A stretch of DNA of 64,000 nt from positions 67,039 through 131,038 of the forward strand of contig JAKAWR010000002.1 of the NCBI GenBank assembly GCA_021816935.1, read 5' to 3'. Source of the DNA: Actinomycetes bacterium (GTDB taxonomy: Bacteria > Actinomycetota > Acidimicrobiia > Acidimicrobiales > JAMCPL01). Positions 1 through 64,000 of this stretch are shown here, piece by piece; position 1 is the stretch's first letter, and every line of letters starts with the position of its first letter. The notes below the pieces were generated by a model. That model was not told the DNA's origin. It did no database searches and saw nothing but the letters and a program-made list of their open reading frames with translations. Made by a program: the position numbers and the translations under genes.

Positions 1-1
1 C

Positions 2-3000
2 TGGCCCTCGACCTGTAGCTCGAACAATTCGCCGTTCTCGATCACGGACCATTCCAACCCGTCGCTCGGCACGATGTCGGTGGCAATATGCTCGATCGCC
101 GGATCGGAGGCCACTCTCACCGTACCGAACGATCTGAACGCCTCGGACCAGCTCTCGGTCTCCGCCACCGGCGTGACCAATCCTCCCGTTCCGCCCGCCG
201 GATCGGCTGACTCGATGGTCGTATCCACCTCGTCGGACTCTGCACCCAGCGGAAGCGCCTTCTCGATAGTGCCGTTCACTTCGGTGCAGAACCTGACCGT
301 CGTCGACACCGCCACGGGAGCGGGAGCCCAGGGTACAGAGTTGCTCGTGGGCTTCATCCCGACCGGGGAGCTACTCGCGAACGAGAGTTCCATATCGCTC
401 TCCTTCCAGGGTGCCTGGTGGCCCACGGGAGACCCCTCATTCCCTGCACCGTCGGGAGTGGAGGGACCGGGCCAGCCTCCGGACTACCCTGACGCCGTGG
501 TGATCGACGACTACACCACCAACCTGCAGCAGCTGGCCGGGGCGACGGCCCAGGTATCACCCCAATCCGGTCAGGCCGCCGGGATGACCATCCCGGTTTC
601 CCAGACGATCCAAGCGGGCGATAAGGTCGTCGTGGTGGTAAACGGCGTGATCAACCCGCCCGAGCCGGGAACGGTCCCCTTGACCGTCGTCACCTCATCA
701 GACCTTGCCCCTGCGACAAGCCCGATCACGCTAACCGCTGCGAACAGCGTGTCGAATGTTACGGGCACCTCGGCCAACACTCCGAGCGGTGCACCCGAGT
801 ACCAGATAACCTTCACCACGAGCGCCACAGGGACCCTCGTACCGGGAATATCGACCATCACCCTGGTGCTTGACGCCCCGCCGTCGGCCACGTCCTACTG
901 CATCACCGACACGACCGCTGCGGCCGGTCCGATGATCTATGCGAGCAAGGTAATCTCCTCCTCCTCATCCGAGAGCTACAGCGGCGCGCCGGCTATGCCC
1001 GTGACGCCTTACGTCGTAACGCTCGGGGTGGGCAACGCACTGGGCGCGCCTAGTACGTCATCGAAGGCGGGCTTCTGCGCCGTACAGAGCGGTGGCGCCG
1101 CGCCCACGGCAAGCCCCCTTATCGCAGCAGGCGACACGGTCGAGGTAGACATCTCCGGCACGAACTCGGCTATTGCCAGCCAGGACGTATTTACCTCGTC
1201 AGACGACGCTGAGTCGTCCGCTCTGACACCGCCGGCACCGGCGCCCGGAGCGCCCAGCGTCACGCTGAGCCCGACCTCCACATCTGCCGGGGCGATGGCC
1301 AACTACGCTCTGGCATTCACCGCCCCCACCTATCTTTACGGCCAGAACACGACCGGGCCGTCGTTCATCCAGATCGTCTTTCCTGCAGGCTCGATGCTCA
1401 CCAGCTGCCAGAACCTCGTCGAGTACACGGCATACTGCCCCAAGCCGTCGTTCACCATCCAGGACACCACGACGACCGGCGGCTCCGCCTCGGGCACCAT
1501 AGGAGTGGTAGGCGGAGACGGTACGGTCGTCACGATCCCCTTCCCCAACACGATCGAGAAGGGCGACAACATAACACTCACGATCAGCTCCGTCATGAAC
1601 CCACCTGGTGGAACCTACAGTCTCGGGTATTCACTACTCGACCCAGGAGAGTCGGCCGTGTCGTATCTCGGGACGCAGAGCTACACGATCCAGCCGCCGT
1701 CGTCGCTGTCTGGCCCCGACGCTCAGCACCCCGCCCCCACGGTACAGCTCTCGACAGCGGCGGCAAATGCGACCGGCGTGACATACACGATCAACTTCTC
1801 CCTTTCTGCGAACGGCATCCTCATGCCCCCGAACGGCAACCTGGTGGGCCTTGCAAGCTCGGTTGCCCTCACGGCCGGAGCGGGCACCATCTGGCCGCCG
1901 AACACCCAGGACTACAACTACGTCGACCTCACGGCGGCCAAACCTGGTGCGATGGGCGGCGGCGGCCTGCCGGCGTACGTGACGAACGGCGGCACGGCCG
2001 TGGGCCAGCTCGTCCCTGATACCATCATCAATTCCGGCGATTCGATCAGCCTCGTCATAGCCGGTGTCCAGAACCCGCCTGCGGGAACCTACATCCTGTC
2101 GGTGACCACGACTTCGGACAGCGTAACGGAGATGTCTGCGCCCTACACGATCGGCACGCCCAACCCGCCGCTGGTGAGCTCGGTGAGCTCGACCTCGACA
2201 CTGCCCAGCGCATCGGGAGCCACATACACCTTCAACATGTCCATAAGCTCCACGGGCGGCCTTGCCGCCAACGAAGGACTGATCTACCTGTCGGCAAGTG
2301 CAGGGACCGTCCTGCCACCTCTGAGGTCGGGGTCAACCGCCAGCTACTCCATCACCGACAACACCACCCCCTCCGGCACCGCAGCCGCATCCGCTGTCAC
2401 CCTGAACGTGCTGGCTCCGAGTTCGGCGGTGATCACGGTTGCCAACGCCGTCAGCCCTGGCGACTCGATCACGCTCGCGGTCGCCAATGTTACGAACCCC
2501 CGCCAGAGCGGCGCGTCCCCGATCACCGTTTGGACGTCGTCCGACTCCGTGCCGGTCACCTACCAATCCTTCTCTATGACCACGCCGTCGCCTCCGGAAA
2601 GCCCCTACATCTACATGTCCTCGGCCGTGGTGGATCAAACCGGGGTCACGTACACGATCGACTTCAACACGAGCGCCCTCGGCGTCCTCGCTGCGGGCGC
2701 GAGCTCTATAACAGTGATCGCCCCCCCGGACACCGGGTTCTCGGGCGCCTCGTTCCAGATTACCGACGACACCACCGCTGCCTCGATCGCACAGGGTAAT
2801 GGCAACATCACCCTCTCCGGGGGCTTTTCCATGGTCACGATAGGAATTGGCAGCGGGACCAATAGCACCATCGCCTCCTCGAGCTCTGTAACCGTCGTCA
2901 TCTCAGGTGTGACCAACGCACCCCAGTCCGGCGGCACCTTCACCATCCTCACCTCGTCGGACAGCGTCCCGGCCAAGGTAGTCAACGTGAGCTCATCCCT

Positions 3001-4573
3001 TTCCGTGCCCTCGGTCACGTCCGTTTCGCCGGATGCGGGAACCACTGCAGGGGGGTATGCCACAAAGGTAGCCGGGTCGGGCTTCGAGCTTGCTACGGGA
3101 GTGAGCTTCGGCGGGACTCCGGCGCCGTTCACGATCGTCTCGGCGACCCTGCTTGCCGTAACGGTCCCCAAGGCCTCCGGTCCCGGAGAGGTCGATGTCG
3201 CCGTGACCAACGCCGCGGGCCAGTCGTCTCCGGTAACAACGGACAAGTTCACCTATGTCCAGGCGAGCGCGCCCACGACCCCGGCCGGCTACGTACCGGT
3301 CTCTCCCGTGCGCCTTGCGGATACCCGGTGTACCCCAAGGCCGGAACCGGCGTACTGCAACGGCGAGAACCTGCCCCCCCAGAACGCCACGCTCTCCTCG
3401 ATCGGCTCGCAATCCTCGATCAACGTCACCGTGGCAGGCGTAGACGGTGTGCCGTCCCCGTCCGCCGGAACGACGGCGGTCGCTCTCAATGTCACCCTTG
3501 CCGGGCCAAAAATTGCATCAGGGTACCTGTCGGTCTACCCGGCGTCGATGCCCGCCGGAGCCGACACGGTATCGAACATCAACTGGGATTCCGCCGGTGC
3601 CGCCATCCCGAACCTCGTAATGGTGGCAGTGAGCAGTCAGGGCGAGGTTACCATCCACAACGGCTCCAGCGGAACGGTCGACGTAACGGTGGATCTGGAG
3701 GGCTACTATTCGACATCCGCAACCGGTCCCACCCTGTACAACCCGGTGACCCCGGTTCGCCTTGCCGACTCGCGTTGCTCAGCCACGCCAAGACCCAGCC
3801 TCTGCGCCGGCGAGCATCTCCCGTCGGCCAACGCAGGTCTCGTGCCCCTGGCGTCCGGCGGTAGCGAGAACGTGGCCGTCGAGGGAACTCCCTCGGTACC
3901 CTCCGGTGCCACGGCCGCAATCCTGAACGTCACGGTCACACGTGCCACCTCGTCGGGCTATCTCACCGTCTGGCCGTCCGGCAAGGCGAGGGCAACGGTC
4001 TCGAACCTCAACTGGGTGGCAGGCAAGGCCGTAGCCAACCGGGTCATCGTCCCCCTGGGAAGTGGCGGGAAAATAAGCGTCTTCAACGGAGCAGGCAGCG
4101 GGACGGTCGACTTTATTGTGGACCTGTCCGGGTACTTCAGCTCGACCGGACTAAAGTTCTCGGCCGTAAACCCCATCAGGATCTGCGACACGAGGGACCC
4201 GGGCAAGGTCGGCTACACCACCGAATGCTCGCCAAAGGCAGGGTCGAACGCGCCGCTCCAGTCGGGCCAGACGCTCCTTGTCCAGGTAGGCGGGGTGGAC
4301 GGCATCCCATCAACCGGCGTGCAGGCGGTCGTTGGCAACGTGACCGCCGCAGGATCTACGGCGGCGGGTGGTTTCCTTTCAGTGCTGCCCGGTGGGACAT
4401 CGGTGTCGGGAGCCAACCCACCCAGCATTTCTGACGTCAACTGGGGCGCGAAAGAAGAGGCCGTGGCGAACCTCACGGTCGTAAAGGCCGGGGCCGGAAC
4501 GAGCATAGAGGTGTTCAATTCGGCCGGTGCCACCAACGTGATCGTCGACGTGATGGGCTGGTACACTGGCTGA
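2..4573 (+). CDS. Large repetitive surface/secreted protein, 5' end truncated by window edge (ORF track start 74). Multiple Thr/Ser-rich 'NPP..TSSDS.P' repeats, an IPT/TIG-like domain, then three 'PVRLADTR' C-terminal repeats
   Basis: No in-frame stop between position 2 and the ATG at 74; translated repeats GVxNPPxxGTxxLTVxTSSDSxP; SVTSVSPDAGTTAGGYATKVAGSGF (TIG-like); three repeats beginning PVRLADTR/PVRLADSR/PIRICDTR. Confidence 0.8.
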   Translation, partial: WPSTCSSNNSPFSITDHSNPSLGTMSVAICSIAGSEATLTVPNDLNASDQLSVSATGVTNPPVPPAGSADSMVVSTSSDSAPSGSAFSIVPFTSVQNLTVVDTATGAGAQGTELLVGFIPTGELLANESSISLSFQGAWWPTGDPSFPAPSGVEGPGQPPDYPDAVVIDDYTTNLQQLAGATAQVSPQSGQAAGMTIPVSQTIQAGDKVVVVVNGVINPPEPGTVPLTVVTSSDLAPATSPITLTAANSVSNVTGTSANTPSGAPEYQITFTTSATGTLVPGISTITLVLDAPPSATSYCITDTTAAAGPMIYASKVISSSSSESYSGAPAMPVTPYVVTLGVGNALGAPSTSSKAGFCAVQSGGAAPTASPLIAAGDTVEVDISGTNSAIASQDVFTSSDDAESSALTPPAPAPGAPSVTLSPTSTSAGAMANYALAFTAPTYLYGQNTTGPSFIQIVFPAGSMLTSCQNLVEYTAYCPKPSFTIQDTTTTGGSASGTIGVVGGDGTVVTIPFPNTIEKGDNITLTISSVMNPPGGTYSLGYSLLDPGESAVSYLGTQSYTIQPPSSLSGPDAQHPAPTVQLSTAAANATGVTYTINFSLSANGILMPPNGNLVGLASSVALTAGAGTIWPPNTQDYNYVDLTAAKPGAMGGGGLPAYVTNGGTAVGQLVPDTIINSGDSISLVIAGVQNPPAGTYILSVTTTSDSVTEMSAPYTIGTPNPPLVSSVSSTSTLPSASGATYTFNMSISSTGGLAANEGLIYLSASAGTVLPPLRSGSTASYSITDNTTPSGTAAASAVTLNVLAPSSAVITVANAVSPGDSITLAVANVTNPRQSGASPITVWTSSDSVPVTYQSFSMTTPSPPESPYIYMSSAVVDQTGVTYTIDFNTSALGVLAAGASSITVIAPPDTGFSGASFQITDDTTAASIAQGNGNITLSGGFSMVTIGIGSGTNSTIASSSSVTVVISGVTNAPQSGGTFTILTSSDSVPAKVVNVSSSLSVPSVTSVSPDAGTTAGGYATKVAGSGFELATGVSFGGTPAPFTIVSATLLAVTVPKASGPGEVDVAVTNAAGQSSPVTTDKFTYVQASAPTTPAGYVPVSPVRLADTRCTPRPEPAYCNGENLPPQNATLSSIGSQSSINVTVAGVDGVPSPSAGTTAVALNVTLAGPKIASGYLSVYPASMPAGADTVSNINWDSAGAAIPNLVMVAVSSQGEVTIHNGSSGTVDVTVDLEGYYSTSATGPTLYNPVTPVRLADSRCSATPRPSLCAGEHLPSANAGLVPLASGGSENVAVEGTPSVPSGATAAILNVTVTRATSSGYLTVWPSGKARATVSNLNWVAGKAVANRVIVPLGSGGKISVFNGAGSGTVDFIVDLSGYFSSTGLKFSAVNPIRICDTRDPGKVGYTTECSPKAGSNAPLQSGQTLLVQVGGVDGIPSTGVQAVVGNVTAAGSTAAGGFLSVLPGGTSVSGANPPSISDVNWGAKEEAVANLTVVKAGAGTSIEVFNSAGATNVIVDVMGWYTG

Positions 4574-4697
4574 CGGGCCGAGCTGCTACAGTACTGCCGG
4601 CCCTCCTCGGCTATCGCAGAGGGTTGCTGCACCGCGTTTTCGCCCATCCGAGGCAATGCACTGACGCTCGATGCCGCCGGCAGCTTGCGAAAGTAGA

Positions 4698-7600
4698 ATG
4701 ACGGCAAGCGAGGTGGATCCCGGCGAAGCCAACCCCAACACGTCCCTGCCTGCCAGGCTGGCGACGGCAATACGCACGCGGCGCACCGACATCCTGGCGC
4801 TCGCAGTGCTCATCGCCATCCCCGCCCTCTATATAGGCATCACCGCGGCCATGGGTCATCCACTCCTGCCAGGCGACGACTGGCGGCAAGGACTTCCCCT
4901 CAGGGTGCTCGCCGGTCACGATCTCGCCGGCGGGCACCTCCCGCTCTGGAACCCCTACATCTGGAGTGGCACGCCGCTTCTCGGCGGGTGGAACGCCGGG
5001 GCGCTCTACCCCACCGTGGCGCTCTTCGCCTTCCTGCCCGCGGTCGGCGCCTGGACCTTGAGCCTTATCATCACCTACGCAGTCTGTTCCTCGGGAACCT
5101 ACCTGCTTGCCCGAAAACTCCATCTCCGCCCCATGGCCTCCTTTCTCGCAGCGGCCACCTTCTCCTACTTCGGCGCGATGAGCAACCAGGTTTTTCATGT
5201 GGAGTTGGTGGACGGATACGCCTGGATACCATGGTTCGTCCTGGCGGTCGAGGGCCTGGCGGCGGCTCTCCGTAGCAGCCCGGGCGCGGCTGGTTGGGAT
5301 TCTATGGAGCAGTCGACCTGGCGATGGCAGGCACGTCGCCGCCAGGCTGGGTGGGTGGCGCTCGGAGCACTGGCTGCGGGGATGGCTGATCTCTCGGGAT
5401 CCCCGGATGCAGTCGAGAAGTTGTTCGTGATCGGCGGCCTGGTCACCCTCTGGCATGCGCTTTCGAACAGCGATCTCCCGGGATGGCGGACCCGCGGGCT
5501 TCTCGTGGCTCTCGTAACGCTCGCCTTCGTGTGGGGCGCTACCGTCGGAGCGGTCCAGCTCCTTCCCGGGCTTTCGTTCCAGACCATCTCCCAGACGACC
5601 GACGGCTCACTGATCTACTCGTTCGCGTTCATATCGCTCCCGTTCTGGGCATGGCTGCTCATGCTGATCCCCGGTATCACCGGGGGCGCCGGAACCTTCT
5701 CCATGCCTCTTTCGCCGCAACCCATACCCGAGTTCTCCGGATACGCCGGCTTGCTCCCGCTGGCGGCGCTCGGTGCACTCGCCACCCGCTCCTACGGAAG
5801 ACGCAGGAAGGACCCGCTCGCCGGCAGGTGGCGCATGTGGATCGTCGTCGCCGTGGTGGGAGCTATCCTGGCAATGGCTCCCGAGCTACCGGGGCTATCG
5901 GCTCTCGCACACGTACCCGTTTACGGATCGCTTCGGGCTCAAGCGAGAAACCTGCTCATCGTGGACCTGGCGCTTGCCATGATCCTCGGGTACTTCGCTG
6001 ATCGGGTCCTCTTCCTGGCGCGACCCCGGCAGGCCGCAGGCGAAACTGCGGAGGAGCCCGAGCAGGTACCGGGTGGCACCGGAACCCCCGCGCAGGCTCG
6101 CCCGCCGATCGACCGGATAGAGGTCGCTGGCGCAGTACTGCCCATGGCCTGTGTAATCGCCTTCTTCGTCGTTGCCCTGGCCTTCCCGAAGCCGGTGGAA
6201 GCCGCCTTGGGCCTGCCGGAGAACCTCGGGAACCTCGTATGCTATATGCTGCCGCTGATTGCCTTTTCGGTAATCCTGGCCATCGAAATATCAGCATTCG
6301 CGGCGACGCTTCCCCGCCTGGGGCAGCGCGCAATAAGCACCCTGATGGTCTGTACCGTAATTGCAGACGCGGTCCTGTTCTCCGCGGGGATTTCGCAATT
6401 CGGCGCAAATCTCACCCCGGCAACGCTTCCGGTAGCCGGTGCGCAGGCAGGGAGCAGGTCCCTGCTGCTGCAAGGTCTCGGAACCTCTCCCGGAGGGACG
6501 GGTGGGCGAGTCGCCTTTTTCGACCCGAGCCCGTTCAACTCGGCCGGGTCCCCGTCACTCGGGACCGCTAGTATCGAAGCCGACACCAATATCTATGCGT
6601 CAGTCCCGAGCGTCCAGGGCTACGGGGCGCTCGTCTGGAAACGTTACGACGCGGCCACATGCACCCATGAGCTCGGCGACATGAGAGTCTCTGCTCTTGC
6701 TTCCCCCACATTCGCCGTCCTCAACCTTCGCACCCTCATCGTCGCCAAGGGTGCGTTCACGTCCCCAACTCAGTCGTCAATAACAAGGGCTCCCCTGTCA
6801 CTGCCCTTTGCTCCGGGATCCTGGGGCGTGTGTCCCCCTTCGGCCTACGCCCCCGCTACGGGAGGTGGAGTTTCCCGGAAGGGAGCGCCAGGCTCGAGCT
6901 GGTTTATCGGGAGCCCGAAACAGGTATCAAAGGTATTCCTGAACATCCCTTCCGCCGTCTCGGAGCCGAAGCATGGGTCGGGACCTGGGCCTGGGCCGCG
7001 ATCCGGGTCAGTGCTGGCGCAGCGCTCGGGTTCGGAGCTGGTACCCGGGTCAGAGCAGGGGCAGAGGTCGGAGGCCCGTCAGGCGTCTCCTGGCATGACG
7101 CAAGTAGGCAGGGACCAACCGGCCCAATCGGCACAGGCGCCTGACGTGCAGCTCCTCGCCCCGGTGGGTACGACCGGCCGCCTCGCAACTATCGCCACGT
7201 CTCCTGCCGTCCCGGTGCCGCCTGCATCGCAGGCGGCACCTGCCGGACATGGGGCCGGCCAGGAGGCAGCCCGCGTGCTCCAGTATGTGGCGACCTTTCC
7301 CCGCGCCCCGAGCGCCGTCGCTCTCAGGATGGCGGGCACTGGGGTGCTATCCGTCTCGCCGTCTCAGGTAGTCATAGAGGCTTCATCAGGGTCCATGGCG
7401 CAGCTTGACGGTCCGCTGGCCTCAGAGGTCCTCCCGGGCCACTGGGCATATCTCCGCACGATCGGTTCCGAAGAGGAGTTCACGGACGTGGCTGCCTGGG
7501 GGCATCTGCGATTCATCCCGACCGGTCCCGCACCCGAGGGCGCTGGATCCCATGGCGCTTCCACGCCGAACGGGCCCGCTTACCGGGTTGTGCGAGCGAA

Positions 7601-7943
7601 CGCAGACGGCACCGAGACCGATCAAGTAGCAACGCCTACCAAGGCCCTGCTCGTGCGCTCAGAAGCCTGGGCTCCGGGTTGGACCGCTACTATCGCCAGC
7701 CATGACGGCAAGAATACCGTCGATCCCGTGCTGCGCTATGGCATCGTCCAAGCCATCACGCTCCCCCCAGGCACCTACAGCGTGACCTTTACCTACTGGC
7801 CCCCGGGGATGACTGGCGGGATCTCGCTGTCTGCAGCCGGAGCGATAGTACTCGCGGCGACGGCCGCAGCCCTGCTCGCGACATGCATCCAGCCTCCGAA
7901 GAGGCGGCGTAGGTCCTCTCCCGAAGAGCGCGAACACACGTGA
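4698..7943 (+). CDS. YfhO-like multi-pass membrane protein (putative GT-C type)
   Basis: N-terminal multi-TM region with PLLPGDDWRQGLPLRVLAGHDLAGGHLPLWNPYIWSGTPLLGGWNAGALYP, typical of the YfhO family; start could also be 4671. Confidence 0.75.
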   Translation: MTASEVDPGEANPNTSLPARLATAIRTRRTDILALAVLIAIPALYIGITAAMGHPLLPGDDWRQGLPLRVLAGHDLAGGHLPLWNPYIWSGTPLLGGWNAGALYPTVALFAFLPAVGAWTLSLIITYAVCSSGTYLLARKLHLRPMASFLAAATFSYFGAMSNQVFHVELVDGYAWIPWFVLAVEGLAAALRSSPGAAGWDSMEQSTWRWQARRRQAGWVALGALAAGMADLSGSPDAVEKLFVIGGLVTLWHALSNSDLPGWRTRGLLVALVTLAFVWGATVGAVQLLPGLSFQTISQTTDGSLIYSFAFISLPFWAWLLMLIPGITGGAGTFSMPLSPQPIPEFSGYAGLLPLAALGALATRSYGRRRKDPLAGRWRMWIVVAVVGAILAMAPELPGLSALAHVPVYGSLRAQARNLLIVDLALAMILGYFADRVLFLARPRQAAGETAEEPEQVPGGTGTPAQARPPIDRIEVAGAVLPMACVIAFFVVALAFPKPVEAALGLPENLGNLVCYMLPLIAFSVILAIEISAFAATLPRLGQRAISTLMVCTVIADAVLFSAGISQFGANLTPATLPVAGAQAGSRSLLLQGLGTSPGGTGGRVAFFDPSPFNSAGSPSLGTASIEADTNIYASVPSVQGYGALVWKRYDAATCTHELGDMRVSALASPTFAVLNLRTLIVAKGAFTSPTQSSITRAPLSLPFAPGSWGVCPPSAYAPATGGGVSRKGAPGSSWFIGSPKQVSKVFLNIPSAVSEPKHGSGPGPGPRSGSVLAQRSGSELVPGSEQGQRSEARQASPGMTQVGRDQPAQSAQAPDVQLLAPVGTTGRLATIATSPAVPVPPASQAAPAGHGAGQEAARVLQYVATFPRAPSAVALRMAGTGVLSVSPSQVVIEASSGSMAQLDGPLASEVLPGHWAYLRTIGSEEEFTDVAAWGHLRFIPTGPAPEGAGSHGASTPNGPAYRVVRANADGTETDQVATPTKALLVRSEAWAPGWTATIASHDGKNTVDPVLRYGIVQAITLPPGTYSVTFTYWPPGMTGGISLSAAGAIVLAATAAALLATCIQPPKRRRRSSPEEREHT

Positions 7944-7974
7944 CGCACCTGGCTTACCTGTCTCACGGAAGCCA

Positions 7975-8607
7975 TCACTTTCCTGCCGGGGCAGCAGGCC
8001 ACTCGGAATACCATGTCCCCATCGCATAGTTGGCGGGGCGCCCGGCCACGTAGGGGAAGTCCGGCTTCGCGCAGTTCGCGCTCGATTCCTCCGTCATCGC
8101 ATACGAATGACCGGTCGGCGCACCAAAGGCAGGATTGCTCCCCTCGTTGTCAGTTGCGTACCAGCAGATGCCCGCTGCCGACCAGCTGACCAGCGCAGTC
8201 GAGTCCTTCGTACTCCAGAAGCCGACCTCACTCACTGATGCCTTTGCCGACGTATCGCCGGCACCATAGCGAAGCGACGGGTTGATACCTGCCAGCTCTG
8301 ACGCCGCGAGATTCGTGTAGTTGTCGTGATTCGTGTAATAAGCCACGGCGGCAAGCGTCGCATTGGTGAGGTCGGATTGAGCGCCCTTGTCCCTGGCATT
8401 GCCCGTCACGCCGAGAAAGGTCGGTATGGCGATCGCCATTAGGATGCCCATAATAAGTAGCACGACCATGAGTTCGATGAGAGTAAAACCTCCCTCGGCG
8501 CTTTCGGTCATCGTGGGCATCGGCAGGCGCGCCTCTCTGGCATTCGCAACCGGAGATGCCAATGCGCGCGTGCCGACACGGGGGATCCGTCTCTCGGGGC
8601 GGGACAC
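7975..8607 (-). CDS. Type IV pilin / prepilin-like protein
   Basis: Class III prepilin signal EGGFTLIELMVVLLIMGILMAIAIPTFLG; true start may be internal. Confidence 0.9.
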   Translation of the reverse strand: MSRPERRIPRVGTRALASPVANAREARLPMPTMTESAEGGFTLIELMVVLLIMGILMAIAIPTFLGVTGNARDKGAQSDLTNATLAAVAYYTNHDNYTNLAASELAGINPSLRYGAGDTSAKASVSEVGFWSTKDSTALVSWSAAGICWYATDNEGSNPAFGAPTGHSYAMTEESSANCAKPDFPYVAGRPANYAMGTWYSEWPAAPAGK

Positions 8608-8641
8608 CGTCTTGACAATGCACTTTTCCTACATGATGCAG

Positions 8642-8675
8642 AACGATGGCGAGCCGGAATCGGCTCGCCATCGTT
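8642..8675 (-). terminator. 15-bp perfect stem, 4-nt loop between the two pilin genes
   Basis: aacgatggcgagccg-gaat-cggctcgccatcgtt; no T-tract. Confidence 0.6.
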
Positions 8676-8716
8676 CCTCTCTAACTGCAACTACAGGCCG
8701 TTATCGGCGCGACGGT

Positions 8717-9310
8717 CTACTTCCCGCCCGGTGCCGGCGGCCAGCTGGCCTTCCACGTTGCGCTGACCATATTCGCAACCGTACACAGGCTGGAGTTGGC
8801 TTCCACTATCATGCCATAGTTCTCACCGCTTGAGACCCCGGCGATCGTGCCGCCAGTGAACGTCGTTGTTGCGTTGCCGCTCTCGTTGTCGACAATGCCC
8901 CAGCACACTCCGGTCGGCGACCAAGAAGTGAGCAACACGGCATTGCCCGCGGGGGCTGCCAACATTACGGTGCTATTGCCTGAGCTCGCAGACGTGCCCG
9001 CGGCAACGAAGGCGATCTCCGGCTCCGCGCTGTGAAGGTAAGAGGTACTGATACCGGCGTAGCTCTGGTTGTCCTCGTAGTAGGTCTTTGCCGTCAGCAT
9101 CGCGTTCGTCAGGTCGGACTGGGCTCCCTTGTCCTTGGCATTGCCTGTCACCCCGAGGAACGTCGGGATGGCGATCGCCATCAGGATGCCCATGATGAGC
9201 AGCACCACCATCAACTCGATGAGGGTGAAGCCTCCCTCGCCAGCCGCGTCGCCTGCGGCGGCAACTGCCGGCCTGCGGCGCAATAATTCAAGACGTGAAC
9301 GTAGGTTCAT
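8717..9310 (-). CDS. pilA: Type IV major pilin-like protein (ORF track extends to 9367)
   Basis: GEGGFTLIELMVVLLIMGILMAIAIPTFLGVTGNAKDKGAQSDLTNA; GGAGG immediately upstream of MNLRSRLE supports the internal start. Confidence 0.88.
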   Translation of the reverse strand: MNLRSRLELLRRRPAVAAAGDAAGEGGFTLIELMVVLLIMGILMAIAIPTFLGVTGNAKDKGAQSDLTNAMLTAKTYYEDNQSYAGISTSYLHSAEPEIAFVAAGTSASSGNSTVMLAAPAGNAVLLTSWSPTGVCWGIVDNESGNATTTFTGGTIAGVSSGENYGMIVEANSSLCTVANMVSATWKASWPPAPGGK

Positions 9311-9514
9311 CATCTCCTCCTTGCTATCAAGGCCGCCGACTCCCTTCCCGGGATCGCCGCCGGCCATCCAATCAATGCAGTGACCCCGAGTTCCGGCCTC
9401 GCCGCACCCGCAGCCACCAACCTCACGAGCCTACCATGCTCGTAACGCCTTCACCATTATATCGACTTCCTCGGGTGCGCGCTTGAGATATTCCCGGAGA
9501 TTATCTCGCAGAAT

Positions 9515-10936
9515 GTGTCAGTGCTGCTACCCTATGCTGTACCCCCGCCGAGCAGCGCCAGCTGTATTAGATTGTCCACCATGTTGCAGGCTCTGCCTCA
9601 CACACGCCAGCGGCTCCGGCTTGGCTGCTGCAATCGGAGGTGGCCGCTTTATATGACGCTGCTCATCGCGATAACCGGTACGGCCTTCTCCCTCTTCTGG
9701 ATCCCTGTAGTGCGTCATGACATGCCATTAGCCGTTCTTCAGCAAGGCGCTCATCCGGAGTTCCGGATGGCGCGTGTCTCAGGTTGGGGCTGGTTGACCC
9801 CGGTCGATATCTGGGAGTACTTCAGGGCCACCCAGACGGTTGGCTGGGGATGGCTCGGTGGCATTTACAACACGGCCCCCGTTTTCGGCCGCCTCGAACT
9901 TCCTCCGGGACTGCTCCTCGTCCTGCTGCCGGTTGCCAAGGTGGCCGGCGTCCTGCATCTCAGCGAAAGCTTCCCACTCCCGCTACAGCGGCCAACCGCC
10001 TGGCTGATCCTGGGCCCGTACGAAATGCTGCTGTCGGGAGTGGCGCTATTCGGGCTCGATGCCCTGGCCGTCCGGCTGGGCCTCAACTCGAGACGCCGGC
10101 ACCTCCTCACGCTGGCGGAAGGTGTTGCAATCTGGCAGGTGGTGGTGTTGCGGGGAGACCCAGAATACGCGATCGCCATCGGCCTAGCCTGCTACGCCAT
10201 GCGGGCCGCCCTGGACGGAAGGCGGACATCCTCGGGCTGGCTTCTCGGTGCAGCGCTTTCGATGCAGCTCTTCGTAGTCCTGCTGATCCCCGTCATCCTC
10301 GCAATAGGAATGACCACCCCATCCTCTCCACAAGCGTTCCGCCAGTTACCGGTCCTCGCCCGTGCGGCAGCCGTCCCGACCGCCCTCGTGGCGACCCCAC
10401 TCATTGTCGAGCCACGCGCTACCTGGCGGTCGCTGGCTATCCAGCCCACCTACCCTAGAGCAATGCATCCCACGCCTTGGTTGGCACTCGCTCCCAGGCT
10501 GGGCCACCAGGCGGTATCAGGAGGACCGACCAGGCTGCTCGCGATAGCTGCAGCCTGCATTATCGGTTACGCCGTCTATCGGCACCGCCGCCGGCACCGC
10601 CACGCCGGGAACGAGACGGCATGGATAATACCCTGCGCCTGTGCGCTGTCCCTTTTCTGCTGGTGCCTGTTCGAAGCGGTGATGGGCAGCTACTACGTGT
10701 GGCCGGCCACGGCTTTTGGGCTTCTTGCGGCGGCATTGCTCGGCTACCGCCGGCTTGCCGCCTGCCTTGGTGCAGGGATCTTCAGCGCGGTCTTCGCCTC
10801 TCATCGCGCTGGGCCATGGCTCTGGTGGACTCCGGTCATCGCCGGCTTGGCGCTAGCCTGCGTATGTGGCATTCCGACGACCCCAGTGCGGAATAGCGCA
10901 CTGGGGGCTCCTCCGCCGGATCAGGGTACCACATAG
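9515..10936 (+). CDS. Multi-pass membrane protein of unknown function (GT-C/GT87-like topology)
   Basis: Long ORF with many hydrophobic segments; weak family recognition. Confidence 0.6.
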   Translation: MSVLLPYAVPPPSSASCIRLSTMLQALPHTRQRLRLGCCNRRWPLYMTLLIAITGTAFSLFWIPVVRHDMPLAVLQQGAHPEFRMARVSGWGWLTPVDIWEYFRATQTVGWGWLGGIYNTAPVFGRLELPPGLLLVLLPVAKVAGVLHLSESFPLPLQRPTAWLILGPYEMLLSGVALFGLDALAVRLGLNSRRRHLLTLAEGVAIWQVVVLRGDPEYAIAIGLACYAMRAALDGRRTSSGWLLGAALSMQLFVVLLIPVILAIGMTTPSSPQAFRQLPVLARAAAVPTALVATPLIVEPRATWRSLAIQPTYPRAMHPTPWLALAPRLGHQAVSGGPTRLLAIAAACIIGYAVYRHRRRHRHAGNETAWIIPCACALSLFCWCLFEAVMGSYYVWPATAFGLLAAALLGYRRLAACLGAGIFSAVFASHRAGPWLWWTPVIAGLALACVCGIPTTPVRNSALGAPPPDQGTT

Positions 10937-10963
10937 GCGCCAGGTGGGTGTGCAATTACCCTT

Positions 10964-10991
10964 ACTCAGAGCCTCCGCTGAGGCTCTGAGT
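10964..10991. terminator. 12-bp perfect stem with CGCT loop downstream of the membrane protein gene; contains the CCGCTGAGGCTCT motif
   Basis: actcagagcctc-cgct-gaggctctgagt. Confidence 0.6.
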
Positions 10992-11079
10992 GCTGGGGTA
11001 TCGACTACTTGCCCGGCATCAGGGCCATTACCTGGTACAGAGCCCCGGGAAGCGTACGCTTGGTTCCAGCGCGAGCGCT

Positions 11080-11338
11080 AACTGCACGTCGCTACGCCTT
11101 ACCCCCCACTCGTGCAGTCCTTCTTGAGCCCGCTGTCGTTCGTCGGCGTCTTCTCGGTAGGGTCCCAGTAGAGATTCCCTCCAAGGTCCACCTCGAAAGA
11201 ACTTCCGGCGGGCGGCACCGTCAGCGAGCCCGCAGACGATCCGTAGAAACCGGAAGATCCGGAAGATCCCGCCTGCGTCGATGTCTTCAGCGTGTACGAG
11301 GTTACCACCATTAGCCGAGGGAGCGTCTCATCCAACCT
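11080..11338 (-). pseudogene. Duplicate C-terminal fragment of pilO (tail A')
   Basis: Positions 11087-11322 identical to 13082-13317 by eye; encodes PRLMVVTSYTLKTSTQAGSS...KKDCTSGG*. Confidence 0.85.
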
Positions 11339-11356
11339 CCCTATCCGCTGAGCCTC

Positions 11357-12646
11357 TTAGGGTCCAAGCAGACCGAGAGGAACCACCGTCACCCCGTCAT
11401 CACGCCGGTACGCGTATTCAGTTCCGGTCAGGATCACGAGCGCCGCGGCAGGGCGAACGGCACGGGTGGACGCCAAACGAAGCAGAGCCCTGGCAGCGGC
11501 ATCTATCATGTTGGAACCAATCTTTACTTCGATACCAACCCAAGCTCCGTCACGACGTTCAACGATGAGGTCGACTTCGAGCTCGCCCGCTCTTTCTCGG
11601 TAATGATACACGGACGCATTTGCTGCGGTGGCATAGACACGGACATCGCGGGCCACAAGCGACTCGAACAGGTAGCCCAGCATGTTGAGATCGCCGAGCA
11701 ATCTCGAGGGGTCGCACTCCATGAGCCCTGCGGCCAGGGAAGGATCAACGAGGTACCGCTTGGGAGTAGTCATCAGGCGGGTCCGTGATCGAAGCTCGGG
11801 GTTCCATGCTTCTATATCGTCAACCACCATAAGGCGACCGAGAGCATCAAGATACGGTTCGGCTGTCCAGCGGGATGGCGCCTCGCCATTGGCAATGCCC
11901 CGAGCCCTTTCCACTATGGTGCTCAGCTTCGCCGGATGCGCGATCAACTGAGCGTAAGCCTGCAGGAACCTTCTGACAAGGCGCGGGTTGCGCCGGGCAC
12001 CCGAGATTATGTCAATATCGTGCTCGACTATCGTGTCGATGTAGCCGCTCACAAAAGCAATGGCATCGTGAACCGGCCGCCCGATCAACCCCGGCCAACC
12101 CCCTATCACTATCCGCTCGGCATACGTGGGCAAGTCCAATGTGGATGTGCCCGTGGGAGGGTCACAACCATCGAGAAGCTCTGCAAGCGAGACCGTGCCA
12201 GGAGAAAACCCCTGTTCGAATAGGGTCATGGGCCGTAGGCGCACGACCGTCATGCGCCCGGCACCGGAGTGCCGGATGGCATTGTCCTGAGGTGTGGCGG
12301 ATCCGGTCAGGATGAACTGGCCAGGAGATCGACGTACATCTACCTCTCTCCGGACAGCATCCCAGATAAGTGGCTCTCGTTGCCATTCATCAATGAGTCG
12401 CGGAACTGCTCCAGGAAGGATGAGCCGAGCGTCGAGGGCTGCTGCCCGCTGGGCTTCCGGGTCGATGTCGAGGAGGATCTCGCTTCGGGCATATTGCCTG
12501 GCCGTCTCGGTCTTGCCGCACGCCTTGGGCCCCTCGATCACAACCGCTCCGAGCGCATTCAGAGCGGAGGCCACCGATGCATCGGCAACGCGTCTCAAAT
12601 ACTGACGGTTCCGGCCAGGAAGGATTGGCATGGTTGGTTCGGCCAT
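11357..12646 (-). CDS. AAA-type ATP-binding protein, AAA_14/DUF4143 family
   Basis: Walker A GPKACGKT; LILPGAVPRLIDEWQREPLIWDAVRREVD..FILTGSA signature; C-terminal DUF4143-like GELEVDLIVERRDGAWVGIEVK. Confidence 0.88.
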   Translation of the reverse strand: MAEPTMPILPGRNRQYLRRVADASVASALNALGAVVIEGPKACGKTETARQYARSEILLDIDPEAQRAAALDARLILPGAVPRLIDEWQREPLIWDAVRREVDVRRSPGQFILTGSATPQDNAIRHSGAGRMTVVRLRPMTLFEQGFSPGTVSLAELLDGCDPPTGTSTLDLPTYAERIVIGGWPGLIGRPVHDAIAFVSGYIDTIVEHDIDIISGARRNPRLVRRFLQAYAQLIAHPAKLSTIVERARGIANGEAPSRWTAEPYLDALGRLMVVDDIEAWNPELRSRTRLMTTPKRYLVDPSLAAGLMECDPSRLLGDLNMLGYLFESLVARDVRVYATAANASVYHYRERAGELEVDLIVERRDGAWVGIEVKIGSNMIDAAARALLRLASTRAVRPAAALVILTGTEYAYRRDDGVTVVPLGLLGP

Positions 12647-12661
12647 CGAGAGTTATTCTAC

Positions 12662-12741
12662 AAGTCGCAACCGTTTCAATCAACAACTCGCAACCTTCTT
12701 GATCCCCAAGTCGCAACCGTTCCAATCAACAACTCGCAACC
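12662..12741. repeat. Two 34-bp direct repeats (46-bp period, one mismatch) upstream of the DUF4143 ATPase
   Basis: aagtcgcaaccgtt[t/c]caatcaacaactcgcaacc at 12662-12695 and 12708-12741. Confidence 0.95.
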
Positions 12742-12818
12742 TCGCAGCACCGCACTTTACTGGGCAGCAAAGGTGCCTCGATACCTGCCACTCGTACGCC
12801 ACTAGCTGGGACTCGACT

Positions 12819-13076
12819 TTACGAGCTGGCCGCCGCCTTGGAACAGGCTGTTGCCAGCTCGTCGCTGTTTTTCGGAACAGTCTCGTTGAGATCGTAGTAG
12901 ATGAACCCAGCCAGGTCCACCTCGAAGTTGGTGGCCGAACTCGGCAGGGTCGTCGAACTCCCCGACCCCCCGTAGTAACCGGAAGACGAGGACTGCGCCA
13001 CCGCCTGTTCCAACGTGTACGAAGTCACCACCATGAGCCGCGAGAACGTCCCAGCCAATTTGATGAAGGACAGCAA
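12819..13076 (-). pseudogene. Displaced divergent pilO C-terminal tail (tail B)
   Basis: QLLSFIKLAGTFSRLMVVTSYTL...NFEVDLAGFIYYDLNETVPKN aligns with the PilO C-terminus QLLKFIRLVGTFPRLMVVTSYTL...SFEVDLGGNLYWDPTEKTPTN; abuts the pilO stop. Confidence 0.8.
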
Positions 13077-13093
13077 CTGCGCGTCGCTACGCC

Positions 13094-13765
13094 TTACCCC
13101 CCACTCGTGCAGTCCTTCTTGAGCCCGCTGTCGTTCGTCGGCGTCTTCTCGGTAGGGTCCCAGTAGAGATTCCCTCCAAGGTCCACCTCGAAAGAACTTC
13201 CGGCGGGCGGCACCGTCAGCGAGCCCGCAGACGATCCGTAGAAACCGGAAGATCCGGAAGATCCCGCCTGCGTCGATGTCTTCAGCGTGTACGAGGTTAC
13301 CACCATTAGCCGAGGGAACGTCCCGACCAACCTGATAAATTTGAGGAGCTGGTCATAGGTGCCGGTTACCGTGACGGTAAAGGCAATGGGCACCAGTGGA
13401 CTGGTAGTCCCCTTCGCCGCAGGCAGCGCTGTCTGAGCTGGGAAGCTGAACTGTACCTGCCCGGTAGGAATGCCCGAAGTATTTGCGAACGTCTGCAGGT
13501 CCGTAATGAAGACATTCTGGTCCGGACTTGACGGGATCTGCAGCGACTGAGTCGTCAGCCTCGTGCAGTTCGTACGAGTGTGTGGGAGGTGCTCGAGCTG
13601 GATTACGGTCGCCCTTAGGGTCTGCTCTCTCGTCGTCAGGTTGGCCACGGTAGAATTGGTGGAAGCCAGCTTGGACGACTCGGGGCTGATCCAGGCAAGA
13701 TACACGGCAATGAGCACGACCACGACTGCGGCTAGAGCAATGCCCGGATACCTCAACCGCTGCAT
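13094..13765 (-). CDS. pilO: PilO-like type IV pilus inner-membrane protein (ORF track to 13825)
   Basis: Single N-terminal TM (MQRLRYPGIALAAVVVVLIAVYLAWISP), coiled-coil and PilO-like fold; directly downstream of pilM-N; GAGAGG upstream of MQRLRYPG. Confidence 0.78.
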   Translation of the reverse strand: MQRLRYPGIALAAVVVVLIAVYLAWISPESSKLASTNSTVANLTTREQTLRATVIQLEHLPHTRTNCTRLTTQSLQIPSSPDQNVFITDLQTFANTSGIPTGQVQFSFPAQTALPAAKGTTSPLVPIAFTVTVTGTYDQLLKFIRLVGTFPRLMVVTSYTLKTSTQAGSSGSSGFYGSSAGSLTVPPAGSSFEVDLGGNLYWDPTEKTPTNDSGLKKDCTSGG

Positions 13766-13877
13766 CGAAACCTCTCCACTCCTCCCGCGGTATATGGACG
13801 CCGTTCCACCCCGCCGGTCCTGCACGAGCCGGGGTTAGGAAGGCCGATCACGCGTCCGTATCGGCATCCGCGCAATC

Positions 13878-15707
13878 TCACTTTGGACACCCCGGCCATG
13901 CACCAGGACTACCCTTGGCGGGCGGTGGATTGTAATATGCATCACACGCCATGCTCGCGGGTCCATTGATAACCACTGTCGACTCGAACGTGGTCAATCC
14001 CGCCTGAGTCGTGAACTTGGTCGAGAGTATCTGCCCGAAAATGGTGTCCGCCGGGACGTTCTTGCGATGCTTCCGCTGGACCTGCGTGATCCATGACGCT
14101 GCCGGGTTCAGGCCGGTGGGCCCGCTCGTCATGGTAACGTCTATCTGGCCTATGCCTCCAGGTGCCGCAGTCACAGCGCCGGCGGCGGTACCAGGCGGGC
14201 ATGACACGCTCGTACTACTCGACGGCGATAACCCTCCACCGGACACCGCCGCAGACCCGGCACAGAGGGCGGTCCCTGACACCTCCGTTATCTGAAATCC
14301 GCCCGCGGCAACTCCGGACTGCCCGTTGACAGACTGGACGATTCCCGTAAGCAGGTTGATCACCTGGCCCCAGTTGACGGCGCCGGTAGCAGCGGACAGT
14401 TCGGCCGTAGCCATCACCTGTTCCGCATTGTAAACCGCACGCTTGGAAGAAAGCCTACCTTCCTGCGCTACGAGAGCGGCGATACGAGCATTGAGCGTGG
14501 TGATCGACCCGCCGGCATGGTGGACCTGCCACCACTTCCAGACGCCCCAACCGGCTATGGCCACCACCAGCACGATCGCCGCCGCAATGGACGCAACCTT
14601 GATCCTCCGCTGGAGTGCCCGTTCTGCCACCTCCGGGGGAAGCAGATTGACCCGCTGGGCATCCGGGAAAACGTCAGGTTCGACGAGCCCGACCGCCGTC
14701 CCGATCACGGCGTCCATCTCGGCCATCTGCTCCGCCGTCGGCTCGACCTGGCTCATGTCCAGCTTCGCAAGAGGCGACACCGGGAAGACAGGCACGCCCA
14801 ACGACTCCTGGAGCCGCGGCAGGAGGCCCTTCAGACGGCTGCCCCCTCCCGTCACGAGAACCCTCGCCACGGGCCGACGATCCGGCAACGAAGCGAAGAA
14901 GCGAAGGGAGTTGCGTACCTCCTCGACAAGCTCCCTGGTCGGGGCTTCGACCGACTTCTCCGCCGCCTGGATCTGAGTCGAGTTCTCGAAACCGATGCGG
15001 CGCTTCAGGGACTCACCGTCACCGAAGGGGATGTCGAGGGCACCCGATATGGCAAGTGAGAGCGTGTTGCCGCCGACCGCGATAGTCCTTACGAACTCGG
15101 GACGCCCCAACTGGTGGACCACCACCACGGTAAGGCCGGCACCGACGCTGACGATCGCCTCGGGCTGGTCGATCGCGTACGATGGATCGCTCAACGCCCT
15201 GATGAGGGCGAGGGGAATGAGATCCAGGGCGACCGGGGTGAGCCCTGCGCCCTCGACAGCTGCCACAACAGCGCTGACATAGTCATGGTGCGCCGCCGCC
15301 ACCATCACCCGGCGCATCATGCCGCCGTCCGCACCGGTGAAATCGCCCATCGACCGGGAGGAGAGAACCATCTCCTCAGGCGAGAACGGCAGCACGTCTT
15401 CGGACGCGTACCGCACTACCGAGTCCACCTCGTCGTCGGGCACCCAGGGGATCTCCACCTCACGGCTGATTGCACGCACCCCTCCCAGGCCCACGTAGAC
15501 TTGCTTCGAATGGAAATCACCATCCCGCCACAACTGCCGAAGCGCCGTCGTAACCGAGGCCACGTCGTGAACCTCGCCGTCAACAACGGCCCCCGGGGTC
15601 AGCGCCACCTGCATGAACGCCTCGAGCCGCGACTGCGATTCGCCTACTTCCATCTCGACCGCGCGCACCGCGCTGGTACCGATATCGAGACCTACCAGGC
15701 GGGCCAT
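13878..15707 (-). CDS. pilM: PilM-PilN fusion (actin-like PilM N-terminus, PilN-like membrane C-terminus)
   Basis: MARLVGLDIGTSAVRAVEM (PilM) continuing into RVNLLPPEVAERALQRRIKVASIAAAIVLVVAIAGWGVW (PilN N-terminal and TM). Confidence 0.88.
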   Translation of the reverse strand: MARLVGLDIGTSAVRAVEMEVGESQSRLEAFMQVALTPGAVVDGEVHDVASVTTALRQLWRDGDFHSKQVYVGLGGVRAISREVEIPWVPDDEVDSVVRYASEDVLPFSPEEMVLSSRSMGDFTGADGGMMRRVMVAAAHHDYVSAVVAAVEGAGLTPVALDLIPLALIRALSDPSYAIDQPEAIVSVGAGLTVVVVHQLGRPEFVRTIAVGGNTLSLAISGALDIPFGDGESLKRRIGFENSTQIQAAEKSVEAPTRELVEEVRNSLRFFASLPDRRPVARVLVTGGGSRLKGLLPRLQESLGVPVFPVSPLAKLDMSQVEPTAEQMAEMDAVIGTAVGLVEPDVFPDAQRVNLLPPEVAERALQRRIKVASIAAAIVLVVAIAGWGVWKWWQVHHAGGSITTLNARIAALVAQEGRLSSKRAVYNAEQVMATAELSAATGAVNWGQVINLLTGIVQSVNGQSGVAAGGFQITEVSGTALCAGSAAVSGGGLSPSSSTSVSCPPGTAAGAVTAAPGGIGQIDVTMTSGPTGLNPAASWITQVQRKHRKNVPADTIFGQILSTKFTTQAGLTTFESTVVINGPASMACDAYYNPPPAKGSPGAWPGCPK

Positions 15708-15926
15708 CAGCCGGCGCCCAGCCGTATCGCACACACGGGCACCACGCCATCCGCCGTCGGTGCCACCTCAGCGCCCATGTCCCCCGCGTAATAGCTCATC
15801 GTTGCCATCGGGACAACCTTACTCGGCTCGCCCATGCGATGCACGGATACGCGACTGCAACCGCAACGGCGCTCGCCTCTGTGCGTGAACCAACATACGA
15901 TAATCCACCGGATCCTGTACCTGCGA

Positions 15927-17165
15927 CTATTGCGTCGGAACGTGCTGGACGTACTTGAACATGGGCAGGTAGAGTGACACCACCATGAGCCCCACCATGA
16001 TCCCCATGACCACGGTCAGGAGCGGCTCGAGGAGTGACGACAGGCTGTTGACGGTGGCCTCAACCTCCTCGTCGTAGAACTGCGCCACTTTGAGAAGCAT
16101 GGCGTCGAGGGCGCCGGTCTGCTCGCCCACATCCACCATCTGGGTGACCAGAAACGGGATCACCTCGGGGTGCCTACCAAGAGGCTCCGCTAACGCTCGC
16201 CCCTGCCTGACCGCCTCCTTCGCCTCCTGGAGCACGTCCGCAACGATCTGGTTACCGGACGTATCAGACACGATGTCGAGCGACTGGAGCATCGGGACCC
16301 CCGAAGCGACCAGCGCCGCCAGGCTGGAGGTGAAACGGGTCATGGACACCTTGTGCATGAGCGGGCCGAATACCGGGAAGTGGAGCTTGAGCCGGTCCCA
16401 GACACGCCTGCCAGAATCCGAGGCCTTCCACTTCACGAACCCGATTATCAAACCAATGATCACTGCGATGATGACAAGTGACCACAGCGAGGCGATGATC
16501 GACGAGATCTTCAGCACGGCGAGCGTCGGCGCCGGCAGCTTGGCGCCGCCCAGCGAAGCGAAAATCTTCTTGAAGACGGGCACGATGAAGACCAGCATCG
16601 CAAGGAAGATGATGATCATAACGCACAGGACCACCGCCGGATAGGTCATCGCCGACTTGATCTTGCGGTTGATCGCCACCTTCTTCTCTATCGTCGAGGC
16701 AAGCGACGGTAGGACGACATCGAGGGTACCTGCGGCTTCCGCCGCCTGGATCATGGAGGTGAAGAGGTGGTCGAAGACCTTGGGGTGCTTGGCCAGCGCC
16801 CTGGAGAAGGGCGTGCCGGATTCGGCGTCCAGGCGAACCTCTTCGAAGACCTTCGCCAGCTTCTTGTTCTCGATCTGGGAGGTCATCACCGTGAGCGCCC
16901 GCACGAGCGGAAGGCCCGATTGCACCATCGAGGCGAGCTGGCGGGTCGCCATCGCTATCTCGGCACCCTTTATCCGGTCCAGGCCGGGTATAGCGATGTC
17001 GGCTTTCAGGGCCAGCTCCCGCTTGGTACGCGGCTTGACCGAGATCGGCAGGTATCCCTGCTCCCTGAGCCTTCTTACGACGAGGCCGACACTGTCTCCA
17101 TCGAGCGACCCCTCGATCACCTTTCCCGCTTGGTCCCGGACCTTGTACTCGAAGGTCAGCGCCAT
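15927..17165 (-). CDS. pilC: Type IV pilus assembly protein PilC (T2SS F family)
   Basis: FEYKVRDQAGKVIEGSLDGDS.., TRQLASMVQSGLPLVRALTVM, two T2SSF repeats. Confidence 0.95.
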   Translation of the reverse strand: MALTFEYKVRDQAGKVIEGSLDGDSVGLVVRRLREQGYLPISVKPRTKRELALKADIAIPGLDRIKGAEIAMATRQLASMVQSGLPLVRALTVMTSQIENKKLAKVFEEVRLDAESGTPFSRALAKHPKVFDHLFTSMIQAAEAAGTLDVVLPSLASTIEKKVAINRKIKSAMTYPAVVLCVMIIIFLAMLVFIVPVFKKIFASLGGAKLPAPTLAVLKISSIIASLWSLVIIAVIIGLIIGFVKWKASDSGRRVWDRLKLHFPVFGPLMHKVSMTRFTSSLAALVASGVPMLQSLDIVSDTSGNQIVADVLQEAKEAVRQGRALAEPLGRHPEVIPFLVTQMVDVGEQTGALDAMLLKVAQFYDEEVEATVNSLSSLLEPLLTVVMGIMVGLMVVSLYLPMFKYVQHVPTQ

Positions 17166-17201
17166 GTGCCACCCCCCTTTGCCGAAGCCGGGTCGGAATG
17201 C

Positions 17202-19106
17202 CTAAGCCGTGGCAAGGTGGTTCCTCAGGTCTTCCTCGTCGCGGCAGTGGTCAAAAGCCTGTGCCTGGGTAATCCGTCCCTCTTTCACCAGGCGGGCCAG
17301 CCCCTGATCCATCGTCTGCATGCCGAACTGCGCCCCCGTCTGGATGATCGAGTAAATCTGGTGGGTCTTTGCCTGGCGGATCAGGTTCCTGATAGCGGAC
17401 GTCACCACCATTACCTCGCAGGCGGCAAGCCGGCCCGAGCCGTCCGCCGTGCGCAGGAGCTGCTGGGTCACGACGCCCTCCAGCGTTGCCGCGAGCTGGG
17501 TTCGCACCTGGGCCTGCTGGTTCGTCGGGAACACGTCGATGATTCGGTCGATCGTCTGCGGGGCATCCTGGGTGTGCAGGGTGGCAAAGACGAGGTGGCC
17601 GGTCTCGGCAGACGTGATCGCCATGGAGATCGTCTCCAGGTCGCGCATCTCGCCGATGAGTATCACGTCGGGGTCCTCACGAAGGACCCTCCTGAGGGCC
17701 TCCGCGAAAGAATCGGTATCCTGGCCAACCTCCCGCTGGTTCACGACAGAACGCTTATGGTTGTGGAGAAACTCGATGGGATCCTCGACCGACACGATGT
17801 GAAGCGGCTTGTTCTCGTTGATGATGTTGATCAGGGTCGCCAGCGTGGTCGACTTGCCGGACCCCGTCGGGCCGGTGACGAGAACCAGCCCCCGACGGAG
17901 TTCCGTGAATCCTCGGATCGACTCGGGGATCTCGAGCGACTCGAACGTCGGCATCTCGTGAGGGATCATCCTCATGACCGAAGCGATCGTGCCCCGCTGC
18001 ATGAAGACGTTCACTCTGAAGCGCCCGATGCCGGCGATCGAGTGAGAGGTATCGAGCTCCTTCTCCGCCTCGAAGCGCTCACGCTGGGACTGCGGAAGGA
18101 TACCGAAGACCATCTCCCGGATCATCTGGTTGTCGAGCTTCGGGCACCCCTCTATGGGCCTTAACGCACCGTTCAGCCGGATGATCCCGGGCATCTGCGC
18201 GGTAAGGTGAAGGTCCGATGCCCCCGCCTTCACCGCGTAGCGCAGCAGGTCGTCCACGTGCAGCGGAACGTTCTTGTCGATATGCAGCGCTCCGAGCTCC
18301 CTCACCTGCCCGAGAGTTGGCCCGTCCTTCTTGGCTTCGTCCATGGTTACGGCCACTGCCGCTGCATTCGAGAACGTGACCGGATTGGCCTCCGTACCTG
18401 CGCCGCCAGGCACGGCAACTCCACCACCGTGGCCATCCCCTCCGGGGTATCCAGTCGCGGCACCATTCGGCGGCGGCGGTGGCGATCCCGGCGACCCCGG
18501 CGGTGGCGGCGACCCCGGCGGCGGTGGCGACCCCGGCGGCGGGCCGATGGGAGCCGTCGCGCCCGCAGGGCCGGCGACCGCGCCTGCGCCTGCGCCTGCG
18601 AACATGGCCGCTCCGACACCACCGCCATCCTGCGGAATGCCGGTAGCGGCCGCGGTCGGGATTCCCCGCGATATGAGCCCCCCGACCGCCATCGGATCGG
18701 CCAGCACTGGGGTCACCACGTGGCCGACGATGGTCTCCAGCGCCTTTACGTCCGCCGTATCGGGCGGCTCCGGGAAGGCGACCACGACCTGGCCCCCCGA
18801 TGCCCGCCACGCAATCGCCCGGTACTGCTCGGCAATCGACTGAGGTAGGAGCGGCAAGGCAGCGGGGTCAGGCGGGTCCGAGTTGAGATCCACTACGGGC
18901 AACCGGGCGAGGCCGCCCAGGACCCCCATCACAGTCTGCGACGGCACCAGGCCTCTCGCTACGAGCAACCCCGAAAGCGCCACCCCGTTCGAGTCAGCCT
19001 CCTGGACAAGCGGTGAGAGCGCTTCATCGGTGGCGTAGCCAGCTGCAACAAGGCCCTGAGCAAGGCGCTTGGTCCACTCGACTCTCGCCGCTACCGTAGG
19101 GCTCAT
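17202..19106 (-). CDS. pilT: PilT-type ATPase with N-terminal MshEN/T2SSE_N-like domain and Pro/Gly-rich linker
   Basis: LVTGPTGSGKSTTLATLINIIN, VEDPIEFLHNHKRSVVNQREVGQDT, AITSAETGHLVFATLHTQDAPQTIDRIIDVFP; N-terminal GLLVARGLVPSQTVMGVLGGLARLPVVDL. Confidence 0.93.
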   Translation of the reverse strand: MSPTVAARVEWTKRLAQGLVAAGYATDEALSPLVQEADSNGVALSGLLVARGLVPSQTVMGVLGGLARLPVVDLNSDPPDPAALPLLPQSIAEQYRAIAWRASGGQVVVAFPEPPDTADVKALETIVGHVVTPVLADPMAVGGLISRGIPTAAATGIPQDGGGVGAAMFAGAGAGAVAGPAGATAPIGPPPGSPPPPGSPPPPGSPGSPPPPPNGAATGYPGGDGHGGGVAVPGGAGTEANPVTFSNAAAVAVTMDEAKKDGPTLGQVRELGALHIDKNVPLHVDDLLRYAVKAGASDLHLTAQMPGIIRLNGALRPIEGCPKLDNQMIREMVFGILPQSQRERFEAEKELDTSHSIAGIGRFRVNVFMQRGTIASVMRMIPHEMPTFESLEIPESIRGFTELRRGLVLVTGPTGSGKSTTLATLINIINENKPLHIVSVEDPIEFLHNHKRSVVNQREVGQDTDSFAEALRRVLREDPDVILIGEMRDLETISMAITSAETGHLVFATLHTQDAPQTIDRIIDVFPTNQQAQVRTQLAATLEGVVTQQLLRTADGSGRLAACEVMVVTSAIRNLIRQAKTHQIYSIIQTGAQFGMQTMDQGLARLVKEGRITQAQAFDHCRDEEDLRNHLATA

Positions 19107-19185
19107 AACAGCCTTCTCCCGGCCTGCGGGTCAGCGGACGCAATCCTCGACCCATCGATCAACTCCCGCATAACCCGCCAGCGTA

Positions 19186-22083
19186 TCATGCCACGACCCT
19201 CAATACCTCTTCCAACGTCGTCTCGCCGGCGAGTACCTTCTCCAGCCCCGCATGGCGAAGCGACGTCATACCCATGGCCACGGCCTTCTGGTGGATCTGC
19301 TCGGCACTGGCCCCACCGGTGATGAGCCGCTCCATCTCGTCGTCCGATACGAGAAGCTCGTACAACCCTTCCCGCCCCCGGAACCCCGTATTCGAACAGA
19401 CCCGGCACCCCACGGGCTTGCAGATCGTCGGCGACTTCGAGGCGGAGAGCATCTCCATCTCCTCCGGCCTGAAGCCCGCCGCCACCAATTCCTTCTCCGT
19501 GGCGTCGTAGGGTTCCTTGCAGTGGGCGCACAGTACCCTGACAAGCCTCTGGGCCACGACGGCCGAGATCGACGACGCCACCAGGTAGGGCTCTATGCCC
19601 ATCTCGACCAGACGCATCGGCGTTCGCGACGAGTCGTTCGTGTGCATGGTGGCAAGAACCAGGTGGCCGGTAAGCGCCGCCTCGACGGCTATCAGTGCCG
19701 TCTCCCTGTCCCTTATCTCACCGACCATCACGATGTCGGGATCCGCTCGCAGCATCGAGCGGAGCGCCGATGCGAAGGTAAGCCCGGCCTTGTTGTTGGT
19801 CTGGACCTGGTTGATCCCCTTGATACGCAACTCGACAGGATCCTCCACGGTGATGATGTTCTTGTCGGGAGTGTTCAGCTCGCCGATCGTGGCATACAGC
19901 GTCGTGGTCTTGCCCGAACCGGTCGGTCCCGTGACGAAGATCGTCCCGTAGGGCCGCCTGAAAACCTGGCGGTAGGCTTTGACGAACTCCGGTTCGCAGC
20001 CGAGCTTGTCGAGTTCGAGCACCACCGCGGACTTGTCGAGGATTCGCATGACCAACTTCTCGCCGTAGACGGTCGGGATGGTGGCAAGGCGAAGGTCGAT
20101 CGTGCGCCCGCCGACGGAGACGGAGAGGCGGCCATCCTGGGGGATCCTGTGCTCGGCAATGTTCAGGTCGCCCATGACCTTGATCCTTGTCACCACCGAA
20201 GAAAGCAGCTCCAGGGGAGCGGCCTGCTTGTCGTGAAGCACCCCGTCGATCCGGTAGCGGATGCGCAGCGAGTCGTGAGTCGGCTCGATGTGTATGTCAG
20301 ACGCCCGATCGTTCAGTGCCTGGACTATCAGCAGGTTCACGTAACGTACGACCGGTGCATCCTCCGAGACCGTTGCGATCTCTATCTCGGTCTTCTCGCG
20401 CTCTTCGCCGCCGACGACATCGACCGCGGCACGCTGAGCCGCTACGTCGGCACTCCCGCCGTGGGTATAGGAACGATCTATCCACGTATTCAGCTGCGAC
20501 TTCGAGGAAAGTACCATCTTGAAGTTACGACCGAGAACAGAACGCAGATCGTCCTGCGCGTAGACATCGGTGGGATCGGACACCGCCACGACGAACTGGC
20601 CATCCTCCTGACCGATGAGGAGGACGCTGCGCCGCCTGGCCATGGCCTCCGGGATCTTGACGGCAAGCTCCAAGTCGATCATGTACGTCTCGAGATCGAT
20701 AAAGTCGTAGCCCATTTCCTGGGCTATCCCCCAGACGAGGTCCGTATCAGTGACCAGCCCCCGCTGGGTAAGCACCCTCGCAACGGTCTGGCCGGTAGCC
20801 TCGTGCTCGGCCAGCACCGATAGCATGTCCTCCAGAGGCACCCGCTTCCCCTCTACGAGAATCCTCGCCAGCGCCGGGAAGGACTCGATGATCGAGCTCT
20901 CGCCCTCCGGAGCGATGGCGCTGGTCATCGCGTCAAGCTCCTTGTCGAGTGTGGAGCCGACCAGGTTCCCCATGTCTATGGACAAGCCGCCATCAGCAGG
21001 CACAACCTCCACAGCGGACACGTCGCCATCCGCCGTGACACCCGCCCCGCTACCGGCTGCGCCTTGGTCGGCAAGCGTCGGCTCGTACATCGTCGCGGCC
21101 GCGCCAGGGGCTCCTCCGGATGCTTCGATGCCGGTGCCGGCTGCGTCCTCCTCGGCTCCCGCTTCGCCGCCCGAGGGCTCCTCCCGGCGGGCGGTCCGGG
21201 TCTTGCGCCTCCGCAGGCCCTGCCGACCACCCTCATGGGTACCGCCTTCCTCCTCCGCAGGCTCGAGCCCACCTTCCAGTACCGTGAGCGAGTGCTGGGC
21301 ACCGCTCTCCCCGGAGCGGGCCTGATGAGCGTCCGCGCCTGGCGAAGCCGCGCCGTCCGGTGTGCCGCCGTCCGGTGATCCGGAATCGCCTTCGACCTCG
21401 GCGCCGGACGGATCGCCTAAGCCGGTGCTGTCGGGTGCACCGGCTGCAACAGGATCATCGACGGGCAGGGCGCTCCGACCGTCACCCTCGCCTGTACCTG
21501 TCACCTCCTCCGGTGCATCGACCAGGGAAAGGTGGCCGTCACTTCCCGCTACTGCCGCCACGGCGCTGCCCGCCTGCTCTCCGGAAGCTGCCGGAGCCAG
21601 AGCACCATCTTCTTCGGCCCCGGACAGCGACGGATCGGGGAAGGCAGCGGTATAAAGCGACGACCCGAGGGCGTTGTCCAGCGCGCTTGCCAGCGGATCG
21701 CTCCAGCTCGGGTCGCTGCCGGATCCCGCTTCGTGGGACGGCGGCGCCTCCTCTGTCCCGTTGGCCGCCCCGGCATACACCCTGTCGTGCAACGACTTTA
21801 TCTGCTCTCCGTCAGCAACGACGGTGACGAACTCCCTGCCGACCATCGACCGCAAGCTGTCGGCGGCAAACACGTCCGCCGGATCGGCCAGAGCGATCAC
21901 CGGAGCTCCAAACTTCCTACCGATTGGCACTACCGTATGCGTCCGGGCAAAATCCTCCGGGACCACAGACCCCATCGCCAGATCCACCCTGTAATGGTCC
22001 AAGTCGACGAATTCAAGGTTGTACTCGCTCGCAAGAAGGCGAAGCGATGCGGCAGCTTCACCCGTCACGGCACGGCACCCCAC
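19186..22083 (-). CDS. pilB: PilB-type ATPase with two MshEN/T2SSE_N-like modules; native start probably GTG at 22172 but frameshifted
   Basis: FVTGPTGSGKTTTLYATIGELNTPDKNIITVEDPVELRIKGINQVQTNNKAGLTFASALRSMLRADPDIVMVGEIRDRETA; zinc-binding CAHC...CRVC motif. Confidence 0.95.
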   Translation of the reverse strand: MGCRAVTGEAAASLRLLASEYNLEFVDLDHYRVDLAMGSVVPEDFARTHTVVPIGRKFGAPVIALADPADVFAADSLRSMVGREFVTVVADGEQIKSLHDRVYAGAANGTEEAPPSHEAGSGSDPSWSDPLASALDNALGSSLYTAAFPDPSLSGAEEDGALAPAASGEQAGSAVAAVAGSDGHLSLVDAPEEVTGTGEGDGRSALPVDDPVAAGAPDSTGLGDPSGAEVEGDSGSPDGGTPDGAASPGADAHQARSGESGAQHSLTVLEGGLEPAEEEGGTHEGGRQGLRRRKTRTARREEPSGGEAGAEEDAAGTGIEASGGAPGAAATMYEPTLADQGAAGSGAGVTADGDVSAVEVVPADGGLSIDMGNLVGSTLDKELDAMTSAIAPEGESSIIESFPALARILVEGKRVPLEDMLSVLAEHEATGQTVARVLTQRGLVTDTDLVWGIAQEMGYDFIDLETYMIDLELAVKIPEAMARRRSVLLIGQEDGQFVVAVSDPTDVYAQDDLRSVLGRNFKMVLSSKSQLNTWIDRSYTHGGSADVAAQRAAVDVVGGEEREKTEIEIATVSEDAPVVRYVNLLIVQALNDRASDIHIEPTHDSLRIRYRIDGVLHDKQAAPLELLSSVVTRIKVMGDLNIAEHRIPQDGRLSVSVGGRTIDLRLATIPTVYGEKLVMRILDKSAVVLELDKLGCEPEFVKAYRQVFRRPYGTIFVTGPTGSGKTTTLYATIGELNTPDKNIITVEDPVELRIKGINQVQTNNKAGLTFASALRSMLRADPDIVMVGEIRDRETALIAVEAALTGHLVLATMHTNDSSRTPMRLVEMGIEPYLVASSISAVVAQRLVRVLCAHCKEPYDATEKELVAAGFRPEEMEMLSASKSPTICKPVGCRVCSNTGFRGREGLYELLVSDDEMERLITGGASAEQIHQKAVAMGMTSLRHAGLEKVLAGETTLEEVLRVVA

Positions 22084-22442
22084 TGGAGAGCCTCAGCGAA
22101 CTCGCGCTCGAACTGCCGGGCTCCGCTACCGGGCATCGCAAACCTTGCCGACGCCCTTAGGCCGTTCACCACATGCTCTCCTGTAACCAGGTTCACCCAC
22201 ACCCCTTTTCCCGGACACGTCTCCGGTAACCTTGAGCTATGCCGACCTCATCCCCGGCCCACCGTTCCGGAATCGCAGCCCAACACCGACCCTGTCCCAA
22301 GGCCGATGTCCCCAATCGGCCTGAAGTTCCACGCACTTTTCAAGGTCTGGGACTCTAACTTACCAGAAATCACTCCCGTGGAATTACTCTGGACCCACAC
22401 ACCTATCATATACTTACTCTCGGCTCCGTACAAGTAGCATTG

Positions 22443-23570
22443 ATGGACATACTCTACATCGCCTCCACGCTCATAGCGTCGGCAGCAGGACTCATGGTCG
22501 GCTCGTTCCTCAACGTCGTCATCTACCGCGTGCCGCGATCCCTCTCGATCGTCGCGCCAAGGTCCTTCTGCCCCTCGTGCTCGTCTCCAATCCGAGCCTC
22601 GGACAACATCCCGGTCGTGTCGTGGCTGGCATTGGGCGGCCGTTGCCGTAACTGCGGGGCACCTATCATGCCACGATATGTGATTATCGAACTATTGACA
22701 GGCATTGGCTTCGCCGGGATTGTTGCCAGGCAGCTTGCCGGGCTCCAGCTCTCCTCGATGACTCCTCACCACCTGGCCGCCGCGGCGTCGACACCCGCGC
22801 TTCTAGCGGCAATCCTCTCCGGGATGATCTGTACGATCGCCATCCTCATCGACACATCGCCTTCCCCGGACAGCGATCGCCGGGCAAGCGGCGGCACTTC
22901 TGGGGGCGGAGAGCACGGCGGGCGGGCGGGGAGGCGGGGAGGGCCGGTGGAGGGGCAGGGCGACTGGGTGGCGGAGCAAGATGGTTCGGTGCCGGTTTCG
23001 GGCGATCCCGAGGCGAGAAGCAACGTTTCGCTGCCGGTGCCGGACGTTCCGGCTTCAATCCCCCTGGTCGCACTCTGCATCGCCCTCAGCCTCACCATTG
23101 CCGCTTCGGCGAGCGCCGCCACGTTCGCTCCGCTGTTCCAGGCGCTGGCTGGGGCTGCGGCCGGCGCGGCAGCAGGGAAGCTGGCCACGCACTCGCCGGG
23201 CATCGCTGCCGGCTTTGCCGCTACCGGTGCAGGGATCGGCTGGCTCGGATGGCAATCCGCGCTGGTCGCGATGGGGACCGCGACCGCTCTCGGCTTGGCG
23301 GCACTCGCCATCGGGCGCTGGGGCAGGGCAAGCATCGCCGCCGGGTTCGCAACGTTGGGGACCGGCGCAGACGGTGTCGCGGCAGAAGGCCCCTTGCCAC
23401 CACCCGTCACGCCTGTCCGGTCTGGCGCGCCTCGTGACCCTCGCGCTCTCCCGCCCCAGAGTACCTTCCAGATGCGGTTGATCGCCCGGAGCGCCTCGAC
23501 GGCCGTACTCGCCGGGCTCGCTGCCGGGCTCGCTGCCGCCTCAATGATCTTCGCTGCTCCTATCCGCTGA
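22443..23570 (+). CDS. pilD: Prepilin peptidase-like protein (A24/PilD) with degenerate peptidase motifs
   Basis: [56 protein letters not shown] is a classic PilD N-terminal domain; GxGDxKL motif not found. Confidence 0.8.
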
Positions 23571-23645
23571 GGCTCTCGAGCTCCAAGGCTCTGTGCACCG
23601 GGGTCCCGATTGGAGGTCGCCACCACCGGGATGTAGAAAATAGGC

Positions 23646-26594
<2,949 letters not shown>

Positions 26595-26677
26595 TGGTGC
26601 GACTGCTCCCACGACCAAGGCCGTGGGATTCTAGGGCTCGGACAGCCAAGGTGTCCGCAGGCGGGCTGATCGGCCAC

Positions 26678-27526
26678 TCAGCCGGTATGCACCACCTGGA
26701 AAATCTCTGCGAGGCTGCCCGCGACAAGCCCAGCGACTTCGGCCCCCCTCGCCATCCACTCCTTCAGCGTCCCCTCTAACCAGGAGCCGTCGCCCACCTG
26801 GCTCTCATGTCTCTTGAGCGCGGCAACCTTGCGGCCGAAGGAACCCGTCACGTCCACTGCCCCCGTGGGACTGGCACTGGCCATGAGCCACGTCTCCGAG
26901 ACGATGTGAGGCTCGAGACCCTCCTCCATCAACTCCGGATGGGCAAACGGATTCCTCGCATCCGGATAGATCGCGCACAGCGCAGCCTCACCTGCCGCCA
27001 TGTGGTCGGGATGGCTCGCCGGAATCCGCTCGTAGTTGCGCTCCGGGCACTGCGTGATCACGATATCCGGGCGCACCTGCCTGATCACGCGAGACAGGTC
27101 CCTTCGCAGGTCGAGTGTGACCGTCAGGCGACCATCCGGATAGCCCAGGTAAACCACATCGTGGACGCCGACCTCCAGTGCCGCCGCTCGCTGCTCTTCC
27201 CTGCGCAGGGAGGCCATCTCGCCTCTCGCCACGTTACGGTCGTAGCCGCCGGCATCGCCATCGGTAACTATGCAGTAGCTGACGCCGGCGCCCTCCTCGA
27301 CGAAGCGTGCCACAGTCCCCGCCGCCCCGAAATCCACATCATCAGGATGAGCTGCAACGACGAGCACCCTGCAACCATCGGCCGCGGCGGGCACCGTAGC
27401 CGGTGCCGTCTCGTGTATCGGCGGTCCCGTATCGAACGGGCCCCTCGCCCTCGAGGCGCGCCTGGCACTCACCTCCACCACGAGAGCGGCCACATCCACA
27501 ACGGTTACCTGCGCCTTTTCCTCCAC
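26678..27526 (-). CDS. PIG-L family deacetylase
   Basis: VLVVAAHPDDVDFGAAGTVARF; DGDAGGYD; SHPDHMAAGEAAL. Confidence 0.92.
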   Translation of the reverse strand: MEEKAQVTVVDVAALVVEVSARRASRARGPFDTGPPIHETAPATVPAAADGCRVLVVAAHPDDVDFGAAGTVARFVEEGAGVSYCIVTDGDAGGYDRNVARGEMASLRREEQRAAALEVGVHDVVYLGYPDGRLTVTLDLRRDLSRVIRQVRPDIVITQCPERNYERIPASHPDHMAAGEAALCAIYPDARNPFAHPELMEEGLEPHIVSETWLMASASPTGAVDVTGSFGRKVAALKRHESQVGDGSWLEGTLKEWMARGAEVAGLVAGSLAEIFQVVHTG

Positions 27527-27771
27527 AGTCGAAACAGTCTACCGGGAACGTCGCAGGCAAATGCAGCCCGGATCGAACCGCCACTCATCTCCCGACGGAA
27601 CCGCCCCGGCACCGCCGTCCTGTTGCCAAGCCGGCCGCTCCCGAAACCGTCGTCGCGCGCCTCGTCCTCGCGGCATTCCCCGCCGGCACTCGCGTCGCCA
27701 CCACTTCCCGTGTGCTCGACCGTGCATTGTGGCGTGGCGGCACCGTCCCACGCTGTGTAGTATTGGGTTTC

Positions 27772-28872
27772 ATGGATAACGCGGACCTGGATCGACTTCT
27801 CAAGCTTCTTTGCGATCTCGACGGATCGGACCTGCACGTGAAAGCAGGGGCTCCCCCGAGGATCCGGGTCGATGGCTACCTGCGGACGCTCGACGACGAA
27901 CCCCGCTTCAACGCTGACGAGACGCGGAACCTCGCCGAGTCGATCATGCCTCCAAGGATCCTCGACATCTTCAACGACAAGCACGAGGCGGACTTCGCGT
28001 ACAGCGTTCCCGGAGTCGGGCGATTCAGGGTCAATGCCTTCTTCCAGAGATCATCCGTCGCAATCGCAATGAGGCGCGTGCGGGCCAATGCATTCTCACT
28101 GGCCGAACTCGGGCTGCCCGACGTCATAAGGCGCTTGGCCGAGGAGCAGCGCGGCATGGTCCTCGTAACGGGGCCAACGGGATCAGGCAAGACGACCACG
28201 CTGGCGGCCATGATCGACCACATCAACCACATCAGAGCCTGCCACGTGGTCACGATAGAAGACCCCGTGGAGTACCTCCACCGCGACGATCAGGCTGCCA
28301 TCGATCAGCGGGAGATCGGGTTCGACACGGAAAGCTTCTACAGCGCCATGCGGGTCGTGCTGCGCCAGGATCCCGATGTGATCCTCGTCGGCGAGATGCG
28401 CGACCCGGAGACGGTTTACGCTGCCATTACAGCGGCCGAGACGGGCCACCTCGTTCTGTCCACCCTGCACACCACGAACGCTCCGGAGACGATCAACCGC
28501 GTGGTCGACTTCTTTCCCCCACACCAGCAACAGCAGATCCGCGTGAGCCTCTCCGGTTCGTTGAAGGGGATAATCTGCCAGCGCCTAATGCCCCGAGCGG
28601 ACACGAGTGGACGGGTGCCGGCGTTCGAGATATGCGTCTCTACCGGCCGAGTGCAGCAGGCCATACTGGATCCGACCCACAACGCCGACATCACAGAGAT
28701 CATAAAGGAGGGCGAGTACTACGGCATGGAGACCTTCGACCAGTCGCTGGCAAAGATGCTGCGCGACGGCATCGTCAGCCTGTCCGAGGCCATGAACGCC
28801 GCCGACAACCCGCACGACCTCAAGGTCATGCTGGAGCGGATGGGCGTACTGAAGACCGGCCAAGTCGCCTGA
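27772..28872 (+). CDS. pilT: Second PilT-type twitching ATPase (canonical, no MshEN); ORF track start 27403 is over-extended
   Basis: MDNADLDRLLKLLCDLDGSDLHVKAGAPPRIRVDGYL; LVTGPTGSGKTTTLAAMIDHIN; ITAAETGHLVLSTLHTTNAPETINRVVDFFP. Confidence 0.94.
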   Translation: MDNADLDRLLKLLCDLDGSDLHVKAGAPPRIRVDGYLRTLDDEPRFNADETRNLAESIMPPRILDIFNDKHEADFAYSVPGVGRFRVNAFFQRSSVAIAMRRVRANAFSLAELGLPDVIRRLAEEQRGMVLVTGPTGSGKTTTLAAMIDHINHIRACHVVTIEDPVEYLHRDDQAAIDQREIGFDTESFYSAMRVVLRQDPDVILVGEMRDPETVYAAITAAETGHLVLSTLHTTNAPETINRVVDFFPPHQQQQIRVSLSGSLKGIICQRLMPRADTSGRVPAFEICVSTGRVQQAILDPTHNADITEIIKEGEYYGMETFDQSLAKMLRDGIVSLSEAMNAADNPHDLKVMLERMGVLKTGQVA

Positions 28873-29067
28873 GTCTCGGCCTTCCGGCCGGGCTTTGCGT
28901 GGCTTCGCCCCTGTCCTGTACTCGAACGTCCACCGGACGTTCTCGCTCCTCGGGCCTCCGGCGATCGACACCTTCTCGGCACGTTCCACACTCACCGCCA
29001 CTCCGTTCCCGGGCGCCCGCCGGCAGTGGCGACCACGGGCCGAACCCGCCGGCCGGCCCGTTCCGGG

Positions 29068-30942
<1,875 letters not shown>

Positions 30943-31563
30943 TTAACCCGGCCGGCGAACCTGGAGCTGGGAAAGGAAAATCTCGTGGTTAAGCGCCTTC
31001 ACGGCTCTCTCGCCGATATTGGTGAACTGCAAACGGGTGAAGCGCCCGGCCGCTTCGAGTACCACGCCAGTCACCTCGAACTCCCCACTGTCGAGGGAAA
31101 ACGTGAGCCGGACAGTCTCGCCACCCGCGACTCCCCTGAGCCGCTCCAGCCGAGCTCCACCAGCGGAGATGTCGATCGTCTTCGTCTCTTCCACCGGTAA
31201 GCGCCCGCCGCCGGTTGAATCGATATACCTCGCGATCACCGGAACCCTGACACGGCCCCGCACCCAGGCACGCCGCTGCACCTCGGCGAACGGGCCGATG
31301 TCGGACAGCGCGGCCACGAACGGAGGGGGGTCGAAGATCTTGACCGCCAACGTCGCACTCGCCCGATACAGCGCCCCTTCCAGAACCACGTCGACGAATA
31401 CGCGACCACCGTCCATAGCGGGAAAGCAGCGATCGAAGCTCTCGATCCCGATACGATCGCCCTTCTCGACCCGGATTATGGCATCGGCAGTGTCGCCTCC
31501 GCCTTCTGGAGTCAAGATCACCCTCCTTCCGGCAAGATCCACCTCGTTTCGCTCCTGTAACAC
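30943..31563 (-). CDS. PilZ-domain (putative c-di-GMP binding, YcgR-like) protein
   Basis: RRAWVRGRVRVPV and DISAGGARLE match PilZ RxxxR and D/NxSxxG motifs; adjacent to flhB. Confidence 0.85.
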   Translation of the reverse strand: MLQERNEVDLAGRRVILTPEGGGDTADAIIRVEKGDRIGIESFDRCFPAMDGGRVFVDVVLEGALYRASATLAVKIFDPPPFVAALSDIGPFAEVQRRAWVRGRVRVPVIARYIDSTGGGRLPVEETKTIDISAGGARLERLRGVAGGETVRLTFSLDSGEFEVTGVVLEAAGRFTRLQFTNIGERAVKALNHEIFLSQLQVRRPG

Positions 31564-31565
31564 AG

Positions 31566-32672
31566 CTATGCAACCATAGCGCTTGCGGACCGCCTGTGTA
31601 CGCTGCGTCCCCGCCGGAGAGCGTCGGGCATCGTCAACACGAAAGCGAGAAGGCGAGCCACCGCCACGTACAGCTCGAGCGGGATCTCTTCATCGAGCTC
31701 GCACGCCGCGTGCAGCGCGCGCGCCAGGGGTGGATCCTCCACCACCGGCACTCCATGGCGCTGCGCCTCCTCCCGTATCCGAAAGGCCAGCCAATCCTCT
31801 CCCTTGGCCACTACTCTGGGCGCGCAGCGCCTCTTCGGCTCGTACTTCACCGCGACGGCGATGTGGGTCGGGTTGGTAACCACCAGGTCGGCGGTCTTGA
31901 CCTTCGCCATCATCCTGGCCCGTGCCAGCCTGATCTGGCGCCTCCTGATCTCTTTGCGGGCTTCGGGAGGTGCCTGGTGCCGCCTGAACTCCTCCTTCGC
32001 TTCCGCCTTGGTCATCTTCAGGCTTTTCATGATCTGGCGCTTCTGATAGAGGTAGTCCACTACGCCGAACGCTAGGCAGGCTATCGCGACGTACCGGACA
32101 AAGAGAAGAATCTCCGTCGCCATGTACCCCACCACGATACCCAGCGAGACCGGTCGATTGCCCAGGAGGGTAGGCATGATCTGCCTCATCACGAACACGG
32201 CCACGCCCGCAACCACAGCGAACTGAACTACCTGCTGAGCAAGCTGCCAACCTACCTTCAGCGAGAAGAGTCGCTTGATCCCCTTGAACGGGTTGAACCT
32301 GCCGAAATCCGGCTTCATCGCCCCGGTGGCAAAGACGACGCGGACCTGCAGGAAGGTGGCGAATAGCGAGGAGGCGGCCACGATGGCGCCAATCGGGAGC
32401 GTGATCAGAACTACATCGGTCAGCGCCAGCTGAAACAATCCGATCGCCCGGGGGAGGCTCGGATGGGCCATCGCGGCTCCCGCAAGGTTCGTCAGGCCGG
32501 ATATCCTGCGCTCCGCGTTACCGAATGCTGCAGGCAGGAGGAAGGTTGCCGCAAGGAGAGAGAACCAGGAACCTATCTGGGTGGACTTAGCGATCTGGCC
32601 CAACTTGCGCGCCTCGCTCAGCTTGCGCGGGCTGGGCGGTTCGGTCTTGTCCGCGGCATCGCCGAAGGCCAT
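31566..32672 (-). CDS. flhB: Flagellar export protein FlhB
   Basis: DKTEPPSPRKLSEARKLGQIAKS; autocleavage motif VVTNPTHIAVAVKYE. Confidence 0.96.
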   Translation of the reverse strand: MAFGDAADKTEPPSPRKLSEARKLGQIAKSTQIGSWFSLLAATFLLPAAFGNAERRISGLTNLAGAAMAHPSLPRAIGLFQLALTDVVLITLPIGAIVAASSLFATFLQVRVVFATGAMKPDFGRFNPFKGIKRLFSLKVGWQLAQQVVQFAVVAGVAVFVMRQIMPTLLGNRPVSLGIVVGYMATEILLFVRYVAIACLAFGVVDYLYQKRQIMKSLKMTKAEAKEEFRRHQAPPEARKEIRRRQIRLARARMMAKVKTADLVVTNPTHIAVAVKYEPKRRCAPRVVAKGEDWLAFRIREEAQRHGVPVVEDPPLARALHAACELDEEIPLELYVAVARLLAFVLTMPDALRRGRSVHRRSASAMVA

Positions 32673-32742
32673 TACCGGAACCTGGCCTTACTCCCAAGAG
32701 CCTCAACGGGCAGCATGCCAATAGCCGGGGCCATGGCGCGTC

Positions 32743-33507
32743 TCACCTAAGCAGCGACGACATGCCGGTGAGCATCCTCAGCACCATCTGCTCCACATAG
32801 CCGGGCAGGGTCCTGATCGCGAAGGTGATAAGCAGCAGGAGAAGGAGCACCTGGAAGGGCAGGCCCAGCCACCAGGCGTTGACCTGCGGCGCGGCCTTTG
32901 CGATCATGGCCATGATCATCTGCGCGACGAAGAGCACGGCAATGACCGGTGCTGCTATCTCCAGCGCCGCTACGAAGAAAGTGGCGGTCTCGGCGCCCAG
33001 TACCGACATGACCCTGCCCGACGAAGCCAGCGTCAATCCCGGCAGGTCGAAGGAGGTCATGAACCCCTTCACGAGCAACAGCACGCCACCCGATGTGAAC
33101 AGCAGGAGCAGCGAGACCTGCTCGAAGAAGTTCCCGATGAGCGGCGTCGGCGAGGTGTCCATCACGCTGACTGACGGCGGGAGGGCCATGCCCCCGAACA
33201 TGGTCATGATCCCGCCTGCCATAGTGAAAGACGAGATCAGGATGCGGACAGCCATCCCCAGAGCGAGGCCGGTGAACATCTGGATCCCGAGGGCTCCGAT
33301 GAAAGACGCGGTATCGGTGGGCAGCCCCGGGGATGCGGCGAGATGAGGTGCCTCCAGTAGCGCCAAGCCCGCTGCAATGCCAACCACGCCCTGAGGCGGG
33401 ATCACCTTCGACAGCGCGAAGGGTGGAACGAGGAACATCCACGATGCCGCCCTTACAAGAGCGAGCAGGAACGCCAGCAGCCATGCCGCATCAAGGTTTA
33501 TCTGCAT
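32743..33507 (-). CDS. fliR: Flagellar export protein FliR
   Basis: Hydrophobic FliR-like ORF between fliQ and flhB. Confidence 0.93.
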   Translation of the reverse strand: MQINLDAAWLLAFLLALVRAASWMFLVPPFALSKVIPPQGVVGIAAGLALLEAPHLAASPGLPTDTASFIGALGIQMFTGLALGMAVRILISSFTMAGGIMTMFGGMALPPSVSVMDTSPTPLIGNFFEQVSLLLLFTSGGVLLLVKGFMTSFDLPGLTLASSGRVMSVLGAETATFFVAALEIAAPVIAVLFVAQMIMAMIAKAAPQVNAWWLGLPFQVLLLLLLITFAIRTLPGYVEQMVLRMLTGMSSLLR

Positions 33508-33524
33508 GGCCCGTACCCTGGTCC

Positions 33525-33800
33525 CTAACCCGAGTTGATCAGGTGGGGAAGTTGGCCGAAGAGATTGTTTACATAGCCCACGAAGGTGAGGATCATCCAG
33601 TGGCCTGCGAATGCGACCACGACCGCTATGCCGAGAAGCTTCGGCACGAACGTCAGGCTGAAGTCCTGGAGCTGGGTAACCGACTGGAAGATCGAGATCA
33701 ATAGACCGATGCCGAGGCTGGCGAGCAGGATCGGCCCCGCCAGCTTGGCAGCCACCACCATGGTCTCCGTGGCTATGTGGATTACCTGCGTGTCAGTCAC
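33525..33800 (-). CDS. fliQ: Flagellar export protein FliQ
   Basis: 91 aa; AGPILLASLGIGLLISIFQSVTQLQDFSLTFVPKLLGI. Confidence 0.95.
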   Translation of the reverse strand: MTDTQVIHIATETMVVAAKLAGPILLASLGIGLLISIFQSVTQLQDFSLTFVPKLLGIAVVVAFAGHWMILTFVGYVNNLFGQLPHLINSG

Positions 33801-33873
33801 TTACATATCCCCCGGTCGTCGTGCAGCCGCTCTGCCGCTTGGGCAGGCTCCCGCCCCGACCACGTCCCCGAGG

Positions 33874-34587
33874 TCATCTGAAGCTCACCACCAGTGCCTT
33901 CGTCAGCAATACCCACCCGTCCACCATCACGAAGAGGAGAAGGTTGAACGGCAACGCCACAAGGGTGGGCGGAAGCAGCATTATGCCCATCGACATGAGG
34001 GCCGAGGCCACTACCAGATTGATGACGAGAAACGGGAGCAGGAGCACGAAGCCGATGATGAAGCCGACCTTGAGCTGCGTTAGGAGGAAGGCCGGGATGA
34101 TCGCCGACAGCGACATTGCCATCGGGTTTGCTGGATTCTCCTTGGCCACGGAACTCGTCAACGCAAGCTCGTCCTTCCCCGTCTGCTTGAGCATCCAATG
34201 TTTCAAGGGGACCTGCGCCGCGTCGTATGCCTGACTGAAAGACTCCTTGCCGTGCAGGTAGGGCTGGAGGCCGACGTTGTTCATCTGGCTGAGCGTCGGC
34301 GCCATTATGAAGAGCGACAGGAACAGCGCCAGGCCGGCCAGTGCCTGAGCAGGGATGATCTGCTGGAGCCCGAGAGCATTCTGCGTGAGGCCGAGGACGA
34401 TGACCACCCGAACGAACCCCGTGAGAAGGATGAGAAGTGACGGCGCAAGCGTAAGAACGGTGATCCCCAACACGATGAGGATCGAGTCGCTCGGCTTGGA
34501 CAGCGACTTGCCGAAGTTGATCGTGATCGACGACGCCGCTATCAGCACACCGCCAACCGAGATCACAGGTGGTCTCCCCCGTTGCAT
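33874..34587 (-). CDS. fliP: Flagellar export protein FliP
   Basis: LLTGFVRVVIVLGLTQNALGLQQIIPAQALAGLALFLSLFIMAPT; IPAFLLTQLKVGFIIGFVLLLPFLVINLVVASALMSMGIMLLPP. Confidence 0.97.
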   Translation of the reverse strand: MQRGRPPVISVGGVLIAASSITINFGKSLSKPSDSILIVLGITVLTLAPSLLILLTGFVRVVIVLGLTQNALGLQQIIPAQALAGLALFLSLFIMAPTLSQMNNVGLQPYLHGKESFSQAYDAAQVPLKHWMLKQTGKDELALTSSVAKENPANPMAMSLSAIIPAFLLTQLKVGFIIGFVLLLPFLVINLVVASALMSMGIMLLPPTLVALPFNLLLFVMVDGWVLLTKALVVSFR

Positions 34588-34745
34588 AGAGCCTCAGCCG
34601 ATAGGGAGGTTGGACGAGACGGTCCGCTGTACTGCCGAAAGGAAGAACAGCGGCTCGTCCACGACAAGTATCGGTCCGCTGTACCGTCGAGAGGAAGGAG
34701 TGGCGAAGCGCTACTTCGCCCGGTATCCCTATCGGCTGAGGCTCT
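34588..34745 (-). promoter_or_regulatory. 158-bp inverted-repeat structured element filling the fliO-fliP gap; candidate cis-regulatory RNA or MITE/REP-like insertion
   Basis: Exact 20-bp inverted repeat agagcctcagccgataggga (34588-34607) / tccctatcggctgaggctct (34726-34745); internal hairpins ggcgaag-cgcta-cttcgcc and ggacgag..ccgctgt/acagcgg..ctcgtcc. Confidence 0.75.
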
Positions 34746-34756
34746 CGGATGCACAA

Positions 34757-35545
34757 CTATCTCCTGACGGTCATCTCGCGCAGGTGCTCGATGGCGTCCG
34801 CTATCCAGACGCCCTTCGGACCACCGAGTCCGCCCGCCATCGCACCCCCGTCCGGGTAGAGTGACTCGATCTCGGCCAGGTGAACGGATCCGCCGTCCGC
34901 CGAGGCGGCGCCGGGTCCGGTACTGTCCAGCTCCGCCAGGAGGCTGATGCTCTGCGGCGTGGTCCCGAGCAGCAATGTCCTGCCCTCTACCTCCACGAGA
35001 AGCAGGAAGGCGCCCTTGCCGAGCATTTGCCTGCCAAGTATCGTCATCCCGCCGTTCCTGCGGGGTCGTGTTGTCCCGCCCCCGGCTCTCGCTCTCGACC
35101 CGGTCCCCAGTGCAAGGCCGGAAAGAAGACCGCTTCCCGCCTTCGACCGCAAGAACTTCGACAGAAGCCACACGAAAAGGAGGATCACGCCAAGCGCCAT
35201 GATTACCTGGAGCAAGAGCCCCGGCAGGGACACCGTCGCCGGTGCCGCTGAGTGGACTGCCCCGGCCGCATGGTGAGCGGCCGTTGCCGCGTGGTGGACC
35301 GCACCTGATCCCGGCTTGGCTGCGGTGGTTGCCCCCGAGGGGGTCGAGCCGCCGGCACTCGCACTCGCCGCTCCGGGCGGGGATGCGGCACCGGCGGTAC
35401 TTGCAGCGGGCTGTGCGGGCGAGTGCAGTGCGGTCTCAGGCGTAGAGGCAGTTGACGCCGGCGTCGCCGGAGGCGTTGCGGCCGACGCCGTTGCCGGCGT
35501 CGTAGACGATACGGTTGCGGGGGGTACCGGCGCTGCGGCTGTCAT
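34757..35545 (-). CDS. fliO: FliO-like flagellar biosynthesis protein with Ala/Thr/Pro-rich N-terminus
   Basis: Single TM LLLQVIMALGVILLFVWLLSKFLRSK followed by LGRQMLGKGAFLLLVEVEGRTLLLGTTPQSISLLAEL. Confidence 0.85.
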   Translation of the reverse strand: MTAAAPVPPATVSSTTPATASAATPPATPASTASTPETALHSPAQPAASTAGAASPPGAASASAGGSTPSGATTAAKPGSGAVHHAATAAHHAAGAVHSAAPATVSLPGLLLQVIMALGVILLFVWLLSKFLRSKAGSGLLSGLALGTGSRARAGGGTTRPRRNGGMTILGRQMLGKGAFLLLVEVEGRTLLLGTTPQSISLLAELDSTGPGAASADGGSVHLAEIESLYPDGGAMAGGLGGPKGVWIADAIEHLREMTVRR

Positions 35546-35547
35546 TC

Positions 35548-36042
35548 CTACTGACCTCCCGTGGCCGGCTGCTCACCCGCGAGCTCTGTAATCCGGATGC
35601 CCAACTCCTCGTCGACGACCACGACCTCCCCCTTTGCAAAGGGCGTGCCATTGACGAGCACGTCCACATCACTGCCTACCTGGCGATCCAGCTCCACTAT
35701 CGAGCCAATCCGCAGGTTGAGCAACTCCCTGACCAGCATCCTCGTGCGACCAAGCTCGGCAGTCAGCAACATCTCGACACCCTGGAGCACTGAGAGCGGC
35801 CTGGCAAGATCCGGACCCTCTCCCGCGCGCAGCGCCTGCGGGCCATGACCGGCGCCGGACGTCATCGGCTTGTCTCCGCTCGAGGCAGCGACGCCTGCCT
35901 GTCCGGCTTCGGCTACGACCGCATCCAGCGCGGATCCAGTAGCGTCCGATACCGCGCCCTCCGGGCCATCCGGGCCATCCGGCAACATGGCGGCCGGGCC
36001 GGGCACCGTGCCGGTCGCGCCGGCGATCTCGTCAGCCATCAT
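35548..36042 (-). CDS. fliN: Flagellar motor switch protein FliN
   Basis: AELGRTRMLVRELLNLRIGSIVELDRQVGSDVDVLVNGTPFAKGEVVVVDEELGIRI. Confidence 0.95.
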   Translation of the reverse strand: MMADEIAGATGTVPGPAAMLPDGPDGPEGAVSDATGSALDAVVAEAGQAGVAASSGDKPMTSGAGHGPQALRAGEGPDLARPLSVLQGVEMLLTAELGRTRMLVRELLNLRIGSIVELDRQVGSDVDVLVNGTPFAKGEVVVVDEELGIRITELAGEQPATGGQ

Positions 36043-37110
36043 TCACTCTCCTTCCATATCGACAACAACACATGCCTGCCGCTTACCCTTCGACGTCGGC
36101 AGCACGAAGCAAAGGGGGATCCCTGCCGCTTCCATCTCGAGATGCCGGCCCGGTTCCTGGTGGAGCGGGATGACATCGCCGACCTTGATTCGCAGGAGTT
36201 CGTCAGAGTCGATCGGCACGCTCGGGAACCGGACGGACGTGTCGATGGGAATCTCGTAGAGCAGGACCTCGAGCTCCTGCCTGATGTCGCTCTCGGGGCC
36301 AAGCACCTGTGCCGCCTCGAGCCGGTCAAGGGCGTCCAGAATAGGCAGCATGACGTTGAGCGGCAGGCACAGCGTAAAGGATCCCGTAAGTCCCTCGCCG
36401 ATCTCGAGTGAGCACTCCACAATGAGGCACACTTCGTTTGGCTTGGCGATCTGGAGGAAGATAACGTTCGATACCTGCGTGACCGCGCCAAGATGCACGT
36501 TGAGAACAGGCGAGAGCGACGGCACGAACTCCGCGAAGAGCTCTCCGGCAAGCTGCCCGACGATGTGCTGCTCGATCTCGGTGAGGGGCCTCACCGGGAA
36601 CTGCCCCCAGCCTCCTCCGCCGAGACGGAAATCGACGAGCAGCATGGCGACATCGATGGGAACGTGCATGAGCACACGCCCCCCAAGGGGGATGAGCACC
36701 ACGCTTGCCAGGAAAGTGGCCTCGGGAAGCGACGCGGAGTACTCGTCCCAGCGGTACTGCTCCTGCGTCTTCACTGCTACGTGAGCAGGCGACCCCAGGC
36801 TGCTCGTCAAGGAAGCGGAGATGCGATGGGTGAGCGTCTCCAGGATGGGAATGAATCTCCGCAGCCTGGTCCGGTCCATCGCTTCACGATGGTAGAAGTC
36901 ATATCGTTTGACGACTCCGTTGCGGCCTGCGGCCAACCCGCCGCCTGCGGCATCGCCGGGGGCGACCTCTTCGCCTCGCTTGCCAACCGGGCCCGGCTGT
37001 CCCGCAGATTCCTCGACAGTCAGGTCGGAATGGTCCTCGCCTTCCTCGCCGCGCTCGGCAGGACTGCCACCCGCGTCCGCGACCTCTTCACCGTTCTCGA
37101 GAACCGTCAC
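36043..37110 (-). CDS. fliM: Flagellar motor switch protein FliM
   Basis: KRYDFYHREAMDRTRLRRFIPILETLTHRISASLTSSL; C-terminal SpoA-like region. Confidence 0.95.
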   Translation of the reverse strand: MTVLENGEEVADAGGSPAERGEEGEDHSDLTVEESAGQPGPVGKRGEEVAPGDAAGGGLAAGRNGVVKRYDFYHREAMDRTRLRRFIPILETLTHRISASLTSSLGSPAHVAVKTQEQYRWDEYSASLPEATFLASVVLIPLGGRVLMHVPIDVAMLLVDFRLGGGGWGQFPVRPLTEIEQHIVGQLAGELFAEFVPSLSPVLNVHLGAVTQVSNVIFLQIAKPNEVCLIVECSLEIGEGLTGSFTLCLPLNVMLPILDALDRLEAAQVLGPESDIRQELEVLLYEIPIDTSVRFPSVPIDSDELLRIKVGDVIPLHQEPGRHLEMEAAGIPLCFVLPTSKGKRQACVVVDMEGE

Positions 37111-37246
37111 CGGAACCGCCGCCGCACAGTTGGTCTTCCGCGGGCATCCGCTGACGCACCCGTCTCCGGCTGCCTCGGTCGCCCTTCCAGAGGGTCTCTT
37201 GTCACGTCGTCGCGTACCTGTTCACAGTGCCTGGCCGCCCGGCTGC

Positions 37247-38566
37247 CTACGGCATGTTAATGATCGACTGCAGGTCGGTTGCGGTCGTGGTCACGACCTT
37301 CGTGTTGGCCTGGTAGTCGGTCTGGGCGATAATCAGGTCGGTAAGCTGGTTTGCCAGGTTCACGTTCGACATCTCGAGGCTGCCGCCGACAAGACTGCCG
37401 CGACCCCCGGTCAGCGGAGCGCCGATCAGCGCCTGGCCCGAGTTGGAGGAGGTTCCGTAGGCGTTGTTACCAAGCTCCTGGAGACCTCCCGGGTTGGCGA
37501 ACGTTGCAAGCGCCAGCTGGCCTACAGACATCGAGCGGCCGTTAGAGAAGGATCCGGTGACGGTCCCGTCCGAGCCTATGGAATAGGTCTGGAGGACACC
37601 CGCAGCGTTGCCGTCCTGGTTCAGCGCGCTGAAGGTATTCTGGTTGGCAAACTGGGTGACGTTGCCCACCGCATTGCTCGGCGGGAAGTCGACTGTCCAG
37701 GTGTCACTGGCCGGGAAGTAATACGGCGGCGACACCGGCATCGCATTGACCGAAACCTTGAAGCCCGTCCCGGGCGCACCGGTCACCCCACCGCCGCCGG
37801 TTATCGTGCTGATCTGGCCAGTGGTCGGATCGAATGTGATCGTCGCCGGAGTGGTGAACAGCTGGGTAGTACCGCCCGACGCGTTCGGCGTGGTCGCCGT
37901 CATCGTCCACTCATTCGCCGTACCGGTGACACCGGTCATGGTAAAGGTGACCGGCACCACGTTACCGAGCGAGTCGTATGCGTCGATGGTGGTCGTCTGG
38001 GTTGGAGCCGCCCCGGTCCCGGCCCAGGCTGGGAGGTTGCCTCCCATGGTGATGTTCGTGGTCGCCGATGCGAGCATAACCTCCCCGGTGGGGATCCTGA
38101 TAGCCGTGATCGGATTGGTGTTGTTGATCGCTCCCGTCGAGGTTGCCTGCCATCCCTGGATCAGGCCGCCCTCGGCCGTCACGAGATTGCCGTTCGCATC
38201 CAGGGTGAGCTGACCGTCCCTCGTGTAGACCTGATTCGCGCCCTGGATCGCCACGAGGTAGCCGCTACCCGAAATTGCCACGTCAGAAGACTGGTTGGTC
38301 TGCTCCATCGATCCCTGCTGGGTGGAGTGCAGCACCGCCGCAAGCCTCACACCCGAACCGACGGCAACAGGGTTGATCCCGCCGTTCACCGCCAGCCCGG
38401 CCGGCGCGCTCGCTCCCGATATCTGCTCGGCCAGCAAGTTGGCGAACACCGGATCCTCCGATTCGTATCCGACCGTATCCACATTGGCGATGTTGCTGCC
38501 GATCGTGTCGACGAAATCCTGGTTGGCCGCAATGCCCGACACCGCTGCCAGAAGTGATCTTTCCAT
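37247..38566 (-). CDS. flgE: Flagellar hook protein FlgE
   Basis: MERSLLAAVSGIAANQDFVDTIGSNIANVDTVGYES; C-terminal EMSNVNLANQLTDLIIAQTDYQANTKVVTT; AAGGAGG RBS. Confidence 0.95.
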   Translation of the reverse strand: MERSLLAAVSGIAANQDFVDTIGSNIANVDTVGYESEDPVFANLLAEQISGASAPAGLAVNGGINPVAVGSGVRLAAVLHSTQQGSMEQTNQSSDVAISGSGYLVAIQGANQVYTRDGQLTLDANGNLVTAEGGLIQGWQATSTGAINNTNPITAIRIPTGEVMLASATTNITMGGNLPAWAGTGAAPTQTTTIDAYDSLGNVVPVTFTMTGVTGTANEWTMTATTPNASGGTTQLFTTPATITFDPTTGQISTITGGGGVTGAPGTGFKVSVNAMPVSPPYYFPASDTWTVDFPPSNAVGNVTQFANQNTFSALNQDGNAAGVLQTYSIGSDGTVTGSFSNGRSMSVGQLALATFANPGGLQELGNNAYGTSSNSGQALIGAPLTGGRGSLVGGSLEMSNVNLANQLTDLIIAQTDYQANTKVVTTTATDLQSIINMP

Positions 38567-38685
38567 TTCTTCATATCCTCCTTACCTGTACACCTGCGCC
38601 GGAAGCTTCATTCTCGGGTGCTGTCCGGCTCGAACCCGTTCTGGTAGTAAAATCCACACACTTCACGTCACTTGCTCCCCCCCCA

Positions 38686-39102
38686 TCACGAGACCTGCGT
38701 AACCGCTGACAGGGGCACTTGAGTGCCGTTCACCGTGAGCACTGGACTGCCCCCCGACGAGAGCTGTATCGACGACACGGCACCCGATACCTTGCTGCCG
38801 TCCGAGAGGGTCGCCTGAACCTGTTTGCCGATCAGCCCGGACGCCGTCGACACCTGCAGCGCCTGCTGCTGCGCCTGGATGTCCTGCGACATCTGCGTCA
38901 CCATCTCGACCTGGGACAGTTCGGCACTCTGCTGCATCATGTTCGCTCCGCTCACGGGACTTAGCGGGTTCTGGTACTTGAGCTCTGCCACGAGGAGCTG
39001 CAGGAAGATATTTGGGTTCGCAAGCTGGCTTGCCGGGCTCGCCGCGGTCTGCTGCTGCGTTCCCGCGCCCTGCGTCGAAGAAGCCGGTGAAATGTAAGTC
39101 AT
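38686..39102 (-). CDS. flgD: Flagellar hook capping protein FlgD
   Basis: NIFLQLLVAELKYQNPLSPVSGANMMQQSAELSQVEMVTQM. Confidence 0.95.
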   Translation of the reverse strand: MTYISPASSTQGAGTQQQTAASPASQLANPNIFLQLLVAELKYQNPLSPVSGANMMQQSAELSQVEMVTQMSQDIQAQQQALQVSTASGLIGKQVQATLSDGSKVSGAVSSIQLSSGGSPVLTVNGTQVPLSAVTQVS

Positions 39103-39115
39103 GCTCGAATGCCTC

Positions 39116-41353
39116 CTATAACCTGACGTCCAATAGCCTCGAAGCGTCTCCGCTCGTCACCGGCGCGCCCGTCGCAGCCGCAAGGGCATCACCAGCGCCC
39201 CTCGCCCCGGGATTGGCCGGGCCGAACGTGGGCGAGCCTGGGCTCCCGTTCGCGCTTCGATGGCCTTCCGGGGAGGAGAAGGAAAGGGTGACGGTCGCCT
39301 GGCCGGTCCCGGATGAGAGATGCTGCTCGAGGTCCTGGATGACCTGGGAGAGCATCCGGTGCGCCTGCGGGTTGTCGGTATACAGGTGAACCGTCACAGT
39401 TCCCGCACCCGACTCGACAATGGCGTTGACCGTCCCCATCCCGGGAGGCTCCAGCTTGACCGCAAGTGCCCGAGTGCCGAGCGAGGATGCCTGGAACGGA
39501 ACGAGCACCGCGGCAAGATCCTCCGCCACCTGGGCCGCCGTGCTGCCAGGCCCGGCTGCGACCACCGCATCGGCCACTACTCCCGCGGCGTCGCCGAACG
39601 ACAACGCCAGTGCGGAAAGCTCGGAAGCAACGGTCTGGCCGAACGCGGTTTCGCCCCCCGCCACATGGCGGCTGCTGCCGTCGAGTGCCGCCAGGACCGC
39701 CGAACTGCCACCTCCGGTACGTACCATGTCCTGCTGCCCGGCAAATGAACCGCCCTGCGAACCGCCCTGCGAACCGCCCTGCGAAGCCGTGCCGCCCGAG
39801 AACCCCCCGCTCGTTCCGCCACTGCCAGTGCCTGCGGACGAACCGCTGCCGCCGCCCGCCGCGCCGGACCCTCCCCCGCCGGTCGATCCGCCACTTCCGG
39901 CTCCGGTCCCCGCTCCGGCAGCGACGTTCCCCTGCCCGGCGATCTGGCCTCCCTGACCTGCCAATAGAGCCGATCCGCCGGAAGCAATCAAGCCCGAGGC
40001 GGCACCGGCAGTGGCCGAGCCGGAGTTACCTGCCGGGAGTGACTCGCTCGCCGCCCGTGCGGCTGGCAGCGCTGCCCCTGCACCAGAGCCTGCCGGCTCA
40101 GAAGAGCCCGAGGTAGCTGCAGCAACAGGCATTGCAGGCGATGGCGCTTTGCCTGGCGCCTGACCTCTTGGCGACGCTCCTGCCGTACCCGGGCCCGAAG
40201 AAGAGATTGTGGCGGTATGTGACGCGGCACCGGCGCTTCTTGTATCCGATGTCTCGACGAAACCTGCGCCAGTAGGGGCGGAAGGTGCATTGGTGGCGCC
40301 CCTGGCGCCGCCGGTTCCTCCAGTCCCCCCGGCACCGTTAGGGCCGCGTGTCCCGCCTGCCTCCCCATCTCCGCCAGACCCTCCGGTCCCGCCCGCGGTG
40401 CAGGCGGCGGCGTTCGCATGCCCACCGCCCGCTCCGCCCGTAGCCGAGGTGGCAGAGCCTGCAGCGGTAGCCGGGCCGCCGCCCGCCATTCCCGGAGAGC
40501 GGGAAGCTGCGCGGGCACCTGGGACAGCCGCCTGCGGCGATCCGGAAGCGTCTGAAGCCGCGCTTGGAGCTCTACCGGCCGCAGTGCGGCCGGCTGACCC
40601 TGCAACGCTCGAGGCGGCGCCGGCGGGTGAGCCGGACGCATGATGGCCCGAAGCGGTGCCCGCCTGCGCATCTCCCCCGGCGGCGCCTACTCCTGCGCCC
40701 GGCGAACTCGATGAAGCAGCCCCAGTAGGGGTGGAGGGTGCTTTGGCGGCGCCCCTGGCGCTGCCGGTTCCTCCAGTCCCCCCCGCGCCGTTAGGGCCGC
40801 GTGTCCTGCCTGCCTCCCCATCTCCGCCAGACCCTCCGGTCCCGCCCGCGGTGCTGCCGGCGGCGCTCGCATGCCCACCGCCCGCTCCGCCCGTACCCGA
40901 GGTGGCAGAGCCTGCAGCGGTAGCCGGGCCACCGCCGCCTGCTGTCCCGAACGATCCGGGAGAGGCAAGGGCGCCTGACGCAGTGGCGTGCGACGAAGCG
41001 GATGCATCTTGCGGAGAACCGGAGCCAGGCGACATTGCACCTGACCCTCCGGGACTGAAGCCCTCCGCAGGCGATCCTGATCGAAGAGCGCTCACCGCTG
41101 GTTCCGTCCCGCCTGCAGCGCCCGCGAGTTGCGACTGCGACTGCTGGCTGCGCATGACCTCTTCGAACGGCTGGGGAACCTGCGCGGGGCCGAGCGGGAG
41201 CGCTACGACTCCGTACGCAAGGGCGGACCCCGAAAGGCCGTCTAGACTGCCGGATCCCTGGAGGGCCTGCACTCCACCTAACGCTCCGGGCAACCCACTT
41301 CCCGAGCCGGCGCCGGGAGCGGGCACGGCCGGCACCGCCGGTTCCGGGATCAT
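39116..41353 (-). CDS. fliK: FliK-like hook-length control protein with long Gly/Ala/Ser-rich repetitive region
   Basis: C-terminal Flg_hook-like LGTRALAVKLEPPGMGTVNAIVESGAGTVTVHLYTDNPQAHRMLSQVIQDLEQHL; position between flgD and SLT/fliJ. Confidence 0.85.
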   Translation of the reverse strand: MIPEPAVPAVPAPGAGSGSGLPGALGGVQALQGSGSLDGLSGSALAYGVVALPLGPAQVPQPFEEVMRSQQSQSQLAGAAGGTEPAVSALRSGSPAEGFSPGGSGAMSPGSGSPQDASASSHATASGALASPGSFGTAGGGGPATAAGSATSGTGGAGGGHASAAGSTAGGTGGSGGDGEAGRTRGPNGAGGTGGTGSARGAAKAPSTPTGAASSSSPGAGVGAAGGDAQAGTASGHHASGSPAGAASSVAGSAGRTAAGRAPSAASDASGSPQAAVPGARAASRSPGMAGGGPATAAGSATSATGGAGGGHANAAACTAGGTGGSGGDGEAGGTRGPNGAGGTGGTGGARGATNAPSAPTGAGFVETSDTRSAGAASHTATISSSGPGTAGASPRGQAPGKAPSPAMPVAAATSGSSEPAGSGAGAALPAARAASESLPAGNSGSATAGAASGLIASGGSALLAGQGGQIAGQGNVAAGAGTGAGSGGSTGGGGSGAAGGGSGSSAGTGSGGTSGGFSGGTASQGGSQGGSQGGSFAGQQDMVRTGGGSSAVLAALDGSSRHVAGGETAFGQTVASELSALALSFGDAAGVVADAVVAAGPGSTAAQVAEDLAAVLVPFQASSLGTRALAVKLEPPGMGTVNAIVESGAGTVTVHLYTDNPQAHRMLSQVIQDLEQHLSSGTGQATVTLSFSSPEGHRSANGSPGSPTFGPANPGARGAGDALAAATGAPVTSGDASRLLDVRL
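40269..40943. repeat. Internal ~220-bp direct repeat within fliK (about 40269-40490 and 40722-40943)
   Basis: Near-identical runs starting ccagtagggg[c/t]gga and running through gtagccgggcc; offset 453. Confidence 0.85.
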
Positions 41354-42129
41354 GATCCGCCACCCAGCTTGGCCATCTCGTCCTGCACGAGCTGCACGTA
41401 GTTCTCGGTCTGGGTATACGGCGGGATGCCGCCGTACTTCTCCACAGCCCCCATGCCGGCGTTGTACCCTGCCAGTGCCAGCGGCACCGAACCGCCGACC
41501 CCGCTCAGGTTCGACTTGAGAATCTGCGCAGCAGCCATGATCGCCTGAGACGGGTCGAACGGATTTACCCCGTACTCCTGGGCGGTTGATGGCATGAGCT
41601 GCATGACACCCTCGGCCCCAGCCGAGCTCTGCGCTAACGGATCGTACCCGGACTCGACATAACCTACCGCGGCAAGCATCACCGGCGATACCCCGTAGCG
41701 GTCGCCGGCTGCTACGAAAAGCTGCGCCATGCTCGCAGGCACGCCATGCGCTTCGAGCTGGGATGCCGTGGACGAACCGGCCGATCCTGCCGAACCGCCG
41801 ACCGTTGCGGCCACACTGCCTGCCGTATATCCAGTCCCGCCCGCGCCGGCAGCGGCCGTAGCACCACCCGACTGGGACTGCCCGGTCCCGTAGAGAACAC
41901 TCGACCCGAGGCTGCCTGTTCCGGACGAGCTGCCACCGGGGCCGGAAGATGCGCCCGTTACCGAACCCTCGAAGTCGGCTGCAGCCTCGTTGACCGACTG
42001 GATTGCCGCGAGAACCTGCTGGAAATCCGGTCCGGAAGCCGGAGCGGAACCACCGCTCGGGACCGTGGGCACGCCGATCCCGCCGAGAGCCGCTATGCCC
42101 GCTTCGATGCCTGCCATGTCTACCATCAC
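41350..42129 (-). CDS. Lytic transglycosylase (SLT domain) inside flagellar operon
   Basis: VSPVMLAAVGYVESGYDPLAQSSAGAEGVMQLMPSTAQEYGV...LALAGYNAGMGAVEKYGGIPPYTQTENYV. Confidence 0.95.
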   Translation of the reverse strand: MMVDMAGIEAGIAALGGIGVPTVPSGGSAPASGPDFQQVLAAIQSVNEAAADFEGSVTGASSGPGGSSSGTGSLGSSVLYGTGQSQSGGATAAAGAGGTGYTAGSVAATVGGSAGSAGSSTASQLEAHGVPASMAQLFVAAGDRYGVSPVMLAAVGYVESGYDPLAQSSAGAEGVMQLMPSTAQEYGVNPFDPSQAIMAAAQILKSNLSGVGGSVPLALAGYNAGMGAVEKYGGIPPYTQTENYVQLVQDEMAKLGGGS

Positions 42130-42635
42130 CGGCCTCGACTTCCGATTCTGGCGCCCTTTACGTAGCCGTTCGCAGCGACCTGGCGCACTTCAGCGGTCAC
42201 GTAGCCAAGTCCCTCGACGGCGTAGCAAGCAGACACAATGTCGTCCACCTCTTTCACCTCGAGCCGGCCAAGCTCGACGAGATACGCCTCCTTCGCCCTT
42301 TTGTCCATACGGTCGAGCGCCTTTACCTTGCGCCTTGCGAAAACCCAATCAAGCTGGCGCGCCGCGGACTCCGAGACGGCAGTTGCCACAGCCTGCTCGC
42401 CGGCCGCTAGCGATGCAGCCGCCAAGTTCAACTCCCCTTGATTTCGCATGAACGAATCCCTCTCCATGACCCCGGTAAACCTGGGCAACGACACGTACCG
42501 CTCGCGCCGCTGGTCCCTCTCGGCGATCGCTTGCCCAAGTCGCCGATTTGCGACGCCAAGGGCGTTGCGCGCCACAACTTCCTCCGCCCTCCGGAGGGCC
42601 CGGATGCGCTCCAGACGGAAACGGTAGGTCTTCAC
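42126..42635 (-). CDS. fliJ: Flagellar FliJ-like protein
   Basis: MKTYRFRLERIRALRRAEEVVARNALGVANRRLGQA, coiled-coil, downstream of fliI. Confidence 0.88.
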   Translation of the reverse strand: MKTYRFRLERIRALRRAEEVVARNALGVANRRLGQAIAERDQRRERYVSLPRFTGVMERDSFMRNQGELNLAAASLAAGEQAVATAVSESAARQLDWVFARRKVKALDRMDKRAKEAYLVELGRLEVKEVDDIVSACYAVEGLGYVTAEVRQVAANGYVKGARIGSRGR

Positions 42636-44050
42636 CGCCCCGCTCCCGCTCCCGCAACCAACTCAGCAACCGGCTGACCGGCTGTCAGCAAAGCCTTCCC
42701 TCCGTCACTGGAGCGGCCCTCGTCACTGCCTCCAGCGCCCTCGTCGCCCATCATGAGCGCAATCAGCGCAGCCTTGGACTTCTCGATAGACGCAACCTCG
42801 AAGATGTCCTGCGTCAGGAATGCCTCGATCCGGTCCTGCAGATCCAACGCCCTGTCGACTGCGGCGTTAGACCCCCTCACGTAGGCCCCTATCTCGACCA
42901 GGTCCCTGGCCTCCCGGTAGGCGGCCAGGACGGAGCGCAGCGCTTGTGCTGCCAGCCGCTGATCGGTCGATGCGATTGCGGGCTCGACGCGCGATAGCGA
43001 TTCAAGCACCTCGACCGCGGGGTAGTGGCCGGCGTTTGCAAGGCGCCTCGACAGTACGACGTGCCCGTCAAGGATCGCCCGTGCAGCGTCCGAGATGGGC
43101 TCGTTCAGGTCATCACCCTCGACAAGCACGGTGTACAACCCCGTTATGCTGCCTCGAGCGGCAACCCCCGCTCGCTCCAGGAGCCTGGGCATCAGCGAGA
43201 AGACCGACGGCGGGTAGCCTCTCGTCGCCGGAGGCTCCCCTGCAGCCAGGCCCACCTCGCGCTGTGCCATGGCGAAGCGCGTCAGCGAGTCCATCATGAA
43301 AAGCACGTCGAGGCCCTGATCCCGGAACCATTCGGCGATCCGGACCGCCGTGAAGGCGGCGCGCAGGCGGAGCATTGCTGGCTTGTCGGACGTGGCCACC
43401 ACCACTACCGACCTGGACAGGCCAGCCTTGCCGAGATCGCGGTGGATGAACTCGTTCACCTCGCGGCCGCGCTCTCCGACCAGCGCCAGAACGGAGACAG
43501 CGGCGCTGGTGCCCCGCATGATCATCGACAGCAGGCTGGACTTGCCGACGCCCGATCCTGCAAATATCCCCAGCCGCTGGCCCTTGCCGCACGGCACCAC
43601 CGTGTCGATCGACCGGATGCCGAGAGCGAGTTGCTCCTCGATCAGATCCCTTTCGAGAGGCGGGGGCGGGTTGCCATGGATCGCAAGCTCGTCCGCGCCG
43701 GCAACCGGCGCACCACCGTCGATCGGGTTGCCGAAGCCGTCGAGAACACGGCCCAACAGCTCCTCGCCCACCTGTACCGCGAACGGCCGGCCGAGGGCCT
43801 CAGCCGGATCTCCTACGCGCACGCCCGCCAGCTCGCCGAGCGGCGCGCAGACGAGACCCGAACTATTGGCCGCCACGACTTCGGCGTCCAGCACGCCCGC
43901 CCGGTGGAAAATCTTGAGGCCGTCGCCCACCGCGCCCTCGACCCCTTCGACGTCGACCCTCAGTCCCACCATATTCGAAACCCGGCCGCACCGCCTGGGA
44001 CGGGCCACGACCTCGACATTCCTCACCACCGAGGCCGGGATGACGCTCAC
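42632..44050 (-). CDS. fliI: Flagellum-specific ATPase FliI (ORF track to 44257; GTG at 44050 overlaps fliH stop as GTGA)
   Basis: GIRSIDTVVPCGKGQRLGIFAGSGVGKSSLLSMI; PPATRGYPPSVFSLMPRLLERAG. Confidence 0.96.
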   Translation of the reverse strand: MSVIPASVVRNVEVVARPRRCGRVSNMVGLRVDVEGVEGAVGDGLKIFHRAGVLDAEVVAANSSGLVCAPLGELAGVRVGDPAEALGRPFAVQVGEELLGRVLDGFGNPIDGGAPVAGADELAIHGNPPPPLERDLIEEQLALGIRSIDTVVPCGKGQRLGIFAGSGVGKSSLLSMIMRGTSAAVSVLALVGERGREVNEFIHRDLGKAGLSRSVVVVATSDKPAMLRLRAAFTAVRIAEWFRDQGLDVLFMMDSLTRFAMAQREVGLAAGEPPATRGYPPSVFSLMPRLLERAGVAARGSITGLYTVLVEGDDLNEPISDAARAILDGHVVLSRRLANAGHYPAVEVLESLSRVEPAIASTDQRLAAQALRSVLAAYREARDLVEIGAYVRGSNAAVDRALDLQDRIEAFLTQDIFEVASIEKSKAALIALMMGDEGAGGSDEGRSSDGGKALLTAGQPVAELVAGAGAGR

Positions 44051-44925
44051 TCGTCTCCTCCCTCGGCAGCGGGAACGTTCAGCTCCACCCCGCCGCCATC
44101 CCCGTTCACGGGATTGCTGCGATCGCGAAGCGGTGTTCCCAGCCCCCCAGCCGGAGCGCTCTCGCTGGGTACGACGGACCCGAGCAAGTTGGCCACTCGT
44201 TCCAGAGCAGCAGATACCTGCGCATCTATCCTCGCCGGGCCGGCCTGCACAACGCACCCGCCCCTCTCCACCGACGCGTCTGCCACTACCGCCACATTGA
44301 CATCCCCGACCAACTCCCTCACCTCGGCAACGTCGACCATATCGTCGGGATTGAGCCGCACTTCCAGGTCCTCCCCTGCCGGTACGAGCTTCAGCGCCCG
44401 CACGACGGCCTCTTTCCCCGGACTGTGCGACACAACGAGCTCCCGATCGAGGATGGCCCCTGCCGTCTTGACGGCAAGGTCCACAACCTCCTTCTCGATC
44501 CCCGAAAGCATCTCAGCGCGCGATGTCGCCGCTACGCCGGCGGCATCCGCAATGGACATGGCGAGTTTGCGGGCCGTTTCCAGGCGCTCGGCCTCCATCG
44601 AGGAGATAGCCTCCGCCAGCCCGGCCCTGAAGCCATCCTCGTAACCGGCCGTCCTCGCAGCGGCCAGCTCGTCCGCCATGTTCTGCAGGCGGCCACCGGT
44701 AGCGACAGTGTCGGCGGTCGTTCTGGCCGCTCTGGCCGCCACGGTCTCCTCCAGCTTCGCCCGGGTCGCCTGCTTGGCAAGATCGCCCGTAAGGACGATT
44801 CCGCGCGGCGGCGATCGCCGCGCCTGCGCCTGCGCCACGAGACTTCCGCCGCTTCCCGAGCTGGCGGCACCGCCAACGCCGCGGAGCCGTACCGAGGACG
44901 GTGCCCTACGAGACGACTTCATCAT
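44047..44925 (-). CDS. fliH: Flagellar assembly protein FliH-like
   Basis: Coiled-coil then ISDAAGVAATSRAEMLSGIEKEVVDLAVKTAGAILDRELVVS; LNPDDMVDV; between fliG and fliI. Confidence 0.88.
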   Translation of the reverse strand: MMKSSRRAPSSVRLRGVGGAASSGSGGSLVAQAQARRSPPRGIVLTGDLAKQATRAKLEETVAARAARTTADTVATGGRLQNMADELAAARTAGYEDGFRAGLAEAISSMEAERLETARKLAMSIADAAGVAATSRAEMLSGIEKEVVDLAVKTAGAILDRELVVSHSPGKEAVVRALKLVPAGEDLEVRLNPDDMVDVAEVRELVGDVNVAVVADASVERGGCVVQAGPARIDAQVSAALERVANLLGSVVPSESAPAGGLGTPLRDRSNPVNGDGGGVELNVPAAEGGDE

Positions 44926-45919
44926 CGCCTCTGAGCAGTACTATCTCGCCTGCCGCCTCTAGCTCGCGAATCACCCTCACCACATCCTGCTGGGCCTTCT
45001 CCACCTGCGATACCCGCACGGGCCCGAGGATCTCCATCTCCTCGACCAGGTCCTCCTGAGCACGCTCGGACATGTTTCGCATGAACTTGTCGCGGATCTC
45101 GTCGCTTACGCCCTTGAGCGCAACGGCCAGATCCTTCGCTGTGACATTGCGCAGCACCCGTTGCAACGTCCTGTCGTCGAGGTTCGAGATGTCGTCGAAC
45201 ACGAAAAGCTCGTTGCGGATCTTCTCGGCGAGCTCCGGATCGGTCTCCTCCAGCTCCTCGAGGATCTGGCGCTCTACCGACCTTTCGGAATGGTTGATGA
45301 TCGCCACGATGGAGGGAATGCCGCCGATCTCGTTCACAGTCACGCCCTGGCGAATCAAGGTGGACAGCTTCCGCTCCAGGACCTCCGATACCCGATCGAT
45401 GGCTTCCGGCGGGACGCGACCGAGCATCGCCACGCGTTTTGCAATGTCGACCCGCACGTGCTCGTCCATATGGGCAAGGACGCGGGCGGCGTCCTCGCCC
45501 GGCAAGTGGGCAAGCACGACGGCCACGGTCTGGGGGTGTTCGTCGGCGAGAAAGCCTACGATCTGCATCGGGTCTATCCTGTTGAGAAACGACAGAGGCC
45601 GGCTCCGACCGCCGACGGCCAGGTCGTCGAGTATCTCGTCTGCGCGCATCTTGCCGAACCGCTCTTCCAGGAGCCGGTGAGCACTGTCGATCCCGCCCTG
45701 CCTGACCTGGAAAAGCACGGCGGCCTGCTCTATCAGCTCGTTGAGGACAGACTTCACGATATTCTGATCGAGGGCCGGAAGAACCGCCATCTCCGCTACC
45801 AGCTCGACGACTTCCATCTCGGTCAGGTTCTTCAAGACCCTCTGAGCGTGATCGTCGTCGAGCTGCGCCAGCACGACGGCCGCCTTCTGAGGACCGCTCA
45901 GCACGGCGGGGGGCGTCAT
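44906..45919 (-). CDS. fliG: Flagellar motor switch protein FliG
   Basis: EHPQTVAVVLAHLPGEDAARVLAHM; IRNELFVFDDISNLDDRTLQRVLRNV; MRNMSERAQEDLVEEMEILGPVRVSQVE. Confidence 0.97.
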   Translation of the reverse strand: MTPPAVLSGPQKAAVVLAQLDDDHAQRVLKNLTEMEVVELVAEMAVLPALDQNIVKSVLNELIEQAAVLFQVRQGGIDSAHRLLEERFGKMRADEILDDLAVGGRSRPLSFLNRIDPMQIVGFLADEHPQTVAVVLAHLPGEDAARVLAHMDEHVRVDIAKRVAMLGRVPPEAIDRVSEVLERKLSTLIRQGVTVNEIGGIPSIVAIINHSERSVERQILEELEETDPELAEKIRNELFVFDDISNLDDRTLQRVLRNVTAKDLAVALKGVSDEIRDKFMRNMSERAQEDLVEEMEILGPVRVSQVEKAQQDVVRVIRELEAAGEIVLLRGDDEVVS

Positions 45920-47550
45920 CTACCTGCTCCCGGCGAGCTACCGGCACCCGAGGCGACCTTAGATCCGCTCTCACGCATCCACGACCGTAACGTGGCGGCG
46001 ACCTCGTCGGGCTGGCTGTCCACGAACTGGCCGATATCCACCGCTGTGAGCGGTTCCATCCCGGGTGCTACGGCAGGGATCTGCGTCGTGGGCTCGCCGG
46101 CGAGCGCGGCGCCCGGATACCCGAGAAGCTCGGGGATCTCGACCTGGCTCTCTATTTCCTCTCTCCGGGCCTTCCTGGCCGACCGCCAGAGCAGGAAGAG
46201 GACCAGCAGGATCACGAGCGCGAGAACGGCGTCCTTGAGCTCGTTCATGAGCGAAGCCTGCTTGGTCGCTGCGGCTGCGGCTGCGGCTGCCTTCGCCGCG
46301 CTCGTGGCGGCCGTTGCCGAGAACGGCATCGACGCGAACGACAGGGTATCTCCCCGGGCCGTCTGTATGTGGGCAGCGTTTGTAACGCCTGTCTGAAGCG
46401 TTGCAAGGTTAACGCCGGCGGGCAACGCCTTCGAGTTGACCAGCACAGCGACCGACTGGTTTGTCAACTGACCGGGGGCGATATCGTTAGTGGTTGTGCT
46501 CGAGCCGGCAGTGCAATTCTGCTGGGTGGATGTGTTCTTGTAGTTGGTGGGGCCGGTCCCACCCGTTGGCGTGACAGACCCCAGGGCCCCGCCTGCGAGA
46601 CTTCCGGACCCGGTAAAGGTCTGGGAGTTGGTACTGGTACTCGTACAATAGGAATTGGGGTTCGTCTTGCTCGCGGGATTGGGAAGAACCTGGTTGGTGG
46701 TGGTTGAGGTCTTGTTGAAGTCGAGGGCCGCGTTCACGACCACGTCTGCGTTGTTGGGCCCCAGCACCGTCGTGAGGTAGCCCTCGACCTTCGCCTCGAC
46801 GGCCTTGTCGTAGGACTGGGTAGCCGCCGTCTCCGTGCCGATCGCAGCGGTGACACCCGGGCCTGCGAGCAAATTGCCGTTCGAATCGGCCACCGTCACG
46901 TCGCCGGCGGTCAGCCCTGGCACCGACGAGGCTACAAGATGCACGATCGCCTGGACCTCGTCAGGAGACAGCGTCGCTCCCGGCGCCAGGTCGACGAGCA
47001 CGGAAGCTCCCGTGGGGTTAGAGCCGTTGAGCACGAAGGTCTGGTTGGCCGGCAATGCCACGTTCACCTGAGAGCTCTGCACGCCGCTGATCGCGTCGAT
47101 TGTCGTCTCGAGCTCGCCCTGCAGCCCGATCAGGTAGTCGGTCTGCTGTGCAAGCTGCGAAGTGGTGATGCCCGCCTGGTTCACCTGCGACAGCCCCACG
47201 TTGCTCTGGGTAGGAAGCCCCGCTTCCGCCATCGAGATCCTGGCACTGGCGACGTCGTTCGCAGGCACCATCACCTCCGTGCCGGTGGGCGACAGTTTGT
47301 ACGGGATCTTGTCGGCAGAAAGCTTCGAGGTGATCGAAGCCGCGTCCGAGGCGGAGAGGTTGGTAAAGAGCGGCGAGTAGGTCGGCCTACCCGAGATGGT
47401 CATGTAGATGACGCCGAGAGCGACGACGACCGCAGCTGCCGCGATAACGCCCGCCTTCTGGCCTACGGTGAACTCCGAAGAGAACGACCGGAGACGATCT
47501 GCGACAAAACCCCGGTAACGCTCCAGCTGATCCTGTGCGACAAGTGCCAT
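45916..47550 (-). CDS. fliF: Flagellar M-ring protein FliF
   Basis: YSPLFTNLSASDAASITSKLSADKIPYKLSPTGTEVMVP; C-terminal TM and MREpattern-like end. Confidence 0.96.
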   Translation of the reverse strand: MALVAQDQLERYRGFVADRLRSFSSEFTVGQKAGVIAAAAVVVALGVIYMTISGRPTYSPLFTNLSASDAASITSKLSADKIPYKLSPTGTEVMVPANDVASARISMAEAGLPTQSNVGLSQVNQAGITTSQLAQQTDYLIGLQGELETTIDAISGVQSSQVNVALPANQTFVLNGSNPTGASVLVDLAPGATLSPDEVQAIVHLVASSVPGLTAGDVTVADSNGNLLAGPGVTAAIGTETAATQSYDKAVEAKVEGYLTTVLGPNNADVVVNAALDFNKTSTTTNQVLPNPASKTNPNSYCTSTSTNSQTFTGSGSLAGGALGSVTPTGGTGPTNYKNTSTQQNCTAGSSTTTNDIAPGQLTNQSVAVLVNSKALPAGVNLATLQTGVTNAAHIQTARGDTLSFASMPFSATAATSAAKAAAAAAAATKQASLMNELKDAVLALVILLVLFLLWRSARKARREEIESQVEIPELLGYPGAALAGEPTTQIPAVAPGMEPLTAVDIGQFVDSQPDEVAATLRSWMRESGSKVASGAGSSPGAGR

Positions 47551-47690
47551 GATCTACAACTCCAAACCGCTCGGTTCCGCCCGCACCAAGAGCCCACCCG
47601 CGCGAAGCGAGCCCGGGGCCCCACGACCGCAGCGCCCCATCTGCTGCGAGCTCCCGGGTCCTTCACCCCGGCGCAGCTTGCCCGCCGTAG

Positions 47691-48005
47691 TCATATCGGA
47701 AGGTTCATGACCTCGGTGAACGCTGTCACCGCCCGGTTGAGGGTCGCCACCGTAACCTGGGTCGCAAGAGAGGCCCTGGACGTGGCGATCATTGCCTGAG
47801 CGATGTCTCCCTGACCCGCTGCCGCCGAGGCCTGTGCGGCAGAGGCCTGCGCCTGTACATTCTGTAGCGAGTCGATGGCATTGCCGATCGCCGTGGCAAA
47901 GGAGCCGTTCCCGCCGGATGAGCCGGCGGCGGCGGTTCCCTGGGCGCCGCCGCCGCCGCCCTGTATGGGAGGAAGGGGAGGAAGAACGGGGAGCGCCATG
48001 GTCAA
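47691..48005 (-). CDS. fliE: Flagellar hook-basal body protein FliE
   Basis: QAMIATSRASLATQVTVATLNRAVTAFTEVMNLPI. Confidence 0.93.
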   Translation of the reverse strand: MTMALPVLPPLPPIQGGGGGAQGTAAAGSSGGNGSFATAIGNAIDSLQNVQAQASAAQASAAAGQGDIAQAMIATSRASLATQVTVATLNRAVTAFTEVMNLPI

Positions 48006-48418
48006 CTCCCCATCGTCAAGGCCGATTGGTAGGCACTGACCGCACGCCTTACGGCGGTGGCGTTCGCCTGATAGGACTGCTGGGCCTCGACGAGATCCAC
48101 GAGTTGCTGCGAGAGTGAGACGTCAGGATAGCGCACGTACCCTTGAGCATCCGCCAGGGGGTTGGATGGATCGTAGGCAAGCTTGCCGGTGGAGCTACCG
48201 AGCGCTACGGCGACTACTGATACCCCGGTACCCGGCTGGCCGGGTGCGGTCGGCACGGCCGCGTCGGGAGCAACCACGGGTACCTGCTCCTGATATGTCG
48301 GGGCATTCCCGGGTACCGCATCGTTGATGTTGGCCAGGTTCCCGGCAATCGCATCGATCCAGGTCTGCATCGCCTCGATGCCGGAGGCGGATACCGGGAT
48401 GGAACCGAAAAGGCTCAC
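48002..48418 (-). CDS. flgC: Flagellar rod protein FlgC
   Basis: SIPVSASGIEAMQTWIDAIAGNLANINDA; YVRYPDVSLSQQLVDLVEAQQSYQANATAV. Confidence 0.95.
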   Translation of the reverse strand: MSLFGSIPVSASGIEAMQTWIDAIAGNLANINDAVPGNAPTYQEQVPVVAPDAAVPTAPGQPGTGVSVVAVALGSSTGKLAYDPSNPLADAQGYVRYPDVSLSQQLVDLVEAQQSYQANATAVRRAVSAYQSALTMGS

Positions 48419-48759
48419 TGGAAGCTACCCCCTGACGCCCCCTGAATGAGGCGGTACTGGGCGTTGAACATGTCGACCATCGCCTGGTACTGCATCGTCT
48501 CCTGCTCGGCATTGACCAGCTGGCTGCCGACGTTGACGTTGTTGCCGTTAGTGGACGGCGGGGTCGGATCTGGCGACTGGGTGGTCGTGGCAGTGCCGCC
48601 CGCCTGGGACTGCAGCGCCTGCTGTAGGCTTGCCTGGAAATGAACCTCTGAAGCGGTATAGCCGGGTGTGTCGGCGTTCGCCAGGTTATCTGCGGTCGAC
48701 TGCTGGCTCTCCGTCAATCCGGAAAGCGCAAACGACAGCACTGACATGATGTCGCTCAA
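48415..48759 (-). CDS. flgB: Flagellar rod protein FlgB
   Basis: LSGLTESQQSTADNLANADTPGYTASEVHFQASLQ. Confidence 0.94.
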   Translation of the reverse strand: MSDIMSVLSFALSGLTESQQSTADNLANADTPGYTASEVHFQASLQQALQSQAGGTATTTQSPDPTPPSTNGNNVNVGSQLVNAEQETMQYQAMVDMFNAQYRLIQGASGGSFQ

Positions 48760-48922
48760 CGGAGCTACTCCCTTTGTCCCTACGCACTGTTACTTGACTC
48801 GTATTCCCCAACCAGCCGGCTACAGCCCGACTGTTGGGACTCCAGTGGCTGGCCCGGCCATGCGGCCCAACCATTGGGATCTGAGCCCGTCCTGGGCAGA
48901 TTCGATGCGCTCCGTTGCACCG

Positions 48923-48958
48923 TCAAGGTTTATATCGTCAGTACGACGATATCCTTGA
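48923..48958. promoter_or_regulatory. Inverted repeat between divergent flgB and methyltransferase genes; candidate operator
   Basis: tcaagg-ttt-ATATCGTC-agtac-GACGATAT-ccttga. Confidence 0.5.
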
Positions 48959-49088
48959 GCCGAGAATAGCACGGATAGAACTACAAGTGTGTGTTTTCCT
49001 GCCGCCGAGCCGTCGTGCTCCGTTGCGGTCCGCGCCGCCAGTCTGAGCGTGGACCGGAATCCACCGCCGGGGGCGTCCACGCTGTAAT

Positions 49089-49964
49089 ATGATCGGCATG
49101 CCGATCAAGGAAGCAACCGACTGGGACGCGCTCGACACGGCCTTCCGGGCCGAACAGGGAGCCGATCTCGACATAGCGCACGCACACCTGCTTTCTCAGA
49201 CCCAGGCCGCTGCAGCCGGGAGACGGATCCTCCTGCAGGCACTGCACCTGGAACGGCATGCGAACGCCCTCGATATCGGTACCGGCTTCGGGCCGGTTGC
49301 CTTCGAGCTCGCAGGCCTCGGCGTAGGCGCGGTTACAGGGGTCGACAACGACACACTGTGCGTCGAGACAGCCAGGCGGATCGCTGTGTCGTTGCGCAAC
49401 TGGCTCCCCGAGGGTGCAAGCGTCGCCTTCGAAGAGGCAGACGGTGCGTCGCTGCCCTTCGGCGACGCGTCCTTCGACCTGGTCACGTCATTCCTGCTTT
49501 ACCAGCACATCTCCGACCCGCGAGCCGTCACTGCCGAAGCCTGGCGGGTGCTGTGCTCCGGAGGTCTTTTCTGCGTGGCCGAGGTGGACAACGGCCTCGC
49601 CGTGGTCTACCCCGAGACGTCGGCAGCTGCCTCGAAATTGGAGGCCGCCTACGACGCGTTGTACGAGAAGCGGCTGGGAGACCGGCTCGTCGGACGTAAG
49701 CTATCGACCTACCTGGACAACCAGGGGTTCTCCATCGAAGCCGTCCTCGTGCTCCCGAACGCTGCGCATGGGCCCAGCAGGCGAAACGACTTCGGCCGGC
49801 AGATGGACCTGGAGCGTCTCATGCTGGAGCGGGACGGGATCGTGTCGCAGGGCATCATGAGCGCCGATGAACTCAACGACGCTCTCGCGGTCTACGCCGA
49901 CGAGGAGGCGTCCGCGAGGTTTCGCCTGGAGACGCTCATCGCCGTGGTCGGACGGAAGCCGTAG
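49089..49964 (+). CDS. Class I SAM-dependent methyltransferase
   Basis: ALDIGTGFGPVAFELAGLGVGAVTGVDND; LPFGDASFDLVTSFLLYQHISDPRAVTAEAWRVLCSGG. Confidence 0.9.
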   Translation: MIGMPIKEATDWDALDTAFRAEQGADLDIAHAHLLSQTQAAAAGRRILLQALHLERHANALDIGTGFGPVAFELAGLGVGAVTGVDNDTLCVETARRIAVSLRNWLPEGASVAFEEADGASLPFGDASFDLVTSFLLYQHISDPRAVTAEAWRVLCSGGLFCVAEVDNGLAVVYPETSAAASKLEAAYDALYEKRLGDRLVGRKLSTYLDNQGFSIEAVLVLPNAAHGPSRRNDFGRQMDLERLMLERDGIVSQGIMSADELNDALAVYADEEASARFRLETLIAVVGRKP

Positions 49965-50057
49965 ATTCCTCCGCCAGCGGGCCTACGCCCGCTCGAGTGA
50001 GTCCTTCTCTCGATTGCGACGCCCGGTCCGGTGCTCTCGAGCAGTAGCCCGGCGGGC

Positions 50058-50393
50058 TTATGCCAGCTTGTCCACGTAAACCGGCGGAGCGGCCGAGGAT
50101 GGACGGCTGCGTTCCAGCCTGGCGAGACCGGCCACGACTCCATCTCGCATGACCGACACCCGGTCCTCCATCTGGCGAACCTGGTTCAGCACGGCTTTCG
50201 CTCGACCGGCAAGCTCCCTGGGAAGTGGCCCCAAGCCGGCAGGGACGACGTAGGGGGGAGGCCAACCGCCTTCACCGTTTGCAGCCAGCCCGCAGGCTGC
50301 CAGCCCCGCCTCGATCTGATCGAGAACAGCCTCCCAGTCGGGTGGAACGACGGGCGGCTTCGTCTCAGTGCCTGCAGGCGCCAGACTGGCCAT
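50058..50393 (-). CDS. Small hypothetical protein downstream of fliS (possible flagellar chaperone-like)
   Basis: Compact ORF adjacent to the fliS stop; helical; no firm family match by eye. Confidence 0.5.
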   Translation of the reverse strand: MASLAPAGTETKPPVVPPDWEAVLDQIEAGLAACGLAANGEGGWPPPYVVPAGLGPLPRELAGRAKAVLNQVRQMEDRVSVMRDGVVAGLARLERSRPSSAAPPVYVDKLA

Positions 50394-50394
50394 A

Positions 50395-50820
50395 TCACCC
50401 CGCCACTGCGCCGGATGCCGCCTGATCGACCCTCGTTGCCGCTATCTTGAAGGCTTCGCCGAGCTTGCCGACCATTCCCGCCACAGCCGCCAGCCGATCC
50501 GCGTCCTGTTCCATGTTGGCAGCGACGAGCTCACCGTGTAAATGAAGGTACAGGGCCGCAAGACTACCGGCTCCATCCCAGATGTCGGCACGAAGAACCC
50601 CCTGCAAGGTAAGCACTATCTCCTGGGCGTTGACCAGGTTGTCGTTTGCCATCTTCAAGTCACGCGGCTCCGGAGCCGCCAGTGCATTCTCGGCGATGGC
50701 GATGTTCTGCAAGAGCTGATCGTAAAGCATAACCACCCGCTGCGCAGGAGTGGCTGTCAGGACCGCTTCGCGCAGGTACCGCAACTTCATGTCCTCGAGA
50801 CCACCTCGGCTATAGCTCAT
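50395..50820 (-). CDS. fliS: Flagellar export chaperone FliS
   Basis: YLREAVLTATPAQRVVMLYDQLLQNIAIAENAL; position after fliD with stop/start overlap. Confidence 0.94.
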   Translation of the reverse strand: MSYSRGGLEDMKLRYLREAVLTATPAQRVVMLYDQLLQNIAIAENALAAPEPRDLKMANDNLVNAQEIVLTLQGVLRADIWDGAGSLAALYLHLHGELVAANMEQDADRLAAVAGMVGKLGEAFKIAATRVDQAASGAVAG

Positions 50821-52709
50821 GGCAGCTGCGCAATCGCAGCGGAGAGCTCTGAGCTCTGGTTCTTCAGGGACCCGAGCGTCACTTCCATCTGAGCGAACTG
50901 GGAAGACAACAGCTGGCGTTCCTGATCGAGTATGTTCTGGTAGAAGCTTATCTGAGGATTCAGGCCCGTAGACTGCTGGTTGAGGTTCTGGATCGTCTCG
51001 GTGAGCGAGCCGTTGATCGAGCTGGTGGCTGCGTTGGCGTTGCTCGCCAGCTGCTGGCCTATTCCCGGCACATAGTTGATGGCGCCGGAAACCGGGTAGG
51101 TGCCCGTTGCCGGCAACGTCACATCGAGGACCATCCCGCCAAGGTAAGAATCGGTTGCCGGGAACGACAGGTACTCACCGTTGCCCGAACCGGTTACGGT
51201 ACCCCCCGGCGTAGTGATCGTGCCTGCCACAGACTGAGTCCCCGCGATGTACGGCTGAGTGACGTTCAGAGTGTACTGACCCGCCTGGGTCTGGTCGCTT
51301 GCGTAGGTGAGATTGAGCTCGCCGGTGAACGGTGATCCCGACGGCAGCGTGATGCCCTGGGTGAACAGATTCTGCACCTGCTGAGGATTGGCCTTGTACT
51401 CGGTCTCGAACGTCGTCTGGTCGAAGTTGATCGTACCGTCTTTCGAAAGGGTTATCCCCGCAGCGGTAGGCGTAAGGGTCGACGTTCCCGTATCAGTGCC
51501 GAGCGTCGAGAGGATCTGCTGCTGGATGTCCTGCAGGACAGCCGATCCCATGAGCGGGCCCGCGGTCTTGGTCTGCTGGTCATAACCGGCATACTTCTGG
51601 ATGTCCGAGAGCACCTGGTTCGCATCCTGCACCATGGTCTGCACCTGAGTTGCCTCGCCAGTGGCGTCGGGTGAGACTGTTATGGTTGTGGATCCGGTCG
51701 AGACTGCCGTCAGGTCCGTACCGGGCATGACGTTGTCAAAAGTGTTCGTCTGGGACGTCAGGGTGATCGGGTTCGTTGTGCCGACGGCGAGCTGAGCATT
51801 CTGAGCGGCCTGGGTGGTGTTGAACTTCCCGAGGTCGGTGTAGAACTGGTCGTAGGTTGCACCGTTCGTGGCACCGGTCGGTACGGTAATCTGGCCGTCC
51901 GTACCCGTGGCTCCCGAAATCAACTGGAGGGCATACTGCCCGTTCGATTCCTTGATTGCCGCCGCGCTGACTCCGGCCCCGGCGGAGTTGATGTTGTTGA
52001 CCACGTCGGCGAGCGAGCCGCTCCCCGTCGAGACGTTCGTGGCATTGACCGTCCCGTCCGTAAGGCTGCTCCCCGACGGCATGGCAACGATCGAGCCCCC
52101 ACCGGGAGCGTTGAGTGTAATCGGGGTACCTGCAGTCACGCTGGAGACGCTCGTCGTGGCACTGTTGGTGCCCTGCGTAACTGTTACGGTCCAGGCACCG
52201 GCACCACCGGAGACAGCAACGGAGTACGCCCCGAGGCCAAGGCCGGATCCTGCGGCAACCCAGTTGAACCCCAGGTTCTCGGCGCCGGTTGCAACCAGGA
52301 AGTCGCTCGCCGATGTGACGGTATCCGAGGTAGCCGCCACCGTACCGGCAGTCGTCAGTATGTTGTTCTGCGCAAGCTGGCTCACGCTTACCTGCTCGGT
52401 GCCGGTCGTCGCACCTGCCGACGTCGCTACCGTTGCTACGCCTGTATCGGAAGACGAGGCGGTCATTAGGTTCCATCCGGATGGGGCCGCAAGTGCCTCA
52501 GCGGCTTTCTGCAATGCAAGCAGGTCGGTGTTGATCGCCTGGTAGTCGGATGCCTCGCTGTTGAGCTGCTGCTGCTCATTCTGGAGATTCGTTACCCTCG
52601 CCTGGTAAGGCTGCAGTAACGCATCGATCACCTGCGTGGTGTTGATGCCCGAGATCAGACCGTTCTCGGTCAGGGGAGGGGTGTATCCTGTCGGCATTGC
52701 CATGGTCAT
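50817..52709 (-). CDS. fliD: Flagellar filament capping protein FliD
   Basis: LISGINTTQVIDALLQPYQARVTNLQNEQQQLNSEASDYQAINTDL. Confidence 0.95.
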   Translation of the reverse strand: MTMAMPTGYTPPLTENGLISGINTTQVIDALLQPYQARVTNLQNEQQQLNSEASDYQAINTDLLALQKAAEALAAPSGWNLMTASSSDTGVATVATSAGATTGTEQVSVSQLAQNNILTTAGTVAATSDTVTSASDFLVATGAENLGFNWVAAGSGLGLGAYSVAVSGGAGAWTVTVTQGTNSATTSVSSVTAGTPITLNAPGGGSIVAMPSGSSLTDGTVNATNVSTGSGSLADVVNNINSAGAGVSAAAIKESNGQYALQLISGATGTDGQITVPTGATNGATYDQFYTDLGKFNTTQAAQNAQLAVGTTNPITLTSQTNTFDNVMPGTDLTAVSTGSTTITVSPDATGEATQVQTMVQDANQVLSDIQKYAGYDQQTKTAGPLMGSAVLQDIQQQILSTLGTDTGTSTLTPTAAGITLSKDGTINFDQTTFETEYKANPQQVQNLFTQGITLPSGSPFTGELNLTYASDQTQAGQYTLNVTQPYIAGTQSVAGTITTPGGTVTGSGNGEYLSFPATDSYLGGMVLDVTLPATGTYPVSGAINYVPGIGQQLASNANAATSSINGSLTETIQNLNQQSTGLNPQISFYQNILDQERQLLSSQFAQMEVTLGSLKNQSSELSAAIAQLP

Positions 52710-53071
52710 AGCAGAACCTCCTCGAAACCTCTCAGAAAACTACACAACCGGATCTGCACCCCGGAGTAGCCACCTCTCGTTGCAGGCGATCACCTACTAT
52801 AGGTGTCATCATACTCCCCTACACCCTAGCTACGCAACCCCTAACCGGCACACCCAGTGGCCACACGCCGACCCTCCGCTCAGTGTAAATTGTCCCAACA
52901 CTGCCCCTCTCAACACATACACCCGTGGCACTCGCTGTCTCGCCCGACCGCTTGCCTCGGAAAACCCCGTATGCGCAACCCTACTGAGCACTGCTCTATG
53001 GCCACCCTATGAGCGGCACTTGGGAGGAACGTGGCCTGCCCGGCAAGATTCTGCTCGCCGAACAGACCACG

Positions 53072-53107
53072 AGCATGGATCGTCCTCGGAAGAGGACGAT
53101 CCATGCT
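53072..53107 (-). terminator. 16-bp perfect stem/4-nt loop downstream of fliC
   Basis: agcatggatcgtcctc-ggaa-gaggacgatccatgct; 31 nt past the fliC stop. Confidence 0.75.
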
Positions 53108-53137
53108 TCCCATCCCGTGTTGCCTTACCGTCTCCTC

Positions 53138-53989
53138 TCAGATGAGCTTCAGGATCATCGACGGCGATGTCTGGGCCTGAGCCAACATCGCAACGCCGGT
53201 CTGCATGAGAATCTGATCGGTGCTGAACGTGGTCATCTCCTGCGCCATGTTCACATCGACCATTCCCGAGTACGCAGCCTGGAGATTCTGATTGCCCACC
53301 GTCAGGTTGGCAACAAGCGCCGACAACTCGTTCTGGGTGGCACCGAGATTGGCTTCAACCGAGTCAACGTAGGACAGCGCGCTCTGGACCGCAGCGATCG
53401 CCGACGTTGCGCTCGCGTAACCGGACACGGCCACGGCCGACGTGTTCACAAGGAGAGCTCCGGTAGTGACAGCGCTGATCGAGAAGCTAATCTGCTGGAA
53501 GGAGTTGCCTCCTGGACCGCTCAGCCCGAACGCTCCGACCTGGACCGTGTACGCTGCAGTGCTGGAGTTGAGCAACTGCGTCGATCCGTAGCTCGACGAG
53601 TTGGCTATCTGGTCAATCTGGTTCTGCAGTGCGGTGAACTCGGCCTCGTTGGCGCTCAGCGCCGTGGAGTCCGTCGTCGCTGAGTTGGCCGAGGCTACCG
53701 CCAGTTGGTCCATCGTCTGCAGGATTGACGTGATCTGGTTGAGAGCCCCGACGGCTGTCTGGATCATCGCCGTCGAGTCCTGTGCGTTGCTCATTGCCGC
53801 CTGGTATCCGGTCGACTGGAACGACAGAGCCTCAGAGATGACGTAACCTGCGGGATTGTCGGCCGCCGTCTGGATCTGCAACCCTGATGAAAGCTGCGAA
53901 ATCGCAGTTGACATAGCATTGTCAGTGCGGCTCAGGTCGTTATAGGCCTGAATCGCCTGCATATTGGTGTTGACTACGAGAGAAGACAT
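53138..53989 (-). CDS. fliC: Flagellin (short, little or no D2/D3)
   Basis: NTNMQAIQAYNDLSRTDNAMSTAISQLSSGLQIQTAADNPAGYVISEAL; C-terminal MVDVNMAQEMTTFSTDQILMQTGVAMLAQAQ; aaggaggtagtATG. Confidence 0.96.
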   Translation of the reverse strand: MSSLVVNTNMQAIQAYNDLSRTDNAMSTAISQLSSGLQIQTAADNPAGYVISEALSFQSTGYQAAMSNAQDSTAMIQTAVGALNQITSILQTMDQLAVASANSATTDSTALSANEAEFTALQNQIDQIANSSSYGSTQLLNSSTAAYTVQVGAFGLSGPGGNSFQQISFSISAVTTGALLVNTSAVAVSGYASATSAIAAVQSALSYVDSVEANLGATQNELSALVANLTVGNQNLQAAYSGMVDVNMAQEMTTFSTDQILMQTGVAMLAQAQTSPSMILKLI

Positions 53990-54211
53990 ACTACCTCCTT
54001 GTTGTTTGCCTCATCTTTCGTGAGAGTCCCCCGATCCTTGGGGAACGTTTCAGATTGTACACCCCGTGGCGCTCGATGTCAACCCCTGCCGCCAAACCCA
54101 CAACGCGTATTTGTCACACCACCGGCGGCATCTAGCGCGGGCGGGTACACCCGCTGAGGCTATAGGTAGGCCAGGGTATTCGGTGCATGTGGAGAGGGGT
54201 AACATGTTTGT

Positions 54212-57200
54212 GTGACGCCACGGGTGAGACCCCCTATCCGACTGGTGCTGCTAACAGGGTCGGATTGGGAGCAGACCCAGCGGTGTCTTGATACCTTGAA
54301 CCCATCCCTGGATCCTGCCAGGGACAAGCTGGTTGCTCTCGAGTCTGGCCAGGGTCCCCCGGTGGACAGCGGCAGGCTGACCCTGTACACCTGGGTGACG
54401 CGCTCAAGCGATGAATCAGACAGGGCCGCGCCGGGAACCTCGCGTGTACCTGCCCTCAACAGGGCAATCACCGGACTCGGACTCCACGAAGGCGACCTCG
54501 TAATTGTCATGGACGACCATACCCTTCTCCCGGCCCCGTCGCTCAACCGCCTCGTCGCAGCAGTGAGCAGCGGCGACTGGCACGCCGCTGCTCCGTATTT
54601 CCCCCGCGGGAGCACGCTCCTTCACTTCGACGAGACCGACCCCGGTTCGCTCGCCGCAATCTGGCGCAACTGGTCCGCCGCGCGCCAGTCGAGGGTCCTC
54701 CCAGCGGAGCGGCTGAGGCCGTACTGCCTGGTGTTCACAGCAGAACTACTCCTGGCGTCGCGACCACTCGACGAACGCTTCATACGCGTTGACAGCGCGC
54801 TCGAAGACCTGGTACAGCGGGCTGCGACAACTGCCGGCAGCATCGGCGTGGTTCATGGTGCTCTCGCCTATCACCGGCCCGTATACGACTGGAAACCTGG
54901 CCCGGATCTGCAACCGGCCGCGTCGGACTTGTCGCTTCGTGGCCCTAAGCCTGGCGCCGTCCCTCCCGGCCTTGGCGCCGGCGACAGCGGCTCCACTGCG
55001 CTGCCAAGCGGTGACCCATCGGGAAGTGCGCTTGCAGCCGACAGCGCCCTGTTCGTTGCCATCCACGGGCGCCCGCCGGTTTCGGCAACAACCCAGCTCA
55101 TCTCGGCATGCCTTATCACGAAGAACGAGGAAGCGAACCTCCCGCGATGCCTCGACGCCCTATACGGCTTCGTCGACGAGGTGGTGATCTACGACACCGG
55201 ATCGACCGACCGGACGATCGGGCTTGCACGCGCCCGGGAAGCAAGCGTCTTCGAAGGATATTGGGACGACGACTTCTCCAGAGCCCGCAACGCCGCTCTT
55301 GCACACTGCGGAGGGGAGTGGATACTCTGGGTCGACGCCGACGAGGAGGTGGTGCTTACCGACCGGCCGGCTGAGGTCCGCAGCATCATCGCTTCCTCCC
55401 CTCCGGCAATCGAAGGCTATCTGATCCACATAGACAACCTCGAAGGATCCGGTACCACCTCCGTACTCACCCACCCCGCTGCGAGGCTCTTCCGCTCGGA
55501 GCGCTGCCACTGGTCGGGGCGGCTGCACGAACAGATCACTCTCCGGGAAGCCACCGCGGGCAGGGCTCCCATCCTCGTGGAATTTCCCAAGGTCAGGCTG
55601 ACCCACTACGGCTACCTCGACACCCTCGTAAAAGAGAGGGACAAGGGAGGAAGGAACGTCCGGATTGCCGAGAAGGAGCTCGAGGACCGGTCTGAACGGG
55701 ACAGAACCTACATGCAGACGAGTCTCGCCCGATCCGTCTCGATGGAAGGCGATCTGGACAGGGCCCTCGCGCTCTCCCGTGATGCCGCACGCTCCGCCAC
55801 CGATCCTACGACGCGGCGCCTTGCCCTCCGGACCTCCGCAGCAACGCTCGCCGCAATGGGCCGTATGGACGAGGCACTGGAAGAGGTGAACGAGTTGCGG
55901 CTGGCATCGGGCAACCCCGTCACGGCCGACATGATCGAGGTCGGGATGCTGCTCGCCATCGGGGAGGGGGAGGCTGCCCTCGCCGTAGCCGAGACTCTGA
56001 TAGCCCGAGGCAGGCAGGTCGACGATGACATGTTCGAGTACAAACCCGAGCAGTTCCTCGGAGCGAGGGCCGCCGCACTGCGCCTTCTCGAACGCCACGG
56101 CGAGGCTGCTGATTGCCTGCTCGAGACCCTGCGCAACGGGGAGTTCCTTGATGCTCATATGGGTGACCTGCTGGGCGACCTGCACAAGGCCGGCAGGTCT
56201 GTGGCTGAGATAGCCACCGCCCTGCCGGCCAGCAAGCTCGTGGGCTTCATGGGCCAGGTACGCCAGCTTCCCCCCGAAGAGGCTGACGAGATCCTGGAAG
56301 CATGCTACAACCGCTTCCAGCGCAGCAGTCGCTCTCTCCGAGTGGTACTGGCCGCTGCTTCGAAGACGGCCGAAGAGCTTCCTATCGCCAGGACACTGGA
56401 ATGGGCGGCGCGGGTACGGCGTTTCGGCGTGCCCGCCGGAGATCCCCTCTTGGCGCTTGCCACCAACGTAAGCCGTCCCTTGCCAGACAGGGCGCTGGCT
56501 GCTGCTACATGTTGCCGTGCATTCGGTGATCCTGACGCCGTTCTCAGTTTGAGAAGAGTCGTCTCAGCTTCACGGAGGGTGGGTGGAGGCGTCGCAGCGG
56601 AGGTTCTGGAATTGGTAAAGCAGATCTCGCCGGGCACCTTGGCAAGATCCCGGCTCGAGGCCAGCGCCGTCGTGTACGTGACCCAAGATGCCGGCGGGAC
56701 CGGCCGAACCGAAGCCCTCCTGGACGGACTCCTTGACGCGGTAGCCGACGGACGTATCGAGATCATCGTCGTGGACGATTCTAGAGCCGCCACCCCCGGT
56801 GGCGAGCCTGACATCGGCACAGCCGGTCCGGTTGGCCTTCGAGACGGCCGCGAAAGCCCGGAATACGCCGCCGGTAGCGTCCGCGTGCACCGGACGGATC
56901 GCCACCTGGGCATTGCCGGAGGTTTGCGGGCAGGCACGGAACTGGCGCGAGCGGAGTACGTGGTCCTGCTCATCAACCGCTCCCAGGTCACCGACAGCGG
57001 GCTGGCCAGGCTCATCGAGACGCTAGACCGCGATGACTCGACACCGGCAGTCGCCTTCCCGACCGGTGCCGCGGGAGCGGACGACGGCGCCTCCAAAGAT
57101 AACGGCCTCGCTACGGTGGGAGGCGGAACCCCCGGCGACGGTCCCACCTCCGATAGCCCTGCATGCACTGTCGGCATCATCGCTCGTAAAGGTGCGCTGA

Positions 57201-59788
57201 TCGAGACATGGGACACATCCACGCCTCCTCGCGCAGCAACCGGATCCACCGAAACGCATCGCACCACGCCGTCCGGGGGTAGAACACCGCAGATAGGTCA
57301 GCCTTCCAGTACCGAAAGAGGCCTCCTCTCCGGAATCCACGTCCACCTCTTCGAGTCCACTGCAAAAGCGACAAGCGGCCTGGCGCGGGGAGGTCGCCTG
57401 TTGCTGGAGGCTCTTCAATCCTCCGGGGCGTCGGTGGAGCCGGCACGCTATAGGGACGCCAAGGGCCGGCTGGCGCCCGAGAGACCGGGATTACCGGCTG
57501 GGACCCGCTTTCACGCGGACATGATCGCGGTGGACCTCATAGAGGTCGCCCGTGCCATTTCCTCCGGTGACCCCCTGCCGGGCTGTCCGGATGGTTACCG
57601 GATTGCAAGCTGGCACTGGGAGGTTGACGCCCTCCCACCGCACCTTGTCGCTGCAATGGACCTCGTTGACGAAGTATGGGTACACAGCGAGTTCGAAAGG
57701 CTGGCCTTTGCAAGAGCTTCGCGGGGCCGGGTTAGAGTCGAGATCTTTCCCTATGCGGTCGCTAGCGATGGTACGGCGAACCGGTACTCGCGAGCGGCGC
57801 TTGGGTTGCCCGAAGGTTTCATCTTTCTGACGATGTTCGATTTCGCCTCGACAATCGCGCGAAAGAACCCCGAGGGGGCCATAAGGGCCTTCGCCCGCGC
57901 ATTCTCTCCCGGCGAAGGTCCGACCCTCGTCGTAAAGGCGAACGACAGGCACTCTCCTGCCGACTTCCGCAAACTGGCAGAAGCCGTCGGCGGCCGGGAC
58001 GACATAGTGCTCATAGTCGAGGAATGGAGCCGCGCTCTGGTTGAAGCCCTGCTCGAGAGCGCAGACTGCTACGTATCCCTGCACCGATCGGAGGGTTTCG
58101 GGCTCCCCATCGCCGAGGCCATGGCACTTGGCAAACCCGTCATCGCCACCGCCTATTCGGGGAACCTAGACTTCATGGACCCGGACAACTCGTATCTTGT
58201 TCCCTGCGGTTTCTCGACCATCCCGCGGGCTACCGGACCGTACCCGGAGGGCTTCATATGGGCCGAACCGAACCTTGCGGCCGCCGCCGATCTTATGCGG
58301 CACGCCTGGTCCGACCAGGATTCTGCGGCTGCCAAGGGAGGAAGGGCACGCAACACGATCCGGAGACGGTACTCCGCGGAACGGGCAACAGCATTTGTGA
58401 GAGCCAGGCTCGCGGCGATCGCGAACACTCCACAGGGATCTGCGGCTCGGTCCCACGCAGATCGAGAGCACCGATCTCGTCGAGGCATCCGGCTTGCAGA
58501 TCTTTACTCGGCCGGCACAGAGGCGAGCAAGCCTGCTATCCACGCTGGCCACAGCCCCGGCACGGGCACGGGCACGGGCACGGGCACGGGCGGAGCCGGT
58601 ACCATTCACCGGACACGTAGCGGCGACCTGCCGGAAGGGGTGGACATCATTGGACCAGGCACATCCACGAGAGGCTATCCGGCCCTCTTCGGCATCGTCG
58701 CGAACCTTCTTGCATCAGCCGGTTACCCATACTGCGAGGCAGACGGCAGCCCGATCCTGAAGCACGACACCGTCGTCCTGTTCAGGGATCCGGATTCGCT
58801 GGCCAATATCGCCATGCAGTGGGGCAGCGACTTCTTCGAGCGCTATGTCATCTGCTGTTTTGACTGGCCGCTGACCGTCCTTCCCGATCCACTGGCGAGA
58901 GGACTCCGCTACACGAACGAGATATGGGTACCTTCTCCGAATGCCCGGGTTGCGGTCGAGACCGCAGGTGCAGGCAAGCCAGTGATCGAGCTTTCGATCC
59001 CGCCTGATGCTGCGATCGCAATCCTGGCTGCGGTGTCGCCCGGTAGGGAGTTCGGCGCTCTCGGTGCCGACATACCCGCCACGCCGCTCGTTGCATGGGA
59101 CGAGGGCGGCTTCCTCCTCACGGTCGTGGACGGTAGCGATTCGTTCCAGCGCTCGAACCCGATAGGTGTCGTCGAGGCGTTCACAAAGGCATTCCCCGGA
59201 AGCGACGGCCCCCGACTCGTTGTCATGACCACGCGCAGTCCTTTGCGGAGAGATGACCGGAAAACGCTAACCGAAGCGACCGTGGACCGCGACGACATAG
59301 ACGTCACCGGACCGCACAACCTTTCCGAGGTTGGCAACGCTCTCCGGAACTGCTCAGCCTATATTTCTTTGCACCGGGCCATCGGTTACGACCTGCCTCT
59401 TGCAGCCGCGGTGGCACTCGGGAAACCGGTAATATCGACGGCATCTCCACGGGTGCCGCCGTGGCTCGCTACCGACTCGGGGACCGTCACTCTCATCCCC
59501 TACGACGAATCGACCGTCCCCGCGGGCTGCTGGCCCTACCCTGAGGGCGCGCCCTGGTCGGATCCCGACGCCGCCGCCGCCGCCGCCCTGGCTGACTTCT
59601 ACTCCCGCTGCGGCCAGCCTGACCGCGTGCCGGAACGATCGGGCGCACACACTGGTTCGCCTCCGCTGTCCTCAACGGCAGCTGCACCCACGAGCCCCTT
59701 GCCGCTCCCTGATTTGATCTCCTCCAGGCTGCGCTTCGCTCACGGTACGTACCTGAGGGCGAGGCACCTCCTCGCCGGTGGACGGTAG
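54212..59788 (+). CDS. 1858-aa multidomain glycosyltransferase: GT2-like, GT2 with TPR, GT2-like, GT4, degenerate GT4
   Basis: SACLITKNEEANLPRCLDALYGFVDEVVIYDTGSTDRTI..WILWVDADEE; EIIVVDDSRAA..HLGIAGGLRAG; SEGFGLPIAEAMALGKPVIATAYSGNLDFM; RAIGYDLPLAAAVALGKPVIST. Confidence 0.9.
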   Translation: MTPRVRPPIRLVLLTGSDWEQTQRCLDTLNPSLDPARDKLVALESGQGPPVDSGRLTLYTWVTRSSDESDRAAPGTSRVPALNRAITGLGLHEGDLVIVMDDHTLLPAPSLNRLVAAVSSGDWHAAAPYFPRGSTLLHFDETDPGSLAAIWRNWSAARQSRVLPAERLRPYCLVFTAELLLASRPLDERFIRVDSALEDLVQRAATTAGSIGVVHGALAYHRPVYDWKPGPDLQPAASDLSLRGPKPGAVPPGLGAGDSGSTALPSGDPSGSALAADSALFVAIHGRPPVSATTQLISACLITKNEEANLPRCLDALYGFVDEVVIYDTGSTDRTIGLARAREASVFEGYWDDDFSRARNAALAHCGGEWILWVDADEEVVLTDRPAEVRSIIASSPPAIEGYLIHIDNLEGSGTTSVLTHPAARLFRSERCHWSGRLHEQITLREATAGRAPILVEFPKVRLTHYGYLDTLVKERDKGGRNVRIAEKELEDRSERDRTYMQTSLARSVSMEGDLDRALALSRDAARSATDPTTRRLALRTSAATLAAMGRMDEALEEVNELRLASGNPVTADMIEVGMLLAIGEGEAALAVAETLIARGRQVDDDMFEYKPEQFLGARAAALRLLERHGEAADCLLETLRNGEFLDAHMGDLLGDLHKAGRSVAEIATALPASKLVGFMGQVRQLPPEEADEILEACYNRFQRSSRSLRVVLAAASKTAEELPIARTLEWAARVRRFGVPAGDPLLALATNVSRPLPDRALAAATCCRAFGDPDAVLSLRRVVSASRRVGGGVAAEVLELVKQISPGTLARSRLEASAVVYVTQDAGGTGRTEALLDGLLDAVADGRIEIIVVDDSRAATPGGEPDIGTAGPVGLRDGRESPEYAAGSVRVHRTDRHLGIAGGLRAGTELARAEYVVLLINRSQVTDSGLARLIETLDRDDSTPAVAFPTGAAGADDGASKDNGLATVGGGTPGDGPTSDSPACTVGIIARKGALIETWDTSTPPRAATGSTETHRTTPSGGRTPQIGQPSSTERGLLSGIHVHLFESTAKATSGLARGGRLLLEALQSSGASVEPARYRDAKGRLAPERPGLPAGTRFHADMIAVDLIEVARAISSGDPLPGCPDGYRIASWHWEVDALPPHLVAAMDLVDEVWVHSEFERLAFARASRGRVRVEIFPYAVASDGTANRYSRAALGLPEGFIFLTMFDFASTIARKNPEGAIRAFARAFSPGEGPTLVVKANDRHSPADFRKLAEAVGGRDDIVLIVEEWSRALVEALLESADCYVSLHRSEGFGLPIAEAMALGKPVIATAYSGNLDFMDPDNSYLVPCGFSTIPRATGPYPEGFIWAEPNLAAAADLMRHAWSDQDSAAAKGGRARNTIRRRYSAERATAFVRARLAAIANTPQGSAARSHADREHRSRRGIRLADLYSAGTEASKPAIHAGHSPGTGTGTGTGTGGAGTIHRTRSGDLPEGVDIIGPGTSTRGYPALFGIVANLLASAGYPYCEADGSPILKHDTVVLFRDPDSLANIAMQWGSDFFERYVICCFDWPLTVLPDPLARGLRYTNEIWVPSPNARVAVETAGAGKPVIELSIPPDAAIAILAAVSPGREFGALGADIPATPLVAWDEGGFLLTVVDGSDSFQRSNPIGVVEAFTKAFPGSDGPRLVVMTTRSPLRRDDRKTLTEATVDRDDIDVTGPHNLSEVGNALRNCSAYISLHRAIGYDLPLAAAVALGKPVISTASPRVPPWLATDSGTVTLIPYDESTVPAGCWPYPEGAPWSDPDAAAAAALADFYSRCGQPDRVPERSGAHTGSPPLSSTAAAPTSPLPLPDLISSRLRFAHGTYLRARHLLAGGR
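58561..58590 (+). repeat. Five tandem 6-bp units (cacggg) inside the giant GT gene, encoding Gly-Thr linker
   Basis: cacgggcacgggcacgggcacgggcacggg. Confidence 0.95.
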
Positions 59789-59841
59789 CCCACTACCGGC
59801 CATCCCGGTGAGCCTCCGCCGAGGCCCTGAAGGCCCGCTCG

Positions 59842-61386
59842 TTACGCCACGAAGCCCTGCTTGACGTGGTTCGTGGGAGGCACCTTCACAGCGTCGAAAT
59901 AGCACGTAACAAGGTCGCCCATCCAGGTTGCGTCGGCACCCATGAAGATGAACAAGCGCCGGGCGATGCCTTCTTCGCCCCCTCTCGACCGCTCGGCTAC
60001 CAACCCATCGGCAATGGCCGCCGCCAGCTTCCGGTGCAACTCAGCCAGGTCGTCTGTCTCCTCGGGGAATACCACTCCGTCGGAGCTGGCAACAGGCATC
60101 CCCCCGGCGAAAGCATCCACAATGAATACGTCGGCGAGCCCGTACATCTGGGCACCCACGACATTGCACCTGGCAGGCAGGTCTTCGGGAAGGCCAAACG
60201 CCCCGCCGACAAAGCTTTCGTGGACGAGGAGAGTCACCTCCGGCATGGCGACATGGAGAAAGCCCGACAGCAGCGACACGAGTGCGGTGTTCCTCCCGAC
60301 ATAGGCGATCACCGAGGACGGCGGCTGGCACCAGATGAGATTCGCTAGGTGCGGAAATGCGTGCTCAACGTCGTAGAGCTGCAGATGATCGAAGGCAGGC
60401 TGCCCGTAGACAACCTCCCTCGTGTACGGCTGCAGCTCGCCCGGAAGAAGATGCCGCATCACGTCCGCGAACTGCGCCCGCCCGCCGCCGTCAAGCCTCA
60501 CCTCCTCCAGCTCTTCGCCGGCCATGCCCCACGTATCTCCCTGGTCCGGCAGGAGTGGCGTTTGCAAACCTAACACGAAGCGGCTGAAGTCGTTTCCATC
60601 CGAGTGGGGTCTGTGATGAAGCGGCGGTATACGCGTGTGGCTGCAGTGGTAACAAAAGACGTTGTCGACCAGCGACCTCGTGACGCTATTGAGGAGGTAC
60701 AGCCGAGCAGCGACGTTGGAATCGGTATGCCAGGCACGCACCATCTCCTCGTTCATCCCTCCGATCTCGAAAAACTGGCTGCGCAGTATCAGCTGGAAGT
60801 CGCCCGGACTGTCGTAAAGGCAGTATGGCGCGGTCGCGATCGCCTCGTTGAGATGCAGGTCTGATCCCAGGGTCCTCAAGGCAGCTATGGTGCCCCGCGG
60901 ATCAAGGCGGTCGAAAGACTCCCAGAGGGCCTCGGGTAACTCGAAGCGGGGCGTCTCGTAGAAACCGTCGGCAAGCTCCGCGACCACGCTCGACAGCGAG
61001 CGTGTAGCGTCGCGCACCACCAACGCCACGTCGGAGTTGGTAGAGAGTATCCAGCGGTTCTCGGGATTGGAACGGCGGATGGCTACGTTGCGGCTCAGGG
61101 CGTCCAGTGCGGGAAGCGTCGATCCTCTCTTGTGGCGGTCGTAGGCAGCCGGTCTTATCCGGATTGCACGCAGCAGGCTCCTTGCCCTCTCCGTCAGGGT
61201 GTCGGCAATCGCCTCGGGAAAGGTCGGCGTAAGATCCGGGGTGTTGCAGTCGACGAAGATGATCTCGTCCGCAGGATCGTCCAGTACCTCGGCGAGCGCG
61301 TTGATACTGATAGCGGCTCTCTTGTGCAGGTTGTAGCTGTAGGAGTCGTTCCTGCCGTACATCACGACCGAAATCACGAAACACAT
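59842..61386 (-). CDS. Glycosyltransferase family 2-like protein, tandem paralog A
   Basis: ISVVMYGRNDSYSYNLHKRAAISINALAEVLDDPADEIIFVDCNTPD; WILSTNSDV; near-identical to the neighbouring ORF. Confidence 0.8.
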   Translation of the reverse strand: MCFVISVVMYGRNDSYSYNLHKRAAISINALAEVLDDPADEIIFVDCNTPDLTPTFPEAIADTLTERARSLLRAIRIRPAAYDRHKRGSTLPALDALSRNVAIRRSNPENRWILSTNSDVALVVRDATRSLSSVVAELADGFYETPRFELPEALWESFDRLDPRGTIAALRTLGSDLHLNEAIATAPYCLYDSPGDFQLILRSQFFEIGGMNEEMVRAWHTDSNVAARLYLLNSVTRSLVDNVFCYHCSHTRIPPLHHRPHSDGNDFSRFVLGLQTPLLPDQGDTWGMAGEELEEVRLDGGGRAQFADVMRHLLPGELQPYTREVVYGQPAFDHLQLYDVEHAFPHLANLIWCQPPSSVIAYVGRNTALVSLLSGFLHVAMPEVTLLVHESFVGGAFGLPEDLPARCNVVGAQMYGLADVFIVDAFAGGMPVASSDGVVFPEETDDLAELHRKLAAAIADGLVAERSRGGEEGIARRLFIFMGADATWMGDLVTCYFDAVKVPPTNHVKQGFVA

Positions 61387-62954
61387 CCTGTCACGTGGCT
61401 ACGTCCTCGAAGATGACTCATACGACAGCCGCCGGGTAGCAGTGGTGGGCGAGCGGTGCACTCGCAAGGTCATAGCTGCCCCATACGAATGAGTCCAGCG
61501 TCGCACCACCATAAGGCGCTATCAATCCCATAAAAATGAAAAGTCTATTCCCCCCGGCAACCTGGCGTGCCCGTTCGTCGTCTGCAGCGTCACTTGCCGC
61601 CTGTATCAGCTTCCGGTGCAACTCAGCCAGGTCGTCTGTCTCCTCGGGGAATACCACTCCGTCGGAGCTGGCAACAGGCATCCCCCCGGCGAAAGCATCC
61701 ACAATGAATACGTCGGCAAGCTCGTACATCTGGGCACCCACGACATTGCACCTGGCAGGCAGGTCTTCGGGAAGGCCAAACGCCCCGCCGACAAAGCTTT
61801 CGTGGACGAGGAGAGTCACCTCCGGCATGGCGACATGGAGAAAGCCCGACAGCAGCGACACGAGTGCGGTGTTCCTCCCGACATAGGCGATCACCGAGGA
61901 CGGCGGCTGGCACCAGATGAGATTCGCTAGGTGCGGAAATGCGTGCTCAACGTCGTAGAGCTGCAGGTGGCTATTGACCACCCATACGTCGGTGGTGTAC
62001 GGCTGCAGCTCGCCCGGAAGAAGATGCCGCATCACGTCCGCGAACTGCGCCCGCCCGCCGCCGGCAAGCCTCACCTCCTCCAACTCTTCGCCGGCCATGC
62101 CCCACGTATCTCCCTGATCCGGCTGGTCGGCCCGCTCCACGTCAAAAACGAACCTGTATACGTCGTTCTCCTCGGATCCGGCCTCGTGATGAAGCGGCGG
62201 CATGCGCGTGTGACTGCAGTGGTAACAAAAGACGTTGTCGACCAACGACCTCGTGGCGCTATTGAGGAGGTACAGCCGGACAGCGACGTTGGAATCGGCA
62301 TGCCAGGCACGCACCATCTCCTCGTTCATCCCTCCGATCTCGAAAAGCTGGCTGCGCAGCATCAGCTGGAAATCGCCAGGGGCGTCGTAGAGCATTGCCG
62401 GCAACCCGCCGGCCATCGCCTCGTTCAGGTGAAGCGCAGGGCCAAGGGTCCTCAAAGCAGCTATGGTGCCCCGCGGATCAAGGCGGTCGAAAGACTCCCA
62501 GAGGGCCTCGGGCACCTCGAAACGGGGCGTCGCGTAATAGTCATCGGCAAGCTCCGCGACCACGCTCGACAGCGAGCGTGTCGCGTCGCGCACCACCAAC
62601 ACCACATCGGAGTTGGTAGAGAGTATCCAGCGGTTCTCGGGATTGGAACGGCGGATGGCTACGTTGCGGCTCAGGGCGTCCAGTGCGGGAAGCGTCGATC
62701 CTCTCTTGTGGCGGTCGTAGGCAGCCGGTCTTATCCGGATTGCACGCAGCAGGCTCCTTGCCCTCTCCGTCAGGGTGTCGGCAATCGCCTCGGGAAAGGT
62801 CGGCGTAAGATCCGGGGTGTTGCAGTCGACGAAGATGATCTCGTCCGCAGGATCGTCCAGTACCTCGGCGAGCGCGTTGATACTGATAGCGGCTCTCTTG
62901 TGCAGGTTGTAGCTGTAGGAGTCGTTCCTGCCGTACATCACGACCGAAATCACG
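60025..62954. repeat. Tandem gene duplication with near-identical blocks 60025-60385/61607-61967 and 60970-61378/62546-62954
   Basis: By-eye alignment; offsets 1582 and 1576. Confidence 0.88.
61418..62953 (-). CDS. Glycosyltransferase family 2-like protein, tandem paralog B
   Basis: As paralog A; different C-terminus (LFIFMGLIAPYGGATLDSFVWGSYDLASAPL). Confidence 0.8.
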   Translation of the reverse strand: MISVVMYGRNDSYSYNLHKRAAISINALAEVLDDPADEIIFVDCNTPDLTPTFPEAIADTLTERARSLLRAIRIRPAAYDRHKRGSTLPALDALSRNVAIRRSNPENRWILSTNSDVVLVVRDATRSLSSVVAELADDYYATPRFEVPEALWESFDRLDPRGTIAALRTLGPALHLNEAMAGGLPAMLYDAPGDFQLMLRSQLFEIGGMNEEMVRAWHADSNVAVRLYLLNSATRSLVDNVFCYHCSHTRMPPLHHEAGSEENDVYRFVFDVERADQPDQGDTWGMAGEELEEVRLAGGGRAQFADVMRHLLPGELQPYTTDVWVVNSHLQLYDVEHAFPHLANLIWCQPPSSVIAYVGRNTALVSLLSGFLHVAMPEVTLLVHESFVGGAFGLPEDLPARCNVVGAQMYELADVFIVDAFAGGMPVASSDGVVFPEETDDLAELHRKLIQAASDAADDERARQVAGGNRLFIFMGLIAPYGGATLDSFVWGSYDLASAPLAHHCYPAAVV

Positions 62955-63037
62955 CAATTGCTCCTGTCAGCCCGCGAAACTGATTGCCAAGTGCTGACGA
63001 CTACGGTCGACAGTACCAGCCGAGATACGGGCTCCGT

Positions 63038-63166
63038 TCATGTCGCGAACCTGGCTGCCAGGTTCGCGGGGAAAGGATCGTCGTGGGCGAGCACCGCCAA
63101 GTCCCCGATCCAGGCCAATTCCACGTCTTCCCTGCTCGCTATCTCGGGAGACGCGCGATCCTTCAC
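63038..63166 (-). CDS. Candidate 42-aa ORF translationally coupled (GTGA overlap) to the methyltransferase stop
   Basis: VKDRASPEIASREDVELAWIGDLAVLAHDDPFPANLAARFAT*; GTG overlaps TGA at 63163-63166. Confidence 0.35.
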   Translation of the reverse strand: MKDRASPEIASREDVELAWIGDLAVLAHDDPFPANLAARFAT

Positions 63167-63990
63167 GCGTCACCCCTCTTTGCGATAACCGCATAGTCCA
63201 TGCAACCCCGGCGATTCGCTTCGAGGTCCCCAACGGGTGCCGGAAACACAACTTCTGCCCGGTCGAAACCAATTTCCCTGCACATGGTGACCGCTACTTC
63301 GGGATAGATGGGCAGCCTGTGGCTGGGATCCGTGGCAAAGAACCGGAAGGCCCCCAGGAAGTGGGGATTCAGAGTCTCGAAAATCACGGAGCCTCCTGGT
63401 CGCACAACCCTCAGCGCCTCACGCAGGAACGCGAGGAGGGCACTGTAACCGAGATGTTCGACCACCTGAATGCTGATCACACTCCCGAAGGAGAACTCGG
63501 GCCGACCGGAGATATAGTCGACCATGTCGCCCTGCACAGCCTCGATTCCCGTGCGCTGGCAGTAGCTTATGCACTCGGCGTCGAGATCAACGCCGGTCGA
63601 GGCGATCCCTGCATCCCTCAGCGCTCGGAGAAGATCACCCCGGCCGCAGCCTGCATCGAGTACCGGATCCTGCCCGGCGAGGTACGAAACGTAAAAGCGG
63701 GCGCGTTCTCTTTTTTCAACCGGCGTTCCTCCGAAGAGGGCAGCGAAGCTCGCCGGACCAAAGCCCGCGGCCTCACCCAAGTTGCTCTGATATCCGATGA
63801 CCTCTCTGCCACTCTCATCTGTGTAACGAAGCCAGAGCCTCTGCGAGTCGGCATCACCGGGGCCGAACTGCAGCTGGGCAAAGACGGAATTGACCTGGGA
63901 CAAAATACCGTTGATCGACGTGCCCACAGCTCCCGTCACTCGCCCCTGGCTCGCCAAGCGCTGCTCGAGCTGTGCAATCATCCCAGACAT
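63163..63990 (-). CDS. Class I SAM-dependent methyltransferase (may extend past window edge)
   Basis: DPVLDAGCGRGDLLRALRDAGIASTGVDLDAECISYCQ; no in-frame stop between the ATG at 63990 and the edge. Confidence 0.88.
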   Translation of the reverse strand: MSGMIAQLEQRLASQGRVTGAVGTSINGILSQVNSVFAQLQFGPGDADSQRLWLRYTDESGREVIGYQSNLGEAAGFGPASFAALFGGTPVEKRERARFYVSYLAGQDPVLDAGCGRGDLLRALRDAGIASTGVDLDAECISYCQRTGIEAVQGDMVDYISGRPEFSFGSVISIQVVEHLGYSALLAFLREALRVVRPGGSVIFETLNPHFLGAFRFFATDPSHRLPIYPEVAVTMCREIGFDRAEVVFPAPVGDLEANRRGCMDYAVIAKRGDA

Positions 63991-64000
63991 CTTCGCCAGC

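Follow-up and report, generated by a model that had tools for sequence, protein, structure and literature searches.

Organization of the fliO-fliP gap

The window analysed is a 64,000-nt stretch of DNA from an Acidimicrobiales bacterium, in which fliO and fliP follow each other on the minus strand within a co-directional flagellar operon. An element bounded by inverted repeats lies between the two genes, and the features of the locus are as follows.

33874..34566, minus strand: fliP, with likely start GTG 34566 (PF00813 FliP, 217.7 bits; N-terminus aligns with relatives)
34574..34580, minus strand: likely fliP Shine-Dalgarno (SD) sequence GGGGGAG, outside the element (anti-SD pairing; positioned as the SD in relatives)
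34588..34607, plus strand: TIR arm; the family TIR GAGCCTCAGCSGATAGGG begins at 34589
34589..34744, no strand assigned: very probable MITE copy, two-unit form, 156 bp, with ends defined by the family TIR
34620..34645, plus strand: internal unit, copy 1 (26-nt direct repeat)
34672..34697, plus strand: internal unit, copy 2, 52 bp beyond copy 1
34702..34720, no strand assigned: internal hairpin GGCGAAG/CTTCGCC, common to other copies
34726..34745, minus strand: opposite TIR arm, exact complement of the other arm
34757..35545, minus strand: fliO (PF04347 FliO, 44.9 bits)

The inverted repeat (34588-34607/34726-34745) is exact over 20 nt, i.e. 100% complementary, with 118 nt between the arms, as an earlier note made from the letters of this DNA had described. 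Two interior features named in that note were likewise recovered, namely the direct repeat with a period of 52 bp (88% identity between the 26-nt units at 34620 and 34672) and the 7-bp hairpin. The element is flanked by ATA and TCG, that is, no intact target duplication is present, and the insertion is therefore either old or has had one flank altered by recombination.

Folding of the region, a check proposed in the earlier note, gave -99.8 kcal/mol for the minus-strand RNA (211-nt piece), which is far more stable than dinucleotide shuffles (-74.6 +/- 5.1 kcal/mol; z -5.0; none of 200 shuffles equally good). The suggested extension of the stem by AUGCA/UGCAU pairing was present in the minimum-energy structure of this piece, but the AUG at 34587 was mostly unpaired (0.79) when folded in a 401-nt context. 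Since other copies of the element fold equally well per base (-0.47 to -0.65 kcal/mol, compared to -0.54 for the fliO-fliP copy), the strong predicted fold is a property of the whole dispersed family described below.

A dispersed family of elements in the host genome

The search for dispersed copies that the earlier note had recommended was carried out on the host assembly (2.32 Mb, 18 contigs, 85.5% complete) and yielded many further matches at 84-93% identity, several of which span most or all of the element; one copy (G000:C13:150200) is 92% identical over the full length. The 18-nt terminal sequence was found at 101 sites when up to three mismatches were allowed, a count that takes in single and decayed ends, against 7 for a reversed-pattern control. 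Paired ends delimit discrete elements of 104, 156, 162, 270-273 and 318 bp, together with some others; the paired forms span 104 to 366 bp, most being 104-318 bp, and carry no transposase gene. The interior is modular: the 156-bp form corresponds to the 104-bp form plus one extra 52-bp unit, the number of 26-nt units varies among copies (1, 2 or 3), and the 162- and 273-bp forms combine the same ends with a different interior. When genes were called crudely from codon usage, 30 of the 34 paired copies fell between genes and one inside an ORF, while the other three could not be assigned. In short size, lack of a transposase gene, family TIRs, and many dispersed, mostly intergenic copies, the family has the attributes of a MITE.

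Sequences related to the family also occur elsewhere in the window. A decayed one-ended copy of 37 bp at 11320-11356 matches one end of the 156-bp form at 95% identity, and a lone 17-bp match to the terminus at 23559-23575 is possibly a solo end. Directly downstream of a putative thiC-like gene, a 75-bp piece without TIRs (28877-28951) shows 98.7% identity to the interior of the 273-bp form, and this interior may be a repeat in its own right.

The trinucleotides next to 51 distinct paired elements, drawn from several genomes, are for the most part TTA or TAA, with TCA/TGA in a few cases. Identical 3-bp flanks were seen in 19 of these elements, while 2000 random re-pairings averaged 9.1 and never exceeded 18. 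Target-site duplication was found in this way for the family as a whole, though not intact at the fliO-fliP copy. Several paired copies of the host genome (within L030-L103) have reverse-complementary flanks (TAA...TTA) rather than direct repeats, a pattern that recombination between copies or the exchange of one flank would produce.

Relatives of the family and IS5-type insertion sequences

The TIR was detected in 7 of 119 genomes (control, 0), that is, in the host genome, in five others of the same family (all five sampled) and in one genome, G048, belonging to a different family within the order. Plasmid and phage collections contained no match to the element, and viral contigs none to the TIR. 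In addition to the MITE, G048 carries a DDE transposase gene within an element of ~1 kb with ends GAGGCTCAGCGGATAGG... and GAGACCGCGCGGATAGG...; the transposase matches Pfam PF01609 and is assigned to the IS5 family by NCBIfam NF033580 (124.5 bits, cut-off 110). Further insertion sequences of ~1 kb in relatives from the order (L190, L191, L195 and L196) have ends such as GAGGCTCAGCGGATAGGTAG/GAGGCCGCGCGGATAGGTGG and flanks TTA/TTA or TAA/TAA. TIRs are shared between the MITE and the IS5-family insertion sequences L183/L189, L190, L191, L195 and L196 of related genomes; the common part is only the outer ~17 bp, where L189-L191, L195 and L196 have the GAGNCTCAGCGGATAGG ends of the MITE. The MITE differs from the IS5-family elements in lacking a transposase and in its size (mostly 104-318 bp), and resembles them at the ends only. 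IS1237 from Leifsonia xyli, an actinobacterial insertion sequence of the IS5 family, has GAG... ends and the target TTA (TAA) (PMC2516522); like the ~1-kb insertion sequences of the relatives, it shares with the MITE the GAG... termini and the 3-bp TTA/TAA target.

No IS5-type transposase was found in the host genome when searched with PF01609, PF13340 and the G048 transposase. The autonomous partner may have been lost, or may merely be unassembled, since the host assembly is 85.5% complete. Two genomes of different families share an identical 2043-bp stretch that includes an IS5-type transposase (L188, G090:C80, and L189, G048:C15), which represents either a recent transfer or a binning/contamination artefact.

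The start of fliP

The earlier note had placed the fliP start at ATG 34587 and taken the GAGG within the arm as the only SD-like sequence. There is, however, a second one, GGGGGAG (34574-34580), located outside the element; after a further 7 nt it is followed by an in-frame GTG (34564-34566), which lies 21 nt downstream of the ATG. The predicted anti-SD duplex is stronger before this GTG (-8.6 kcal/mol) than before ATG 34587 (-5.6 kcal/mol, at a spacing of only 4 nt). Moreover, FliP read from GTG 34566 aligns with the starts of its relatives, whereas a start at ATG 34587 would add seven residues that are unseen in them. Both the relatives and the SD thus favour GTG 34566 over ATG 34587, and fliP probably uses this GTG and the SD in front of it, both located downstream of the element. 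In the 401-nt RNA, the predicted unpaired probability was 0.27 with the element and 0.22 without it for the SD, and 0.32 and 0.33, respectively, for the GTG. The element is thus predicted neither to mask nor to expose the likely start.

The fliO-fliP site was compared with that of relatives outside the host's genus. In two of these, from the same family (G001 and G002), fliP comes almost immediately after fliO with no element between them, so that the stem sought in homologous gaps is absent there; the motif GGGAGG(T)ACCGAACATG stands at the place of GGGGGAGACCACCTGTG in the host. Upstream of fliP, the element was not seen in the remaining relatives either.

Origin and possible role of the element

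Taken together, these data make it very likely that the element is an IS5-family-type MITE that was inserted in trans into the fliO-fliP gap, with fliP being read downstream of it. It is regarded as a non-autonomous MITE because its ends and TTA/TAA targets match those of IS5-family insertion sequences and no transposase was found in the host genome. We infer that an IS5-family transposase acting in trans would have recognised the GAGCCTCAGCSGATAGGG ends and mobilised the element, which would have inserted at a TNA-type target (mostly TTA/TAA) when the fliO-fliP gap was still short, in an ancestor of the host lineage. The insertion would have widened the gap, and translational coupling between fliO and fliP was probably lost as the gap now measures 190 nt. 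It would also have placed a long perfect stem in the polycistronic mRNA, i.e. a candidate RNase III site comparable to those of the Correia/nemis elements of Neisseria.

Transcripts are cut by RNase III at Correia TIRs (PMC10969869). Correia/nemis elements and the MITE are alike in being short, TIR-bounded, non-coding, present in many copies and co-transcribable, with a long stem, but they differ in host and sequence, and RNase III cutting, shown for Correia, is only presumed for the MITE. BOX elements of Streptococcus pneumoniae (PMC3049150) are modular like the MITE, with fixed ends and variable internal units (boxB in BOX; one, two or three units in the MITE). The likeness noted is one of architecture; the MITE, for its part, is bounded by long TIRs that match those of an IS5-type insertion sequence. 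The BrickBuilt MITE of Porphyromonas gingivalis (PMC4596501) also has direct repeats within inverted-repeat ends and an intergenic location; its 23-nt units are in tandem without spacers, whereas those of the fliO-fliP MITE are 26 nt long at a 52-bp spacing, and the hosts are unrelated.

The reading that the earlier note put first, an RNA switch for fliP translation, is a different one. Such a cis-acting switch or thermometer would keep the SD and AUG buried in the long stem until a signal opens it. In its favour, the arm's SD-like GAGG is predicted to be fully paired, and the element folds strongly. However, tens of unrelated locations carry the same sequence with the same fold, relatives lack the element at the fliO-fliP site, and neither the conserved start nor its SD is part of the element, whose removal leaves their predicted accessibility unchanged. 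In addition, an Rfam scan of the window gave no match, and most changes in the arms of the various copies affect one side, 73 being confined to a single arm and 10 occurring identically in both. A switch dedicated to fliP therefore appears extremely unlikely. Arm covariation as a sign of RNA function was itself set aside as weak on these counts. In 35 host-genome copies, arm differences averaged 2.14 within copies and 2.57 between copies (2 of 5000 shuffles were as low), and the pattern of arm changes gives no indication that an RNA stem has been maintained. Equally remote is a REP/BIME-like palindrome or an intrinsic terminator in place of a transposon derivative: the element is palindromic, intergenic and repeated, as this reading would have it, but its ends are defined, its targets are TTA/TAA and its TIRs match those of IS5-type insertion sequences, no run of U is present 3′ of the stem, and scans of the region for terminators and promoters gave no match in either case.

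As an alternative, the earlier note had suggested a MITE/REP-like insertion that was later co-opted; the MITE part is borne out, with an affiliation to the IS5-family type, whereas no evidence for co-option emerged. In such a scenario the MITE would now be a selected intercistronic element that sets the FliP level, or the FliO:FliP ratio, through RNA processing (e.g. as an RNase III site), transcript stability or decoupling. This would fit its location inside the flagellar operon, the perfect 20-bp stem and the precedent of RNase III cutting in Correia elements (PMC10969869), as well as the fact that both arms carry C instead of the family G at TIR position 11. This paired change, though, could be explained by a source copy with the variant or by arm-to-arm conversion; single-arm versions of the variant exist elsewhere, and perfect arms also occur in other young copies. 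Co-option is therefore considered improbable; if true, domesticated mobile DNA would tune the assembly of the flagellar export gate.

The IS5-family-type MITE is of a well-known kind, but this particular family appears to be undescribed, no description having been found in the open-access papers searched. What looked like a fliP-specific RNA switch turns out to be one copy of a very probable genome-wide MITE family, and a false regulatory annotation is thereby avoided. The family would represent an actinobacterial IS5-type MITE with a modular interior, in which one to three units of 26 nt, or other interiors, are combined with the same ends, and which is common to two families of one order while the host assembly lacks its autonomous partner.
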